Source of the DNA: Burkholderiaceae bacterium
GTDB lineage: Bacteria; Pseudomonadota; Gammaproteobacteria; Burkholderiales; Burkholderiaceae_D
Direction: 5' to 3'
DNA length: 64,000 nt
Assembly: GCA_004298905.1 (NCBI GenBank)
Contig: SCTK01000011.1
Span: 124,001-188,000, forward strand
In this document: positions 1-64,000 of the stretch, piece after piece
How positions within the stretch are numbered: the first letter of the stretch is position 1
Layout: every line of letters starts with the position of its first letter
Made by a program: the position numbers and the translations under genes
Notes under the pieces: generated by a model
Databases searched by the model: none
Told to the model about the DNA's origin: nothing
What the model saw: only the letters and a program-made list of their open reading frames with translations

Positions 1-210
1 GATGAAGTCTGTCCCAATACGCTGCTCGCACTGGCAGCGGAAAACGATGCCGTGGTGCCAGCTGCACTGACACGCTATTGCTTCGACGGTCATCCGCAAC
101 ACTGGCACCCGGACGCCGGGCATGCGCTGGGCTGGCACGCGCCGCAATGGTGTGCGGAAAAAATTGCTGCCTGGGTGAACAGCCTGCCGCCGCAGGAGCA
201 TGCGACATGA
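1..210 (+). CDS. C-terminal fragment of an alpha/beta hydrolase, probable BioH-like esterase
   Basis: The reading frame is open from the window edge and stops at 208-210, overlapping the ATG of bioC by four bases (ATGA). The visible 69 residues include ENDAVVP, which fits the strand and loop carrying the catalytic Asp of alpha/beta hydrolases, and DAGHALGWHAP, which fits the catalytic-His loop near the C-terminus. Position directly before bioC, with translational overlap, suggests a pimeloyl-ACP methyl ester esterase that removes the methyl group added by BioC. The nucleophile Ser lies outside the window, so BioH cannot be separated from other hydrolases here. The role is inferred from context. 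Confidence 0.7.
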   Translation, partial: DEVCPNTLLALAAENDAVVPAALTRYCFDGHPQHWHPDAGHALGWHAPQWCAEKIAAWVNSLPPQEHAT

Positions 211-950
211 AGCAACCCGCCTCCATCGCCCAGCGCTTCGACGATGCCGCGCTCACCTACGATCAAGCGGCCATCGTACAACTGCGCGTCGCGGAAAAAC
301 TCTTTGCCTTGCTGCAAGAACTGCCGCCGCCGCAACACATCATCGAAGTCGGTTGCGGCACCGGTTTCCTCACACAATCGCTGTGCAAACAATTTCCGGA
401 TGTGCCGCTGCTCGCGCTCGACATCGCACCGACCATGATCGCGCTGTGTCAAAACCGTTTGCAGAAATATCCCAACCTCCATTGCAAGGTCGAAGATGCG
501 CAGACCCTGCAACTGCCCAGCGCGGTCGATTGGCTGGTCAGCAGCCTGAGCCTGCAATGGTTCGACCAGTGGCCGGACTGCCTGCAACGCTGGGCGCAAC
601 AGGCGCGCACCATTGCCTTCAGCGTGCCACTGGAAGGCAGTTTCAGCCAGTGGCGCGACGCCCATCAACGCACCGGCCAGCGCGACGGGCTGCACCCATT
701 GCCGGATGAAGCCACGCTGCAAAAATGCTGTGCCAGCCTCGGCACCTTTCGTCATTTTTCCATCGCGACCGAAACCCTGCATCACCTGAATGCGCTCGAT
801 TTCGCCCGCACCCTGCGCGCCATCGGCGCCAGCCAGCCGCACCGCCAACACAGCCCCGCCTCGCTGCGCCGCATCCTGCGCGCCCTGCCCAATGGCGTCG
901 ATGCCGAATACCGCATCGCCTACGTCATCGTGGAAACGGGGGCGGCATGA
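207..950 (+). CDS. bioC: Malonyl-ACP O-methyltransferase BioC
   Basis: A 247-residue SAM-dependent methyltransferase. Residues 45-55 carry the SAM-binding motif I (IIEVGCGTGFL), followed by an acidic strand end (LALDIAP) and the SSLSLQWFDQW segment typical of BioC. It methylates malonyl-ACP so that the fatty-acid machinery can build the pimeloyl chain for biotin. An in-frame GTG/ATG extension to position 78 exists, but the start at 207 fits both the family N-terminus (QRFDDAALTYD) and the ATGA overlap with the upstream hydrolase. The stop at 948-950 overlaps the bioD start, so the genes look translationally coupled. Confidence 0.93.
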   Translation: MKQPASIAQRFDDAALTYDQAAIVQLRVAEKLFALLQELPPPQHIIEVGCGTGFLTQSLCKQFPDVPLLALDIAPTMIALCQNRLQKYPNLHCKVEDAQTLQLPSAVDWLVSSLSLQWFDQWPDCLQRWAQQARTIAFSVPLEGSFSQWRDAHQRTGQRDGLHPLPDEATLQKCCASLGTFRHFSIATETLHHLNALDFARTLRAIGASQPHRQHSPASLRRILRALPNGVDAEYRIAYVIVETGAA

Positions 951-1555
951 ACATCTTCGTCACCGGCACCGATACCGATGTGGGCAAGACCCTCGTGTGC
1001 AGCTGGCTGTGCCTGCATACGCAAGCCGATTACTGGAAACCGATTCAGTGCGGTACCACGCCCGCCACCGACAGCGACACGGTGGCGCAACTGAGCGGTG
1101 TCAAGACCTGGCCCGAAACGTATCGCTTACAACTGGCGGCCTCGCCGCATCTCGCGGCTGCACAAGAAGACGTGACGATCAGCACCGCCGACTGCCGACT
1201 GCCGACTGCCGACCGCCTCATCATCGAAGGCGCGGGCGGCGTGCTGGTGCCATTGAATGAACGCGAAACCGTGCTCGATCTGATCGCCCACCTGGAAGCG
1301 CCGGTGCTGCTGGTTGCGCGCTCCACGCTGGGTACCATCAATCACACCTGTCTCTCGCTGCACGCCTTGCGTGCGCGCAACATTCCCATCCTCGGCGTCA
1401 TCATGTGCGGCCCGCAGCATGCCGATAACAAGGCAGCCATCGAACACTATGGCCAGACCAAGGTGCTGGCTGAATTCCACCTGCTAAATGAAGTCACCCG
1501 CGCGGCCTTGCAAAGCATTCCCCTGCCGAAAACCTTGCGGCAGCTACTGTCATGA
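947..1555 (+). CDS. bioD: Dethiobiotin synthetase BioD
   Basis: A 202-residue protein. Residues 7-15 (GTDTDVGKT) form the P-loop, KPIQCG follows near residue 31, and EGAGG at 94-98 is the second nucleotide/substrate motif. BioD carboxylates 7,8-diaminopelargonate to dethiobiotin with ATP. It overlaps bioC and bioA by four bases each. It is slightly short for the family (about 220-240 residues). The segment just before the EGAGG strand (residues 81-89) is encoded by a heptanucleotide tandem repeat rather than the usual helix sequence. All core motifs are intact, so activity is expected. Confidence 0.93.
   Translation: MNIFVTGTDTDVGKTLVCSWLCLHTQADYWKPIQCGTTPATDSDTVAQLSGVKTWPETYRLQLAASPHLAAAQEDVTISTADCRLPTADRLIIEGAGGVLVPLNERETVLDLIAHLEAPVLLVARSTLGTINHTCLSLHALRARNIPILGVIMCGPQHADNKAAIEHYGQTKVLAEFHLLNEVTRAALQSIPLPKTLRQLLS
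1187..1214. repeat. Heptanucleotide tandem repeat inside bioD
   Basis: Three perfect copies of GCCGACT are followed by a fourth differing in its last base (GCCGACC). The repeat is translated in three frames in succession, giving ADCRLPTAD. A change by one unit would shift the bioD frame. Confidence 0.9.
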
Positions 1556-2904
1556 ATCCTGTCAAGAGCGTCGCCGAACTCGATCACGCCCACGTCTGGC
1601 ACCCCTTCACGCAAGCGCACACCGCGCCTGCGCCGCTGCCCATCGTGCGCGGCGCGGGGGCGTATCTCTACGATGAACAGGGCAAGGCGTATTGCGATCT
1701 GATTTCGAGCTGGTGGGTGAATCTGCACGGCCATGCCCATCCAGCGATTGCCGAAGCGATCGCAGCACAAGCACGCACGCTGGAGCATGTACTGTTCGCC
1801 GGTTTCACCCATGCGCCTGCTGCCGAACTGGCGCAGGCATTGACGGCCGCGCTGCCCGCCCCGTTGGAGCGTGTGTTCTTCTCGGACAATGGTTCGACCG
1901 CCACCGAGATCGCATTGAAGATGAGTTATCAGTATTGGTACAACCGCAGCGAGAAGCAGCGCACGCTGTTCCTCGCCTTCGACGGCGCGTATCACGGCGA
2001 TACCTTCGGCGCGATGGCGGCCGGACGCACGTCGAGTTTTTTCAATCCGTTCCAGCCCTTCCTGTTTGAAACACGCACCCTGCCCTGGCCACATACCTGG
2101 ATCGGCGATCACGACATTGAAACCCGCGAGGCACAGGCACTGCTCACCCTCGATACAGTGCTCCAACAGGATGGCCACCGCATTGCGGCGCTAATCGTCG
2201 AACCACTGATTCAGGGCGCGAGCGGCATGCGCTGCGTGCGTCCGCAATTCATGCGCGCCGTGATCGAGCGGGTACGCGCCATGAACATCCTGGTGATCTT
2301 CGATGAAGTGATGACCGGCTTTGGCCGCACCGGCAAGATGTTTGCCTGCGAACACATTGGGATCACCCCCGATTTGATCTGCCTGTCCAAAGGCCTGACC
2401 GGCGGCTTCCTGCCCATGGCCGTCACAGTCGCCACCGATGCCATTTATCAAGCCTTCCTCGGCGAACATTTTTCCAGCGCCTTTGCGCACGGCCATTCCT
2501 ACACGGCCAACCCGCTCGGCTGCGCCGCCGCGCTGGCTTCGCTGCACCTCTTCAACGAGGAAGGCAGCTTGCAGAAAATTGCTGCACTCGAACACGTCCA
2601 TCGTGACGCCTTGCAAAAATTGGCGCAGCATCCGCGCGTCAATTGCCCGCGTGTGCTGGGCAGCATTGCAGCGTTCAATCTGGATGCCGCGCATGCGCCC
2701 TACGACGCCAGCCTCGGCCGTCAAGTACAACAGCACTGTCTCGACGCAGGCCTGATCGTGCGCCCGCTCGGCAACACTGTTTATCTGTTGCCGCCCTATT
2801 GCCTGACCCCGGAACAGTTGCAAGACACCTATGACACCCTGACAAAGATTCTCGACCGCTGCCTGGATAGCAAAGGCAGCACACCGGTCTCGACCGGATT
2901 TTGA
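1552..2904 (+). CDS. bioA: Adenosylmethionine-8-amino-7-oxononanoate aminotransferase BioA
   Basis: A 450-residue class III PLP-dependent aminotransferase converting 7-keto-8-aminopelargonate to 7,8-diaminopelargonate, with SAM as amino donor. It opens with the BioA signature HVWHPFTQ, contains SWWVNLHGHAHP and the FSDNGSTATEIALKM stretch that contacts PLP phosphate, has the Asp of VIFDEVMTGFGRTG, and has the PLP lysine in LSKGLTGG. The length is normal. The ATG overlaps the bioD stop. The 36-bp gap to bioB and a GAAGG-type ribosome site there suggest one biotin operon. Confidence 0.95.
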   Translation: MNPVKSVAELDHAHVWHPFTQAHTAPAPLPIVRGAGAYLYDEQGKAYCDLISSWWVNLHGHAHPAIAEAIAAQARTLEHVLFAGFTHAPAAELAQALTAALPAPLERVFFSDNGSTATEIALKMSYQYWYNRSEKQRTLFLAFDGAYHGDTFGAMAAGRTSSFFNPFQPFLFETRTLPWPHTWIGDHDIETREAQALLTLDTVLQQDGHRIAALIVEPLIQGASGMRCVRPQFMRAVIERVRAMNILVIFDEVMTGFGRTGKMFACEHIGITPDLICLSKGLTGGFLPMAVTVATDAIYQAFLGEHFSSAFAHGHSYTANPLGCAAALASLHLFNEEGSLQKIAALEHVHRDALQKLAQHPRVNCPRVLGSIAAFNLDAAHAPYDASLGRQVQQHCLDAGLIVRPLGNTVYLLPPYCLTPEQLQDTYDTLTKILDRCLDSKGSTPVSTGF

Positions 2905-2940
2905 CTCGCGCTAAAATGCCTTAATGATTGAAGGAAGATT

Positions 2941-3930
2941 ATGAGCAACGTACAACCCCTACAGTTTGTGAAATCGTGCAACAGCCGCAGCACAACCGAC
3001 GGCCCGTGGTCGGTCGATGCCGTCGAGGCGTTGTTCAACAAGCCCTTCAACGATTTGATATTTGAAGCGCAGCAGGTGCATCGTCAGCATTTCGACGCCA
3101 ACAGCGTGCAGCGTTCCACGCTGCTGTCGATCAAGACCGGCGGCTGCCCCGAGGACTGCGGCTATTGCCCGCAATCGACCTATCACGACACACCTGTCGA
3201 AGACAAAGGCTTGATGGCGCTGGACGATGTGGTGGCCAGTGCGCGCGCTGCAAAGGAAAACGGCGCCACCCGTTTCTGCATGGGTGCGGCCTGGCGCGGC
3301 CCGAGCGACAACGATGTCGCCGCCGTATTGCCGATGATCAAGGCCATCAAGGACATGGGTCTGGAAACCTGCGGCACCTTTGGCCTGTTGAAAGACGGTC
3401 AGGCCGAAAAACTACGCGATGCCGGGCTGGATTACTACAACCACAACATCGACACCGCGCCGGAGTTTTACGCCGACATCATTTCCACGCGTCAGTTCAA
3501 TGACCGCATCGACACGCTGCACAAAGTGCGCGATGCGGGCTTGAATGTGTGTTGCGGCGGCATCGTCGGCATGGGCGAATCGCGCCGCCATCGCGCCGGA
3601 CTGATCGCCACGCTGGCCAACATGAATCCGCCACCGGAATCGGTGCCGATCAATACCCTGGTCAAGGTCGAAGGCACGGCGCTCGACCACACCGAAGATC
3701 TCGACCCCTTCGAATTCGTCCGCACCCTCGCGGTCGCGCGCATCACCATGCCCACCAGCCGCGTGCGCCTGTCAGCGGGACGCGAAACCATGTCCGATGA
3801 AATGCAGGCCCTGTGTTTCCTCGCCGGTGCCAACTCCATTTTCTACGGCGAAAAACTGCTCACCACCGACAACCCGGAAAACGCACGCGACAATGCATTG
3901 TTTGCGCGACTGGGAATTCGGGGGGAGTAA
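2941..3930 (+). CDS. bioB: Biotin synthase BioB
   Basis: A 329-residue radical SAM enzyme that inserts sulfur into dethiobiotin. The radical SAM cysteines are C69, C73 and C76 (CPEDCGYC). The family segments [38 protein letters not shown] and RVRLSAGRE follow in order, including the conserved Arg that contacts the [2Fe-2S] cluster. A GAAGGAAG ribosome site lies just before the ATG. It is the last gene of the biotin operon; no obvious terminator separates it from the next gene 90 bp away. Confidence 0.96.
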
Positions 3931-4019
3931 AGGCAAAGCCAAACACTTTTGCAGTTGTCCGATACCAGGTGTTTGCGCCGTTTCAGATCAAGCAACTCGA
4001 AGTTTGACGCTGTGCTGTC

Positions 4020-4709
4020 ATGTCCTGGTTTCTCTATCTGATCGAATGCGACGACCGCAGCATCTACACTGGCATCACAGTGGATGTAGCGGCGCGTTAT
4101 GCTGCGCATGCGGCGGGCACGGGCGCGCGCTATACGCGCATGCATCCGCCGCAACGCTTGCTCGCCGTGCTTGAATTTGCCGATCGTTCCAGCGCATCAC
4201 AGGCGGAATATGCGATCAAGCAATTGTCGCCAGCGGAAAAACGCGCCTTTGCCCGCGCGCACGCCGCAGATGAAACAAGTACCGCACCGGAAGCGTGCCT
4301 GCGCATCAACAGCCGCGTCAGTATTCCCCTGCGCGAAATTACACTGCATGCGATTCGCGCCCAAGGGGCGGGTGGACAGAACGTCAACAAGGTCGCGTCG
4401 GCGATTCATTTGCGTTTCGACATCGCCGCCTCCAGCCTGCCGGAAATTCACAAGCAATGCCTGCTGGCCTGCGCGGATCAACGCATCACCAAGGACGGCA
4501 CGATCGTAATCAAGGCGCAGGAACATCGCACGCAAGAAATGAACCGCAGTGCGGCCCTGTCGCGTTTGCAGGAATTGATTCAACGCGCCGTCGCCGTCCA
4601 AAAATCGCGCAAAGCCACGCAGCCGAGTGCGGCCGCACAGAAAAAACGCGTGGAGAACAAGATCAAACGCGGTGCGGTGAAGGCGGCCCGAACAAAAGTC
4701 ATGGAGTAA
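4020..4709 (+). CDS. GIY-YIG (YhbQ-like) domain fused to ArfB-type peptidyl-tRNA hydrolase
   Basis: One continuous 229-residue frame holds two families. Residues 1-75 match the single-domain GIY-YIG proteins of the YhbQ/UPF0213 type: FLYLIEC, IYTGIT, an Arg in the AARYAAH helix and the Glu of SQAEYAIKQ. Residues 95-229 match ArfB/YaeJ, which rescues stalled ribosomes by hydrolysing peptidyl-tRNA. They carry the catalytic GGQ at 118-120 in AQGAGGQNVNK, AIHLRFDI, IVIKAQEHRTQE, and a basic C-terminal tail like the one that enters the mRNA channel. No stop or frameshift is visible at the junction (about residues 76-94). Both domains are known families. Their fusion and any joint role, such as cutting nucleic acid at a rescued ribosome, are inference. 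Confidence 0.88.
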   Translation: MSWFLYLIECDDRSIYTGITVDVAARYAAHAAGTGARYTRMHPPQRLLAVLEFADRSSASQAEYAIKQLSPAEKRAFARAHAADETSTAPEACLRINSRVSIPLREITLHAIRAQGAGGQNVNKVASAIHLRFDIAASSLPEIHKQCLLACADQRITKDGTIVIKAQEHRTQEMNRSAALSRLQELIQRAVAVQKSRKATQPSAAAQKKRVENKIKRGAVKAARTKVME

Positions 4710-4995
4710 GGCAACGTTGCTCTGGCATTATCCTTGTCCAACGGGTTGATGACCTACCTGTTGCTGCGTGACCTGTCTGGCCACACCCGCAAGGGTCCGC
4801 CCACCAACGGTGCATAAACCAAGTATTCCCTCCCGAAATCCCACACGACGCGGGCCAAAAAAAACGCGCAAATGTTACACACATTCCATTCAAGTTGAAT
4901 CTGGTGCAGCCGATAAAGTGCTGGTAGATCTACTTGGTTACGGCAATTGAAAGGGGACGCAGGCTGATTGCCGCGACCCTGCACAAGGAAAATAC

Positions 4996-5364
4996 ATGTC
5001 AACACCGATTCTCGTGGTAGACGACTCCCCCATGGCGCGCAAGATGCTGATCAAGGCGCTGCCGGCCAGCTGGGATGTCGAAATCACGCAAGCATCCAAT
5101 GGCCAGGAAGCACTGGCTGCCTATCAGGCCGGCCGTGCCGATGTCATGTTTCTTGATTTGCAAATGCCGGAAATGGATGGCTATACCGTACTGGAACATT
5201 TGCGCAAGGCAGACCTGAACACCTTTGTCATCGTCGTTTCCGCCGACGTGCAACCGCTTGCGCAAGAGCGAGTCAAGCAACTGGGCGCCCTCGCCTTCAT
5301 CAAAAAACCCGTGAACGCGGGGGAAATCGAGGCGGTCCTGAAACAATATGGAGTCGCGCTATGA
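4996..5364 (+). CDS. CheY-like single-domain response regulator
   Basis: A 122-residue receiver domain with no output domain. The acidic pair is D9/D10, the phospho-acceptor is D54 in MFLDLQMPEMDG, the switch Ser is S82 and the conserved Lys is K104 in the KKP loop. A purine-rich ribosome site (AAGGAAAA) precedes the ATG. The stop overlaps the start of a CheC-like gene by four bases. A receiver paired with a CheC phosphatase suggests a CheY-like phospho-signal passed by diffusion. No kinase lies beside it, so the input is unknown. The 286 bp upstream (4710-4995) show no gene. Confidence 0.9.
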   Translation: MSTPILVVDDSPMARKMLIKALPASWDVEITQASNGQEALAAYQAGRADVMFLDLQMPEMDGYTVLEHLRKADLNTFVIVVSADVQPLAQERVKQLGALAFIKKPVNAGEIEAVLKQYGVAL

Positions 5365-5978
5365 CGAACCATCTTCTTTCCCAGGATCAACGCGAGACCA
5401 TGCAGGAAGTCACCAACATCGCCATGGGCCAGGCGGGCGCGAAGCTGGCGCAACTGTTGGGGGTCTTTATCAAACTCTCGATCCCGCAGGTCAATCTGGT
5501 CGAAATGACCGAGATCAATCATGCGCTGGCCATGATCGTCGGCAATGACACCATCGTTTCCGCCGTGCGACAGGCCTATAGCGGGCCGATCCGGGGCGAA
5601 GCCATCACCATTTTCGACGACCGCCATGGCCACCACGATCTGGCCGATCTGCTGGGTTATGACGAAGAGCTCACGCCGGACACCGAGCAGGAACTCCTGC
5701 TGGACACATCCAACCTGCTGGTCGGCGCCTGTGTCAGCGGCATCGCACGGCTGCTCAACATGGATCTGACCTTTGCGCCACCCGCGGTCCTGGCCAAGGG
5801 TACGCCAATCGGCGCGCTGCTCAAGAACAACAACCAGGACTGGGAGTATGCCCTGGTGGTAGAAGTCAACTTCACTTTGGAAGAACGCCGTTTCACCTGC
5901 CACCTGACGCAATTAATGCCGGAATCGTCGCTGATGGTTCTGCGCGAATCGCTCGATCTTTTCCTGGCTTCACTGTGA
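5361..5978 (+). CDS. CheC-like chemotaxis phosphatase
   Basis: A 205-residue protein with the pseudo-symmetrical CheC fold signature. Two copies of the phosphatase helix are seen: EVTNIAMGQAGAKL (E16, N19) and, in the second half, DTSNLLVGACVSGI with Asp in place of Glu before the Asn. CheC, CheX and FliY proteins dephosphorylate CheY-P. The gene overlaps both neighbours (ATGA with the receiver, GTGA with the diguanylate cyclase), so its natural substrate is probably the adjacent receiver. No methyl-accepting receptor or CheD lies nearby. Whether it acts in motility or in c-di-GMP control cannot be read from sequence. Confidence 0.85.
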   Translation: MTNHLLSQDQRETMQEVTNIAMGQAGAKLAQLLGVFIKLSIPQVNLVEMTEINHALAMIVGNDTIVSAVRQAYSGPIRGEAITIFDDRHGHHDLADLLGYDEELTPDTEQELLLDTSNLLVGACVSGIARLLNMDLTFAPPAVLAKGTPIGALLKNNNQDWEYALVVEVNFTLEERRFTCHLTQLMPESSLMVLRESLDLFLASL

Positions 5979-6970
5979 AAACCATGACAGCCTGGAACCC
6001 CGCCGTTCACCTGCCTGAGCTGGTCGATTTTTTCGATGCCGGCGTGTTCATTGTCGACCTTGAACACCGGGTAGTGCTGTGGAACAAATTCATGGCGCAA
6101 AAAACCGGACGGTCTGCGGCAGAAGTGATTGGCAAACCCTTGTTTGAACTGTTTCCCGATTTGCCGCAGAAATGGCTGGAGAAAAAACTCGACTCGGTTG
6201 CGACCCTGAAGAATTATTCTTTCACCTCCTGGGAACAACGTCCCTGGCTGTTCCAGTTCTCGCACAACCGGCCGATGACGGGCGGGATTGACTACATGCG
6301 TCAGAACTGTGTCTTTGTGCCACTCAAAGGCCCGGGCAGTGAGGAGGTCGAATTTGTCTCGGTAACCATTTTCGACGCGACCGACAATGCCATCTATCAA
6401 ACGCAACTGGCCGAGGCTCTCAAGACACTGGAAGAAAGCAGCATCACGGACGGCTTGACCAAGATCTTCAACCGCCGCCACCTGACCGAGCGCATGAACG
6501 GTGAGTTTTCTCGTGCCGTACGCGGCAAGACCGGGCTGGCGCTGATCATGTTCGACCTTGATCACTTCAAGAAAATCAACGACACCTACGGCCACCTGGG
6601 GGGTGACGAAGTGCTCAAGGAAGTCGCCAAACGCGTCAAAGATCTGTTGCGCACCCAGGACGTGTTCGGCCGCTATGGTGGCGAAGAGTTCTGCATTCTC
6701 CTCCCCGATACCAATCTGGAAGGCGGCGTCATTGTTGCCGACCGGATCCGTAGCGCCATTTGCGCCGAGCCCATGCAATTCGGTAACCAGCAAATCCCCG
6801 TGTCTGCCAGTCTCGGGGTGACGATTTACGTGCATGGCATGCCAGGCCATGAAACGATGGTGCAACTGGCCGATGAGGCGCTGTATGAATGCAAGCGTAA
6901 CGGTCGCAACTGCGTCTCGAGCAAGCTGCCGGAAGCCTCGGCAACGGCAACCCCGATTGTCATCACCTGA
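5975..6970 (+). CDS. PAS-GGDEF diguanylate cyclase
   Basis: About 331 residues. The N-terminal 140 form a PAS sensor (DAGVFIVDLEHRVVLWN, then a GKPLFELFP loop), and a GGDEF domain follows from about residue 160 (TDGLTKIFNRRHL). The active-site signature is GGEEF, and an RTQD sequence five residues before it matches the RxxD inhibitory site, so product inhibition is likely. It makes cyclic di-GMP. The GTG at 5975 overlaps the cheC stop; the ATG at 5984 is an alternative. The tight three-gene overlap suggests that receiver phosphorylation and c-di-GMP synthesis are linked. Confidence 0.92.
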   Translation: MKTMTAWNPAVHLPELVDFFDAGVFIVDLEHRVVLWNKFMAQKTGRSAAEVIGKPLFELFPDLPQKWLEKKLDSVATLKNYSFTSWEQRPWLFQFSHNRPMTGGIDYMRQNCVFVPLKGPGSEEVEFVSVTIFDATDNAIYQTQLAEALKTLEESSITDGLTKIFNRRHLTERMNGEFSRAVRGKTGLALIMFDLDHFKKINDTYGHLGGDEVLKEVAKRVKDLLRTQDVFGRYGGEEFCILLPDTNLEGGVIVADRIRSAICAEPMQFGNQQIPVSASLGVTIYVHGMPGHETMVQLADEALYECKRNGRNCVSSKLPEASATATPIVIT

Positions 6971-6991
6971 ATTTCCCCGGCATCTGCGCCA

Positions 6992-8479
6992 CTACTGCCC
7001 CTCTTCTGCATCCAGATCCAGTTCCTGAATCTTGCGCGTGATGGTGTTGCGGCCGATCCCCAGTTTCTGTGCCGCTTCAATCCGTCGCCCGCGCGTTTGC
7101 TTCAAGGCGCAGCGTATCAGGGTGGACTCGAATTCGCGGGTCAGCGTATCCATCACACTGCCCGGTTGCTGATGCAGTAGCTGATCGGCTTGCTTCTCCA
7201 ACAAGATCAGCCAATCTCCATTCGTGTCGTGGTGCCGTGCCGGAATGACAACTGCAGGCTTGCCTGACAGTGTTTCAGCCACTGGCAGCGCTGATGTGAC
7301 CGACGGCGACGCTCCAGCGACGCCGTCCGCAGTTTTCATGTCTGCGGGCAGATCCTTGATGTCGATCACTTGCGCCGGTGCCATCACCGTCAACCAGCGG
7401 CACAGGTTTTCCAATTGCCGCACATTGCCGGGAAATGGCAAATTTACCAGGGTCTGCATTGCATTCTCGGACAGGCGTTTGGGATCGACACCGAGCTCTT
7501 GCCCGTTTTTCTGCAGGAAAAATTTCGCCAGAATCGGAATATCTTCCTTGCGCTCACGCAAGGGAGGCAAGCGCAGACGGATGACATTGAGACGATGGAA
7601 CAAGTCTTCGCGGAACAGCCCGGCACGCACGCGCTGTTCGAGATCCTGATGCGTCGCTGCAATCACACGCACATTGGCCTTGATCGGGTGATGGCCGCCC
7701 ACACGATAAAACTGGCCATCGGACAGCACCCGCAATAAACGGGTTTGCAATTCCGGCGGCATATCGCCGATCTCATCGAGAAATAAAGTGCCGCCCTCGG
7801 CCTGTTCAAAGCGCCCGCGCCGCAGCGCTTGCGCGCCCGTAAAAGCGCCGCGTTCATGACCGAACAATTCCGACTCCAGCAAGTCCTTGGGAATCGCCGC
7901 AGTATTCAGAGCAATGAAGGGTTGGCTGGCACGCGGGCTGTGTGTATGCAGGGCACGCGCCACCAATTCCTTGCCGGTGCCGGATTCGCCCGTCACCAGT
8001 ACTGTCACATGTGATTGCGAGAGTCGCCCAATAGCGCGAAACACTTCCTGCAAAGCAGGTGCCTGACCAAGAATTTCTGGCGCATCTTCGTCCTGTACCA
8101 GCACGGCACTTTCGTGCTCGCTTTCCTGCACGGCACGGCGGATCAATTCAACCGCATGATCGACATCGAAAGGTTTGGGAATGTATTCAAACGCACCCCC
8201 CTGAAACGCAGAGACCGCGCTGTCCAGATCGGAAAACGCCGTCATGATGATGACCGGCAAACTCGGATAACGGGTCTTGGCTTGCTGCAATAAATCAAGG
8301 CCGGACTCACCCGGCATGCGGATATCCGACACCAGCACGCGCGGTGGGCCATCGTCCAATGCACGCAGCGCATCGCCTGCATTATCGAACGTGCGGCACT
8401 CCAGCTGCTGCCGCGTGAGCGCCTTCTCCAGCACCCAGCGTATCGATTGGTCGTCGTCAACAATCCAGATTGGTTTCAT
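6992..8479 (-). CDS. ntrC: Nitrogen regulation response regulator NtrC
   Basis: A 495-residue sigma-54 activator: receiver domain ([10 protein letters not shown], phospho-Asp in [10 protein letters not shown]), central AAA+ domain with Walker A GESGTGKE, the GAFTGA loop that contacts sigma-54, Walker B LFLDEIGD, and a C-terminal Fis-type HTH ([20 protein letters not shown]). With NtrB it activates nitrogen-scavenging genes, including glnA. The start MKPIW at 8479 is chosen because it begins the receiver; ATG 8491 (MPLK) is an alternative. Neither has a clear ribosome site, and a heptamer repeat covers the region directly upstream. Confidence 0.94.
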
Positions 8480-8490
8480 TTTCAAAGGCA

Positions 8491-8516
8491 TGAAAGATGA
8501 AAGATGAAAGATGAAA
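8491..8516. repeat. Heptanucleotide tandem repeat at the ntrC start
   Basis: Three perfect copies of TGAAAGA plus a partial fourth lie at the 5' end of ntrC. On the minus strand they read TCTTTCA repeated and occupy the position where a ribosome site for the ATG at 8479 or 8491 would be expected. Confidence 0.88.
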
Positions 8517-8595
8517 TGTTCCGGCCCGCATCGCAACGCCAGTATCTTTTCATGGCGAGCGCAAGCGAGTCATCATCATTCATTTTTCATGCTTT

Positions 8596-9642
8596 CTAAG
8601 GCAATGGAATCACTATCCGGAAATCAGTCAAACCGGGCTGGCTGGTGCACTCGATCAAACCATCATGTTGTTGCACAAAGGTCTGTGCCAGGGTCAAGCC
8701 CAAGCCGCTACCACCTTCCCGCCCAGAGACCAGGGGATAGAAGATCCGGTCGCGAATGTCCTCGGGGATACCCGGACCGTTGTCCGTGATATGCAAGTCC
8801 AATGCCAGCCGGTAGCGCCTTTTCACCAGAGTGATCTGACGCGCGATCCGAGTACGTAACGTGATCTGGCCAGCCCCGTGCATCGCCTCGGCCGCATTAC
8901 GGACAATGTTCATCAGCGCCTGGATCAGTTGCTCCATATCGCCACGGAACTCCGGCACACTAAGATCGTAATCCCGCACAATTTTCAACTGTTTTGGATA
9001 TTCGGCCAGAATCACACTGCGCACGCGTTCGCAAACCTCGTGGATATTGACATCGCCCACGATATGCGGCCGCCGGTGCGGCGCCAGCAGCCGATCCACC
9101 AAGGTTTGCAGGCGATCCGACTCCTTGATGATGACCTGGGTATATTCGCGCAACTCCGGCGCAGGCAGCTCGGCTTCAAGCAATTGGGCGGCGCCGCGCA
9201 GGCCACCCAAGGGATTTTTGATTTCATGCGCGAGGTTGCGGATCAATTCCTTGTTCAACCGCGCCTGATTCAGCAAACGCTCTTCCCGCTCATATTGCAA
9301 TTGTTTGTCGATTTCCTGTAATTCGACAACAAACGGTGCATGGCTGACCGCCGGAACTGAAAAGGTGCAGTTAACCACGGCCTGGCGCCCGCCAGACAGC
9401 AGCAGCACCAATTCCTGGCGCTTATCGCTGAAACGGTTTTGACGGGCATCGGCCAGGATGCCCTCAACTTGTGCGGGATCCTGAAACAAAGTGGGCAAGG
9501 CATGCCCCAATAACATGCGCATCCCGGTTTCAAGCAGAGCTTCAGCCGCCGAGTTGGCAAAAGTCACCCTTCCTTGCTGGTCGAGTACGAGCACGGCCGA
9601 ACCCAGCAAATCCAGTCCCGCCAGCAAAGGATTGTCGTCCAT
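8596..9642 (-). CDS. ntrB: Nitrogen regulation sensor kinase/phosphatase NtrB
   Basis: A 348-residue soluble histidine kinase. An N-terminal PAS domain (SAVLVLDQQGRVTFANSAAE) is followed by the H-box LAHEIKNPLGGLRGAAQ with the phospho-His, the N-box NIVRNAAEAM, and G-boxes DNGPGIP and GGSGLGL. It phosphorylates NtrC under nitrogen limitation and reverses this when PII signals nitrogen sufficiency (family knowledge). The start MDDNP at 9642 is preferred over an upstream in-frame extension with no family character. There are no membrane segments. The 116 bp to ntrC hold a tandem heptamer. Confidence 0.94.
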   Translation of the reverse strand: MDDNPLLAGLDLLGSAVLVLDQQGRVTFANSAAEALLETGMRMLLGHALPTLFQDPAQVEGILADARQNRFSDKRQELVLLLSGGRQAVVNCTFSVPAVSHAPFVVELQEIDKQLQYEREERLLNQARLNKELIRNLAHEIKNPLGGLRGAAQLLEAELPAPELREYTQVIIKESDRLQTLVDRLLAPHRRPHIVGDVNIHEVCERVRSVILAEYPKQLKIVRDYDLSVPEFRGDMEQLIQALMNIVRNAAEAMHGAGQITLRTRIARQITLVKRRYRLALDLHITDNGPGIPEDIRDRIFYPLVSGREGGSGLGLTLAQTFVQQHDGLIECTSQPGLTDFRIVIPLP

Positions 9643-9674
9643 CGGGGAAGGTGGGGGGCGCACGACGCCAGGTC

Positions 9675-10157
9675 TCACTTGGCCAGTTCTTTTTTGAGTG
9701 CTTCGATATTCTGTTCGCTGCGTTGGATATCCTGTTTCAACTGCTCGGTACGATCAAGATATTTTTGATAGTTGCGTTCACCGCCCAAACGGTCTGGCTG
9801 CCCGCCCTTGTATTCCTTCTGCAAATCGGCCAGGCGTTTTTCTTCCTGGTCCAATTCATCTTCAAGAATTTTCTTGCGCTCTTCGTCGCGGTTGCGTTGC
9901 AGACGTTCATCGACTTTCGGGAAATTCGCCGGTGTCGCATTCTTGTCGGCGGCCTTGGGCGCCGGCTTGGCCGGAGGCGCAACCGTGGTGATGGGTTGAC
10001 CTTCGGTCTTGGTGCATTCCATACCCTTGGTCACGCCGATGTTTTGATAGGTGACGGCGCCACTCTTGTCCACACATTTGTACATGCCAGTCGATTGCGC
10101 TGACGCCAGAGCGGGAATCAGGGCAACACCCAACACAACAATGGATCTTCGCATCAT
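9675..10157 (-). CDS. DUF4124-containing exported protein
   Basis: 160 residues with a cleavable signal peptide (RRSIVVLGVALIPALASA). A DUF4124 motif follows (GMYKCVDKSGAVTYQN), with the Cys pair seen in this family, then a Pro/Ala linker and a charged coiled coil from about residue 85 to the end. Location is probably periplasmic. Function is unknown; DUF4124 proteins often sit beside glnA and ntrB in betaproteobacteria. The start at 10157 gives MMRRS; the next ATG, at 10154, is equally possible. A long in-frame upstream extension has no signal or family features and crosses the glnA terminator. Confidence 0.87.
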   Translation of the reverse strand: MMRRSIVVLGVALIPALASAQSTGMYKCVDKSGAVTYQNIGVTKGMECTKTEGQPITTVAPPAKPAPKAADKNATPANFPKVDERLQRNRDEERKKILEDELDQEEKRLADLQKEYKGGQPDRLGGERNYQKYLDRTEQLKQDIQRSEQNIEALKKELAK

Positions 10158-10250
10158 GGTCGTCTTGCTTCTGCAAAAGGAGAAAGGGAAGAGTACAGGA
10201 ACAGTGTAAGGGAGACCTGCGCCAATGACAAACACCGCGTCGCCCCAAAA

Positions 10251-10274
10251 CAAAAAGGACGGGCAAGCCCGTCC
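10251..10274 (-). terminator. Rho-independent terminator of glnA
   Basis: On the minus strand, stem GGACGGGC with a TT loop and GCCCGTCC is followed by TTTTTG, 26 bases after the glnA stop. It separates glnA from the DUF4124-ntrB-ntrC genes. Confidence 0.88.
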
Positions 10275-10300
10275 TCTTTTGTCATACGACAGCGAACCGA

Positions 10301-11713
10301 TCAGGAGCTGTAGTACATGTCGAATTCGACCGGATGCGTGGTCATGCGGAAGCGGGTCACTTCGTCCATCTTCAGCGCGATGTAGGCATCGATCATTTCG
10401 TTGCTGAACACGCCGCCACGGGTCAGGAACTCGCGGTCCTTGTCCAGGTATTCCAGCGCTTGATCCAGCGAGGAACACACGGTCGGGATCTTGGCATCTT
10501 CTTCCGGCGGCAGATCGTACAGGTTCTTGTCGGAAGGATCGCCAGGGTGAATCTTGTTCTGCACGCCGTCCAGACCGGCCATCATCATGGCGGAGAACGC
10601 CAGATACGGGTTGGCCAGCGGATCCGGGAAGCGCACTTCGATACGACGGCCTTTCGGGTTCGACACGTAAGGAATACGGATCGAAGCGGAACGGTTGCGG
10701 GCCGAGTAAGCCAGTTTCACCGGAGCTTCAAAACCGGGCACCAGACGCTTGTAGGAGTTGGTACCGGGGTTGGTGATGGCGTTCAGCGCGCGCGCGTGCT
10801 TGATGATGCCGCCGATGTAGTACAGGGCAAAGTCGGACAGACCGGCATAACCTTCGCCGGCGAACAGGTTCTTGCCGTCTTTCCAGATCGACTGGTGGCA
10901 GTGCATGCCGGAACCGTTGTCGCCGACCACAGGCTTGGGCATGAAGGTGGCGGTTTTGCCGTAGGCCGCCGCAACGTTCCACACCGTGTATTTCAGAATC
11001 TGGATCCAGTCGGCGCGCTTGACCAGCGAGCTGAACATGGTACCGATTTCGCACTGGCCGGGGGCCGCCACTTCGTGGTGATGCACTTCAACCGGCACGC
11101 CTTGCTGTTCCAGCAGCAGACACATTTCCGAACGCATGTCCTGGAAGGAGTCAACCGGAGGCACGGGGAAATAGCCGCCTTTTTTGGCCGGACGATGGGC
11201 CAGGTTGCCGCCTTCGTATTCGATGCCGGTGGACCAGGGGGCTTCTTCCGATTTGATCTTGCAGAAGCTGCCGGACATGTCGTCACCCCAGGTGACGCTG
11301 TCGAAAATGAAGAATTCGGGTTCCGGACCGAAGAAGCAGGTGTCGCCAATGCCGGAGGATTTCAGATAGGCCTCGGCGCGTTTGCCCAGCGAACGCGGAT
11401 CACGGTCATAGCCTTTGCCGGTCGAGGGTTCGACGACGTCGCAGGACAGGATCAGGGTCGCTTCGTCACGGAACGGGTCCATGCGCGCGGAATCGGCATC
11501 CGGGTACAGTAACATGTCGGAAGCTTCGATGCCTTTCCAGCCAGCGATCGAAGAACCATCAAAGGCGTGGCCGCTGTCGAATTTGTCCTGACCAAACTGG
11601 CTGACGGGGACGGAAACGTGTTGTTCCTTGCCTTTAGTGTCAGTAAAACGGAAATCAACAAACTTGACTTCGTTTTCCTTGACCATTTTTAGAACGTCGT
11701 TGGCGGTTGCCAT
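10301..11713 (-). CDS. glnA: Glutamine synthetase, type I
   Basis: 470 residues, the normal GSI-beta length. It condenses ammonia and glutamate with ATP. It has the Asp-rich latch [12 protein letters not shown], the metal-ligand region PEPEFF, the [12 protein letters not shown] segment, NRSASIRIP, and NLYDLPPEE, whose Tyr is the adenylylation site of enterobacterial GlnA. Regulation by adenylylation is therefore expected. The start at 11713 (MATANDVLK) has an AGGAGA ribosome site and fits the family; a 65-residue upstream extension is rejected. A sigma-54 promoter and an NtrC site lie upstream, and a terminator lies downstream. Confidence 0.97.
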
Positions 11714-11829
11714 GCAAATCTCCTGATCTCTGAATGTTATGAACAAAGGGCGGGTATTACGAGAACCGAGAGAATACCCTAAATTTCGGCACCCTTGCAG
11801 GAACGCGAGGGATACTGAGGCCAGTTTGG

Positions 11830-11845
11830 AGCAGAAATTATGCCA
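11830..11845 (-). promoter_or_regulatory. Sigma-54 promoter of glnA
   Basis: Minus-strand TGGCATAATTTCTGCT has the invariant GG and GC separated by ten bases, as in the -24/-12 consensus TGGCAC-N5-TTGCW. It would start transcription about 105 bases before the glnA ATG. The gap from glnA to the rhodanese gene (11714-12061) holds this, the NtrC site and no gene. Confidence 0.75.
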
Positions 11846-11941
11846 GCCGGAAAGAATCAGGAAACTCAGCCCAGAGCGCGCCCCTGCTGGCCAGAGCGGT
11901 TTTTTCAACCGGAGCAGAAGTCACCCGCAGGTTACCGTGTC

Positions 11942-11956
11942 GCACCTGTCTGGTGC
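11942..11956. promoter_or_regulatory. NtrC binding site upstream of glnA
   Basis: GCACC-TGTCT-GGTGC is a perfect 5-5-5 palindrome matching the core of the NtrC consensus TGCACC-N5-GGTGCA. It lies about 97 bases upstream of the -24 element, a normal enhancer distance. A TGCACC half-site with a poor partner begins at 11970 and may be a second, weaker site. Confidence 0.78.
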
Positions 11957-12061
11957 TCACAACGTTGAGTGCACCAAGTCAGATCAACCCTGCCCATTTA
12001 CGCAAAACGCTTATTCCAGACAGAACGCTACAATGAGCCTGAATCGACACAGGATAATTCC

Positions 12062-12523
12062 ATGAACCCAGAGCAAATCATGCAAGCTGCGGCCGAACGG
12101 GCCCAGACACAGCAACTTCCCTATGCGGGCGCGCTGTTGCCGAAAGAAGCTTATGCTTTTCTGGAACACAACCCGCAAGCCCATCTCGTCGATGTACGCA
12201 CGCAAGCAGAATGGGATTGGGTCGGCCGGCCGCATATCGCCGAGGGCCAATTGCTGTGCATCGAATGGAATCGTTATCCTGGCGGCGTGCCCAATCCAGG
12301 GTTTCTCGAACAACTGGCGCAACGCGTGCAGCCGGATACGCCCCTCTTGTTTCTTTGCCGCAGCGGTGCGCGTTCTCACAACGCCGCGATCCGTGCCACG
12401 CAGGCCGGTTTCAAATACTGTTTCAATGTGCTGGAAGGCTTCGAGGGCGACAAGGATGCGCAGAGTCAGCGCGGCCATCTCAACGGCTGGCGCAAGGCCG
12501 GCTTGCCTTGGGTACAGGGGTGA
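12062..12523 (+). CDS. Rhodanese-domain protein
   Basis: A single rhodanese domain of 153 residues. LVDVRTQAEWDWVGRP is the CH2A-like motif, and the active-site loop is CRSGARS, with the catalytic Cys. The family transfers sulfane sulfur or acts in redox or sulfur trafficking; the substrate here is unknown. No signal peptide is seen, so it is probably cytoplasmic. The start at 12062 is taken because the upstream in-frame extension runs into the glnA regulatory region. It is divergent from glnA and convergent with hemW (12-bp gap). Confidence 0.88.
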   Translation: MNPEQIMQAAAERAQTQQLPYAGALLPKEAYAFLEHNPQAHLVDVRTQAEWDWVGRPHIAEGQLLCIEWNRYPGGVPNPGFLEQLAQRVQPDTPLLFLCRSGARSHNAAIRATQAGFKYCFNVLEGFEGDKDAQSQRGHLNGWRKAGLPWVQG

Positions 12524-12535
12524 AGCGGTCGGCGG

Positions 12536-13792
12536 TTACTTCAAGAACATCTCTTGCAGATCATTCAAAAAACGCAGCCCTAATTCAGTCGGCCGGATCA
12601 CGGCGTGATCGCGGTACAGCAAACCTTTTAGCTCCGCTTGCTGCAACTGCGGTTCAATCTCTTTCAGTGTCATGCCCGTACGTTCGGCAAACAAATTGAC
12701 CGGCACTCCTGCGCGCAAACGCAAGGCATTCAGCATGAACTCGAACGGCAAGTCGGCCAGACCCACTTCGTGTTCTTCCTGCACCGGCGCACGCCGCTGC
12801 GCTGCTTCCATATAAGCCTTGGGTTGCTTGTGACGCATCTGCCGCACGATGCGATGCGGGAAGCTGATCTTGCTGTGCGCACCCGCGCCGATGCCGAGGT
12901 AATCGCCAAACTGCCAGTAATTCAGATTGTGCCAACACTCAAAACCGGCACGCGCATAGGCCGACACTTCGTAATTTTCATAGCCCTGCTGCGCCATCGT
13001 TGCACTGATCCACTCCTGCATTTCCGCCGCCGCATCGTCGTCCGGCAAGGGCGGCGGATGGCGGTGAAACAGGGTGTTGGGCTCCAGCGTCAGGTGATAC
13101 AGCGACAGATGCGGCGGCGCGTATGACAGCGCCGTCTGCACATCCTGCTGCAACTGCGCCAGCGATTGCTGCGGCAGCGCGACCATCAGATCGAGATTGA
13201 AACGCTCAAAGGTTTGCTGCGCTACCTCCACGGCGAAGCGCGCTTGCGCATCGTCGTGCACGCGGCCCAGCGCTTGCAAATGCTGCGGATTGAAACTCTG
13301 AATGCCGATCGACAAACGGTTGATGCCAGCACTGCGATAAGCGCGAAATTTCTCGACCTCAAACGTGCCGGGATTGGCTTCCAACGTGATCTCGGCATCC
13401 AGCTCCAACGGCAACAGTGTGCGCAGCAGCGTCAGCAACTGGTCGATGCCGTGCGCGGAAAACAAGCTGGGCGTACCGCCGCCGATGAATACCGAAACAA
13501 TTTTGCGGCCCCAGATCAAAGGCAGCGCCGTTTCCAGATCGGCCTGCAGCGCCGCCAGATACTCCGCTTCTGGAACCTGTTGGCCCGGCAGGCGATCGAC
13601 CGCGTGCGAATTGAAGTCGCAGTAAGGGCATTTCTTCAAACACCAGGGAATGTGCACGTAAAGTGCGAGCGGCGGCAACGCCGCCAGATGCAACGGGCCG
13701 GGGCGCAGATAAGCCAATGCAGGGTCGTCGCTGGCTTGCGCCGTGGCACTGATCGCGTCGCGCGTCGTGCCCGCGGGTTTGATGGGAATCAT
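12536..13792 (-). CDS. hemW: HemW, radical SAM heme chaperone
   Basis: A 418-residue member of the HemN/HemW family. The cluster-binding motif is CLKKCPYC (Cys x3 Cys x2 Cys), followed by FNSHA, SVFIGGGTPS, LEANPGT, RLSIGIQSF and a C-terminal winged-helix-like domain. The sequence around the cluster favours HemW, a heme-trafficking protein, over coproporphyrinogen oxidase HemN, whose motif has an extra Cys. The start at 13792 overlaps the rdgB stop by four bases; an upstream 85-residue extension lies within rdgB and is rejected. It is the last gene of rph-rdgB-hemW. Confidence 0.92.
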   Translation of the reverse strand: MIPIKPAGTTRDAISATAQASDDPALAYLRPGPLHLAALPPLALYVHIPWCLKKCPYCDFNSHAVDRLPGQQVPEAEYLAALQADLETALPLIWGRKIVSVFIGGGTPSLFSAHGIDQLLTLLRTLLPLELDAEITLEANPGTFEVEKFRAYRSAGINRLSIGIQSFNPQHLQALGRVHDDAQARFAVEVAQQTFERFNLDLMVALPQQSLAQLQQDVQTALSYAPPHLSLYHLTLEPNTLFHRHPPPLPDDDAAAEMQEWISATMAQQGYENYEVSAYARAGFECWHNLNYWQFGDYLGIGAGAHSKISFPHRIVRQMRHKQPKAYMEAAQRRAPVQEEHEVGLADLPFEFMLNALRLRAGVPVNLFAERTGMTLKEIEPQLQQAELKGLLYRDHAVIRPTELGLRFLNDLQEMFLK

Positions 13793-14409
13793 GAGGATGC
13801 AATCGGCGGAACGTCGTGTTGCAATTGTTGCAACAGCATCCGCAACGCCTGACCGCGATGGCTGATTTGATTCTTCTGTTCCGGCACCAGTTCTGCCGCC
13901 GTGCAGCGCAAATCGGGCAAATAAAAATATGGGTCGTAGCCGAAGCCGCCCGTCCCAGCAGGCTGCGCGGCCAGCGTGCCCCACCAGTTGGCTTGTGCAA
14001 TCAAGGGTTGCGGATCGGCGGCGTGACGCACCAACACCAGCACGCACACATAAAACAAGCGTTGATCACTTTGCCCGCGCAGCAATTCCACCAGCCGCGC
14101 ATTGTTGCGTTCATCGGATTTCGGCAAGCCATCGGTCAGCGCAGCGAAGCGTGCAGAGTGCACGCCGGGCGCACCGTCGAGCGCAGGCGCGCAAATCCCC
14201 GAGTCGTCGGCCAATGCGGGCAGGCCGGTGAACTGCGCCGCGTGGCGCGCCTTGGCCAGTGCATTTTCGACAAAGGTGAGATGAGGCTCGTCGGCCTCGG
14301 GAACATTCCAGTGCGACTGCGGCTGTACCTGCCAACCGAGGGGTGCCAGCAAGGCGGAAAATTCGCGCAATTTGCCTGCGTTATTGGAAGCCAGCACCAA
14401 CGGTTTCAT
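13789..14409 (-). CDS. rdgB: dITP/XTP pyrophosphatase RdgB
   Basis: 206 residues of the HAM1/RdgB family, which hydrolyses non-canonical purine triphosphates to protect DNA and RNA. Motifs: N-terminal [47 protein letters not shown] and the C-terminal SHRGQAL. It is coupled on both sides by four-base overlaps (rph stop/rdgB start, rdgB stop/hemW start), so the three genes are almost certainly one transcript. Confidence 0.96.
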
Positions 14410-15152
14410 GCGTCGTGCAAAGCCTGCTTCTGCGCCGCCACCAGTTGCGCGATACCCTGCGCCGCCAGATCAATCAACCGACCCAGCTCGGCGCGCGAGA
14501 ACGGCGTGCCTTCCGCGGTGCCCTGCACTTCGATGATGCCGCCGCGACCGGTCATGACGACGTTCATGTCGGTGTCGCAGGCCGAGTCTTCGAGATAATC
14601 CAGATCAAGCACCGGCATGCCCTGATAAATGCCGACCGAAACCGCCGCCACATGATCGACGAGCGGCGATTCGGCCAGCAAGCCCTGCTTGAGTAATGCC
14701 GCCACGGCATCGCTGGCGGCAACGAACGCGCCCGTGATGCTGGCCGTGCGCGTGCCGCCATCGGCTTGAATCACATCGCAATCGAGCGTGATGGTGCGTT
14801 CACCCAGTTTTTGAAGATCAAACACCGCGCGCAAACTGCGCCCGATCAAACGCTGAATTTCCTGAGTGCGCCCACTCTGCTTGCCACGCGCCGCTTCGCG
14901 ATCCATGCGCGATCCCGTCGAGCGCGGCAGCATGCCGTATTCTGCCGTCACCCAACCCTGCCCCTTGCCCTTCAGAAAACCGGGCACTTTTTCTTCCACA
15001 CTGGCGGTGCAAATGACTTTGGTATCGCCGCACTCGATCAACACTGAACCTTCGGCGTGACGCGTGTAGCTGCGCGTGATACGCAGCGGACGCAAGGTGT
15101 GTGTAGGGCGTCCGCTCGGACGTTGTTGCGATGAATGCTGTGGTTCGGACAT
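14406..15152 (-). CDS. rph: Ribonuclease PH
   Basis: 248 residues. It is a phosphorolytic 3'-5' exoribonuclease that trims tRNA precursors. Seen: [80 protein letters not shown] and DLDYLEDS, all in family order. The start at 15152 (MSEPQ) is the family-like start; an upstream 31-residue extension has no support. It is the first gene of rph-rdgB-hemW. Its promoter probably lies in 15153-15330. Confidence 0.96.
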
Positions 15153-15330
15153 GAGGCCCCCTATGACAATGGGGGAATTGTAGCGTGCGTCCATGCCACG
15201 CGTGCTGTCAGCTCCCGGCAGATCTGCCGATGGTGACGTCGCCAACGAAACGTTGCCAGAGCCGCGTGATTTTCAGCCAGCTCAACATTTCAGAGCAAGA
15301 TTGCGGCTTGGGCACCGATTACCTAGCGAA

Positions 15331-15475
15331 AATGGGGTCAAATTCCATTTTTCCCCGAGGTGTATTTACGAAATTCAACAGCACAGAAAATATGGAGTCT
15401 GACCCCTTTTTCGCGGCATCGCGGAGTGGGGTGTGTATCGGTGCGGAGCGTATGTGATAACGAAAGACCTGACCC
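15331..15475. repeat. REP-like inverted repeats, possible RAYT-type element remnant
   Basis: Non-coding stretch with GGGGTCAAATTCCAT at 15334-15348 and, inverted, ATGGAGTCTGACCCC at 15392-15406; the arms agree at most positions. A third copy of the core (TGACCCC) lies near 15470 within TAACGAAAGACCTGACCCCG. Nearly the same string recurs at 52365-52384 with TT for CC. Partial cores (ATGGAGTCT) occur near 16432 and 36383. Such motifs resemble the REP sequences mobilised by Y1 transposases, but no transposase gene is here. The rest of 15153-15650 holds no gene I can support. Confidence 0.45.
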
Positions 15476-15651
15476 CGTAGCGTCCCGGGGTTGGCGGCGA
15501 TTTTCGAGAGGGCGTAGGGGGCGATGGGTCGAATTCCGTAAGCGCGTCCGAACGAATTGAAGCCCCACGCGCGTCGGAAATCTTTACAGATTGCGCGAAC
15601 CCAAGCGGGCCCTTCGTTACAAGCCATTGATTCTTAACAAGCCAACAGACC

Positions 15652-15667
15652 TGGCACGAGAATCGCT
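15652..15667 (+). promoter_or_regulatory. Sigma-54-type promoter of the PEP-CTERM gene
   Basis: TGGCACGAGAATCGCT matches the -24/-12 consensus TGGCACG-N4-TTGCW, with invariant GG and GC ten bases apart. It would start transcription about 90 bases before the ATG at 15771. About 60 bases upstream, AATCT-TTAC-AGATT (15579-15592) is a perfect inverted repeat that could be an activator site. Confidence 0.7.
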
Positions 15668-15770
15668 CTTTGTTCTGCGCGAGCGCAAGTACCGCACGCT
15701 GCGGGTTGCAGCTTAGCACCCCTCGACCGGGTGACGTTTTGTACCACTTTCCTTCGAAATGGAGCCTGCA

Positions 15771-16367
15771 ATGAAAAAAAATGCCCTGAAAGCCGCTGTG
15801 GCAATCGGACTGCTTGGAGCATCGTCTTGGGTTTTCGCGTCGCCGATGGCGACGGTGAATCTGTCGAGCTTCATCCAGGATGGGTCCATCGCGAATGACG
15901 CCGGAAGCGGCGCCAATCTGACGTCGATCAAATATTCCCTCGGGCCAGCAGGCGACGGAATTGCTACATGGGAAGTCAACGGGGGAACGTCCTTGGCCGG
16001 CTCGACCTCGCAGACGGATTTCCTGCCGTTCGGCGACTGGTTCCAGACCGCGAATTGGCTGGTGAGTGTTGCACCGGGCGGGGTATTCTCGTTTGCCAGC
16101 CTGGACATCGACTTGATCGTATCTCTTGCGGGTTCGAACGTTTCGAGCAGCATTTTGGACAATACGGGATCCAGCCTCGTCGGTGCATACGTGGCGCTTG
16201 GCTGGAGCGACGGGTCCTCGGCAACCTGTGCGCTCGCGCAGCAGGCGTGGTCGGCGGACCAGCATCTCACTTGCGGCGCCGGGGCCAGCGTTCCGGAGCC
16301 TTTGAGTTCGGCGCTGATTGCGCTCGGCCTTGGCATGCTTGGATTTGCGCGTCGTCTCTCACGCTAG
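15771..16367 (+). CDS. PEP-CTERM sorting domain protein
   Basis: 198 residues. A signal peptide (MKKNALKAAVAIGLLGA... to about residue 24, FASP) is followed by a Gly/Ser-rich secreted body with one Cys pair (SSATCA and HLTCGAG). The C-terminal sorting signal is VPEP, a hydrophobic segment of about 15 residues and FARRLSR. This tripartite tail is the substrate signal for exosortase, here presumably XrtA. ATG 15771 is chosen because the signal peptide begins there; ATG 15759 adds MEPA. A sigma-54 promoter precedes it and a strong terminator follows. The body matches no enzyme I recognise; it may be an extracellular matrix or floc-type protein (inference). Confidence 0.9.
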   Translation: MKKNALKAAVAIGLLGASSWVFASPMATVNLSSFIQDGSIANDAGSGANLTSIKYSLGPAGDGIATWEVNGGTSLAGSTSQTDFLPFGDWFQTANWLVSVAPGGVFSFASLDIDLIVSLAGSNVSSSILDNTGSSLVGAYVALGWSDGSSATCALAQQAWSADQHLTCGAGASVPEPLSSALIALGLGMLGFARRLSR

Positions 16368-16388
16368 ACGCGCATGTGAATTTCGGGA

Positions 16389-16417
16389 AAAGGGCCCCCT
16401 GTGGGGGCCCTTTTTTT
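16389..16417 (+). terminator. Terminator of the PEP-CTERM gene
   Basis: AAAGGGCCCCC, loop TGT, GGGGGCCCTTT and then further T residues, 21 bases after the stop. The stem is symmetric enough to act from both sides. Confidence 0.92.
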
Positions 16418-16470
16418 CGACCCAAGAGAAAATGGAGTCTTTCATCATCACATCGCACCCTCTACTCTGA

Positions 16471-17394
16471 CTAGCCCCCGGCTTGCGTGGACTTGTCGAG
16501 GGCGACGTTGATTTCGCTGATGGCGTCTTCGATTTCCTGTTCGCTGAGCAGCGGGCCGCGCTCGGTATCTTCGAAATGCGGCGAACGGATGGTGGTGGTA
16601 AAGGCGCCCACCGGCAAGGTTTTGGTGGACACGCCGCTGCGCTTGGCGCCGGCGGTGCTGCCGTGATACGACATGGCCAGACCGGTGACGTTGTCGGATT
16701 TGTTTTGCGCTTCCTGCAAGGCCAGCGCGATCAACACCGGCACGGCATGCATCACGGTCTTGTTGGCGAAAATCGCGCAGATGACTTTTTCCGGCACCTT
16801 GGCCCAGAGGCCGTCGGAACAGAGGAACAGCACATCGCCCGGCAGCAGTTCGGATTTCTTGTTGACCTCGACCATCGGGTCGGCGGGTGAACCCAGGCAA
16901 TTGACCAGCTTGTTGCGATCCGGATGTTTTTCACGATCCGCTTCACGCAACATGCCCTGGGCAATCAGGCTTTGCACGCGCGAATGATCCTTGGTCATGC
17001 CCAGCAATTTGCCGCGCCGCATCCAGTACAGCCGTGAATCGCCGGCGTGCGCCCAGTAGGCTTCGTCGTCCTGGACGATGCAGGCCACGATGGTCGTGCG
17101 CGGCGTTTCCAGCAGCTTGTTGGTGCTGGCGTAGCGCAGAATTTCCTTGTGGGCGATGAAGAAGCTGTCTTGCAGAAATTTGCGCGGGTCTTGCAAACGC
17201 GGGCGCGCTTCACTTTGAAACAGCGAGGCCACGGTTTGCAAGGCAATCTGCGCGGCGATCTCGCCCTGCAAGTGCCCGCCCATGCCATCGGCCAGCACCA
17301 TCAGCACGGCATCACGCGAGAAGCAGTACCCCATGCGGTCCTGGTTCATCTTGCGATTGCCGATATTGCTTTCCTGATAAACGGTAAATCGCAT
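16471..17394 (-). CDS. PP2C-type serine/threonine protein phosphatase
   Basis: 307 residues. Metal-binding PPM motifs are in order: NRKMNQDR near the start, LADGMGGH, AHAGDSRLY, LCSDGLW and SDNVTGLAM. The C-terminal 60 residues after the catalytic domain are not conserved. It dephosphorylates Ser/Thr residues in the cytoplasm. It is directly downstream of the protein kinase gene on the same strand (44-bp gap), so the pair probably acts on the same targets. Such pairs beside yicC-gmk are common in Burkholderiales (from memory of gene order). Confidence 0.92.
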   Translation of the reverse strand: MRFTVYQESNIGNRKMNQDRMGYCFSRDAVLMVLADGMGGHLQGEIAAQIALQTVASLFQSEARPRLQDPRKFLQDSFFIAHKEILRYASTNKLLETPRTTIVACIVQDDEAYWAHAGDSRLYWMRRGKLLGMTKDHSRVQSLIAQGMLREADREKHPDRNKLVNCLGSPADPMVEVNKKSELLPGDVLFLCSDGLWAKVPEKVICAIFANKTVMHAVPVLIALALQEAQNKSDNVTGLAMSYHGSTAGAKRSGVSTKTLPVGAFTTTIRSPHFEDTERGPLLSEQEIEDAISEINVALDKSTQAGG

Positions 17395-17438
17395 GGTGTG
17401 GTCGTTGGGTACGGTCGGTCAGCAGTACGGCTCAGGAT

Positions 17439-18452
17439 TCAACGCGCTTCAGTGGTGGCCTCTTCCGGGCGGCGCCAGCCGGGCGCATAGTTGCTCAACT
17501 TCTTCAACCATTGACCCAGATTCTCGCGTACCGTCGGCTCCGGCGCCTTGTACGGACGTTCCGCCAATTTCTTCTGCAAGGCAAACACACTCTGCGGCCG
17601 CTCGGCGGCATTCAATTGCAAACACCACTCGATCAAATCGATCAATTCCGCAGAATACACTGCGCGCAGGGCTTTGTATGCCCCCTTCATCTTGTCGTTC
17701 ATGACGCGCTGATCGGCGGCTTGGGGGGGCGAACCCGCCATGCAGGCAAAGATACTGGCGCCGATACTGTAGACATCGGTCCATGGGCCCATCTGCGCAT
17801 TCTTTTGATACAGCTCGGGCGCGGCGAAACCGGGGGTGTACATCGGAAACAGTTTCTTGACATCGGCCGTCAGGGTTTGCCGCGCGGCGCCGAAATCAAG
17901 CAGAATCGGCGTGCCGTCGTGGCGCAGATAAATGTTGGCCGGTTTCAAATCGAGATGCAGCATCTTGTTGGTATGCACCTCGCGCAGCCCGTTCATGGCT
18001 TGCTTGAACACCTTGCGGATGAAACGCTCGCTGACGATCTGGCGGTGCCCCATGCCGCCGCTCTTTTCGCGGTTGCGCAGGATGTGTTCCTGCAGCGACA
18101 GGCCGGATTCGTAATTCATCACCATGTAGACGGTGTCGTTGGCGCGGAAAAAGTTGAGCACGCGCACGACATTGGGATGCAGAATGCGCGCCAGCGCGCG
18201 GCCTTCTTCAAAGAAACATTTCAGGCCGCTGCGAAACGCCGCCACATTCTCGGAAGAAATGATCGGCGCGAGCTGACCCTCGGCTCGCAGGGAAAGCGAG
18301 CTGGGCAGATACTCTTTGATCGCCACCGGATTGTTATGCTCGTCATAGGCCAGATAGACAATCGAGAAGCCGCCGCTGGCAATCTTCTTTACAATGCGAT
18401 ATCCGGCCAATTCGATGCTGTCGGGAAGTGGCGCGTTGGTTTGTGAAGCCAT
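17439..18452 (-). CDS. Serine/threonine protein kinase
   Basis: 337 residues of Hanks-type kinase. Gly-rich loop IASGGFSIVYLA, catalytic Lys in VAIKEYLP, catalytic loop HLDLKPANI (HxD with Leu for Arg, so not an RD kinase), DFGAAR in place of DFGxA, and APE in GFAAPELY. No transmembrane segment or sensor domain follows; the last 70 residues are a short tail (GQWLKKLSNYAPGW). It is the partner of the adjacent PP2C phosphatase. Substrates are unknown. It diverges from yicC across 138 bp, which hold a TTGACA box near 18501 that may be part of a promoter. Confidence 0.92.
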   Translation of the reverse strand: MASQTNAPLPDSIELAGYRIVKKIASGGFSIVYLAYDEHNNPVAIKEYLPSSLSLRAEGQLAPIISSENVAAFRSGLKCFFEEGRALARILHPNVVRVLNFFRANDTVYMVMNYESGLSLQEHILRNREKSGGMGHRQIVSERFIRKVFKQAMNGLREVHTNKMLHLDLKPANIYLRHDGTPILLDFGAARQTLTADVKKLFPMYTPGFAAPELYQKNAQMGPWTDVYSIGASIFACMAGSPPQAADQRVMNDKMKGAYKALRAVYSAELIDLIEWCLQLNAAERPQSVFALQKKLAERPYKAPEPTVRENLGQWLKKLSNYAPGWRRPEEATTEAR

Positions 18453-18590
18453 GTACTGGAAACTTTTCGGTAGAGCGGTCGGCAGATTGTCAGAGTTTCT
18501 TGACAGTTTGTAAAGTCAGGCCGCTGTACATTGTCCCAATTGTCAACTTATTTAACTCCCTTATTAACCCCTACCTGACTTCACTACCGC

Positions 18591-19505
18591 ATGAGCCAAC
18601 CCACTCTTCGCAGCATGACCGGCTATGCCAGCCTGTCCCGTGATCTGCCCAACGCCACCCTGAGCGTGGAATTGCGCGGCGTCAATTCGCGCTTCCTCGA
18701 CATTCAGTTCCGCATGCCCGAAGAATTGCGTCATGCCGAAGCCGGTTTGCGCGAATTGCTCACACAGCAGGTTGCGCGTGGCAAGGTGGAGTGCCGGCTC
18801 AATCTGAATCGCAAGGAGCAGCAAGAGCCGCACCTCGAACTCAACCCACTCGTGCTGCGTCAACTGGCGCACTTGCAGACCCAGATTCATGCGGTACTCC
18901 CAAATGCGGAACCTCTGCGCAGCGGCGAAATTCTCCACTGGCCCGGTGTCGTGCAGGACAGTAGTCTGACGCCCGAGCAAATGGCTGCGCACATTCAAGC
19001 ACTGGCGCAGGACGCCGTTAAGCAATTTCAGCACACCCGGCAACGCGAAGGCGACAAGTTGAAAATTATCTTGCTCGAACGCGTGATCGCCATGGAAGCC
19101 ATCGTGGCGCGACTGACACCCTTGTTGCCGCAAGTCGTTGCCGCGCATCAGCAGAAATTGACGGAACGCATGCTGGAAGCGCTCGGCGTGGCTGCGGCAC
19201 AGGGCGGCGCCAGTTTGAGCCAGAGTGAAGCAGCCGAGCGGATTCGTCAGGAAGTGACGCTGTTCGGCATCCGTATCGATGTCGCCGAAGAGATGGGCCG
19301 GCTCGCCGCCCATCTGACGGAGACCCGGCATATACTGGACGCAGGCGGCCAGGTGGGCAAGCGGCTGGACTTCATGATGCAGGAATTGAATCGCGAAGCC
19401 AATACGCTCGGATCGAAAGCCGTCGTCAAGGAACTGGCCGATGCATCGATGGAATTGAAACTGTTGATTGAGCAGATGCGCGAGCAAGTGCAGAACCTCG
19501 AATAG
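18591..19505 (+). CDS. yicC: YicC family endoribonuclease-like protein
   Basis: 304 residues, full family length. It starts [31 protein letters not shown] and ends with the conserved C-terminal DUF1732 block ([36 protein letters not shown]-type tail). YicC proteins are known as endoribonucleases with effects on small RNA decay and stationary-phase survival. The gene heads a cluster with gmk, rpoZ and spoT on the plus strand, which is the usual order. The ATG at 18591 is the first in frame with the family N-terminus. Confidence 0.93.
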
Positions 19506-19554
19506 CCTTGAGCAGCAAGGCGACAGTCACACTACAGGAACGCGAGCACACGAC

Positions 19555-20184
19555 ATGCGTATGACGGGCAATCTTTTCATGGTCGTCGCACCCTCAGGGG
19601 CCGGCAAGTCATCGCTGGTCAACGCCCTGTTGTCAAACGATCAGAGCATCGCCCTGTCGATCTCCTGCACCACACGCGCACCGCGACCCGGCGAGCAGAA
19701 TGGTCGTGAATATTATTTTTTGAGCGTGGAAGAATTCGTACAGCGCCGCAGTACGGGAGAATTCCTTGAAAGCGCCGAAGTGCATGGCAATTACTACGGC
19801 ACCTCGCGTCGTCACATCGAAGAATTGATGCACACCGGCCGCGATGTCTTGCTGGAAATCGACTGGCAAGGCGCACGTCAGGTGCGCAAGCTATTTCCAC
19901 AAGCCTTGGGCATCTTCATTCTGCCGCCCTCCATCGAGGCCTTGGAAGCCCGCTTGCACAAACGCGGCCAGGACTCGCCGCAAGTCATTAACCGCCGCCT
20001 GCTGGCGGCAGGCAGCGAGATGGCGCATGCGTCCGAGTTTGAATATGTTATTATTAATCAAGACTTTGCAACTGCATTGCAGGAGCTTTCCCACATCGTC
20101 AGTGCAGCGCGTCTGCGCTATGCCAATCAGGCTTCCAGGCATGCCGCGTTGTTTGCTCAACTGGGCTTGCAAGGCGGCAATTAA
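19555..20184 (+). CDS. gmk: Guanylate kinase
   Basis: 209 residues. P-loop [10 protein letters not shown], the GMP-binding stretch [32 protein letters not shown]-like sequence (seen as [13 protein letters not shown]), and [11 protein letters not shown]. It phosphorylates GMP to GDP. The start at 19555 (MRMTGNLF) is chosen because the in-frame sequence from 19468 overlaps yicC and is not family-like. It lies upstream of rpoZ and spoT, linking GTP supply with (p)ppGpp metabolism, as in many proteobacteria. Confidence 0.96.
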
Positions 20185-20219
20185 TTTTCAACCCACCCTA
20201 TTTTCAGCACAGGACACCC

Positions 20220-20423
20220 ATGGCCCGCATTACTGTAGAAGATTGTCTGAAACAGATTCCCAACCGCTTTCAGTTGACCCTGGCTGCGACCTATCGCGCC
20301 CGCATGCTGGCGCAAGGTCATGCCTCCAAAGTGGACAGCAAGGACAAACCCACGGTCACGGCATTGCGTGAAATTGCGGAAGGAAAAACCGGCCTGGAAA
20401 TGCTGAAAAAAGTTCCCACCTGA
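20220..20423 (+). CDS. rpoZ: RNA polymerase omega subunit
   Basis: 67 residues, typical for betaproteobacterial omega. [28 protein letters not shown] covers the conserved N-terminal core, and the [12 protein letters not shown] helix follows. Omega helps assemble beta-prime and forms part of ppGpp site 1 on RNA polymerase. It lies 36 bases after gmk and 35 before spoT. Confidence 0.97.
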
Positions 20424-20457
20424 CCACGTGTGAGGCAGGCGGCGCCCTGAACAATCG

Positions 20458-22749
20458 ATGACACTTCCCGCGCCCCCTGCCGCCACTGCACCCGCCGACG
20501 CACTCACTCCTCCGGCAAAAACACCCTCCTCAAAAAAAGGCACACGCCGCGGCAAGGCTGCTCTGCTTGCGCCCACGGAAGCTGCGCCGCCGCCCGCACC
20601 CGTCGCTTCGCTGGCGCATCTGATGGAAACCGTCAGCGCCTATCTCACGCCCGATGAATTGAAGCGCGTGCGCGAAGCCTACCGCTTCAGCGATGAAGCG
20701 CATCTGGGTCAGTTCCGTTCCAGCGGCGAGCCGTACGTGTCGCACCCGATTGCGGTGGCAGAAATCTGCGCCGCCTGGAAGCTGGACGATCAAGCCCTGA
20801 TGGCCGCCCTGCTACACGATGTCATGGAAGATTCCGGCATCACCAAGCAGGAACTGGTCGAACGTTTCGGCGCACCGGTCGCGCAACTGGTGGATGGTTT
20901 ATCCAAGCTCGACAAGATTGAATTCCAGAGCCGTGCCGAAGCGCAGGCGGAGAATTTCCGCAAGATGCTGCTGGCGATGGCACAGGATGTGCGCGTGATT
21001 CTGATCAAGCTGGCCGACCGCCTGCACAATATGCGCACACTGGGCGCCGTTTCAGCCGAGAAGCGGCGCCGCATTGCGCACGAAACGCTGGATGTCTATG
21101 CCCCGATCGCGCACCGCCTGGGTCTGAATCCCATTTACCGCGAGCTGCAGGATCTTTCGTTCTCACATCTGTATCCCTATCGCTATCGCGTGTTGAGCAA
21201 GGCTGTGCTGTCGGCGCGCGGCAACCGCCGTGATTTTGTCAGCAAGGTATTGGAAACCTTGCAGAAGGAATTGGCCAAGGTCGGCATTCAGGCTGAAATT
21301 TTTGGCCGCGAAAAAACACTGTACGGCATCTACCGCAAGATGCTCGCCAAGAATCTGAGTTTCTCGCAAGTGCTCGATATCTATGGTTTCCGCATCGTCG
21401 TGGACACCCTGTCGAATTGTTATCTGGCCCTGGGTGTGATCCACAACCTGTACAAACCGGTGCCGGGCAAGTTCAAGGATTACATCGCCATCCCCAAGCT
21501 GAATGGCTATCGCTCATTGCACACGACGCTGGTAGGCCCTTACGGTACGCCGGTGGAAATTCAGATCCGCGCCAACGACATGCACCGCGTCGCTGAGGCC
21601 GGGGTGGCGGCGCACTGGCTGTACAAGAGCAGCGACACCAGCCTGAATGAATTGCAGCAACACACGCATCAGTGGCTGCAAAGCCTGCTCGACATCCAGA
21701 ACCAAACGGGCGACTCGGCGGAATTTCTGGAACACGTCAAGGTGGATCTGTTCCCCGATGAAGTTTATGTGTTCACCCCGCGCGCCGAAATCATGGCCCT
21801 GCCGCGCGGTGCGACGCCGGTGGATTTTGCCTACAACGTACACACCGACATCGGTAACCATTGCGTCGCGGCCAAGATCAACAATGCGACGGCCCCGATC
21901 CGCACGGAATTGAAGAACGGCGATATCGTGGAAATCATCACTGCGCCCTACGCTAAACCCAACCCAAGCTGGCTGACCTTTGTGCGCACCGGCAAGGCGC
22001 GTTCCGAGATCCGGCATTTTCTCAAGACCATGCGTTTTGATGAATCGGTGGAACTGGGCACGCAACTTCTGCGGCAAGCCATGATCAATCTGCAGATGAA
22101 GCAGGAACAACTCAGCCCCGAAGCCTGGGAACGTATGCTCAAGGAAAACAACAACGTTCGACAGCAAGACATCCTGGCAGAAATCGGTTTAGGTAAACGC
22201 CTGGCACTGGTTGTCGCGCGCCGGCTGCTGATGTTTTCTGAAAGCGATAAAAATGCGGAGAGCAGCACCGATGTTCATACCGATTCAAGTATCGCGCCGC
22301 TGGTGATTCATGGCACGGAAGGCATCGCCATTCAGTTGTCGCCCTGCTGTTGCCCGATTCCGGGCGACCCGATCATCGGCCACCTACCGACCGGCCAGGG
22401 GCTGGCGGTGCACACCGACGATTGCCCGCAAGTGCAGCGCAACCGTCAACGCGACCCGGATCGCTGGATCGATTTGCAATGGGCACCCGACCTGCGCAAA
22501 TTGTTCACCACCCGCGTGGATATGACCGCGCACAATGAACGCGGCGTGCTGGCAAAAATCGCCGCCGAAATTGGCGAAGCGGGCAGCAATATCGTCAGCG
22601 TGGCTACCGAAGAAGACACCGGCTCCGACCAAAGCCTGTCGATCCTGCACTTCAAACTGCAAGTCCATGACCGCCAGCATCTGGCCAGCATCTTCCGCGC
22701 CGTGCATCGCATGAAAGCCGTCAGCCGCGTGGTGCGGCCGAAAGGCTGA
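20458..22749 (+). CDS. spoT: Bifunctional (p)ppGpp synthetase/hydrolase
   Basis: 763 residues. After a Pro/Ala/Lys-rich N-terminus (1-45), the HD hydrolase domain shows YVSHPIAVAEI and LLHDVMEDS with an intact HD pair, plus KLADRLHNMRTL. The synthetase domain shows IYGFRIVV and KDYIAIPKLNGYRSLHTT. TGS (VFTPRAEIMALPRG), the zinc-finger-like CCCPIPGD and a C-terminal ACT domain follow. Intact HD residues indicate a bifunctional SpoT/Rel rather than a synthetase-only RelA. The ATG at 20458 lacks a clear ribosome site; the low-complexity N-terminus makes the exact start uncertain. The stop abuts the convergent greB stop. Confidence 0.95.
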   Translation: MTLPAPPAATAPADALTPPAKTPSSKKGTRRGKAALLAPTEAAPPPAPVASLAHLMETVSAYLTPDELKRVREAYRFSDEAHLGQFRSSGEPYVSHPIAVAEICAAWKLDDQALMAALLHDVMEDSGITKQELVERFGAPVAQLVDGLSKLDKIEFQSRAEAQAENFRKMLLAMAQDVRVILIKLADRLHNMRTLGAVSAEKRRRIAHETLDVYAPIAHRLGLNPIYRELQDLSFSHLYPYRYRVLSKAVLSARGNRRDFVSKVLETLQKELAKVGIQAEIFGREKTLYGIYRKMLAKNLSFSQVLDIYGFRIVVDTLSNCYLALGVIHNLYKPVPGKFKDYIAIPKLNGYRSLHTTLVGPYGTPVEIQIRANDMHRVAEAGVAAHWLYKSSDTSLNELQQHTHQWLQSLLDIQNQTGDSAEFLEHVKVDLFPDEVYVFTPRAEIMALPRGATPVDFAYNVHTDIGNHCVAAKINNATAPIRTELKNGDIVEIITAPYAKPNPSWLTFVRTGKARSEIRHFLKTMRFDESVELGTQLLRQAMINLQMKQEQLSPEAWERMLKENNNVRQQDILAEIGLGKRLALVVARRLLMFSESDKNAESSTDVHTDSSIAPLVIHGTEGIAIQLSPCCCPIPGDPIIGHLPTGQGLAVHTDDCPQVQRNRQRDPDRWIDLQWAPDLRKLFTTRVDMTAHNERGVLAKIAAEIGEAGSNIVSVATEEDTGSDQSLSILHFKLQVHDRQHLASIFRAVHRMKAVSRVVRPKG

Positions 22750-23298
22750 TCAGTCCTCGATATAGTCGATGCTGGCGATTTCCAGTTCATCCAGACCATT
22801 CGGCGTCAGCACCGAAACGACATCGCCCACCCGCGCCTTGAGTAACGCGCGCGCGACCGGGGAGATCCAGCTGATGTGCCCGCTCAGCGGGTCAACTTCA
22901 TCCACGCCGACGATCCGCACCGTGCGCACTTCGCCCGCGCTATTCTCGTAGCGCACCGTCGCGCCGAAAAAAACCTGATCGGTATTTTCCTGCTGGCTGA
23001 TATCGACGACCTCGGCCAGATCGAGCCGCTTGGTCAGGAAACGAATGCGCCGATCGATCTCGCGCAAGCGCTTTTTTCCGTACAGATAGTCACCGTTTTC
23101 GGAACGGTCGCCATTTGACGCCGCCCAGGAAACGACCTGCACGACTTCCGGCCGCTCCTTGTCGAGCAAATGCAAAAGTTCAGCGTGCATGCGCTGATAA
23201 CCTGCACGGGTCAAGTAATTTTTCTGCTCAGACGGCATGGCCGGCGAGATTTCCTCATCGTCACCGTCATTGATTTCACTGACGAATGCTTTGTTCAT
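22750..23298 (-). CDS. greB: Transcription elongation factor GreB
   Basis: 182 residues: a coiled-coil N-terminal domain (LTRAGYQRMHAELLHLLDKERPEVVQVVSWAASNGDRSENGDYLYGK region) with the acidic tip residues Asp and Glu of NGDRSENGDY, and a C-terminal FKBP-like domain (VDPLSGHISWISPVARALL). The KKRLREIDRRIRFL segment is the GreB rather than GreA form. It stimulates transcript cleavage in backtracked RNA polymerase. An extra N-terminal 25 acidic residues (SEINDGDDEEISP) precede the fold. It is convergent with spoT with no spacer. Confidence 0.94.
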   Translation of the reverse strand: MNKAFVSEINDGDDEEISPAMPSEQKNYLTRAGYQRMHAELLHLLDKERPEVVQVVSWAASNGDRSENGDYLYGKKRLREIDRRIRFLTKRLDLAEVVDISQQENTDQVFFGATVRYENSAGEVRTVRIVGVDEVDPLSGHISWISPVARALLKARVGDVVSVLTPNGLDELEIASIDYIED

Positions 23299-23603
23299 AT
23301 TTTAAATGATATGTAACTTTAAGTAACAAATTCCCAGGTTCACAACAATTACTCTTTTTCAAACAATAAGTTATGCTCTGCACATATTTTGTAAACCCCG
23401 CACTCAGGAAAACACACTGCGGGCCGTTATTCTCACACAGCGTTGAATAGCGCTACCCTTGTTAGTTTCCGAGGGGTTTAAAAAAGTTTGACTCGCAGAT
23501 GGGTAAATCACTTTCCGTGTGATACAACGTAAACTGATCGTCGCAAGGGTGGATTGACATTCTACTGGGAGGAGTGTGCGGAAAGCTCCGCACGATTTCA
23601 GCA
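23299..23603. other. AT-rich spacer between divergent greB and the c-di-GMP regulator
   Basis: About 300 bases containing the promoters of two divergent genes. A GGGAGGA string at 23566-23572 sits next to an in-frame GTG (23574), too close to serve it well. No gene, tRNA or convincing hairpin is visible. Confidence 0.5.
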
Positions 23604-25382
23604 ATGCAGGAAACCACGACCCATATTCTTATCGTTGACGACTCGGAGGACGACGCACTCCTGGTATCGGCACAGATCAGTCGCGTTGTGCGCAATACCG
23701 AATTTCTGCGTGTAGATACCAGCGCCGCCTTGCGGCAAGCACTGCAAGGCAAGCACTGGGATCTGATCATCTGCGATCATGCGATGCCGCAATTCAATTC
23801 GCGTGCAGCACTGGAGATTGTCAAGGCACTCGGTTCCGACATTCCCTTCATTATTTATTCCGGCCAATACAATGAACAGCAGGGCATTGCAGCCATGCAG
23901 ATGGGTGCGCGCGACTTCATTCAGAAGGACAACCCTGCGCGCCTGCTGCCCGTCATTCAGCGCGAACTGTCCACCGTCCACCTGCGCCGCGCGAAAGAGC
24001 AAGCAGAAATGTTTGCCGAATCGCTATCGCGTTATGACGATCTGACACGACTGCCCAGCCGCCATTTTTTCCGCGAGCTGGTGGAAGAAGCGTTGCGCGA
24101 AACGCGTACCGAAAAGCACAAGCTGGCACTGCTCTATCTCGACCTCGATCGCTTCATGCGTATCAATGACTCGTTTGGCTATCAGACCGGCGACTTACTG
24201 ATGCAAATCGTGGCGACACGCCTGAAGGAAATCGCGAGCGCGCATATCCTGGCCCGTCTGGGCCAGGATGAATTCGCCATCCTGCTGGATCACATCGAAG
24301 GCGAGCGAGACGTTCAGCAATTTGTCGCGAAAATCGCGCAACGCTTTGAGGAAGCCTGCAGTATCAACGGCCAGGAATTCTTTTTGACCTTCAGCGTCGG
24401 GGCCTGCATTTGCCCCGATCATGGCGATGATGCGGTTACGCTCATCAAGAATGCCGAAAGCGCCATGTTTACCGCCAAACGTCAAGGCGGCAATCGCCAT
24501 CATTTCTATGCGCACGAAACCAACACTACTGTCTCACGGCGGCTGCGCCTGGAAAACGCATTGCGACATGCGCTCGAACGCAACGAACTTTATCTTGCCT
24601 ATCAACCCATCCTCGATTTGAATACCCGCCGTATTGTCTCCACCGAAGCCTTGGCACGCTGGCAGCATCCTGAATTCGGTTCGGTTCCGCCGAGCGAATT
24701 CATCCCGATTGCCGATGAAACCGGCCTCATCATCGAGCTGGGCGAATGGGTGCTGCGTACCGCCTGTGCCCAGACCCGCCAATGGCACGCCATGGGTTTT
24801 GACGATATTTCAGTCGCCGTCAACTGCTCCGCCACCCAGTTCAAGCAAGAGCATCTGGCCAACCGTTTCCTTCCCATTCTGCGCGAATCCGGGCTCAAGC
24901 CTGAGCATGTGGAACTGGAAATCACTGAGAGCGTGGCGATGCACGATGTCAATCACACGATCGAAGTGTTGCGCCAATTAAAAGCCCACGGGGTGCAAAT
25001 CTCGATTGACGATTTCGGTACCGGCTATTCGTCGCTGGCATACCTGAAACGCTTCCCCATCGACATTCTGAAAATCGACAAGTCTTTCGTCCACGACATC
25101 ACGCTTGACAGTGAAGACGCCGCCATCGTACGGGCCATCGCAGCGCTCGCCAAGGCCATGCGTATTTCAGTACTGGCTGAGGGTGTGGAAACTCCGGCGC
25201 AATACAAATTCCTGGCCCACGAAGGTTGCCATCGTGTGCAAGGTTATTTTTTCAGCAAACCGGTACCGCCTGGAATCATTCAAACCATGTTGCAACAGTA
25301 CAACCTCTCCCCAGCCTACCAAAAGCGCAAACACGAAGCACAGGTCGCGCAGTTGCTCTCCAGCCACACGACCGCGCCATAA
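23604..25382 (+). CDS. Receiver-GGDEF-EAL response regulator, probable c-di-GMP phosphodiesterase
   Basis: 592 residues. A receiver domain (ILIVDDSEDDALL, phospho-Asp in LIICDHAMP) is followed by a GGDEF domain from about residue 140 and an EAL domain from about 325. The GGDEF signature reads GQDEF, which breaks the second Gly needed for cyclase activity. The EAL domain keeps TEALARW, NCSATQF, ELEITES, DDFGTGYSS, KIDKSF and AEGVET, so c-di-GMP hydrolysis is expected, perhaps with GTP sensing by the degenerate GGDEF. ATG 23604 begins the receiver; a GTG at 23574 would add ten residues. Confidence 0.92.
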   Translation: MQETTTHILIVDDSEDDALLVSAQISRVVRNTEFLRVDTSAALRQALQGKHWDLIICDHAMPQFNSRAALEIVKALGSDIPFIIYSGQYNEQQGIAAMQMGARDFIQKDNPARLLPVIQRELSTVHLRRAKEQAEMFAESLSRYDDLTRLPSRHFFRELVEEALRETRTEKHKLALLYLDLDRFMRINDSFGYQTGDLLMQIVATRLKEIASAHILARLGQDEFAILLDHIEGERDVQQFVAKIAQRFEEACSINGQEFFLTFSVGACICPDHGDDAVTLIKNAESAMFTAKRQGGNRHHFYAHETNTTVSRRLRLENALRHALERNELYLAYQPILDLNTRRIVSTEALARWQHPEFGSVPPSEFIPIADETGLIIELGEWVLRTACAQTRQWHAMGFDDISVAVNCSATQFKQEHLANRFLPILRESGLKPEHVELEITESVAMHDVNHTIEVLRQLKAHGVQISIDDFGTGYSSLAYLKRFPIDILKIDKSFVHDITLDSEDAAIVRAIAALAKAMRISVLAEGVETPAQYKFLAHEGCHRVQGYFFSKPVPPGIIQTMLQQYNLSPAYQKRKHEAQVAQLLSSHTTAP

Positions 25383-25407
25383 ACAGGCCATCTGCACCCA
25401 GGCAAGA

Positions 25408-26757
25408 CTATTTTTGCACGCTCACAGCAATGGCCGGCATCTTTTCAACGGGTTCCCGCGGATGCCAGCCAATCACCGTGAGCATCACCACAAAGCCGGC
25501 GACATACGCCACAACGACAGGCCAGCCGTGGCACAACCATTGCCACACCGAGCGTGCTTCGGGGTACAAATTTGAGAGTGCAACCCCGGCGCTCGAACCA
25601 AACCAGATCATTGACCCGCCGAAGCCGACCGCATAGGCGAGAAACCCCCAGTCGTAGCCACCCTGCTTGAGCGCCAATGCGGTAAGCGGAATGTTGTCGA
25701 ACACGGCAGAAACGAACCCCAGAACCAAGGCGGTCGTCCACGAGGCGTGCGGCAAATGTTCCACCGGCATCATCGAGGCACACAGCACGAGCGCAACCAG
25801 AAACACCGAGCCTCTGAAGGCTTCGGGCAGTGCGGTCCAATCCGGCCTGCGCAGCGGGGCCGCAATCAGCAAGGCCGCCCAGACGGCCGCACCGATGAAA
25901 GGGAATGCGTCGGCATAGACACGGTAATGCATGTTGAGCAACAAATTGACCGCAATCGCCGCGCCGAGGATCAATGCCACCACGCCGACCCGCGCCCAAT
26001 CGATCCGGTTTCCCGGTGCTTCGTCCTTGAGAATGGGCGAGTAGGTGTGCTGCTTGATCGATGCCGGAATACCAAAAATCATCAATGCGACCAAGGCACC
26101 AAGCGCCGCCTCGACCACTTGCAGCGGCGGAATCCCGCTGATCCACATCATGGTCGTGGTCGTATCGCCAATCACCGATCCGGCACCACCCGCATTCGAC
26201 GCCGCCACAATGGCCGCCAGATAACCGATATGGACGCGTCGCTGGAACACTGTCGCAGCGATCGTGCCACCGATGATCGCGGCAGCAATATTGTCCAGGA
26301 AAGCGGACATGACAAACACCAGCACCAGCAATACAAAACCGCCTTTCCAGTCGCCCGGCAAAAAGCGCGGTAATGCGGCCGGCACGTGGCTCTCGGAAAA
26401 ATGCCGCGACAGCAACTCAAACCCCATCAGCAGCGCAAACAGGTTGACCAGAATCACCCATTCATGCCCGAGGTGGTGCAGGAAACCCGCCACACCGATG
26501 CCGCCGGAAAAAGCCGAGAACAGGATCTTGTAGAGCGCAGTCACTACAGCCGAAGTCAGTGCGATTTCCATGGCGCGCTGGTGAAACAGCGCGACACCGA
26601 GCAAGGTGAGGGTAAACAGAAAAAATTCGACCGGAATGCCGAACCCCGTCGGCGCATCGGGAACCGCCACCGCAATCGGCGCCGCATGAGCGCCAGCTAA
26701 CCCCAGTAGCGTGCTAGCCAGCACGATCCCAATGCGTTTGAGCTGCTTCTCTTTCAT
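25408..26757 (-). CDS. NhaD-like sodium/proton antiporter, ion transporter superfamily
   Basis: 449 residues, strongly hydrophobic, about 11-12 membrane segments after a signal-like N-terminus ending GAHAAP. Two inverted repeat signatures of the ion transporter superfamily are seen: FLDNIAAAIIGGTIA with SNAGGAGSVIGDTTTTMMW, and FDNIPLTALAL with GFGGSMIWFGSSAG. The GDTTTTM string favours NhaD antiporters over citrate or arsenite carriers; substrate is inferred. ATG 26757 has GAGAGG five bases before it, which is better than the in-frame GTG at 26763. It is convergent with the c-di-GMP regulator. Confidence 0.82.
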   Translation of the reverse strand: MKEKQLKRIGIVLASTLLGLAGAHAAPIAVAVPDAPTGFGIPVEFFLFTLTLLGVALFHQRAMEIALTSAVVTALYKILFSAFSGGIGVAGFLHHLGHEWVILVNLFALLMGFELLSRHFSESHVPAALPRFLPGDWKGGFVLLVLVFVMSAFLDNIAAAIIGGTIAATVFQRRVHIGYLAAIVAASNAGGAGSVIGDTTTTMMWISGIPPLQVVEAALGALVALMIFGIPASIKQHTYSPILKDEAPGNRIDWARVGVVALILGAAIAVNLLLNMHYRVYADAFPFIGAAVWAALLIAAPLRRPDWTALPEAFRGSVFLVALVLCASMMPVEHLPHASWTTALVLGFVSAVFDNIPLTALALKQGGYDWGFLAYAVGFGGSMIWFGSSAGVALSNLYPEARSVWQWLCHGWPVVVAYVAGFVVMLTVIGWHPREPVEKMPAIAVSVQK

Positions 26758-26957
26758 GACCACCTCTCAAGACATCTTCCTGGGCGGCGAGTATAAAGGC
26801 GGAGCGCGTGACAGCCGCGTGCGGTAAAACCGCCGCCCAATAAGTAAATAACCAAAAAGTCTATAAACCTTGCCAAATCAAGGTTATTTGGTTTGAAGAC
26901 GGGAGCGGCCTGCGTTAAAATTCGCTCCTTTCATGCAAGTGAGGAAGTAGGCATCAA

Positions 26958-27287
26958 ATGACGCACATCGTGACCGAAAGCTGTATCAAGTGTAAGTACA
27001 CCGACTGCGTGGACGTGTGTCCCGTTGACTGCTTTCGCGAGGGGCCTAATTTCCTGGTGATCGATCCTGACGAATGCATCGATTGCGCCGTCTGCATTCC
27101 GGAGTGCCCGGTCAACGCCATCTATGCCGAAGACGATGTGCCGGACGACCAGCGCGCCAAGGGTCTGTTCGAGATCAATGCCGAACTGTCCAAGGTCTGG
27201 CCCAGCATCACGCGCATGAAAGAACACGATCCCGCTGCGGAAGAGTGGAAGGATGTCGCCGACAAACTTCACTTGCTGGAAAAATAA
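26958..27287 (+). CDS. fdxA: Ferredoxin FdxA, 7Fe-8S type
   Basis: 109 residues. The first cluster region is [17 protein letters not shown] and the second is [15 protein letters not shown], the arrangement of [3Fe-4S][4Fe-4S] ferredoxins, with the C-terminal extension of the Azotobacter FdI class. It is a low-potential electron carrier in the cytoplasm. A GAGGAAG ribosome site is present. The 200 bp upstream hold AAATAACC and GGTTATTT as inverted arms near 26844 and 26882, a possible operator of unknown owner. The reductase gene fpr follows 61 bases downstream, a sensible partner. Confidence 0.95.
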
Positions 27288-27348
27288 ACCACCGCGCCTC
27301 TCCTGAACAACCCTAAACAGCGCAGCGGAACTCTGCCGATGCGCCAGA

Positions 27349-28167
27349 ATGACCATGACCGCAGCAACCGACAAATCCGATAAGTACACCGCTGAAACCA
27401 TCACCTGGATCGATACCTGGGTGCCGGACAAACTGTTCTCCTTCCGCACCACGCGCTATCAGGGTTATCGTTTCACGCCTGGCCAGTTTGCGCGTCTGGG
27501 GGTCAAGAAACATCACCCGGAAAAGGGCGAATACATTGCCTGGCGCGCCTATTCCATCGTCTCGGCCAACTACGATGAATTCCTCGAGTTTTATTCGATC
27601 GTCGTACCCGATGGCGAATTCACCAGCGAACTGGCGCGTCTGAAGGTAGGTGATACGGTCTATGTCGAGAAGATGAATTACGGTTTTCTCACTACCGACC
27701 GTTTCGAACAGGGCAAGGATTTATGGATGCTCTCGTCCGGCACTGGATTGGCGCCTTTCATTTCCATTTTGTGGGATATGAAAACCTGGGAAGATTACGA
27801 ACGCATCATCATCGTGCACAGCGTGCGCGATGAGCAGGAACTGGCCTACCGCGACGCCATCGAAGGCTTCAAGACCCACGAATATTTTGGCGAATTCTGC
27901 CAAGGCAATCCGCAAAAACTGATTTACGTGCCGGTGGTCACACGCCAGCAGTTGCCGGGAACCCTGCATCAGCGCATCACGACCGTCATCGACAATGGCG
28001 AACTGGAAAAATTTACCGGGGTGCCGCTCGATCTGGAGCGCTCACGGATCATGATCTGCGGCAACCCGGACATGGTGGACGATATCCGTAAAATGTTAGC
28101 TGGCAAGGGTTACACCACCAGCCGCCGCGGCCAACCCGGCAATATGGCGGTTGAAAACTATTGGTAA
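27349..28167 (+). CDS. fpr: Ferredoxin-NADP reductase
   Basis: 272 residues. FAD domain with RAYSIVSANYDE (RxYS motif) and FYSIVVPDGEFTSELA; NADP domain with LSSGTGLAPFISI, VHSVRDEQELAY, MICGNPDMVDD and the C-terminal VENYW, whose terminal aromatic residue stacks on FAD in bacterial FPRs. It transfers electrons between NADPH and ferredoxin or flavodoxin. It is probably co-transcribed with fdxA. Two possible ATGs (27349, 27355) differ by two residues. Confidence 0.95.
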   Translation: MTMTAATDKSDKYTAETITWIDTWVPDKLFSFRTTRYQGYRFTPGQFARLGVKKHHPEKGEYIAWRAYSIVSANYDEFLEFYSIVVPDGEFTSELARLKVGDTVYVEKMNYGFLTTDRFEQGKDLWMLSSGTGLAPFISILWDMKTWEDYERIIIVHSVRDEQELAYRDAIEGFKTHEYFGEFCQGNPQKLIYVPVVTRQQLPGTLHQRITTVIDNGELEKFTGVPLDLERSRIMICGNPDMVDDIRKMLAGKGYTTSRRGQPGNMAVENYW

Positions 28168-28291
28168 ACGGAACACTCCTTGCTTTAAACAAGAACAGAG
28201 GGATAGAGCTCTCTATTTTCCTTACCTGCTTCCGTAAACTTAACAATTACAGTGTAAAGTGACGAGTATTGCATCGCAATAAAGGATTCCC

Positions 28292-29527
28292 ATGCTGTAC
28301 CAGTTGCATGAGTTTAACCGAGCGTTCTTGACCCCCCTGACGCGTTGGGCCGAAACCAACGCGCAGTTGCTGCGCCATCCGTACAGCCTGTTTGCCTACC
28401 TGCCTTTTTCACACCGCGCCGCAGCAGGATATGAATTGCTGTACCGGCTCGGCAAGCAATATGGGAAGCCCGAGTTCAACATTCACAATGTTGTTGTCGA
28501 TGGCACGACTGTCACCGTCAGCGAAGAAGTCGTGCTGGAAAAATCGTTCTGCCGTCTGCTGCACTTCAAGCGCCACTTCACCGCATCACAAGCAAAACGC
28601 AAACCGGATCCCGCCGTCCTCATCTTTGCCCCGCTTTCCGGCCACCACGCCACCCTGTTGCGCGACACCGTGCGCACCTTGCTGCAAGAGCATGACGTCT
28701 ATATCACCGAGTGGATCGATGCACGTCTGGTTCCGCTCTCCGAAGGCCCATTCCATTTGCATGACTACGTTCATTACTGCATTGAATTCATTCAATTGCT
28801 CGGGCCGAATCTGCATTTGATTTCCGTCTGCCAACCCACCGTTCCCGTGCTGGCGGCCGTGTCATTGATGGCCAGCAACAAGGATCCGCATTTGCCCAAG
28901 TCGATGACGATGATGGGCGGGCCGATCGATGCCCGTTGCAGCCCAACCGCCGTCAATACGCTGGCCAGCGAGAAGCCCTATTCCTGGTTTGAAAACCACG
29001 TCGTTTTCACGGTACCGCATAATTACCCCGGTTATCTGCGTCGCGTGTATCCCGGCTTTTTGCAACATACCGGTTTTGTCGCCATGAACCCGGATCGCCA
29101 TCTGCAATCGCATTGGGATTTTTATCTGCATCTGGTAGAGGGTGATGGCGAAAGCGCCGACGCGCACCGCCAGTTCTATGACGAATACAACGCTGTGCTC
29201 GACCTGCCTGCCGAGTATTATCTGGACACGATCAAGACCGTGTTTCAGGAATTCGCCTTGCCGGAAGGAACCTGGTTTGTGGGCGATCAACGTGTCGCGC
29301 CGGAAGATATCAAGAACGTCGCCTTGTTCACCATCGAAGGCGAGCTGGACGATATCTCGGGAAGCGGCCAGACTGAAGCAGCGCATGCCCTGTGCAAGAA
29401 TATTCCGAGCAAACGCAAGCAGCATTTCACCGCCCCCAAATGCGGCCATTACGGCATTTTCAGCGGCCGACGCTGGCGTGAGGTGGTCTACCCAAGAATC
29501 AAGGACTTCATTCAGAAACACGAGTAA
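28292..29527 (+). CDS. phaZ: Intracellular polyhydroxyalkanoate depolymerase PhaZ
   Basis: 411 residues of the intracellular PHB depolymerase family with an alpha/beta-hydrolase core. The nucleophile region reads ISVCQPTVPVLAAVSLM, with Cys in place of the usual lipase-box Ser, as in Ralstonia PhaZ1-type enzymes. A catalytic Asp is likely in TIEGELDDISGSG and a His in PKCGHYGIFSG. It degrades stored PHB granules in the cytoplasm; no signal peptide is seen. An AAAGGA ribosome site lies before the ATG. The presence of this gene implies a PHA-storing organism. It stands alone; no phaC or phaP lies nearby. Confidence 0.94.
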   Translation: MLYQLHEFNRAFLTPLTRWAETNAQLLRHPYSLFAYLPFSHRAAAGYELLYRLGKQYGKPEFNIHNVVVDGTTVTVSEEVVLEKSFCRLLHFKRHFTASQAKRKPDPAVLIFAPLSGHHATLLRDTVRTLLQEHDVYITEWIDARLVPLSEGPFHLHDYVHYCIEFIQLLGPNLHLISVCQPTVPVLAAVSLMASNKDPHLPKSMTMMGGPIDARCSPTAVNTLASEKPYSWFENHVVFTVPHNYPGYLRRVYPGFLQHTGFVAMNPDRHLQSHWDFYLHLVEGDGESADAHRQFYDEYNAVLDLPAEYYLDTIKTVFQEFALPEGTWFVGDQRVAPEDIKNVALFTIEGELDDISGSGQTEAAHALCKNIPSKRKQHFTAPKCGHYGIFSGRRWREVVYPRIKDFIQKHE

Positions 29528-29673
29528 AGACACGCTTAAAATACACGAGTTGTACCAAGAGCAGCCGCGCGTGAACATCAAAAATAAAAGCGAATAATGA
29601 AATGACCGCGCGGCACAATTTCTTTCGACATGACTAAATCAGCATTACCCTAACCAAAGTAACCACGGCACCC

Positions 29674-30624
29674 ATGCTGCAGATTCTGATTGTTGACGAT
29701 TCCCCAACGTCGCGCGTTGCGCTGACGAAAAGCATTGAACGCATGGGCCATCGTCCGATTGTCGCCGAGGGCGGTATGCAGGCGATTGAACTCTACCGTA
29801 AGGAAAGCCCAGGGTTGGTCTTGCTCGATGTCATGATGCCCGACATCGATGGCTACACCGTGGCACGCAAGATACGTGCACTGCAGGTCGATGAATGGGT
29901 CCCGATCATTTTCCTGTCCGCCAAGGATGACGATCAGGATCTGGAACGCGGCATCGAAGCCGGCGGCGATGATTATCTCGTCAAGCCGGTCAGCCACATC
30001 GTGCTCAGCGCGAAGATCCGCGCCATGCAACGCATCGACGACATGCGCCAGAAACTGCTGTATCTCTCGCGCCAACTCGCCGTGGCCAACCGCGAACTGG
30101 AAAGAATTTCCCACCAGGACGGCCTCACGGGTCTGGCCAATCGGCGCTATTTTGATTTTTATCTGAGCCAGGAATTGATGCGCGCCAAACGTTCCAACAC
30201 CGTGTTATCGGTGATGATGTGCGATGTCGATGCCTTCAAGCCCTACAACGATAACTACGGCCATCTCGCGGGTGACGAAACCCTGCGCAAGGTTGCCAAG
30301 GCGCTCACTGGAATCTGCAAACGCCCGGGTGACTTGGTGGCCCGCTACGGTGGCGAAGAGTTTGCCTTCGTCATGCCCGACACGCCGGCCGAAGGTGCCG
30401 AACAACTGGCGCTCAATATTCTGCGCGCGGTTTCCGACTTGAAGATTCCGCATGCCTTCTCTGCAGTGGCGCCCTACGTCACCATTAGCGTCGGTTACAT
30501 CGCCTGCAATCCGGCACAGGACATCACCACGGATGCGCTGTTGCTGCAGGCGGATGAAGCCCTCTATCAGGCCAAGCAGATGGGCCGCAACAGCGCCTTC
30601 GCCTTCGCTGAGACAAAACGATAA
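29674..30624 (+). CDS. Receiver-GGDEF diguanylate cyclase, WspR/PleD-like layout
   Basis: 316 residues. Receiver domain (LIVDDSPTSRVAL, phospho-Asp in LVLLDVMMPDIDG, KPVSH loop), a short helical linker (MRQKLLYLSRQLAVANRELERIS), then a GGDEF domain from about residue 150 (QDGLTGLANRRYF). The signature is intact (RYGGEEF), and RPGD five residues before it gives the inhibitory RxxD site. Phosphorylation is expected to drive dimer formation and c-di-GMP synthesis. No histidine kinase is adjacent. Confidence 0.93.
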   Translation: MLQILIVDDSPTSRVALTKSIERMGHRPIVAEGGMQAIELYRKESPGLVLLDVMMPDIDGYTVARKIRALQVDEWVPIIFLSAKDDDQDLERGIEAGGDDYLVKPVSHIVLSAKIRAMQRIDDMRQKLLYLSRQLAVANRELERISHQDGLTGLANRRYFDFYLSQELMRAKRSNTVLSVMMCDVDAFKPYNDNYGHLAGDETLRKVAKALTGICKRPGDLVARYGGEEFAFVMPDTPAEGAEQLALNILRAVSDLKIPHAFSAVAPYVTISVGYIACNPAQDITTDALLLQADEALYQAKQMGRNSAFAFAETKR

Positions 30625-30701
30625 CGGCGAGCCTTGGCGGCGAAAACTAACGGCGCGGCCCGCTGCTCTATACTCGGCTTTTTTCCAGCATCATCGGAAC
30701 C

Positions 30702-31376
30702 ATGTCCGCCACTCCCGCGCTGATCGACCGCATCGACGCCCTGCTGCCGCAAACGCAATGCACGAAATGTGGCTACGCCGGCTGCCGTCCCTACGCAGAA
30801 GCGCTCGCCGATGGCCGCGCCGAAATCAATCAATGTCCGCCCGGCGGCGCAGCAGGCATTGCCGCGCTGGCGCAGCTCCTTGAACGCGCGCCCCTGCCGC
30901 TGAATCCGCAACATGGTCAGGAAGCCCCGCGCCGCTTCGCTCGCATCATTGAAGCACGCTGTATCGGTTGCACGCTGTGCATCCAGGCGTGTCCGGTCGA
31001 TGCCATTATCGGCGCGCCCAAACAAATGCATGTCGTGCTCGAAGATCTGTGCACCGGCTGCGATTTGTGTGTGCCGCCCTGCCCGGTCGATTGCATCGAC
31101 ATGATCGCGCCGCAAGCACCACTCCCCGATTGGACGCGTACTGATGCCGACGCTGCGCGTCTCCGTTATCAAGCGCGGCAAAAACGGCAGCAACGCGAAG
31201 CCATCGAACAGCAAGCGCGGCTGGCAGAAAAAGCGGCGCAGAAACTGGCCGGGCTGGAACAGGAGATCGCCACGCAAGTTGCGCCAGATGCGGCACTGAA
31301 TCTCGCCCTCAAGCGCAAGCGCGCCATCGTGCAAGCTGCGATAGCACGCGCCCAGCAACGCCAGGGGATGAAATGA
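30702..31376 (+). CDS. RnfB/RsxB-like polyferredoxin
   Basis: 224 residues. An N-terminal Fe-S domain with [17 protein letters not shown] and a distal Cys (INQCPPGG) matches the RnfB four-Cys cluster. Two [4Fe-4S] motifs follow: [15 protein letters not shown] and [15 protein letters not shown]. The last 80 residues are charged and helical. RnfB normally begins with a membrane helix and works with RnfA, C, D, G and E; here the helix is missing and no other rnf genes lie in the window. A stand-alone electron carrier, perhaps supplying the adjacent [4Fe-4S] enzyme Nth or another partner, is possible (inference). It overlaps nth by four bases. Confidence 0.88.
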
Positions 31377-32020
31377 AACCCGCCCAACGTCAGCAGCTAT
31401 TCGAGCGTTTGCGCGCGCAAAACCCCAAGCCCACCACCGAGCTTCAATACACCACACCGTTTGAATTGCTGGTCGCCGTGGTACTGTCGGCGCAGGCCAC
31501 CGACAAAGGCGTCAACCTCGCCACGCGCAAACTATTTCCCGTCGCCAATACACCGGAAAGAATTCTGCAGTTGGGTGAAGAAGGTCTGCGTGAATACATT
31601 CAAACCATCGGCCTGTTCCGATCCAAGGCAAAACACTTGATCCAAACCTGCCGCATCTTGATCGAGCAGCATGGCAGCACCGTGCCTGCTGATCGCGCTG
31701 CGCTGGAAGCCTTACCCGGCGTCGGTCGCAAAACGGCCAACGTGATTCTCAACACCGCCTTTGGCCAACCGACCATTGCAGTCGACACGCATATCTTTCG
31801 TGTCGCCAACCGCACCGGACTGGCCCCCGGGAAGACGGTGCTGGCGGTGGAAAACAAATTGCTCAAGGTCGTGCCGGAAGAATTCCGCCACGATGCCCAT
31901 CATTGGCTGATTCTGCACGGCCGCTATATTTGCAAGGCGCGCAAACCGGAATGCTGGAACTGTGTCATTGCCGATTTGTGCCGCTATCATCCCAAAACTC
32001 CGGCTCCAGAAAACCGTTGA
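31373..32020 (+). CDS. nth: Endonuclease III
   Basis: 215 residues, normal length. HhH-GPD glycosylase with the catalytic Lys region [14 protein letters not shown], the catalytic Asp in [12 protein letters not shown], and a C-terminal [4Fe-4S] loop [17 protein letters not shown] (Cys x6 Cys x2 Cys x5 Cys). It removes oxidised pyrimidines and nicks abasic sites in base excision repair. The start overlaps the rnfB-like stop, and the stop overlaps the next start by one base (TGATG), so a four-gene transcript is likely. Confidence 0.96.
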
Positions 32021-32832
32021 TGAAAATCGGTACCGCACTGATCCGTCACTCCCAGGCCAGCGCCGTTCTGGTTGAAGCAGCGCTCCTGACAGCGCTGCAT
32101 AATGCGCAGATCGACCCACGGCAGGATGCCGTCAGCGGCGTCTTGCTGTTTCTCAGCGAAGCTTTTGCACCACTCATACCGGCCGCATTGCAGACGGCAA
32201 TGCACACCACCTCTTCTACCAATATCAGTGGCGCGCTGTGTGCAGGTCTGCTCAATGAACATGGCTGGGTGATGGACAGTCCGGCCGCAGCCGCGATGGT
32301 CTTCAGTGGTGCCCATATGCACCTAGCCAAACCAGACGATGCGCACTGTCTGATGTTGGTAGGTGCCCCACATGCCCTGAACACTCACTGGCTGAATCAG
32401 GGCAGCCAGTTACGCTTTGGCAGTCTCACCAACGATGTGCAATTCTGGCACGCCGGCCGTCAACGTGCTGCTAGCGATGCACCGCTGGCGCTGGCTTTCG
32501 ATCCGTTCGAACTGTGCGGCTTTGACAACACCGTCCCTATGCCAGAGCAACTCGATGGCCCACCTCGCTTCGGATTTCTATTTCCAAAAATCGATATGGT
32601 GCTGTCGGATGTACACGCCCTCGACCGGCAATTGTCACAGTTGCGCAACAGCTATCCTGGCCTGCCATTGCTCGGTCTGTTTGACCCCGGTGCTGCGGGT
32701 CATGTGCTACCCTTTCCCAATCAGTCAGGCAGCCCACAAGACAGTGCGCAAATAAGGCACCACATTTCAGCGGATCACAATCTCCTGGTATTCGCCCATC
32801 TCCGTACCGATCGACGAGCGCATCATGTTTAA
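32020..32832 (+). CDS. FIST-domain protein
   Basis: 270 residues. SGVLLFLSEAF, ISGALCAGLLNEHGWVMDSPAAAAMVF and the C-terminal GLPLLGLFDPGAAGHV fit the FIST sensory domain, a small-molecule-binding fold seen in signalling proteins. Only the FIST part is present, with no kinase, cyclase or membrane segment, and the second half (FIST-C-like) is short. Ligand and partner are unknown. The ATG at 32020 shares a base with the nth stop; an in-frame sequence from 31903 lies inside nth and is rejected. Confidence 0.7.
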   Translation: MKIGTALIRHSQASAVLVEAALLTALHNAQIDPRQDAVSGVLLFLSEAFAPLIPAALQTAMHTTSSTNISGALCAGLLNEHGWVMDSPAAAAMVFSGAHMHLAKPDDAHCLMLVGAPHALNTHWLNQGSQLRFGSLTNDVQFWHAGRQRAASDAPLALAFDPFELCGFDNTVPMPEQLDGPPRFGFLFPKIDMVLSDVHALDRQLSQLRNSYPGLPLLGLFDPGAAGHVLPFPNQSGSPQDSAQIRHHISADHNLLVFAHLRTDRRAHHV

Positions 32833-33250
32833 TCCCTCGCGCGCCCAGGTGCGGCAGTTTTTTTGCGACACCTGGCGCAAGCACCAGAGCAAGACCCTCA
32901 TCAGCCCGCAGGAATCCATCGCGCTGCGCTGGATGCTGGAGCATCCTGAGTATCAATCCGATTTGGAAGATCCCGATGCGCAAGAGCGTGATTTCTCACC
33001 CGAGGCGGGACGCACCAACCCCTTCCTGCATCTGTCCATGCATCTGGCGATTGAAGAACAACTCGCCATCGACCAACCACCGGGTATACGCACATTGTAC
33101 GAACAATTGCGCGCGCATTGTGAAACCCCGCATCACGCCGCGCATATCGTCATGGAGTGTCTGGGGGCCGTGTTATGGCAGGCGCAACGCGATGGCACTG
33201 CGCCCGATAACGAAGCTTATCTGGAGTGCTTGCGGCGGCAACTCAAATAG
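32825..33250 (+). CDS. DUF1841 family protein
   Basis: 141 residues. NPSRAQVRQFFCDTWRKHQ at the start and NPFLHLSMHLAIEEQLAIDQPPGIR in the middle are the DUF1841 signatures; HAAHIVMECLG follows. This small soluble family is common in beta- and gammaproteobacteria and has no known function. The start overlaps the FIST gene by eight bases. It is the last gene of the rnfB-nth group, followed by a terminator. Confidence 0.9.
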   Translation: MFNPSRAQVRQFFCDTWRKHQSKTLISPQESIALRWMLEHPEYQSDLEDPDAQERDFSPEAGRTNPFLHLSMHLAIEEQLAIDQPPGIRTLYEQLRAHCETPHHAAHIVMECLGAVLWQAQRDGTAPDNEAYLECLRRQLK

Positions 33251-33261
33251 AAAAACGCCAA

Positions 33262-33289
33262 AAAAAAGCCGCGCAATGCGCGGCTTTTT
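33262..33289. terminator. Bidirectional terminator
   Basis: AAAAGCCGCGC, loop AAT, GCGCGGCTTTT between the convergent DUF1841 and cytochrome c genes. A-rich and T-rich flanks allow use from both sides. Confidence 0.93.
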
Positions 33290-33305
33290 ATCAGCAAGCT
33301 TTCGT

Positions 33306-33635
33306 TTATTTTTTCAGCACCAAACCATCCGGTTGCGCAGCAAAGTAGGCTGCAACATTCTGCATATCCTGCTTCGACAAATTGGCAGCCATCGGCGCCA
33401 TCACGCCATTCTTGCGCGCGCCCGATTTGTAATCGTTCAGCGCTTTCAGCAAATAATCTTCATGCTGACCCGCGAGGCGAGGCGCGCCGGGAATCGCAGG
33501 CTTGTTGCCTTGGGCGCCATGACAGGCGGCACACGTCGCTTCGGCAATTTTCTGTCCTGCACCCACATCCGCGGCGATGGCGGGCAGAGCCAGGGTCAAG
33601 GCAAATACGGTGCCGATCAATTTCAAGGTTTTCAT
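33306..33635 (-). CDS. Small class I cytochrome c, cytochrome c553/c4-like
   Basis: 109 residues with a signal peptide (MKTLKLIGTVFALTLALPAIA) and one heme motif CAACH. The distal Met is probably in NGVMAPMAANLS. The sequence ANLSKQDMQNVAAYFAAQ is the usual C-terminal helix. It is a periplasmic electron carrier. The second cytochrome c lies 15 bases upstream on the same strand, and the two resemble each other in spacing, suggesting an old duplication or two halves of a c4-like pair split into two genes. Confidence 0.93.
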   Translation of the reverse strand: MKTLKLIGTVFALTLALPAIAADVGAGQKIAEATCAACHGAQGNKPAIPGAPRLAGQHEDYLLKALNDYKSGARKNGVMAPMAANLSKQDMQNVAAYFAAQPDGLVLKK

Positions 33636-33650
33636 TGTCCGGTCTCCGCC

Positions 33651-33998
33651 TTAATGTGTTGAACCGCTGGCGCTGTAATACGCGGCCAGATCTGCCATGT
33701 CCTGCTCGGACAAACTTTCGGCAATCGCCTTCATCGTCGGATGATTGCGCTCACCTTTTTTGTAGGCCTGCAATGCATTGACGATGTAATCAGCGCGTTG
33801 ACCGCCCAGCTTGGGCACGCTGTACACGGCCGGGAAACTGGCCTTGTAACCCGGAATGCCGTGGCAACCGATACACATGGAATTTTTGGCCGTGGCACGC
33901 GCGGCGTCGCCTTCGACGGCCTGCGCCGAGGCAGCGCACAGGGCCAAGCCCAACGCCATCGCCCCAATCCGCAGCGATTTGATCAGTAAGTTTGTCAT
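33651..33998 (-). CDS. Small class I cytochrome c
   Basis: 115 residues. Signal peptide (LRIGAMALGLALCAASAQA), heme motif CIGCH, VPKLGGQRADYIVNALQAYKKGERNHPTMKAIAESLSEQDMADLAAYY, with a likely Met axial ligand in HPTMKAIA. It is a periplasmic electron carrier, first of a two-gene cytochrome operon. The FdhF-like oxidoreductase gene upstream on the same strand is 99 bases away and could share electron flow, but that is not shown by sequence. Confidence 0.92.
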   Translation of the reverse strand: MTNLLIKSLRIGAMALGLALCAASAQAVEGDAARATAKNSMCIGCHGIPGYKASFPAVYSVPKLGGQRADYIVNALQAYKKGERNHPTMKAIAESLSEQDMADLAAYYSASGSTH

Positions 33999-34097
33999 AG
34001 GAAAATGTTCGTGAAAAAGAAGAATTAACGGCGTGAAATTCTAAAACCTGCAAATTTTAACGGAAAGCGGCAGGGCGCGTCCAACTCACCCTACTGG

Positions 34098-36365
34098 TCA
34101 TACCGCGCGCGCCGCCAGCTTGATCACACGCGGCAGCGGCGCCGCCGGCGCAATCGTCACCCAGACCTGTTTGAAGGCTGGCGTACGCGATGCGGGGTCA
34201 AGACTGCGAGGAATCAAGACATTGGCTTCGGGGTAGTACATAGCGGCGTTGCCAGGACGGATGTCGAATTCGCGCACGCGAATATTGCGCAAAGTGCCGG
34301 TCGCCGTGCTGACGTTGACCTGCTGATCGATGTCCAAACCCAGGCGCATGCGATCGTCGCGATGCATCAGAATGACATCGCGCCGTTCCTGCCCCCGATA
34401 GAGATCTTCATCCTCATACACCACCGTGTTGAACTGCCCTTCGGAACGGATGGTCATCATGCACAACTGGTTCGCTACTGAGGCACGCGCGGGTGGCAGC
34501 ATCACGGCATGAAAACGCGCCTTGCCACTGGGCGTGGGGAAGCGCGGCGTGTGAAACACACGGCCGGCCACCGTGAACTCTCCCTGCGTGCTATCCATCG
34601 ATTTCATATCCGCATAACCGGGCACCACTGCGGCTATCAATTGACGAATCTCTGCATGATCGGCCAGCTTGTGCCAATCAAGTCCGGCTGTAGAAGACAA
34701 GATACATTGCGCCAGCGTAGCAATGATTTCCACTTCCGAACGCGGCCCGTCCAAACGGCGCGGTCCACCTGTACTCAAACGCACACGATTGAACATCGAT
34801 TCCTGCGTCGTCGCTTGCGCTTCTTCGTCGCGCGCCAGCACCGGCAGGATCAGCGTTTCGCGGCCGCGCCCCCAGGTGTGGCCGGTGTTAAGCGTGGTGT
34901 TCAGATACAGCATCAAATCGACTTGACTCAACGCTTGCGCAGAAAAATCGCGATCCGGGTTGGAGCCGAACAGGTTGCCGCCCAGACACCAGCCAAAACG
35001 CATGCGGCCCTCAGCCGCGCGTTGCATGCAGCCCATGGTATCCAAGCCCTGCATCTGCGGCAGGGCGATGCCTGTACGGGCTTGCAATCGCTCCAGCATG
35101 GCGGGCTTGAGTTCGGGCACGACGCCGACCGACCCCATGCCCTGAATATTGCTGTGACCGCGCAAGGGCATCAGCCCCGCGCCGGGCTTGCCAATCATGC
35201 CGCGCATCAGTGCCAGATTGGTGAGCGCAAGCAGATTGTCCACGCCGTGCGCATGGTGCGTCATACCCATCGCCCAGCAAAACACAGCGCGCTCCGACTG
35301 CATATAAATCTCGGTCACCTGTTGCATCTGCGCGCGCGTCACCCCGGACGCATGTTCAAGATCGGACCACGCCATGCTTTCAAGCTGCGTACGCAAGACC
35401 GGCCAATCTTCGCAAGCGGCGGCGATGAAGTCCGCATCCACCGCGCCACGCTCCAGCAGCATCTTGGCCACACCATGGAAAAAGGCAATGTCGCCGCCGA
35501 TATGCGGCTGGACGTAGAGATCGGCCACCTTGCTGCCGAACAACATGCTGCGCACATCCGACGGCACGCGAAAATCGACCAGACCCAATTCCTTCAGCGG
35601 ATTGACGACAATCACCTTGCCGCCCTTGCGCTTCATGTGCAGGATTGTGTGCAACAACCGTGGATGATTGGACGCCGGATTGGCGCCAACGATGAACAGC
35701 AGATCGCTCTGCTCAACATCCGCCAGCGTCAACGTCGCCGTACCGGAACCCACCGCACGGCCCAGCGCCACGCCAGACGCCTGATGGCAATAGTAGGAAC
35801 AGTTGTTGACGTGATTGCTGCCATAGCAGCGCGCCAGCAACTGCAAGAGAAAACCGGCTTCATTGGAAGAACGGCCGCTGAAGTAGAAGAAGCTTTCATC
35901 CGGTGGCGTCGCCTGCAATTTGGCCGCCACCTTTTCGAGCGCCTCATCCCAGGAAATCGTGCGGTAGTGGGTATCGTCGGGGCCCGCATAAACCGGTTGC
36001 GCCAGCCGCCCCATCGCTTCCAGTTCGCGCGAGGAAAACGCCTTCAGCGCGTCGAGTGAATACTGCGCAAAAAATTCCGGCTGAATCGCGCCCTGCATAT
36101 CGGCCGCCATCGCCTGAATCGATTTTTTGCACACCGACGGAAAGCGGCCGATTTCGTTCACCATCCCGCCGCTCTGCCCGCCCATGCCCAGGCCGCAAGT
36201 CTTGCACACATTCGGCCGCCGCAAGGCTTGCCACATCTTGAACAAGCCGCCCGCCTGACGCGCTTTTTTCAAACTGTAGGCAATGGCCGACCAGCCACCG
36301 GCAGATTTTTTCATTGCGCCATCCTCGTCAACATCAAGGTCGATCCAATCCTTGCCATATGTCAT
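34098..36365 (-). CDS. FdhF/YdeP-family molybdopterin oxidoreductase
   Basis: 755 residues. The N-terminal cluster region is CKTCGLGMGG with a third Cys (PSVCKKS), weaker than the four-Cys pattern of true formate dehydrogenases. The active-site stretch NNCSYYCHQASGVALG aligns with the SeCys site of FdhF and has Cys there. Molybdopterin-binding segments (FIVGANPASNHPRLL, VVNPLKELGLVDFRVPSD, GLMPLRGHSNIQGMGS, EGQFNTVVYEDEDLYRG) follow. No Tat signal is seen, so it is probably cytoplasmic. The YdeP branch is linked to acid resistance in E. coli; substrate here is unknown. No FdhD or accessory subunit is adjacent. Confidence 0.85.
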   Translation of the reverse strand: MTYGKDWIDLDVDEDGAMKKSAGGWSAIAYSLKKARQAGGLFKMWQALRRPNVCKTCGLGMGGQSGGMVNEIGRFPSVCKKSIQAMAADMQGAIQPEFFAQYSLDALKAFSSRELEAMGRLAQPVYAGPDDTHYRTISWDEALEKVAAKLQATPPDESFFYFSGRSSNEAGFLLQLLARCYGSNHVNNCSYYCHQASGVALGRAVGSGTATLTLADVEQSDLLFIVGANPASNHPRLLHTILHMKRKGGKVIVVNPLKELGLVDFRVPSDVRSMLFGSKVADLYVQPHIGGDIAFFHGVAKMLLERGAVDADFIAAACEDWPVLRTQLESMAWSDLEHASGVTRAQMQQVTEIYMQSERAVFCWAMGMTHHAHGVDNLLALTNLALMRGMIGKPGAGLMPLRGHSNIQGMGSVGVVPELKPAMLERLQARTGIALPQMQGLDTMGCMQRAAEGRMRFGWCLGGNLFGSNPDRDFSAQALSQVDLMLYLNTTLNTGHTWGRGRETLILPVLARDEEAQATTQESMFNRVRLSTGGPRRLDGPRSEVEIIATLAQCILSSTAGLDWHKLADHAEIRQLIAAVVPGYADMKSMDSTQGEFTVAGRVFHTPRFPTPSGKARFHAVMLPPARASVANQLCMMTIRSEGQFNTVVYEDEDLYRGQERRDVILMHRDDRMRLGLDIDQQVNVSTATGTLRNIRVREFDIRPGNAAMYYPEANVLIPRSLDPASRTPAFKQVWVTIAPAAPLPRVIKLAARAV

Positions 36366-36445
36366 CTATCAAAGAGACAGGCATGGAGTCTAACTTCCAG
36401 CTTGGAACAAGGGCAAGACTTCTCTGAAACAGCGCGTCAAAAAAG

Positions 36446-36476
36446 AAAAACCTGCCGTGCTTACGGCAGGTTTTTT
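36446..36476 (-). terminator. Terminator after tRNA-Pro
   Basis: AAAAACCTGCCGT, short GCTT loop, ACGGCAGGTTTTT, about 40 bases beyond the tRNA-Pro 3' end. It ends the long thrS-to-tRNA transcript group and can also work from the plus side. Confidence 0.9.
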
Positions 36477-36516
36477 TGGAGTCGATGCGAATTCAGTGTG
36501 AAGTCGCATGAATATT

Positions 36517-36594
<78 letters not shown>

Positions 36595-36659
36595 CGAAGC
36601 GGCGGATTATAGCAGAACACGTCGCATGGATTTCTGCGCTGCCATGCGCAATTTTTGCA

Positions 36660-37034
36660 CTAAGTCGTGCGTAAGGTGCGCAATACTTCTTCGAGCTCTT
36701 CACGCAATGCTTGCACCCCGAGTGGGACAACCGCTTCGCTACCATTGAGGCGCTTGGCGCCGTTGCTTTCTTCCAACCGATTGCGCGCACCGTTGATGGT
36801 GAAGCCTTCGTCGTAGAGCAATTCACGAATGCGGCGCACCAGCAGTACTTCGTGGTGCTGGTAGTAGCGACGGTTACCGCGCCGTTTGACGGGTTTGAGC
36901 TGGGTGAATTCCTGTTCCCAGTAGCGCAGTACATGCGGCTTCACGCCGCACAGATCGCTTACCTCACCAATGGTGAAGTAGCGTTTGGCGGGGATGGGGG
37001 GCAATGCGGCTGCCGCAGCGGAGTCTTTGGCCAT
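36660..37034 (-). CDS. MerR family transcriptional regulator
   Basis: 124 residues. The N-terminal winged HTH is typical of MerR (YFTIGEVSDLCGVKPHVLRYWEQEF, then RRGNRRYYQHHEVLLVRRI). The second half is a short helix (QALREELEEVLRTLRT) with no effector-binding Cys cluster. The effector is unknown. This MerR gene beside ihfA is a conserved betaproteobacterial arrangement. There are 12 bp to ihfA, so it is in the same transcript. Confidence 0.92.
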   Translation of the reverse strand: MAKDSAAAAALPPIPAKRYFTIGEVSDLCGVKPHVLRYWEQEFTQLKPVKRRGNRRYYQHHEVLLVRRIRELLYDEGFTINGARNRLEESNGAKRLNGSEAVVPLGVQALREELEEVLRTLRTT

Positions 37035-37046
37035 GGCTTATGCAAG

Positions 37047-37427
37047 TCAATTCGCACCGTTACGAATGCTTTGTTCAACTGCGGCCTTGAGCTTCTGGCT
37101 GGCGTGAAAAGTGACGACGCGGCGCGCCGTGATGGGAATTTCTTCGCCGGTTTTCGGATTGCGTCCCGGGCGCTGCGGTTTGTCGCGCAATTGAAAATTG
37201 CCGAAGCCGGATAGCTTGACGGTGTCACCCTTGATGAGTGCTTCGCATATCTCGTCAAAAAAGGTTTCCACCATGTCTTTCGCTTCGCGCTTGTTCAAGC
37301 CGACTTGCTGGAACAACAGTTCAGCCAGCTCGGCCTTGGTCAGGGTGTAGGTCACCGCGCCATGATCGATATGCGTGGTCACTTGCATGGCTTTATCGGC
37401 AGCGGGTTCAGCCATTGTTGTTGTCAT
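37047..37427 (-). CDS. ihfA: Integration host factor subunit alpha
   Basis: About 126 residues. The core from [24 protein letters not shown] through [44 protein letters not shown] is IHF-alpha, including the beta-arm Pro that intercalates in DNA. IHF bends DNA and supports sigma-54 activators such as NtrC and PrsR encoded in this window. It has about 25 extra N-terminal residues compared with E. coli. Start choice is uncertain: 37457, 37439, 37427 and 37415 are all in-frame ATGs; 37427 has AGGA close before it. Confidence 0.93.
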
Positions 37428-37480
37428 CAATCCTGTCATTGCGTGATTCAGATTCATCGTTGTGTGTGATGCTCAGGCAT

Positions 37481-39910
37481 TCATTGACGCAGCTTGGCAT
37501 TGAAACATTGCTGCCACAATTGGGTGACCGCTTGCATCGTTGACTCGACCTGCGCGTCACTGAGAGTCTGCTCAGTATCTTGCAAGCAAAAACGGAAGGC
37601 AAGACTTTTTTCGTTGTGTAACAAGCCCTTAGCGCTTTCTTGAAGATTTGTTTTAGGTCGATATTCGTCAAACAAAGCCACGCTATGCAGGGTTTTGAAG
37701 GCAGGATCGGTGGCAATTTTTTCGACAACGGCATCTATCAATGCCTGTGCGGGGAGTGCCTGCTCAACCACCACGGCAAGGTCACGGATTACCAAGGGGA
37801 ATTTGGACACTTCGTCAAAGTGCGGTACGTCGCGCTGCTGCAACGCCAACGCATCCAGCTCGAACAATACTGCCGTTTGTGGCAATTCATACTTTTGTTG
37901 CCAGCGCGGATGCAACTCACCCAGCCAGCCAATGGGCTGACCGTTCAGCTCAATGCGTGCACTGCGCCCCGGATGCAGGGCCGGATGTTCGGCAGCAATG
38001 AATTTTGCCTGCGCCGGTACGAGCAGAACTTCAAGGTCGGCCTTCACATCAAAAAAATCTACCTGCCGCGACGGCTTGCTTGCCCACTGCTCTTCCACGC
38101 TGGGGCCGTAGACGATGCCGCCGATATGCATCGGCTGGGCAATGCCGCGCACCGAGAAATCGCCATCGGCGATTTGCGCATCGTGCGAAAACACGCGCCC
38201 GATCTCGAATACGCGCACACGGCTGGCTTTGCGGTTGAGGTTGTAGCGCACGTTCTGGATCAGACTGCCGAACAGGGTCGAACGCATCACGGCCAGTGGC
38301 GCGGCGATGGGATTGAGCAACTTGATCGGATTCTGGTTATCGGCCAGATCGCTTTCCCATTCCTGTTCGACAAAACTGAAGTTCACCACTTCTTGATAGT
38401 CGCAATCGGCCAGCAGATTGCGCAAGGCATGCAGACTGCGCTGCGTCTCGGTGTTGGGCAGCATGGCCGCGGGTGCGCGCGGCGGGTGCGTGGGAATGTT
38501 TTCGAAACCATAGATGCGCGCCACTTCTTCGATCAAGTCTTCTTCGATTTCGAGGTCGAAGCGATACGACGGTGGCGTCACAGTAAACACATCACTCTGC
38601 AAGGTAAACGGTAGTTGCAGGCGGGTGAAAATTTCGCCGATCTGCTGCGCGCCGATGGTCACGCCGATCACCTTGTGACAGCGCGCGACACGCAGCGAGA
38701 CTGGTTTGCGTTGCGGCAGATTGACTTGTTGATCATCAACCGGACCGGCCAGACCACCACAGATATCCAGGATCAAACGCGTGATGCGTTCAAGATGTTG
38801 GGGAATCGTCGCAAAATCGACGCCGCGTTCGAAACGATGCGCCGCATCGGAAGAAAAATTGAAGCGGCGGCCCCGGCCCTGAATCGCTTCCGGCCACCAG
38901 AACGCTGCTTCGAGGTAGATATTTGTTGTCTCAAGGGTAACCGCCGTGGCGTCACCGCCCATGATGCCGGCCAGTGCTTCCACACCGTTGGCATCGGCCA
39001 CCACGCCAACCCTCTCATCGACGGTCACAGTCTGTTCGTTGAGCAAGCGCACCTGCTCACCGGCGTGGCCCCAGCGCACTTCCAACGAACCGGCGACCTT
39101 ATCCAGATCGAAGATATGCGAGGGACGCCCCAGTTCCAGCATGACGTAATTGGAAATATCGACCAATGCGGAAATCGAACGCTGACCGCTGCGTTCCAGA
39201 CGTTGCTTGATCCAAGCCGGGGTCGCCGCTTTCGCATTGACGCCGCGAATGATGCGTCCGGCGAAACGGCCGCATAAATCCGGAGCAGAAATTTTCACCG
39301 GCAATTTATCCTGATGCGCAGGCGGCACTGGATCGCATGCAGGCGCCTGCATCGGTACACCGGTCAAGGCCGACACTTCGCGCGCCACGCCGAGCACGCT
39401 CAGGCAATCGGCCTTGTTGGGCGTCAGTTTCAGTTCGATGATGTGGTCGTCCAGATCAAGCGCGCTGCGAATATCGTCGCCCACACGAGCACTGTCCGGC
39501 AAGATCAGCAAGCCGCTGCTTTCTTCCGACAGCCGCAATTCCTTGGCGGAACACAACATGCCCTGGCTGTCGACACCGCGCATCGTCACCGGCTTGATAT
39601 GGAAATCACCCGGCAACTCCGCGCCCAGCATGGCGCACGGCACCTTGAGTCCGGGCGCAACATTGGGTGCGCCGCAGACAATTTGCAACGGCGTACCGCT
39701 ACCGACATCGACCTTGCACACGTTCAAGCGGTCAGCATTCGGATGGCGCGTGACTTCAATCACTTGCGCCACGACCACCTTGCTGAATGGCGGCGCGACC
39801 GGGGCGCACTCTTCCACCTCCAATCCCGCCATGGTCAGCGCATGACACAGCGCCTCACTTGAAAGCGGAGGATTTACAAATGTACGCAGCCAGGTTTCGG
39901 AAAATTTCAT
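37481..39910 (-). CDS. pheT: Phenylalanyl-tRNA synthetase beta subunit
   Basis: 809 residues, normal length. In order: N-terminal [15 protein letters not shown], a tRNA-binding (EMAP-like) domain around residues 40-150, the B3/B4 editing domain ([29 protein letters not shown] region), B5, the catalytic-like core, and the C-terminal FDX anticodon-binding domain ending [22 protein letters not shown]. It forms the alpha2-beta2 enzyme with PheS. It starts one base after the pheS stop. Confidence 0.97.
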
Positions 39911-39911
39911 A

Positions 39912-40937
39912 TCAATTAAATTGTTTCAGGAAGCGCAGATCGCCTTCATAGAAGAGGCGCAGGTCGCTGATGCCATAGCGCAGCATCGTCAAACGTTCAA
40001 GGCCGCTACCGAAAGCGAAGCCGATATATTTTTCAGGATCGAGGCCGTAGTTGCGCACCACCGTCGGATGCACCTGACCAGAGCCGGAAATTTCCAGCCA
40101 GCGGCCTTTCATCGGGCCACTGGTGAATGCCATGTCGATCTCGGCGCTCGGTTCAGTGAACGGGAAAAACGAAGGGCGAAAACGCACTTGCAGATTGTCG
40201 GTCTCAAAGAACCGCTTGAGAAAATCCGTGTACACGCCCTTCAGATCGGCGAAGCTGATGTCTTCGGCGATCCACAAGCCCTCGACCTGATGAAACATCG
40301 GCGAGTGCGTGGCATCGCTATCGACACGGTAAGTGCGGCCCGGCGCGATCACCTTGATCGGCGGCTGCCCATGCTTCACATGATGGCGCGCATAGCGCAC
40401 CTGCATCGGGCTGGTGTGGGTGCGCAGCAGCAACGGCAGACCGTCGCTGTCCTTGTCTTCGACGTAAAAAGTATCCTGCATCGAACGCGCCGGATGGTTG
40501 AGCGGATTATTCAGTGCAGTGAAATTATTCCAGTCGGTTTCAATTTCGGGACCGTCGGCCACATCGAAGCCAATCGAACGGAAAATCTCTTCGACGCGTT
40601 GCCAGGAACGCATCACCGGATGAATGCCGCCGCGGCTGCGGCCACGGCCGGGCAGGCTGACGTCGATGGCTTCGGCATTCAGACGCGCATTCATCTGCGC
40701 ATCGGCCAACGCCTGACGGCGCGCGTTCAACAGTGCCTCGATGCGATCCTTGGCGCCGTTGATTTTCCCGCCCTGCTCACGTTTTTCTTCCGGCGGTAGC
40801 TTGCCGAGGTCTTTCAGCAACTCGGTAAGCGCGCCGGTCTTGCCGAGAAATTTCGCCTTCTCGTTTTCCAGACTGGCCGCATCCGCCGCTGCGCCAAACG
40901 CCTGCTCTGCCTGCGCGATTAATTCATCAAGGTTCAT
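39912..40937 (-). CDS. pheS: Phenylalanyl-tRNA synthetase alpha subunit
   Basis: 341 residues. An N-terminal coiled-coil arm precedes the class II core: motif 2 with [21 protein letters not shown], the Phe-binding stretch [16 protein letters not shown], and motif 3 [22 protein letters not shown]. It charges tRNA-Phe. It is preceded by a hairpin and U-run in the 88-bp rplT-pheS gap, which may reduce read-through from the ribosomal protein genes. Confidence 0.97.
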
Positions 40938-40952
40938 ATTATTAATTTCAAC

Positions 40953-40990
40953 AAATAAAAACGGAGCCTCACCATAACAATGAGGCTCCG
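40953..40990 (-). terminator. Intercistronic terminator or attenuator before pheS
   Basis: Minus-strand CGGAGCCTCA, nine-base loop, TGAGGCTCCG, followed by a T-rich run broken by A. It lies between rplT and pheS. In E. coli a Phe-rich leader peptide precedes a similar terminator; here I find no Phe-rich leader in the 35 bases left. Confidence 0.75.
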
Positions 40991-41025
40991 TCGTTCGATC
41001 TTCCGCTGCAATGCGGCCAGCGCAA

Positions 41026-41385
41026 TTACGCTGCGATCGTTGCCTTCACCTTGTTGACGATGGCAGCAAAAGCCGCCTTGTCATGCACAGCCAGATCGGC
41101 CAGGACTTTACGATCCATCTCGATGGCGGCACGTTTCAAACCGTTGGTGAACACGCTGTAGGACAAGCCCAACTCGCGCGTAGCGGCGTTGATCCGGGTG
41201 ATCCACAAAGCGCGGAACACGCGTTTCTTGGTGCGGCGGTCGCGATAGGCGTATTGACCGGCGCGCATCACCGCTTGTTTGGCGATGCGATAGACATTAC
41301 CACGGCGGCCGCGGTAACCCTTGGCAGCTTCTAAAACTTTCTTGTGACGGGCACGGGCAGTAACCCCACGTTTAACTCTTGGCAT
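41026..41385 (-). CDS. rplT: 50S ribosomal protein L20
   Basis: 119 residues. [18 protein letters not shown] is the basic N-terminal extension that threads through 23S rRNA, followed by [26 protein letters not shown] and the globular C-terminal domain. L20 is needed early in 50S assembly, and in E. coli it represses its own operon. It lies 29 bases after rpmI. Confidence 0.98.
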
Positions 41386-41414
41386 AGTGCGCTCCTAATT
41401 CGTGACGACAGCGA

Positions 41415-41609
41415 TCAATTGGGCATCATGGCGCGAACACTGGCCATGTTGGTTGCGTGCACAGTGACTGCGCCACGCAATTGACGTTTGTTCTTGGTGG
41501 TTTTCTTGGTGAGAATGTGGCGTTTGAACGCCTGACCACGTTTGACGCTGCCGCTCGCGCGAATGCGAAAGCGTTTGGCCGCGCTCTTCTTGGTTTTGAG
41601 CTTGGGCAT
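41415..41609 (-). CDS. rpmI: 50S ribosomal protein L35
   Basis: 64 residues, basic. [20 protein letters not shown] and [24 protein letters not shown] are the L35 signature. It is the usual partner of rplT downstream of infC. Confidence 0.98.
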
Positions 41610-41725
41610 GACTTACTCCAGTTTTATCTGCTTCTGCAGGTGGTTCCACCGGAACGCTTTGAAACCTGAGATCGCTAGTTCTGGACACAAGGGTTTGAGC
41701 CTTGCATCCGAATTCCTACTACCAA

Positions 41726-42244
41726 CTACTTCTTCTTGGGCGACAACACCATAATCATCTGGCGCCCTTCCATCTTCGGCATCTGCTCGACCTGACACAA
41801 TTCCACCAAATCGGCCTTGATACGTTCCAGCATTTGCATGCCCAGTTCCTGGTGCGCCATTTCGCGGCCGCGGAAGCGCAAGGTCACTTTGGCCTTGTCG
41901 CCATCTTCCAGAAAACGGGTCAGATTACGCAGCTTGACGTTGTAATCGCCATCGTCGGTGCCGGGACGGAATTTCACTTCCTTGACCTGGATCACCTTCT
42001 GTTTCAACTTGGCTTCGTGGGCGCGCTTTTGTTCCTGATACTTGAACTTGCCAAAATCCATCAGGCGGCACACGGGCGGCTCGGCCTGCGGTGCAATTTC
42101 GACCAGATCGACATCGGCGGCTTGCGCCTTGCTCAGCGCTTCTTCCACGCTGACGATCCCCAAGGGTTCGTTGTCCACACCTACCAGTCGCACTTGCGGC
42201 GCATTGATTTCACCGTTGATGCGATGCGATTTATCCGTAGCGAT
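41726..42244 (-). CDS. infC: Translation initiation factor IF-3 with AUC start codon
   Basis: 172 residues when started at ATC 42244-42242. From there the protein reads (M)[21 protein letters not shown], the conserved IF-3 N-terminus, which any ATG or GTG start would truncate: the first GTG (42193) loses 17 residues and there is no upstream ATG. GGAGA lies seven bases before the ATC, an ideal spacing. The C-domain is complete ([35 protein letters not shown]). IF-3 rejects non-AUG starts, so a rare start codon gives self-repression, known for E. coli infC (AUU). It is 49 bases after thrS. Confidence 0.95.
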
Positions 42245-42293
42245 GCTGCGTTCTCCAAAAAATTAATAAAGGCCGTGTGCCGCAAATAAGTCG

Positions 42294-44201
42294 TCAGTGG
42301 CGCTGCAGGATTTCCCCGGAAAGCCGGGCCATGAAATCCGCGAGGGGCATCACACCGAGATCGACGTTACCGCGTGCACGCACGGCCACCGTTTGCGCTT
42401 GCTTTTCCTTGTCGCCCACCACCAGGATGTACGGGAACTTCTGCAAGCTGAGGTCGCGGATTTTATAGGTAATCTTGTCGTTGCGCAAATCGGACTCGGC
42501 CCTAACGCCTTGTTTTTTCAGCATTTGTGCAACGTGCTCGGCGTAGTCGGCCTGATTCTCGGAAATACAGGCCACCACCACCTGTACCGGCGCCAGCCAG
42601 GCGGGCAAGGCACCGGCGTGGTGCTCGATCAACATGCCGATAAAGCGTTCCAACGAGCCAAGCACCGCCCGATGCAACATCACCGGCACCTTGCGGCTGT
42701 TGTCTTCGGCGACGTATTCTGCGCCCAGACGCGCCGGCATGGAAAAATCGACCTGCATCGTGCCGCATTGCCAGGAGCGGCCGATCGAGTCCTTGATGTG
42801 AAATTCGATCTTCGGACCGTAAAACGCGCCCTCGCCGGGCAACTCGTCCCAATGCATGCCACTGGCACGCAGCGCCTGGCGCAGTGCTTCTTCCGATTTG
42901 TCCCACACTTCGTCGCTGCCGACGCGGTTTTGCGGACGCAGCGCCAGCTTGACGGCCACTTCCTCAAAACCAAAATCCTTGTACACCTTGAGCACCAGCG
43001 CATTAAAGGCGGTCACTTCGGACTGAATCTGTTCTTCCGCGCAAAAAATATGGCCGTCGTCCTGCACAAAACCACGCACGCGCATCAGCCCGTGCAGCGC
43101 GCCGGACGGCTCGTTGCGGTGGCAAGAACCAAACTCGCCCAGCCGGAATGGCAGGTCGCGATAGGAATGCAGCGCCGCGTTGTACACCAGAATGTGACCG
43201 GGACAGTTCATCGGCTTGACCGCGTAATCGCGCTTTTCCGATTCGGTGGTGAACATATTGTCGCGGTAGTTTTCCCAGTGGCCGGTTTTTTCCCACAGTG
43301 ATTTGTCGAGAATCTGCGGACAGCGCACTTCCCGATAGCCGTGGTCGCGATAAATCTGGCGCATGTACTGCTCCACCACCTGCCAGATCGCCCAGCCTTT
43401 CGGATGCCAGAACACCAGACCTGGCGCTTCTTCCTGCATGTGGAACAGATCGAGTTCCTTGCCCAGCCGGCGATGATCTCGCTTTTCGGCTTCTTCGAGC
43501 ATGTGCAGATAAGCGTCCTGTTCTTCCTTCTTCGCCCAAGCCGTACCATAGACACGCTGCAGCATTTCGTTTTTCGAATCGCCGCGCCAATAGGCGCCGG
43601 CCAGCTTCATCAACTTGAACACCTTCAGCTTGCCAGTCGACGGCACATGCGGCCCGCGGCACAGATCGGTGAACTTGCCTTCGGTGTACAGCGACACATC
43701 CTCACCGGCCGGAATGCTGGCGATGATTTCTGCCTTGTAATGTTCGCCGATGGATTTGAAATAGGCCACCGCCTCGTCGCGCGGCAACACCTTGCGCGTG
43801 ACCGGCTCATCCTGCTTCGCCAGCTCGACCATTTTTTTCTCGATGGCTTCCAGGTCTTCGGGCGTGAAGGGGCGCTTGTAAGAAAAATCGTAATAGAAAC
43901 CGTTGTCGATCACCGGCCCGATCGTTACCTGCGCCTCGGGAAACAATTCCTTCACCGCATAGGCCAGCAAATGCGCGGTCGAGTGGCGGATCACTTCCAG
44001 ACCGTCGGCATACTTGTCGGTGACAATAGCAAGCGTGGCGTCTTGTGTGATGAGGTACGAGGTGTCGACCAGCTTGCCATCGACCTTGCCGGCCAACGCG
44101 GCCTTGGCCAGACCGGGGCCGATGGACGCAGCGACTTGCGCCACCGTGACGGCTTGATCAAATGGACGCTCCGAACCATCGGGCAAACGAATCACCGGCA
44201 T
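42294..44201 (-). CDS. thrS: Threonyl-tRNA synthetase
   Basis: 635 residues. It has the TGS domain at the N-terminus, the editing domain with [16 protein letters not shown] (HxxxH) and a distal Cys/His pair, and the class II core with motif 2 ([35 protein letters not shown]), the zinc-site Cys in PMNCPGH, and motif 3 ([18 protein letters not shown]). The C-terminal domain binds the anticodon. The start at 44201 (MPVIRLPDG) is family-like; an upstream in-frame 19 residues run through the leader terminator. A Thr-containing leader and terminator precede it. Confidence 0.97.
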
Positions 44202-44227
44202 GCCAGCTATCTCCGCAAAAAATGGGC

Positions 44228-44255
44228 AAAAAAAAGTGCGGACTAGCCGCACTTT
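44228..44255 (-). terminator. Terminator in the thrS leader, possible attenuator
   Basis: Minus-strand AAAGTGCGG, loop CTAGT, CCGCACTTT and a run of T. It lies 27 bases before the thrS ATG and 31 after the leader peptide stop, so it must be bypassed for thrS to be transcribed. Confidence 0.85.
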
Positions 44256-44285
44256 CAAAAGAGAACCATTGGTGAAAGAACGAAC

Positions 44286-44327
44286 TTAACCGTGCTTGCG
44301 CAAATCGATTGTAGTGCGTGCCGTCAT
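44286..44327 (-). CDS. Putative Thr-containing leader peptide before thrS
   Basis: A 13-residue frame, MTARTTIDLRKHG, on the transcript upstream of thrS. Three of the first six codons are Thr (ACG, ACT, ACA), followed by Ile. AGG lies three bases before the ATG, a weak ribosome site. The terminator starts about 30 bases after its stop, the geometry of amino-acid attenuators. No competing antiterminator stem was worked out. It may be chance; Thr enrichment in so short a frame is suggestive only. Confidence 0.45.
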   Translation of the reverse strand: MTARTTIDLRKHG

Positions 44328-44386
44328 GGCCTGGTCCCCACTTTAGGATCGGTACTGCAAAAAATATACTGCGAAAATCGGGTCTT

Positions 44387-44463
44387 TGGTAGGCGCGATT
44401 GGACTCGAACCAACGACCCCCACCATGTCAAGGTGGTGCTCTAACCAGCTGAGCTACGCGCCT
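44387..44463 (-). tRNA. tRNA-Val (GAC anticodon)
   Basis: 77 bases on the minus strand: acceptor AGGCGCG/CGCGCCT, discriminator A with encoded CCA, D-arm GCTCAGCTGGTTAGAGC, anticodon stem CCACC/GGTGG with loop TTGACAT (GAC), T-arm GTTGGTTCGAGTCCAAT. It is upstream of thrS on the same strand and probably co-transcribed or from its own promoter. Confidence 0.97.
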
Positions 44464-44559
44464 GTAGTCTAGCAAAGGCGCGCATCATAGCATAGGGGTT
44501 TATGAAACCACAAATGTCACAAATCGCAACAAAAATTTAATGCCATTTTGAGTTGACCC

Positions 44560-44820
44560 GGGTATTTCGGACACGCCAATTAAGTCTCTCTCCATTGCTG
44601 TTCAAACTTCAAGGGGCTGACATCACCAGAAGCGCTGATGCCGCCGCTGGCGATTGTAAAACATCTCGATGTAGTCAAAGATTGCCGCCCGTGCCATGTC
44701 GCGGTTGATGAAATCGCAGTGGTGTAGCAGTTCATTCTTTCCCGGCTGCAACGCAAAATCAAACCGAATGAGCTCTCTGTTCAAATCATAATTGGCGACG
44801 AAACCATACTAAAAAAACCG
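44560..44820 (-). pseudogene. IS3-family transposase remnant, C-terminal end
   Basis: Minus-strand translation gives RAAIFDYIEMFYNRQRRHQR, the end of an IS3-family DDE transposase, then a stop. The adjacent frame continues GDVSPLKFEQQW, the expected last residues, so at least one frameshift separates the two. Homology fades toward 44820 and the catalytic DDE is missing. The bases past the end (CCGGGTATTTCGGACACGCC, 44561-44580) may be an old terminal repeat. This remnant borders the accessory genes to its right. Confidence 0.75.
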
Positions 44821-45228
44821 GCTGCTTTTTTATTGAAGTAAATCTTGCAATTTTATTTGCAGCTGCTAGCTTGATACCTGGTTAAAACATCGAATGCAAG
44901 TCGACCAACGTCGTATCAACAATTCATAAAAAAACCATTTCTCACAATCGCTTGCATTCGACATCACTTCTGATGGTCTAGTCATTGTTCACGCGCTTCC
45001 GGGAGGGGCACAAGAACTTTACACATGCGGCGGATCAATTTGCGCGGGCACATTCTGTGTTGATGTGTGCGACGCTATTTGTGTGCGCATTATTGAACCG
45101 TTTCAGGCAACACGAAATGTAATGTTGTTTTTACAGGGGGAAAAATTTCCATTCAATATTTTGCAGCGTGCGTTACCTTGCTCATCGACCATCTTCATCA
45201 TGATCTACTGCCTTTAAAGGAGAACCAT
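44821..45228. other. AT-rich spacer before the accessory locus
   Basis: About 400 bases, clearly richer in A+T than the flanking core genes. No gene is supported. The last 30 bases contain AAAGGAGAA, the ribosome site of the next gene. Any promoter for the accessory genes should lie here. Confidence 0.55.
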
Positions 45229-46071
45229 ATGAATACGACAGCACCCACACTCGGCGCATTCAACCAGGGGAAAACCCCCACCATTGCATGTTTCAACAAA
45301 TCGACGGTTCCGCTCGGGGTCGAGTTCGATGCCTTGATCGCAGCCATGCAGGTATTCGTGGACAAGCACGTGGCCCCGGTGTGGGGCACACCTGCCAAGC
45401 TGGTTAAATCCAAAGGGTATGTGAAAGGCGCATGGGCGATGATCTTTCTCGACAACGCCGATCAGCCAGGTGCGCTTGCCTACCATGATCTAACGCCTGA
45501 AGGCATGCCGCAGTCGAAGGTTTTCGTCAAAACCACGCTCGACAACCACGACCTGGTCAGTGTGTCGGCCTCGCATGAGTTGGTCGAAATGCTGGTCGAT
45601 CCGGCCATCAACATGATGACCACGGGTCCCGATCCGAAACTGGTCTACGCTTATGAAAGCGCGGATCCGGTCGAAGCACTCAGTTTTCCCATCGACGGCA
45701 TCGAGATGAGTGATTTTGTCTATCCCTCCTACTTCGAAGTCTTCCACAAGCCAGGCTCAGTACGTTTGGATCATCTCAACCAGGTCAAAAAACCATTTGA
45801 GCTGCTCAGTGGCGGCTACCAGATCGTCTATAAAAATGGCCGGTGGAGCCAGATCTTCGGATCCATCGCGAAGAAGAAAAGCTTCGCAATGGAAGATCGT
45901 CGAGATCACCGTAGCGAGCTGCGCCCGGTGAAACAACGCAAATGCGCTTCAGAAGCCGCAATTGCACGCGCGGAGGAGAAATCAAAACCACGACCACAGT
46001 CGCCGCAACGTGTTCTTGAAATACCCGGACGTTTACAAGAAAGGACGATGTCTGAATCAGCCACAGCGTAA
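45229..46071 (+). CDS. Protein of unknown function with HELVE motif, possible zincin-like fold
   Basis: 280 residues; AAAGGAGAA lies six bases before the ATG. I do not recognise a named family. The central part reads VSASHELVEMLVDP, then YESADPVEA and MSDFVYPSYF. HExxE followed by an acidic residue resembles a metal site of gluzincin/zincin type, with the Glu of YESADPVE as a further ligand candidate, but there is no HExxH. The N-terminal 100 residues include a beta-rich segment (GAWAMIFLDNADQPGALAYHDL). The last 70 residues are Lys/Arg-rich and disordered-looking. No signal peptide is seen. First of three same-strand genes leading to the Cys/Trp-rich kelch protein. Confidence 0.75.
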   Translation: MNTTAPTLGAFNQGKTPTIACFNKSTVPLGVEFDALIAAMQVFVDKHVAPVWGTPAKLVKSKGYVKGAWAMIFLDNADQPGALAYHDLTPEGMPQSKVFVKTTLDNHDLVSVSASHELVEMLVDPAINMMTTGPDPKLVYAYESADPVEALSFPIDGIEMSDFVYPSYFEVFHKPGSVRLDHLNQVKKPFELLSGGYQIVYKNGRWSQIFGSIAKKKSFAMEDRRDHRSELRPVKQRKCASEAAIARAEEKSKPRPQSPQRVLEIPGRLQERTMSESATA

Positions 46072-46474
46072 CGTCGCGCCTGACATTTTGGCGATCGACA
46101 ACCTCGAACAACTGCGCGCGTGGGCCGGTGCGAAATGGTATTCGAAGCGGCCCATCGCGCTGCGCCTGCCGGAGCTGACGGAGGCAGACGCATTTGCCAT
46201 CAGCGAGCGCCTCAATCGGCAGCGCAGCGATTGCGGTTGTTCGCTGGGTGCAAAAGGGATGGTGTGCGCATTTGTTGTCACGGCAGCCGGCTTGATCACG
46301 CATTACGGGTTTTTTACTACGGCGTTGTTGTGGCGGCTGCCGATCCTGCTGGCAGCCACCTTGTTTTTTGCCGGCCTTGGCAAGGCGCTTGGAATCGCCG
46401 CAGCTCGCCGACGGCTACAGATGGAGATTGATATTCTTTTTGATTGTCTGACCAATCAAACACAGAAGGAATGA
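46010..46474 (+). CDS. Small membrane protein of unknown function, start uncertain
   Basis: The frame ends at 46474 and has no early ATG. GTG 46010 or TTG 45962 are possible starts; GTG gives about 154 residues. A soluble part (NLEQLRAWAGAKWYSKRPIALRLPELTEADAF) is followed by CGCSLGAKG and two hydrophobic segments (VCAFVVTAAGLITHYGFF and LPILLAATLFFAGLGKAL). Its 5' end overlaps the previous gene. An ATG at 46048 with AAAGGA close before it lies in the other frame (MSESATA, then stop), so a one-base slip near 46065-46071 may separate the true start from the body. It ends three bases before the kelch gene. Confidence 0.55.
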   Translation: MFLKYPDVYKKGRCLNQPQRNVAPDILAIDNLEQLRAWAGAKWYSKRPIALRLPELTEADAFAISERLNRQRSDCGCSLGAKGMVCAFVVTAAGLITHYGFFTTALLWRLPILLAATLFFAGLGKALGIAAARRRLQMEIDILFDCLTNQTQKE

Positions 46475-46477
46475 GCT

Positions 46478-48367
46478 ATGGCTGGATCGTGGAGTAATGT
46501 GGTCTCGATCTGCGGATCGCGGCGCACGGTGGCATTTACCCGATGCACCACGTGGGCCGACGAGGGTTCAGCGCATTGCTCGCAATGGGCCGATGAAGGT
46601 TCAAACCAATGCTCGCAATGGGCCGACCACGGTCACAACGAATGCAACCAATGGGCCGATGAAGGAACCAGTGAATGCAACGCGTGGGCCGATCACGGTC
46701 ACAACGAATGTTGCGACTGGTGGCCGTGCTCCTGGCTTTGCGATGCTTTTTACTGGATCGCCAACTGGGTTTGCGTCGGCTGGTATTGGGTCGCCAAGTG
46801 GGTGTGTCACGCATGGTATTGGGTCGCGAACTGGGTGTGCCAAGCTTGGTATTGGGTGGCCAAGTGGGTCTGCCTAGCATGGTTCTGGATTGCCAAATGG
46901 ATTTGCCTGGCGTGGGAGTGGATCTTCTTTCTTTTCTGTACCGGCGGCAACGGTGGCCCACTATTTTTGCTGACCGACGGTACCGTGCTGATGAATGAAT
47001 GCGCCAGCGGCTTCGGTACCCGGCGCTGGTGGAAACTGACGCCCGATGCCACCGGTAGCTACGTCAACGGTTTGTGGACGCGCATCGCCGATAGCATCAC
47101 TGGCCGAAAATATTTTGCTGCGGCAGTACTGGCCGATGGCCGGTTGCTGATCTGCGGCGGCGAATACAGCGACGCTTCCGGCAGCAATACACAGGACGAC
47201 ACCGCCAACAGCGAAATCTACAATCCAGTGACGGATACCTGGACCAGTATCTCGCCGCCCACCGGTATCACACAAATCGGCGATTCGGTATGTTGCCTGC
47301 TGCCTGACGGACGTTTTCTGCTCGGCAGTTTCAACAGCACTACCGTTTCCATCTTCAATCCCGCGACCAGTACCTGGACTGCCGCGGCCTCCAAAGGCGA
47401 CAGCGGTTCGGAAGAATCGTGGGTGCTGATGGCCGACGGCACTATCATCGCGCCACAATGCAACAGCGCCCCCAATGCGGAAAAATACGTGATCAGCAGC
47501 GACAGCTGGGTATCGGCCGGTGCATTGGTCAATAATATCGTCGAGACCGCTTCGCTGGAGATCGGTCCCGGTATTCTGCTCACCGACAAACGCGCCTTTT
47601 TTGTCGGTGCCAATGGCGGCAACACCGCGCTCTATACTTCCGGCGCAACGTCGGCTGCCGCCGGCACTTGGGCCGCCGGACCGGTCATCCCGCTCAACGG
47701 CAAGCAAAATCAGGGCAGCAAGGACGGCCCAGGTGCGTTGCTGCCGAGCGGGAATGTGCTGTTCCCGGCCGCACCGGTCGATGGCAGCGTCGGCAATTAT
47801 TTATCGCCGTGTTCATTCTTCGAATTCGATGGCACCAATCTGGCGCGCGTCAATGATCCGTCGAACGCCAACTGTCCCACTTACGTCGGCCGCATGATGT
47901 TGATTCCGACCGGCCAAGTCATTTGGGCGCGCGAAGACGATAACGGCATTTTTGCCTACACCGAGAATGGGCAACCGCAGAATTCATTCCGGCCGGTCGT
48001 GACGGTCGCACCTGCGGTTCTGGTACCGGGCAGCACGGTGGCGATCTCGGGCACACAATTCAACGGGCTATCGCAAGCAGTCGGTTACGGCGACGATTAC
48101 ACCGCCGCGACCAATTATCCTCTGGTGCGCATTCGCCACAAAGCCTCCGGCCGCGTGCGCTACTGCCGCACCGCCAACCACACCACGGCTGCGGTCGGCG
48201 GCGGCACGGTGACGTCGATGGGAGTAGCAACCGGCAGTGCGGTCATTACGACGCAGGTCACGATCCCGTCCGATATCGATCACGGTGCTTCCGATTTATT
48301 CGTGGTGGCCAACGGCATTGCATCTGATGCGGTTGCCGTGAGTGTGCGCAGCGGGCGCGAGGGATAA
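46478..48367 (+). CDS. Kelch-like protein with N-terminal 11-residue Cys/Trp ladders
   Basis: 629 residues; AAGGA lies before the ATG. Residues 12-154 hold two ladders of seven Cys spaced exactly 11 apart: 12, 23, 34, 45, 56, 67, 78 and 88, 99, 110, 121, 132, 143, 154. The first block repeats the pattern C-x-x-WAD(E/H)G; the second repeats (Y/F)W(V/I)A(N/K)W(V/I)C-x-(A/G)W. About 24 Trp lie in these 143 residues. Residues 155-500 are kelch/galactose-oxidase-like blades (LADGRLLICGGEY, SEIYNPVTDTWTSI, LLPDGRFLLGSF). Residues 510-629 look like the E-set C-terminal domain of such proteins (PLVRIRHKASGRVRYCRT). No signal peptide or galactose oxidase copper site is recognised. The function is unknown. 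Confidence 0.88.
   Translation: MAGSWSNVVSICGSRRTVAFTRCTTWADEGSAHCSQWADEGSNQCSQWADHGHNECNQWADEGTSECNAWADHGHNECCDWWPCSWLCDAFYWIANWVCVGWYWVAKWVCHAWYWVANWVCQAWYWVAKWVCLAWFWIAKWICLAWEWIFFLFCTGGNGGPLFLLTDGTVLMNECASGFGTRRWWKLTPDATGSYVNGLWTRIADSITGRKYFAAAVLADGRLLICGGEYSDASGSNTQDDTANSEIYNPVTDTWTSISPPTGITQIGDSVCCLLPDGRFLLGSFNSTTVSIFNPATSTWTAAASKGDSGSEESWVLMADGTIIAPQCNSAPNAEKYVISSDSWVSAGALVNNIVETASLEIGPGILLTDKRAFFVGANGGNTALYTSGATSAAAGTWAAGPVIPLNGKQNQGSKDGPGALLPSGNVLFPAAPVDGSVGNYLSPCSFFEFDGTNLARVNDPSNANCPTYVGRMMLIPTGQVIWAREDDNGIFAYTENGQPQNSFRPVVTVAPAVLVPGSTVAISGTQFNGLSQAVGYGDDYTAATNYPLVRIRHKASGRVRYCRTANHTTAAVGGGTVTSMGVATGSAVITTQVTIPSDIDHGASDLFVVANGIASDAVAVSVRSGREG
46544..46708 (+). repeat. 33-bp in-frame repeats, block 1 (five units)
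   Basis: Five units of 33 bases encoding C-x-x-WAD(E/H)G-x-x-x (residues 23-77). Two units (WADHGHNE) are nearly identical in DNA, pointing to recent duplication. Coding repeats, not CRISPR. Confidence 0.92.
46751..46915 (+). repeat. 33-bp in-frame repeats, block 2 (five units)
   Basis: Five units of 33 bases encoding YW(V/I)A(N/K)W(V/I)C-x-(A/G)W (residues 92-146). Units 2 to 4 differ at few bases. The 14 codons between the blocks carry the transition CCDWWPCSWLCDAF. Confidence 0.92.
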
Positions 48368-48473
48368 CAGCGTTGCGTCAATTCTGTAGGGCAGGCACTT
48401 GTGCGAAGTCAGTGCCACAGCGGCTTCTCGCTAACCTTGCCTAAGCGTGTGCCCTTGGAATATGTATTCGCCG

Positions 48474-49427
48474 TCACTTGAGCGCGTTGTTGTAACAACT
48501 CTTGAAGGCTTCCATCTTTGAATTGTCGCTGCCAATAAGGGGTTTGCATTTCTCATAGGCGGCTTTGCGCAGCATGGATTGATCGGCGCTGGCGGACTGG
48601 CGTGCAGCGCTATCGGCTTCATTTTTTGCCATCCCCTCGCGCTGTGTTTGGTCGACCTTATTCCATCCCGCTTGCACATTTTCCTGAGGGGCGGCGCTGC
48701 CATCGGCACGCAGGCCCGTAACCGTCGTAAACCCTTTCGGCAAATCTTCCAGATGGTGGGTCGTGAAATTGAGAATGTTTTGAGGTCTGCCCGTCACTTT
48801 ATTCAGGCAAAGTTTGTGTCCATCCGATTCGCGCCACTGGGGTGCTTTGGATACTTGTGCCTTTTCGGCGGGTTCGAGGTAACGTCCATAGCAATCCGAA
48901 AATTCAAGTTCGCTGGCCGCGGTCACCTTGCCAGGAACACTTTCCGATGCGCCACTGTTACCCATGCGCCCCGAAACAGCGTAAGGGTTCAAACCGTGTT
49001 TTGCCACTAGATCAGCGCAGTTCAACCCCGGCAGAACATGCGCCACGTTCACTTCGATTTTGCTGTGATGTGCATCGACCGGTTGCGCCATCTGGGTAAA
49101 ACCAGTGGTGCCATCGGCGCGCTGAAATGGCCGACCAAACACGGGGGCTACGGTAATCAGTTTTCCTGTATCCGCATTCGCCAAACAGAAAGCCGGCTGA
49201 TCGCTGCGGGCGAGATTGCTGTAGATCATGGTGTAACCCAACACCTTGACGCTGCCGGACATCTGCACACCGTTGTCGACTCCGTCGGAGATACCTTTTT
49301 TTACAGCGTTGCCAAGTTTGCCAAAGAAACCGCCTTCTGCAGGTGCGGGTTCCTCAGCGCGGACTGCCGAGGCAAACATGACAGCGAAAAAAATGATTGC
49401 TGGAGCAGCGATATTGCAACGGCACAT
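48474..49427 (-). CDS. Secreted protein of unknown function
   Basis: 317 residues with a signal peptide (IIFFAVMFASAVRA, cleavage before EEPAP). The mature part starts with a helix containing GGFFGKLGNAVKKGISDGV. It has paired Cys (CLANAD, LNCADL, DCYGRY, KLCLNK, YEKCKP, SCYNNA) that could form disulfides in the periplasm. I recognise no family. It converges on the kelch gene with 106 bp between and may or may not belong to that locus. The 186 bp upstream (49428-49613) hold no gene. Confidence 0.75.
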   Translation of the reverse strand: MCRCNIAAPAIIFFAVMFASAVRAEEPAPAEGGFFGKLGNAVKKGISDGVDNGVQMSGSVKVLGYTMIYSNLARSDQPAFCLANADTGKLITVAPVFGRPFQRADGTTGFTQMAQPVDAHHSKIEVNVAHVLPGLNCADLVAKHGLNPYAVSGRMGNSGASESVPGKVTAASELEFSDCYGRYLEPAEKAQVSKAPQWRESDGHKLCLNKVTGRPQNILNFTTHHLEDLPKGFTTVTGLRADGSAAPQENVQAGWNKVDQTQREGMAKNEADSAARQSASADQSMLRKAAYEKCKPLIGSDNSKMEAFKSCYNNALK

Positions 49428-49613
49428 GTCGATCTCCTATGAATGATGATAGGAAGAAATCGTGAACAGACCAGAAGAATAGGGAGCACAACGACGTAAT
49501 GGGGAAATAGGCCACGCGTTCTACGCGCGTGTCTAAAAAAATACTAGGGCCCTCCCAAGCCTCGCTGCATTATCCCCCTTTTCCGCGCTGTAGCAATAGC
49601 ATGCACCCTGCCG

Positions 49614-50999
49614 CTACAGCCAGCGTCGCAGGCGTGTAAGCACGGTATCGCGGCCCAATAGTTCGAGTACCGCATCGACCGAGGGCGTTTGCAGGCGGCC
49701 CGTCACCAGCAAACGCAAAGGCATAGCGAGCTTGGGCATTTTAAGGTTGTGCTGGGTCAGGCTGTGTTTGAGTTGCGCGCCGATAGTTTCGCGCTGCCAT
49801 TCGATGCCGGCGCAGGCCTCAGCAAATTCAGCCAGCGCGGGTTTGATTTCTGCGGTGAAATGCTGTTCCAGCAACCCCGCATCCGGTTCGATCCACTGAT
49901 AAAACAGCAGTGCGCTCTGTGCCAGTTCGTTGAGTGTGTTGGCGCGATCCTTGAACAGGGCGATGACGGCTTGCAGGTCCGCGCCCGCAACCTGAACGCC
50001 GAGCGCTTCGATGCGTGGTTGCACCAGCGCGGCCAGGCGCGCGTTGTCGGCTTGCTTGATGTAGTGGTTGTTGAGCCAGGCCAGCTTTTCCGGATTGAAT
50101 TGCGCCGGAGCGCTGCTCAGGTTGCTGCCGTCGAACCATTGCACGAACTGTTCACGCGAAAACACTTCGTCGTCACCGTGGCCCCAGCCGAGGCGCGCCA
50201 GATAATTATTGAGTGCTTCAGGCAGGTAGCCGTCGTCGTCATATTGCGTCACCGAAACCGCGCCGTGACGCTTGGAAAGTTTCTGGCCGTCGGCGCCATG
50301 GATCATCGGCACATGGCCATACACCGGTAATTCAGCACCCAGCGCGCGCAGAATGTTGATCTGTCGCGGCGTATTGTTGACGTGATCGTCGCCGCGAATC
50401 ACATGCGTGATGCGCATATCCAGATCGTCCACGACGACACAGAAATTGTAGGTCGGCGTGCCGTCGCCGCGCGCGATGATCAAATCGTCCAATTCAGCAT
50501 TGGCGATGCGGATCGTACCCTTGACCAGATCGTTCCATTCAACCTCGCCATCTGGCGGATTACAAAAACGCACCACGGGTTTGATGTCCGCCGGAATCTC
50601 TGGCAACGTCTTTCCCGCTGCGGGTCGCCAGCGGCCGTCGTAACGGGGCTTGTCGCCACGCGCACGCTGCGCCTCACGCATGGCTTCCAGTTCTTCCGGT
50701 GAGCAATAACAGTGATACGCCTTGCCCTCGGTCAGCAATTGCGCAATCACTGCGCGGTAACGCTCCATGCGCTGCATCTGGTAGAACGGGCCTTCGTCCC
50801 AGTTCAGATCGAGCCAACGCATGCCGTCGAGAATCGCCTGCACCGCTTCCGGCGTGGAACGCTCGACATCGGTATCTTCAATGCGCAAAATAAATTCGCC
50901 TTGATGATGGCGCGCATAGGCCCAGGAAAACAAAGCCGTGCGTGCACCGCCGACATGCAGAAAACCGGTGGGGCTGGGAGCAAAACGAGTACGAACCAT
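49614..50999 (-). CDS. gltX: Glutamyl-tRNA synthetase
   Basis: 461 residues, class [20 protein letters not shown] contains the HIGH-equivalent motif and [14 protein letters not shown] is the KMSKS equivalent. [12 protein letters not shown] and the MIHGADG loop fit discriminating or general GluRS rather than GlnRS. It attaches Glu to tRNA-Glu. The C-terminal anticodon-binding domain is full length. Confidence 0.97.
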
Positions 51000-51058
51000 G
51001 ATGAGAGATGCCTGACGGGAAAGAGGCGCATTTTAACAGTGCGCAGTAAGTTCACCGA

Positions 51059-51790
51059 TCAGAACTGTTCATGTGGCAATAGGTAGCGCCACTGCCCCAC
51101 CGGCAAATCGCCCAGGCGCACCTTGCCGATACGTACGCGCTTGAGGCCCACCACTTTCAATCCGACCAGCTCGCACATCCGGCGAATCTGGCGCTTCTTG
51201 CCTTCGCGCAAAACGAAACACAGTTGATCCTCGTTTTGCCAGCTCACCTTGGCGGGTTTGAGTGCCTGCCCATCAAGCAACAGGCCATGATTGAGTTGTT
51301 TCAGCCCGGCGTCGGACAAACGCCCCTCGACCCGCACCAGATATTCCTTATCCACCGTTGAATCCGCGTCAATCAAATGTCGCGCGATACGACCGTCCTG
51401 CGTCAACACCAGCAAGCCGGTCGAGTCGATATCCAGTCGTCCGGCGGGTGCCAGGCCACGCAAATGTTCGCGGCGAAAAGCGTGCGGTGCAGGCGCGCCG
51501 GCAAATAATTTATCCGGCGTCACCAACACCACAGCGGGCTGGTAACCGTCCTCTGCTTGCCCGGACACATAGCCGATGGGCTTGTTAAGCAATACCGTCA
51601 CGCGCTGCGCCTGCGTTTTTTGCGCTTCACCCGCCAACGCAATTTCAACATCCGGCAACACCTTGGTGCCCAGCACGGAAACGCGTTGACCATTGACGAA
51701 TACCAGTCCACGCTCGATGTATTCATCGGCTTCGCGGCGCGAACACAGGCCACGTTCCGCCATCAGTTTCGAGAGTCGCAAGAGTTCCAT
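51059..51790 (-). CDS. RluF/RluB-like rRNA pseudouridine synthase
   Basis: 243 residues. An N-terminal S4 RNA-binding domain ([31 protein letters not shown]) and the RsuA-family catalytic loop [17 protein letters not shown], whose Asp is the nucleophile, are followed by KEYLVRVEG and [14 protein letters not shown]. It modifies uridine in rRNA. RluF is the best guess because of the PIGYVSGQ and short C-terminus, but RluB and RluE are close relatives. It is divergent from the tRNA-Val region. Confidence 0.88.
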
Positions 51791-51829
51791 GGTGATCCGG
51801 AAAGTCAGAATACAGTTGGCCGGATCATT

Positions 51830-51872
51830 CCCTCACCCCGGCCCTCTCCCAAAGGGAGAGGGTGAGAACGGG
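51830..51872. repeat. Intergenic palindromic repeat
   Basis: Stem CCCTCTCCC with AAA loop and GGGAGAGGG, flanked by CCTCACC and GGTGAG arms. This resembles a dispersed palindrome class common in proteobacterial intergenic DNA. It lies between the pseudouridine synthase gene and tRNA-Val. Just downstream, TATAAT at 51946-51951 is a likely -10 box for the tRNA. Confidence 0.75.
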
Positions 51873-51969
51873 GCATGCACACAGCGCATGCCGGCAGACA
51901 GGATGGAATTGTACCGGCAAGGCAAGGACGCAAAATTTGTTCTGTTATAATGCGCGCCTTTCGCGGCTG

Positions 51970-52044
51970 GGGCGGTTAGCTCAGCGGTAGAGCACTGCCT
52001 TCACACGGCAGGGGTCACTGGTTCGATCCCAGTACCGCCCACCA
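51970..52044 (+). tRNA. tRNA-Val (CAC anticodon), attB/attL of an island
   Basis: 75 bases: acceptor GGGCGGT/ACCGCCC, discriminator A and encoded CCA, D-arm GCTCAGCGGTAGAGC, anticodon stem CTGCC/GGCAG with loop TTCACAC (CAC), T-arm ACTGGTTCGATCCCAGT. The 3' 28 bases recur at 54163-54190. Confidence 0.97.
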
Positions 52045-52157
52045 AATAAAAACAACAACTTAGCTGCGGATCACCAGTTCAAACCAACTAAAAATTGTCA
52101 TTTTGGGACAATTTTGGGACACTTAGCCTTCAGCAGGTCATCTGGAGGACGGTCTCA

Positions 52158-52307
52158 ATGGCAACTCTCGAAAAACGTGGTGACTTTTGGCGGCTCAAGA
52201 TTCGCCGCAAAGGCTATCCGATTTAAACCCGGTCATTCGACACAAAATCGCAGGCTGAACGTACAGAAACATGGATGAGTGCCTCGTCAGCGGCCCTTCT
52301 TCTTTAG
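52158..52307 (+). pseudogene. Tyrosine integrase N-terminal remnant
   Basis: From ATG 52158 (GGAGGA upstream) the frame reads MATLEKRGDFWRLKIRRKGY, PI, stop, then TRSFDTKSQAERTETW. This is the N-terminal arm-binding region of phage-type integrases. TAA at 52224 replaces what is probably CAA (Gln), and the frame ends at 52305. The SAM-like and catalytic domains are absent. It is 113 bases after the tRNA. Confidence 0.82.
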
Positions 52308-52490
52308 CAGCTACCCGTGCAGCGAGTAGTGCAGATGCTTTTTTTATTTCTCTTAATGTGTTAACGAAAGATTTGACCCCGGCTCTTTGACCTGCTCGCT
52401 TTCTATGGGACAGCAGTGAAACTGACCCTATTGATTTGCTATTGATTTGCTTGGGAGCGGAATTGCTTCTATAAGGTGTCCATTACCTGA

Positions 52491-53783
52491 TTACGTATCA
52501 ATGACCCCCGGGACCTTCAATGGAAGATTGGCAGCAGCAGGCGGCGCAGGCTTTTTCAGCAACGCAAAGCCAATCCATAAAGTGAACAATAAAGCGTAGG
52601 AGATCAGATAAACCGCGACCTTGGCTGCAGTGGCGTTTGTCCCAATGTATTGACTTGTTGCGATTGGATTCGACATCGCTGCGATACCTGTTGCCATCGC
52701 GCCAAGTATCGGCCAATAGTCCAGAAGTAACTTCAACGCTCCGCCCTCGGCGAAGGCGTACGCCAGATACAACAACATGACTACCAAGGCAACGGCAACG
52801 GGCCATTGCGCGCCGATATCGGGAAACGGCTCACCTCTGATCAAATTAATTTCCGCGACAGTGTAAATGCGCAACGCCACCCATACCGAAAAAATAGCGA
52901 GCCCCGTCGCCAACGGTGACAAAACGTTTTTTGCACTCTCCCCGACCGCTGCATTCCATAGCCCCCGAATCCTCAAACCCGCCAAGGTCATGACCCACAG
53001 CACGTAGTGAAGCGCGAGAAATATCGTCAATGCCAACTGCGCGAGAATAGCCCAACGCATTGGCTTGACAATGGCCCCCGGCTGCAACATTCCGGATGCG
53101 TCGAGTTGCTGCAACATTTTTGGATTGAGCGCGATCTGCATGAATTGAAGGGCGTCGGCCATTGACGTGCTATCGCGATTGAATATCTCCTGAATTGCAG
53201 GATCCGTCGCCTTTTTTTGGTTGAGGTCACGAAAGATGACACCGGCGCATTCCTTCAAAGTCTTGGTTGCCGAGTCGGCCTTGATCTGCCCGGTTTCGTC
53301 AAAGAAGCCACGGCACACTGGCAACTCTTTCAGGTCGTTCAATTCTGCGCTGGCACCGCCATTACTTAATAACTGAAGTAACCGGGAATTGTAATTAACG
53401 GCGCGTTTCGCGTACTGCGGGCTCAGGTCATGAAGCTCGATCGCCGCCCCCATGTAGTCCATTAGAGCGAAAGCACTGGAGACAATGAACAGGAACAGAG
53501 CGATGCCGGGAAACCAGGACGCGCCGCGTTGAAACAGCGGATCGGCTTTTGCCGCCGGATTGGTCGCAATGCACTGCAAAGCCGCTTTCCCCGCCACGGG
53601 CATGAGCGCCGCAGCGGCAGGAAAGAAGGCAGCCAAAAAAAGAAATTGCCCCGGCGCATGCAGAAAGAGCTTCCCGACGACCGGCCATTCATGGATCCAC
53701 ATAGCAACTGCCAGTGGTAAACTCCCGATCACGATAGCGATGATGCTCACGGCCCAGAGATAAATGGTCATTCCTTTGCTCAT
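52491..53783 (-). CDS. Multispanning membrane protein of unknown function
   Basis: 430 residues; AAGGAG lies seven bases before the ATG at 53783. About 8 hydrophobic segments: two at the N-terminus (IYLWAVSIIAIVIGSLPLAV and the PGQFLFLAAFFPAAAAL region), one near residue 105, then a soluble loop of about 130 residues with two or three Cys (LPVCRGFF, LKECAGV), then five more. I recognise no family. It is the only intact gene in the tRNA-Val island, so cargo that gives some benefit is plausible. An upstream in-frame extension to 53972 has no support. Confidence 0.78.
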   Translation of the reverse strand: MSKGMTIYLWAVSIIAIVIGSLPLAVAMWIHEWPVVGKLFLHAPGQFLFLAAFFPAAAALMPVAGKAALQCIATNPAAKADPLFQRGASWFPGIALFLFIVSSAFALMDYMGAAIELHDLSPQYAKRAVNYNSRLLQLLSNGGASAELNDLKELPVCRGFFDETGQIKADSATKTLKECAGVIFRDLNQKKATDPAIQEIFNRDSTSMADALQFMQIALNPKMLQQLDASGMLQPGAIVKPMRWAILAQLALTIFLALHYVLWVMTLAGLRIRGLWNAAVGESAKNVLSPLATGLAIFSVWVALRIYTVAEINLIRGEPFPDIGAQWPVAVALVVMLLYLAYAFAEGGALKLLLDYWPILGAMATGIAAMSNPIATSQYIGTNATAAKVAVYLISYALLFTLWIGFALLKKPAPPAAANLPLKVPGVIDT

Positions 53784-54162
53784 CGTAATCTCCTTGTATT
53801 CTCGTTTTCGTTGTTTCAGTTCACGACAAATCGTCGATTCGGCGCTGTGACACGGTGTAGTCGATCTGGTTGCCCTGATTGTCCGCTTGACGGAGGAGCT
53901 TACGAAACGATCAACCTGCAGACTCAAATTCAAAGTTAAAAAAACTCTGTCATATTTGTTTGGCAAACGCAAGCTTCGTAGGTCTGTTGATTAGCCCAAG
54001 CGGCCCACAAGGTTCCAGGAATTCCAACAACATCTAGGACTCCACTGGATGAAACCTTTTGGTTGAATTTTCTGATTTAATGCCCCATCGTCAAAGAAGC
54101 CTATATTTGATGGACTCTTCCATCTTCCAAGAAGATTTACCTATGTGCAATCGCAGTGTCGA
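53784..54162. other. Spacer at the right end of the island
   Basis: About 380 bases, AT-rich, holding the promoter of the membrane-protein gene. No gene or transposase fragment is recognised here. Confidence 0.5.
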
Positions 54163-54190
54163 ACTGGTTCGATCCCAGTGCCGCCCGCCA
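54163..54190 (+). repeat. attR-like duplicate of the tRNA-Val 3' end
   Basis: ACTGGTTCGATCCCAGT then (G)CCGCCC(G)CCA. It differs from the tRNA at two positions, shown in brackets, where the tRNA has A. Confidence 0.88.
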
Positions 54191-54210
54191 CCACACCTCC
54201 CGCAAGCGTA

Positions 54211-54245
54211 AAAAAAGCCCGCCAGAAATCCAGCGGGCTTTTTTT
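54211..54245. terminator. Terminator beyond the island, probably the original tRNA-Val terminator
   Basis: AAAAAAGCCCGC, ten-base loop, GCGGGCTTTTTT. It lies 21 bases after the right repeat, and can also end prsT transcripts from the other side. Confidence 0.9.
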
Positions 54246-54335
54246 GTTGTGCAACTCAGCGTCGTCTTAATGCTCTGCATAGCCACCCGACTAGGCATGA
54301 TAAGACTTGTGCCAAGTCGTTGGTTAAGTCGCTGG

Positions 54336-57128
54336 TTAGCCGAGTTCCTGCGCCAGCGCTTCCACTTCTTTTGCACCTGCGGCTCCCAACTTGCGCAGAA
54401 TTTCCAGTTCGCGTTTCGCCTCATCGCGCTTGCCGGCCTTGAGCAAGGCACGCGCATAGTTGAGGTGAATCGCAGCGTTGTTGGGCGCATAGTCGACTGC
54501 GGCTTTGAGATCATTGACCGCTTCGGCGGTTTTACCCAGGCGCAGATAAATCATGCCGCGTGTATCCAGTGCTGCAGGTTGCTTGGGCTGGAGTTTGAGG
54601 GCGCTGTCAGCGTAACTCAGGGCCGCCGGATCCCGCTTTTCATTCAACAACCAGGCCAGATTATTGAGGGCGGGCAGGTTATTCGCCTGCAATTCCAGCG
54701 CAGTCTTGTAATACGCAATGGCGCGATCATAATTCTTCTTGCTGAGCTGGACTTCTCCAGCATAGGTCAGTGCCACAATATCCTTGGGGTTACGTTTAAG
54801 CCAGACATCCAATGCCTTGTCGGCGTCATCCTGGCGGCCCGCCAATTCCAGTGCGTGAAGCTTGAGTACAAACGTGGCCGACAGCGGTTCGGTACCCAAT
54901 GCGCGGTCGTAACTGTCCACCGCTTCCTTGTACTGCTTTTGGGTCGCGCGAATATTGGCCTCTTGAACATAGCCAAAACTGGATTTCGGATAGTCCTTCT
55001 GCGCTTTCTGTGCCAAGGCAAGTGCTTCGCTATAGTTCTTGTTCGTCAGGCGCAGTGAAATCGCCATTTCCATCAAGCTCATATCCTGCGGATTGAGCGC
55101 GCGCGCCTGTTCCACCGAAGCGATCGCGGCTTGTTTGTCGCCTGCGGCATTTTGCACCTGTGCGAGTTTGGCCCACGCCACCGGCGAGCGTGGCTGCAGA
55201 ATGGTCAGACGCGTGAAGTTGGCCACCGCATCGGCGGTCTTGCCCTGGCTCATGTTGATGCCGCCCTGAACATCGATCAATTCTGGTGCATCGGGTGAGG
55301 TGGCCAAACCCGTCTGTACAGCTTCCATGGCTTCCCGGGCTTTGCCCAGAGACATCAGGTAACGCGCCAGGATGGCACTGGTTCTGATTTTTTTCGGATC
55401 GCTGGCTTGCGCACGTTGCAAGACGCCCAGCACATCTTCAGGTGACGCCCCCAGCTGCAACTTCAGTTCAGCCAACGCCAGCAAGCCAGCGGTATCTTTG
55501 TCATTTTTTTTGACGTAGTCTTCGAGCCGTTTCAGCGCCTCCGGCCCCTTGCCATCCGCCTTGTCCATACGCGCCAGCACGTTGACAGCGAAGAAGTAGT
55601 TCGGATCGAGTTGCAACGCTTTCTCCAACATGGCCCGTGCATAAGCCATATCTTTTTTCGCAACGCCGATACCGGCGCGCAGACTATAGGGCACGGGCGA
55701 ACCGGGGATTTTTTTCTCAAGCGCATCAATCGCCTTGTGCGCCTTGTCGAACTCTTGTTTCTGGGTGAGTGCGCCAATCAAAATAAGATCGGCCTGAATA
55801 CTGGTTCCCTGCGCGTGTGTGGCTTGTTCGAGTTGGGCCATGGCACGCTCCGGATCGCCGCCGGCCATGCTGGTCACAGCGAGCCCAGTCAGCGCGCCGC
55901 GTGCCAGACGATCGGATTTCGCCGCCCGTGCCAGATGCTTGTTGGCCTGTTCCATCTCGCCCAGCAGCAAATAGGCTTCACCCATAATCGCATTCAACTC
56001 GGGATCTTCCGGGTTCTGTTCAAGCAGCGGCTTGAGCAAATCCACCGCGGCCGAGGCACGGCCGCTGCGCATGTAGATAACAGCAGTCAGACGGCGTACG
56101 GAAGCGCTGCCCGGCGCCATATCGCCGGCTTGTTTCAGATACGGCTCCGCCTGTGCCGCGTTGCCCAAACTTATTTCGATCTGGGCCGCCAGCATAAGGG
56201 CGGGCCAGTAGTTGGGCGCAAGCTTGAGGGCTTTCTGCACTTCCGCCTGCGCCTCCTTGCCCTTGCCGTTTTGCACATGAATCCGTGCATTCAGGTAAGG
56301 TCCCAGTGGAGATTTCGGCGCCAGACTCTTGACCGTCTCCATCTCTTTGAGTGCCTGATCGCTTTCTTTCAGTGCCAACAGAATTTCGGTGGCCATGATG
56401 TGCGGCCGCACATCCTTGGGGTCAACGTCGCCCGCCTGTTTGGTAAATTCGAGTGCGGACCGCAATTCGCCGCGCACCGTGCGCAGGTTGGCACGGAACA
56501 GCAGGATTTCGATATTCTTCGGCGCACGCTTGGAAATGTCTGCTGCGATCTCGTCGGCGGCCTGAAAACCTCCCGTCATCGCGGCCAGACGCGCGAGACC
56601 AAAATGGGCGCTGATCGCATTCGGATTCAGCTTGATCGCTTCGTTGTACTGGATCTCTGCTTCTTTCGTTTTCTTCTGGTACAACAGGCCATCACCCTGG
56701 CTGGCGAGCACCTCGGCACGCGCCGAAGCGTCACCTGCAAGCTGCGGATCGAGTTGCTCTAGAATCTTAAACTCACCGCTCTGCAAGGCCGACTTGGCGA
56801 GTAGTGGCAAAACCAGATTCGCGTCGAACTTCAAATCCAGGGCACGCTGTAATTCCTTTATCGCGTCCTTGTGCGAGCCATTGTCCAAATAAGCCTTGCC
56901 GAGCATATAGCGCGCGCGACCATTGTTTGCATCCTTTTGCAACGCATTTTTCAAGTAGATAATGGCTGCGGCCTTATCGCTCTTTTCCAGCGCAGCATTG
57001 GCTTTTTCAATTTGCGTTTCGGCAGATTGAAAACGGTCGCAGCCCGCGAGCAAACCAACAACCAGCAACGCCAAACCCAGTGACCTGAAGCAGCCGCCCA
57101 GGCAAAAAAGATTCCGATTCCCAAACAT
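54336..57128 (-). CDS. prsT: PrsT, XrtA/PEP-CTERM system TPR lipoprotein
   Basis: 930 residues. A lipoprotein signal (LALLVVGLLAGC, lipid-anchored Cys near residue 30) precedes about twenty tetratricopeptide repeats to the C-terminus, for example AAIIYLKNALQKDANNGRARYMLGKAYL and AIAYYKTALELQANNLPALNNLAWLL. PrsT is the TPR protein encoded with PrsK and PrsR in XrtA exopolysaccharide loci. It is probably an envelope scaffold for polysaccharide assembly or export (role inferred). It is the last of four minus-strand genes; the gap to prsR is 10 bp. Confidence 0.92.
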   Translation of the reverse strand: MFGNRNLFCLGGCFRSLGLALLVVGLLAGCDRFQSAETQIEKANAALEKSDKAAAIIYLKNALQKDANNGRARYMLGKAYLDNGSHKDAIKELQRALDLKFDANLVLPLLAKSALQSGEFKILEQLDPQLAGDASARAEVLASQGDGLLYQKKTKEAEIQYNEAIKLNPNAISAHFGLARLAAMTGGFQAADEIAADISKRAPKNIEILLFRANLRTVRGELRSALEFTKQAGDVDPKDVRPHIMATEILLALKESDQALKEMETVKSLAPKSPLGPYLNARIHVQNGKGKEAQAEVQKALKLAPNYWPALMLAAQIEISLGNAAQAEPYLKQAGDMAPGSASVRRLTAVIYMRSGRASAAVDLLKPLLEQNPEDPELNAIMGEAYLLLGEMEQANKHLARAAKSDRLARGALTGLAVTSMAGGDPERAMAQLEQATHAQGTSIQADLILIGALTQKQEFDKAHKAIDALEKKIPGSPVPYSLRAGIGVAKKDMAYARAMLEKALQLDPNYFFAVNVLARMDKADGKGPEALKRLEDYVKKNDKDTAGLLALAELKLQLGASPEDVLGVLQRAQASDPKKIRTSAILARYLMSLGKAREAMEAVQTGLATSPDAPELIDVQGGINMSQGKTADAVANFTRLTILQPRSPVAWAKLAQVQNAAGDKQAAIASVEQARALNPQDMSLMEMAISLRLTNKNYSEALALAQKAQKDYPKSSFGYVQEANIRATQKQYKEAVDSYDRALGTEPLSATFVLKLHALELAGRQDDADKALDVWLKRNPKDIVALTYAGEVQLSKKNYDRAIAYYKTALELQANNLPALNNLAWLLNEKRDPAALSYADSALKLQPKQPAALDTRGMIYLRLGKTAEAVNDLKAAVDYAPNNAAIHLNYARALLKAGKRDEAKRELEILRKLGAAGAKEVEALAQELG

Positions 57129-57138
57129 GTGCTTCCCC

Positions 57139-58503
57139 CTATTTGGCTTCGATGCCGAAGCGTTTCATCAAATCGTACAAGGTCGGGCGGCTCACGCCCA
57201 ACAATTCGGATGCCCGGGCAATATTATTGTCCGTGTGCGCCAGCGCGCGCAGTACCGCACGGCGCTCGGCTTCGTCGCGTACCTGGCGCAGATTCAGACT
57301 GAAATCGGCATCGGTCACGGCCGTGGTTTGCAGACCGATGTCGTCGGCGCCGATCATGCCGCCCTCACTCATGATCACGGCGCGCTTGATGCAGTTTTCC
57401 AGTTCGCGCACGTTGCCCGGCCAGGTGTGCCGCTCCAGCCGCGCCAGTGCTTCCTCCGACAAGCCTAGTGCCGGGCGATTCTGCTCCGCCGCAAAACGAT
57501 GCACAAAATCGTGGGCCAGCAGCACTGCATCGCCGATGCGGTCGCGCAGCGGCGGAATGTCGATGGTGACTTCGGTCAGGCGGTAAAACAAATCCTGCCG
57601 GAAGGTTCCCGTCTGAATCAGGCTGGACAGATCGCGATGGGTGGCACAGATCACACGCACATCGACACTGATTTCCTGCCGACCGCCCAGACGTTCGATG
57701 GTGCGCTCTTGCAAAAAGCGCAGCAACTTGGCTTGCAATGCGCCCGGCAAATCGCCGATCTCGTCCAGAAACAGGGTGCCGCCGGAGGCCAGTTCGATTT
57801 TGCCCGGCGATTGCTTGACAGCGCCGGTGAAGGCGCCCTTCTCGTAGCCAAACAATTCGCTTTCCAGCAGTGCTTCAGGAATCGCGGCACAATTGAGCGC
57901 GACAAAGCGCTGGCCCTTGCGTTCGGAACGGTCGTGCAGCGCGCGCGCCAGCAATTCCTTGCCGGTGCCAGTTTCGCCATAGAGCAGAATGGTGGCATTG
58001 GTCGGCGCCAGTTTTTCGACACTACGGCACACGCGCTGCATGGCCGGGTCGCGCGTCAACAAACCATGGAAACTGTCGTTGCCGAGTTTTTCGGCGAGGC
58101 GACGATTTTCTTGCCGTAATTCGTAGAGATGAAAAGCGCGCGTGATGATAAGGCCGAGCAATTGCACATCAAACGGTTTGGCGCAAAAATCGTAGGCACC
58201 CTGGCCAATGGCTTTCACCGCATTTTCCCGTTCGTGCTGGCCGGAAAAAACGATCAAACGCGTTTGCGGCGCCAACGCCATGATCTCTTGCAATAGAGCG
58301 AAGCCTTCCTCGGTGGTGTCGGGATGTGGTGGCAGACCCAGATCCATGGTCACCACCGGCGGCTCGAAGCGGCGCAAGGCACTGATCGCCGAGACGCGAT
58401 CTTCGGCCAGGATCACTTCGTATTGATCGAACGCCCACTTGAGCTGTTTTTGCAGCCCCGGGTCGTCTTCAACGATCAATAGAATCGGTTTTGCACTTGC
58501 CAT
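57139..58503 (-). CDS. prsR: PrsR, sigma-54 response regulator of the PEP-CTERM system
   Basis: 454 residues. Receiver (LLIVEDDPGLQKQLKWAF, phospho-Asp in VTMDLGLPP), AAA+ domain with Walker A GETGTGKE, GAFTGA sigma-54 loop, Walker B LFLDEIGD, and C-terminal Fis HTH (ASELLGVSRPTLYDLMKRFGI). It pairs with PrsK. Family knowledge: PrsK-PrsR with RpoN controls PEP-CTERM protein genes. The PEP-CTERM gene at 15771 has a matching -24/-12 promoter. Confidence 0.95.
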   Translation of the reverse strand: MASAKPILLIVEDDPGLQKQLKWAFDQYEVILAEDRVSAISALRRFEPPVVTMDLGLPPHPDTTEEGFALLQEIMALAPQTRLIVFSGQHERENAVKAIGQGAYDFCAKPFDVQLLGLIITRAFHLYELRQENRRLAEKLGNDSFHGLLTRDPAMQRVCRSVEKLAPTNATILLYGETGTGKELLARALHDRSERKGQRFVALNCAAIPEALLESELFGYEKGAFTGAVKQSPGKIELASGGTLFLDEIGDLPGALQAKLLRFLQERTIERLGGRQEISVDVRVICATHRDLSSLIQTGTFRQDLFYRLTEVTIDIPPLRDRIGDAVLLAHDFVHRFAAEQNRPALGLSEEALARLERHTWPGNVRELENCIKRAVIMSEGGMIGADDIGLQTTAVTDADFSLNLRQVRDEAERRAVLRALAHTDNNIARASELLGVSRPTLYDLMKRFGIEAK

Positions 58504-58548
58504 GAATTCTGCCTGGACGTGAGATATCGTTTTTTTGAATGCAAGCGG

Positions 58549-60636
58549 CTATTGTATGCCGACCGGCCGGTGGCGCCGCAAAAAGATTTTTACAGTCGTA
58601 CCCTGTCCTGCCGTGCTCATAACCTCCACGTCGCCGCCGAGGGTGCGAATGTACTCGCGGCTCTCATACATACCCAGCCCGGTGCCGCGGCTCTTGGTCG
58701 ATTCAAACGGTTGAAACAGTTTGCTGCGCAGGAATTCCGGCGTCATGCCAATGCCATCGTCCTCGACTTGCAACACGATCTGATCGGCGCTGTGGTCAGC
58801 GCATTTCAGCCGGATCGGGCACCGCATCGTTGTGTGGGTTCCATTTTGAAGTTCCTGGCGTGACAACACGGCGTCCTGCGCATTGGCCAGCAAGTGACGA
58901 ATCACGCGCTCCAGTTTTTCCGGGTTGGCCACCACTTCTTGTGCGGCCGATCCATTCGCCTCCAGTACCGGCGGAACCGGCGCGGATTTGAAACTGGCCA
59001 CTGCACGCGTGCAAACCTCATACGCATCGACGACCACCGCCTGCTCCGAAGGCATGCGCGCATCCTGCAATTGGTCCAGCAAGCGCTTCATGCGCTCGAC
59101 CGAATTGGCCACTGTATCGAGCAGGTCTTTCTGAAAATCCGGGCGCTCGATCAACCGCGGCGCATTGGTCGAAATCAAATCAAGCTGGCTCACCAGATTT
59201 TTCAAGTCGTGCACGATGAATGCACTCATCTTGTTGAACGATTCGAATTGCCGCGCCACCAGCAATTCCTTGGCGACGCGTGCCTGCGCCAGATAACTGG
59301 CGGCTTGCCGGCCCGCGACCTTGAGCAGGTCGTGCACTTCCCAGTTGGTCTGCAATCCGCCATGTGGTTCGCTCAATACGACAAAGCCCGTCAACTCCGA
59401 CTGCCACAGCAGGGGCACCACCAATCGCGCACCCGTTTGCTGACGCAGCCACTCGGGAATCATGGGATTGAAATCCCCGGCATCGCGCGCTTCCAGATCG
59501 ATCACCCAACCTTTTTGATCGAGCGCCTGAACCATGGACGAATTGGCTTCCAGCGCTTGCACCGGTGCGGGCATATTCCGATGCGTCGCCAATTCGTAAC
59601 GTGTGCCATGCCTCAACCAAAGTTGTCCGCGCGGGCTCTCGACCAGTTGGGCAATCGCTTCCAGGGCACACGCCTCAATCGTCTTGTCGGCGGTATTCGA
59701 CGCCAAGAGTTGCGTGAACTTCAACCATTGCTCGCGATAGTCGAACTGGTAGGAAAAGAAATGTTTCGAGACAAACACCCGCACGCGCGAGCGGAATTGT
59801 TTCGAGGCCAGCAGCGTGATGAAAAACACGCTGCCCATGAACAGCACAACGATTTGCGCCACTTCGCCCCAGGCGCCGCCGGTATAACGGATGTAATACC
59901 CACCCAGCGCCAGGCCAAGCAGATACAGACCACTGATCAAACCGATCGAGGATTGAAACACCACCTGACGGGAAATCTGGATATCGATCGACCAGGAGCG
60001 GTTGCGCGCCGCCGCCACCGCCAGCAAGGGCACCATCACCGTATTGACAATGCCGCGTGCCGCCCATAGCGGGTTGTTCTGTACACGAAACAAGAGGAAG
60101 TCGGCGTACAGAATGAAATCAAACACCAGCAAACCGCCGATACCGAACACGAGGAACTTCAAGCGCCAGCGCGTTTCGGTATTGGCGCGTCGATACAGAT
60201 TTTCCAGCCCGACCAATCCGGCCACAATCAAGAGCAACAATAGCGTCGCCCACAGCGGACTTGCCTGTATGGAAGCCAACACCATCGCAACGGAAAACAG
60301 CAGACTGATCACCCACACCACGGATAACATTCGCCCGCTTGGTTTTTCCCATAGTTGCGCAATCAGGCGTCGTGGATTGCTCACTTGCAAACTGCCAATG
60401 AACAAGACCCAGATGCAGATGCGCAGACTCTCTGTCAGCGGCAGACTGCGCGCCGCCCAAGGCGCCTCGAGATCGATGAAGATCAGCCCGATCGACCACA
60501 ACACGCCGCTCCACAGGGCGGCGGCAAACAGCCCGCCCCGCACATCGCCACGCCAACCCATGGATACAAGCAGCGCCAGCAAGCCATTGGCTGCGGCAGC
60601 GAAGGAAAAAAGGTAGACCAGGGAAGAAGAGAACAT
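58549..60636 (-). CDS. prsK: PrsK, membrane histidine kinase of the PEP-CTERM system
   Basis: 695 residues. The N-terminal 290 carry about eight membrane helices; a GAF-like domain follows (residues about 320-460), then the H-box AFIVHDLKNLVSQLDLI (phospho-His in HDLKN), N-box RHLLANAQDAV and G-boxes DDGIGMT and SRGTGLGMY. It phosphorylates PrsR in response to an unknown envelope or redox signal. The HDLKN box is typical of this family. It is 45 bp upstream of prsR. Confidence 0.94.
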   Translation of the reverse strand: MFSSSLVYLFSFAAAANGLLALLVSMGWRGDVRGGLFAAALWSGVLWSIGLIFIDLEAPWAARSLPLTESLRICIWVLFIGSLQVSNPRRLIAQLWEKPSGRMLSVVWVISLLFSVAMVLASIQASPLWATLLLLLIVAGLVGLENLYRRANTETRWRLKFLVFGIGGLLVFDFILYADFLLFRVQNNPLWAARGIVNTVMVPLLAVAAARNRSWSIDIQISRQVVFQSSIGLISGLYLLGLALGGYYIRYTGGAWGEVAQIVVLFMGSVFFITLLASKQFRSRVRVFVSKHFFSYQFDYREQWLKFTQLLASNTADKTIEACALEAIAQLVESPRGQLWLRHGTRYELATHRNMPAPVQALEANSSMVQALDQKGWVIDLEARDAGDFNPMIPEWLRQQTGARLVVPLLWQSELTGFVVLSEPHGGLQTNWEVHDLLKVAGRQAASYLAQARVAKELLVARQFESFNKMSAFIVHDLKNLVSQLDLISTNAPRLIERPDFQKDLLDTVANSVERMKRLLDQLQDARMPSEQAVVVDAYEVCTRAVASFKSAPVPPVLEANGSAAQEVVANPEKLERVIRHLLANAQDAVLSRQELQNGTHTTMRCPIRLKCADHSADQIVLQVEDDGIGMTPEFLRSKLFQPFESTKSRGTGLGMYESREYIRTLGGDVEVMSTAGQGTTVKIFLRRHRPVGIQ

Positions 60637-60703
60637 GGCGCAGGATTATATGGCGGGGCGAGCATCAACCACCGCCGAAGTGGGCTCTACCCGACCCCTC
60701 AGA

Positions 60704-62083
60704 CTAGCGTGCGCCGCGCGCCCACAAGACCACTTGTACAGTCTGGAACAAGATCAGCAGGTCGAGAAAGATCGATTGGTTCTTGATGTAATACAGATCA
60801 TATTGCAGTTTCTCGCGCGCATCCTGAATCGTCGCGCCGTAGCTGTAACGCACCTGTGCCCATCCAGTCAGACCCGGTTTGACCGAGTGACGGGCGTTGT
60901 ATAGCGGAATTTTTTCAGTCAATTGCTTGACGAAGAAGGGGCGCTCGGGACGCGGCCCAACGATGCTCATTTCACCGCGCAGCACGTTAATCAATTGCGG
61001 CAGTTCATCAATGCGCGTCAACCGGATGAACTTGCCGACACGGGTAATGCGGCTATCGTTCTTCTGCGCCCATTGCGGCTTGTTCGAGGTTTCCGCGTTC
61101 TGGCACATGCTGCGCAGTTTGTAGATCACAAAATTGCGCCCACCGCGGCCCACACGCACCTGACTGTAAAACGCCGAACCTGGGCTTTCCAGCTTGATCG
61201 CCAATACCGTGATCAAGAGTACCGGCAACATCAACAACAAAATCAGGCTCGAAGCCACAATGTCGAACACGCGCTTGGCCGCTGCCGTCCATGCATCGCG
61301 GCGGAACCCCTGGCCAAAAATCAGCCAGCTGGGCGAGAGAGAATCGAGCAAAACCTGGCCACTCTGCCGTTCGAAGAAAGCAGAAAAATCAGTGACTCTC
61401 AGACCGCGCATCTTGCATTTGAGCAATTCGTTGACCGGCAGTCCGCCATCCCGGCGTTCACTGATGGCCGCCACGATTTCATGCGCATTCAATTGCCGCA
61501 CTGCCTGACGGATGCCCATGCCGTTGGGCAGAATTTTTGCCGAACTGACGCTTTGACGCGTGCTGTTCAAAGGTAAAAAACCGACGATTTCAAGATCAGG
61601 ATAAAGTGCCGCCGTCTGTTCCACCAAATGCGCGCTATCCCCCGTGCCCAGCACCAGCAGACGCCGCTGGGCAATCGCCGGATTACCGGAGCGCAGCATG
61701 ATCAGCCGCAAAGTGATGATCATGGCAAACCCGATTGCCGACGCCAGCACCAACACCCCGCGCCCCACATAGGTCGTCGGCAGTGCATAAAACATCAAGC
61801 CACTCAGACCAATACCGATCAACCAGGCAAACGCCACCCGCGATACCACATCGGAGGAACGCTCACGGGCAGAAAACTGGTAGTGCCCAACCGCCGCCAG
61901 CGAAACAATCATCAACAGCGGGAAGGCCAGCGTGGAAGCCGGCATCAGATAGGTCTGATCCAGCGAAACACTGCCAAAACGCAGGACAACTCCCGCGAAG
62001 TAAGCAACGAAAAACAACAACAACTCAACGACTGCGGTCAATAAGGACCGCACGCTGATGAAGTGGCCAAACAAATGGATCAT
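60704..62083 (-). CDS. XrtA-associated undecaprenyl-phosphate sugar transferase
   Basis: 459 residues of the EpsB_2/WcaJ-like polyprenyl glycosylphosphotransferase family. It has four to five membrane helices, a nucleoside-diphosphate-sugar-like middle domain (LLVLGTGDSAHLVEQ), one more helix (RVFDIVASSLILLLMLPVLLI), and the catalytic domain: SPGSAFYSQVRVGRGGRNF, KLRSMCQNAE, TRIDELPQLINVLRGEMSIVGPRPERP, GLTGWAQVRYSYGA. It moves the first sugar phosphate to undecaprenyl phosphate in the inner membrane. GGGGGAA lies before the ATG at 62083; an upstream in-frame 17 residues are not supported. Confidence 0.93.
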   Translation of the reverse strand: MIHLFGHFISVRSLLTAVVELLLFFVAYFAGVVLRFGSVSLDQTYLMPASTLAFPLLMIVSLAAVGHYQFSARERSSDVVSRVAFAWLIGIGLSGLMFYALPTTYVGRGVLVLASAIGFAMIITLRLIMLRSGNPAIAQRRLLVLGTGDSAHLVEQTAALYPDLEIVGFLPLNSTRQSVSSAKILPNGMGIRQAVRQLNAHEIVAAISERRDGGLPVNELLKCKMRGLRVTDFSAFFERQSGQVLLDSLSPSWLIFGQGFRRDAWTAAAKRVFDIVASSLILLLMLPVLLITVLAIKLESPGSAFYSQVRVGRGGRNFVIYKLRSMCQNAETSNKPQWAQKNDSRITRVGKFIRLTRIDELPQLINVLRGEMSIVGPRPERPFFVKQLTEKIPLYNARHSVKPGLTGWAQVRYSYGATIQDAREKLQYDLYYIKNQSIFLDLLILFQTVQVVLWARGAR

Positions 62084-62449
62084 TGTTTCCCCCAAAAGAA
62101 CCCGTCGTTGCTTTTCTATAATGCTGCATTGCAAGCTGGATGCATATTAATCGCTTTGTACAGGAACGCCACCCCGCGACGGTATAAATTTTTTAACAAC
62201 CGCGACACTTTTGTCCAGCCCTTGTCTATCCGGTGGAATGCGGGGCACGCACCATTTTGAACACCTGCGGATGACGGTAGCGAATTATTTTCACTGCGGT
62301 TAGAATGCGTGCGTAATAAGAACCGCAACGGAGCCTGCCCTCAGGGGGCGTGCATCCGTTCAGATAAAACGAGGGGGAAGTCTTGCGTTGTCCGATCTCT
62401 CGCCTTGTTGTCTGCATTCATTGCTGTTGTTGATAATAAAGGAAACGTC
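62084..62449. promoter_or_regulatory. Divergent control region of the exopolysaccharide genes
   Basis: 366 bases between the sugar transferase and the export gene, each read away from it. It is AT-rich in the middle (GGTATAAATTTTTTAACAA, 62181-62199). I see no clean sigma-54 match and no gene. A GCCC/GGGC hairpin at 62337-62349 is short. Confidence 0.5.
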
Positions 62450-63070
62450 ATGGGCATGACCGAAAAACTCAAGAGGCGCGCACTGGGAACGATTGCTGTG
62501 ATAACGCTGGCTGCGGCAGCCGGATGCGCAAGCAATTTGCCGCCCGCCCCCAAAAGCGCCGATGGCAGCCAGCCGAATTACCTGATCGGCCCGGGTGACA
62601 ACGTCAACATCATCGTCTGGCGCAATCCTGAATTGTCGATGTCCGTTCCGGTGCGCCCGGATGGTATGGTCACCACGCCACTGGTGGAAGATGTCCCTGC
62701 CAGCAACAAGACGCCGACCGAACTCGCGCGCGATCTGGAAAAAGCGCTGTCGAAATACATCCAGTCCCCGGTGGTCACCGTCATCGTGACCGGCTTTGTC
62801 GGTCCCTACTCGCAACAGATCCGCGTTGTCGGTCAAGCCGCACGACCGCAAGCCCTGTCCTATCGATCGCGCATGACGCTGATGGATGTGATGATTGCCG
62901 TAGGCGGTACCAATGATTTTGCCGCCGGCAACCGCGCCATCCTGTTGCGCAGCGAAAACAATCAGGAGTACGGAATTCGTATCGACGACTTGCTGAAAAA
63001 GGGCGACCTCTCGGCCAATGTGGAAATGCGTCCGGGCGATGTCATCGTCATTCCGGAAAGCTGGTTTTAA
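62450..63070 (+). CDS. XrtA-system polysaccharide export lipoprotein (Wza-like, SLBB)
   Basis: 206 residues. The lipoprotein signal ends in AAAAGC. A polysaccharide export domain follows (YLIGPGDNVNIIVWRNPELSM, RPDGMVTTPLVEDV) and then an SLBB-like domain (RVVGQAARPQALSYRSRMTLMDVMIAVGG). The end (VEMRPGDVIVIPESWF) is characteristic of the short PEP-CTERM-locus exporters, which lack the long Wza C-terminal helix. It forms the outer-membrane or periplasmic export channel with the chain-length protein. AAAGGA lies six bases before ATG 62450. Confidence 0.94.
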   Translation: MGMTEKLKRRALGTIAVITLAAAAGCASNLPPAPKSADGSQPNYLIGPGDNVNIIVWRNPELSMSVPVRPDGMVTTPLVEDVPASNKTPTELARDLEKALSKYIQSPVVTVIVTGFVGPYSQQIRVVGQAARPQALSYRSRMTLMDVMIAVGGTNDFAAGNRAILLRSENNQEYGIRIDDLLKKGDLSANVEMRPGDVIVIPESWF

Positions 63071-63177
63071 CCAGCGACTTGGCGCTCGTTTTTTGAGTGC
63101 CTAGTCGATTGGCTATGCAGCGCATTAACTCCAGCGTCTTCACCACCCGGTTCCTAAAGTTTATTTGATTGATCCGT

Positions 63178-63198
63178 CACGGCGCGTTGTGCGCCGTG
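63178..63198. terminator. Hairpin between export and chain-length genes
   Basis: CACGGCGC, loop GTTGT, GCGCCGTG, without a proper T-run. It may stabilise mRNA or attenuate rather than fully terminate. Confidence 0.45.
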
Positions 63199-63239
63199 CG
63201 TTTGCCTAGAAACGCAGCATCGCTGCAGTAGTGTGAGCC

Positions 63240-64000
63240 ATGTCGAATATTATTGAGCAGTTACTTGGGTATCTGAAATCCATCTGGCAATACCGCTGGA
63301 TCGGGTTGGGGGTGAGCTGGGCTGTCGCCTTGCTGGCAGCGCTCTTTGTTTATCAAATTCCCAACCGTTATGAGGCGTCGGCGCGCCTGTATGCCGACAC
63401 GCAATCCGTTCTCAAACCGCTGCTCTCGGGCATGGCCGTGCAGCCCAATGTCGAGCAGCAGCTGGCCATCATCAGCCGCACATTGATCAGCCGCCCGAAT
63501 GTGGAAAAGGTATTGCGCATGACCGACCTCGATCTGTCGGCCAAAACACAACGTGACCGCGACGAGTTGATCGATGCGGTCTCGCAAAGCATGGCCATCA
63601 AAACGGCTGGGCAAAATCTCTACACCATCAGCTTCATTCACGAAGACCCGGAAACTGCGCGCCGCGTCGTGCAAGCCTTCCTGTCCCTGTTCGTCGAATC
63701 CAGCGTCGGCGACAAGCGCAAGGACAGCGATTCCGCGCGGCGCTTTCTGGACGACCAGATCAAAGCCTACGAACAAAAACTGGTTCAGGCAGAAAATGCG
63801 CTGAAGGAATTCAAGCAGAAAAACCTCGGTGTCATGCCCAATGCCGGCAGTGATTTTGTCGGCCGCATCAGTGAGGCCACCAATCAACTCAATCAAGCCA
63901 AATTGGAACTGCATGAACAGGAACAGATCCGCGAAGCCCTGCGCCAACAGATGACGGGTGAAGCCCCTTCGCTGATTGGCGACACGAACAGCGTTCAAAC
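63240..64000 (+). CDS. XrtA-system polysaccharide chain-length determinant, N-terminal part
   Basis: Starts at ATG 63240 and is open to the window edge (253 residues seen). A first membrane helix (LGVSWAVALLAALFVYQIP) is followed by the Wzz domain (RYEASARLYADTQSVLKPLL) and long periplasmic coiled coils (DSARRFLDDQIKAYEQKLVQAENALKEFKQK, EATNQLNQAKLELHEQEQIREALR). This fits the PEP-CTERM-type Wzz proteins that set exopolysaccharide chain length. The C-terminus and second helix lie outside the window. It is 169 bases after the export gene and probably in its operon. Confidence 0.93.
   Translation, partial: MSNIIEQLLGYLKSIWQYRWIGLGVSWAVALLAALFVYQIPNRYEASARLYADTQSVLKPLLSGMAVQPNVEQQLAIISRTLISRPNVEKVLRMTDLDLSAKTQRDRDELIDAVSQSMAIKTAGQNLYTISFIHEDPETARRVVQAFLSLFVESSVGDKRKDSDSARRFLDDQIKAYEQKLVQAENALKEFKQKNLGVMPNAGSDFVGRISEATNQLNQAKLELHEQEQIREALRQQMTGEAPSLIGDTNSVQ

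Follow-up and report, generated by a model that had tools for sequence, protein, structure and literature searches.

A bacterial protein module for which no description was found in Pfam, NCBIfam, PADLOC or the literature searched precedes the kelch part of a protein encoded in the window, the 64,000-nucleotide stretch of Burkholderiaceae DNA analysed here. The module, referred to as the stalk, carries Cys residues in a palindromic order shared by homologues, and its gene usually lies beside that of a small membrane protein, the partner. On balance, it appears best explained as a disulfide-stapled stalk that, together with the partner, would dock enzymes at the membrane outside the cytoplasm. 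The 20 stalk homologues come from six phyla, and their association with unrelated enzymes, a near-constant partner and the lack of a signal peptide raises the question of how signal-less enzymes are placed at the cell envelope. The confidence attached to the successive steps of the explanation (hairpin, pairing, disulfide, compartment and docking) reflects judgement and not computed values.

The stalk-kelch gene and its Cys and Trp ladders

The stalk-kelch gene (46478..48367, forward strand) encodes a protein of 629 aa without a signal peptide, and is preceded by a ribosome-binding site, AAGGA, at 46466-46470. The original prediction, made from the window alone, described two seven-Cys ladders of exact 11-residue period, and these are real: the ORF translation has Cys at residues 12, 23, 34, 45, 56, 67 and 78 and again at 88, 99, 110, 121, 132, 143 and 154. 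All four Trp ladders described with them (26-81, 82-148, 86-141 and 102-146) are also found in the ORF. Two further stalk Cys, C79 and C84, were absent from the original list. When residues 1-155 were shuffled 20,000 times, the longest 11-step Cys run was 5, obtained in 6 shuffles, compared with two runs of 7 in the real sequence. TRF finds 33/66-bp DNA repeats beneath both halves of the stalk. Elsewhere in the window it reports 7-bp tandem repeats (GCCGACT, ATGAAAG) at 1184-1217 and 8490-8516.

Residues 1-155 of the window protein are touched by no Pfam or NCBIfam match, and the family matches of 17 stalk members are to cargo-type families only. PADLOC gave no match in 17 of 17 stalk members, and literature searches on 11-residue Cys/Trp repeats, CX10C hairpins and hendecad disulfides returned nothing describing the module.

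A palindromic Cys pattern among homologues

When the 20 homologues were split at their Cys, the pattern proved to be a palindrome around a CCDWWPCSWxC tip, with the same steps running outward both ways. The steps are 11, 7 or 4 residues long, corresponding to three, two or one helical turns, and combine into no fewer than six patterns. Loss of the Cys period in homologues had been named in advance as evidence against a functional ladder; the period is kept, in these 11-, 7- or 4-residue steps. Together with the long helices predicted by AF2, this agrees with the original proposal that the 11-residue period is helical and functional-looking.

The steps of the N-arm and C-arm are identical in 17 of the 20 homologues. 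In 100,000 trials in which C-arms were permuted among the proteins, matches averaged 4.0 with a maximum of 12, and none reached 17. Arm lengths co-vary accordingly, with a correlation of 0.995 between N-arm and C-arm. The three proteins that are not exact mirrors are L011, in which the outermost Cys lie at 40 vs 44, L016, which has an offset of 3 along the arm, i.e. one helical turn, and L002, which has one extra unpaired Cys. The stalk Cys count is even in 19 of the 20, and the inner Cys of the tip, C79 and C84, are both present in 18 and both absent in 2. The mirror match is not due to relatedness alone, because the cargo tree requires repeated changes of arm length: in the metallopeptidase subfamily, arm length switched between 29 and 40 at least three times, both arms changing together each time, as counted on well-supported branches of a tree computed from the metallopeptidase cargo with the stalk left out.

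The simplest cause of the mirrored steps would be physical pairing of N-arm Cys with C-arm Cys, and in all likelihood the Cys are paired across the arms. The pairs are probably disulfides. Rungs 11 residues apart lie ∼16 Å apart and each offers only two thiols, and they are therefore a poor fit to four-Cys metal sites. Metal or cofactor binding and charge transfer, which had been suggested for the ladders, found no support in the analysis, whereas disulfide bundling, one of several options raised originally, gives the best fit if it is taken as intramolecular stapling.

Predicted hairpin architecture

The N-arm (residues 12-78; 46511..46711, forward strand) is made of six 11-residue steps of the form CxxWADxGxxx, with a hendecad core in which a is Cys, d Trp, e Ala and h Gly. 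Its outer face is polar and acidic in the window protein, and the non-core positions of the repeat are mainly polar. The tip, CCDWWPCSWLC (residues 78-88; 46709..46741, forward strand), holds the inner Cys pair C79/C84 and is near-invariant among homologues. The C-arm (residues 88-154; 46739..46939, forward strand) comprises six 11-residue steps of the form Cx(A/G)WxWVAxWV, and its outer face is strongly hydrophobic and Trp-rich. This two-sidedness is general: averaged over its outer face, the N-arm is polar and the C-arm hydrophobic in 20 of 20 members. On the Kyte-Doolittle scale, the C-arm of the window protein is Trp-rich and not TM-like; in metallopeptidase members the C-arm continues into a long hydrophobic stretch.

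AF2, run on the stalk alone with 15 sequences in the input, predicted helices at residues 5-78 and 86-155 joined by a 7-residue turn, with residues 79-85 non-helical. The mean pLDDT was 85.5 and the pTM 0.58, which is moderate, and the five stalk models differed, with pLDDT of 52.9-85.5. A full-length run agreed on the stalk and gave an unreliable cargo (pLDDT < 50); a full-length Foldseek search was uninformative because the cargo was modelled so poorly. With the stalk model, Foldseek found only generic long helical hairpins and no PDB match with E ≤ 0.001. Residues 1-155 very probably form a helical hairpin, and the way in which its arms would pack is suggested by the mirrored Cys pattern. 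What had been read as a ‘phase slip’ at residues 78-88 would instead be the hairpin tip, and not a slip within one helix. Similarly, in place of two separate thiol lines beside stacked indoles, the ladders are best seen as mirror-image arms of one hairpin, with the thiols facing each other as rungs.

Cargo domains and compartment

The cargo of the window protein (46940..48364, forward strand) appears to consist of a kelch-type beta-propeller and, behind it, a C-terminal beta domain. Pfam bears out the kelch assignment of the original prediction, with Kelch_1 (residues 212-261) scoring 32.6 bits, above its cut-off of 20.1, and Kelch_6 at 29.3 bits against 25.3; the kelch motifs span 212-262. 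A single motif lies above the Pfam cut-off, and a full multi-bladed propeller is putative. The cargo resembles galactose oxidase only by a weak NCBIfam match and falls outside the GlxA family (NF052501), scoring 19.4 bits against a cut-off of 800.

At most stalk loci the cargo is a reprolysin-like metallopeptidase. Kelch cargo is found in the window, L003, L004 and L040, a GDPD domain in L011 from Mycobacterium (E 1.3e-19), and a phospholipase C-type phosphoesterase in L041 (E 3.5e-62). In L005 the stalk is C-terminal, located behind an HExxH-like domain and a hydrophobic segment. Since the same stalk precedes several unrelated cargo types, it is an independent module to which kelch is incidental; the combination of Cys/Trp ladders with kelch had been pointed out as one for which no function is known to be described, but the stalk also carries metallopeptidase, GDPD and phosphoesterase domains. 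One Acidobacteriota genome, G1128, holds two stalk cassettes, L040 (kelch) and L041 (phosphoesterase), each with its own partner.

No stalk member has an obvious N-terminal signal, and several start at the stalk itself. Among kelch relatives without a stalk, the nearest one found is G010 (44% over 466 aa), whose N-terminus, MGTRRGTGAQMLVMALALVVSTAAGAQSA, is signal-peptide-like as judged by eye in this one sequence. The cargo families are mostly extracellular enzymes. From these three observations we infer that the cargo is likely to act outside the cytoplasm, which would imply a crossing of the membrane, and the N-terminal sequences suggest that the stalk stands in for a signal peptide.

The partner gene and its surroundings

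The partner gene (46088..46474, forward strand) encodes a small two-TM protein. TTG at 46088 is the best-guess start, in a frame that is open from 45962, and the stop lies 3 nt upstream of the stalk ATG. A CGC motif (46232-46240) is located at the start of TM1, and GKxxG follows TM2; both Cys of CGC are invariant in the 14 aligned partner members. The gene was missed by the original prediction, which on the whole is partly supported: its observation is confirmed and parts of its interpretation are not.

Linkage of the two genes is nearly constant. In 18 of the 20 loci the partner lies next to the stalk gene, at a distance of at most 100 nt in 17 of those 18. For L039-L041, detection of the stalk preceded that of the partner, which was then picked up by a model that did not include these loci. 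Of 132 Zixibacteria genomes, three have the partner, and these are exactly the three that have the stalk; across 398 Pseudomonadota genomes the partner is confined to the two known stalk genomes. The partner family is absent from L005 and L015, and both exceptions fit the partner pattern: in L005 a hydrophobic segment is fused ahead of the stalk, and in L015 the partner's place is taken by a protein of 93 aa (L015:5707-5988, forward strand) with a single TM immediately preceded by CTKC, possibly an analogous CxxC partner. In G130, a 199-aa ORF (L042:8113-8581) lies between stalk and partner, and the stalk is without the WWP tip.

Positive charges after TM2 of the partner suggest that both its termini are in the cytoplasm (N-in/C-in), a topology in which the CGC would be on the opposite side from that where periplasmic disulfides are made. 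Beyond marginal matches, no Pfam family was found for the partner; 4 of 14 members match PF07332 weakly, with a best E of 0.0043.

Upstream of the partner, an ORF at 45178-46071 (forward strand, likely start 45229) has a HELVE motif resembling a peptidase zinc site and no Pfam match. Its candidacy as a third member of the cassette was dropped, as no other stalk locus has a relative of it. Convergent with the stalk gene, 48474-49427 (reverse strand) encodes a protein of 317 aa that begins with a signal-peptide-like sequence and matches no Pfam family. Threonyl-tRNA and glutamyl-tRNA synthetase look-alikes (42294-44258 and 49614-50999, both on the reverse strand) flank the cassette, which thus sits among housekeeping genes.

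Distribution of the module

A scan of 84,980 species genomes yielded 15 stalk loci, from Pseudomonadota, Acidobacteriota (Holophagaceae), Candidatus Zixiibacteriota, Armatimonadota, Mycobacterium and a Bacteroidota MAG, the last on an 8.8-kb contig whose phylum assignment may be wrong. Culturable carriers include the Rhizobium or Rhodobacterales strains of L007, L012 and L013. The genome of the window (2.48 Mb, 26 contigs) has a single stalk copy, and the only other carrier among 148 genomes, comprising this genome and its relatives, is G130 (L002). Samples searched with a stalk profile gave 1/248, 3/132, 2/247, 1/43, 1/249 and 1/246 carrier genomes by group, where one carrier in every count is the already known one on which the sample was centred; the two samples with new carriers gave three added loci, L039, L040 and L041. 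Because the module is rare and scattered, its distribution suggests horizontal spread. Plasmid and phage collections searched with the window stalk, and plasmids searched with the L007 protein, gave no match, and IMG/VR searched with the stalk alignment gave no relative, hence there is no sign of carriage by phages or plasmids.

Proposed mechanism and alternatives

Residues 1-155 would constitute a self-contained N-terminal module that folds into a long antiparallel hairpin, with Cys of the N-arm facing Cys of the C-arm. The predicted rungs are 12-154, 23-143, 34-132, 45-121, 56-110, 67-99 and 78-88, with 79-84 at the tip; apart from this tip pair, the residue numbers of each predicted rung sum to 166. 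As disulfides, the rungs would produce a rigid, stapled stalk, which would replace the signal peptide ahead of enzymes acting outside the cytoplasm. The hydrophobic, Trp-rich face of the C-arm may dock on the membrane and/or on the two-TM CGC partner, with the polar N-arm towards water, and the cargo, here the kelch propeller, would be presented at a set distance from it. We lean slightly towards docking that involves the partner.

The alternative that survives best, although rather unlikely, is a cytoplasmic hairpin with reduced thiols, tethered to the inner membrane by the partner and serving as a thiol sensor or a two-coordinate, Cu(I)-like metal binder. The lack of a signal peptide on the stalk would follow naturally, the partner is predicted to be N-in/C-in with CGC at the cytoplasmic edge, and the two thiols that would face each other in every rung are suited to a metal with linear dithiolate coordination. 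However, the cargo families are mostly extracellular and the N-terminus of G010 is signal-peptide-like, the cargo enzymes have no metal theme in common, and the repeat is without further conserved metal ligands.

Less probable still is an oxidation-coupled form of stapling and docking, in which stalk and partner would be a two-gene docking/export system working like the mitochondrial Mia40 pathway. By this analogy, the Cys/Trp hairpin of a signal-less protein would be captured at the membrane through the CxC protein, and its rungs would be zipped into disulfides, trapping and anchoring the cargo on the far side.

Several hairpins might also assemble as an alpha-helical barrel or channel, the hydrophobic C-arms turned to lipid or core, the N-arms lining water, and the cargo passing through or capping it. 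Such an assembly would account for the clean two-sidedness in 20 of 20 members, and some low-significance Foldseek neighbours of the stalk are alpha-pore proteins. The Foldseek E-values exceed 1, however, and arms varying from 29 to 66 residues (∼43-100 Å) are hard to accommodate in a membrane-spanning wall, so that we consider a barrel or channel distinctly improbable.

The original view, that separate Cys and Trp lines run along one continuous helix for metal or cofactor binding or charge transfer, agrees with the exact periodicity, but AF2 breaks the helix at the WWP tip, separate ladders leave the mirror constraint between the arms unexplained, and the cargo is not redox-specific, which makes this view very improbable. 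Neutral expansion of a 33-bp DNA repeat without structural role, as the tandem DNA repeats under both arms might indicate, can practically be dismissed in view of the protein-level conservation across phyla, the conserved partner gene and the matched independent expansions it would demand in two arms of unlike sequence.

If the stapled, membrane-docked stalk is correct, Cys spacing would give the rung positions, and the whole staple map would be predictable from sequence. The stalk would then also provide a stapled helical rod with about 4 to 8 rungs that is encoded genetically and can be tuned in length, and the module may represent a new way of building and anchoring enzymes at the cell surface.

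Comparison with known systems

Hendecad coiled coils and long hairpins, such as chemoreceptor tips, HlyD and the colicin E3 receptor-binding hairpin, resemble the predicted form of the stalk in their two-helix antiparallel arrangement and 11-residue core, and the PDB entries ranked by Foldseek for the stalk model are of this type. Unlike the stalk, they are without Cys rungs and without a Trp-rich hydrophobic outer face. Kelch and galactose-oxidase-like propellers and the radical copper oxidase GlxA are akin to the window cargo by the Kelch_1 match and by the weak GlxA match; in the window protein, a signal peptide is replaced by the stalk. Actinobacterial Holin-X, holin superfamily III (PF07332), is small and two-TM like the partner; the partner differs in its specific CGC and GKxxG motifs, the lack of a lysis context and a marginal score.

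Twin CX9C (CHCH) proteins and their Mia40/CHCHD4 relay offer a further comparison, the former being signal-less and forming an antiparallel helical hairpin held by Cys pairs (PMC12114033, PMC4951193). No homology was found between the stalk or partner and twin CX9C proteins or Mia40. The stalk falls outside the CX9C class, as its steps are CX10C, CX6C or CX3C only; it is bacterial, is predicted to have 4 to 8 rungs where the CX9C proteins have 2, and is an N-terminal module on large enzymes. In contrast to Mia40, the partner is a tiny two-TM protein with no Mia40 fold match, and its CGC is predicted on the cytoplasmic side. The likeness to the relay extends to a membrane-linked CxC partner, with CPC in Mia40 and CGC here, and by analogy this relay, together with the CX9C hairpins, may be regarded as the nearest functional counterpart of the stalk and its partner.
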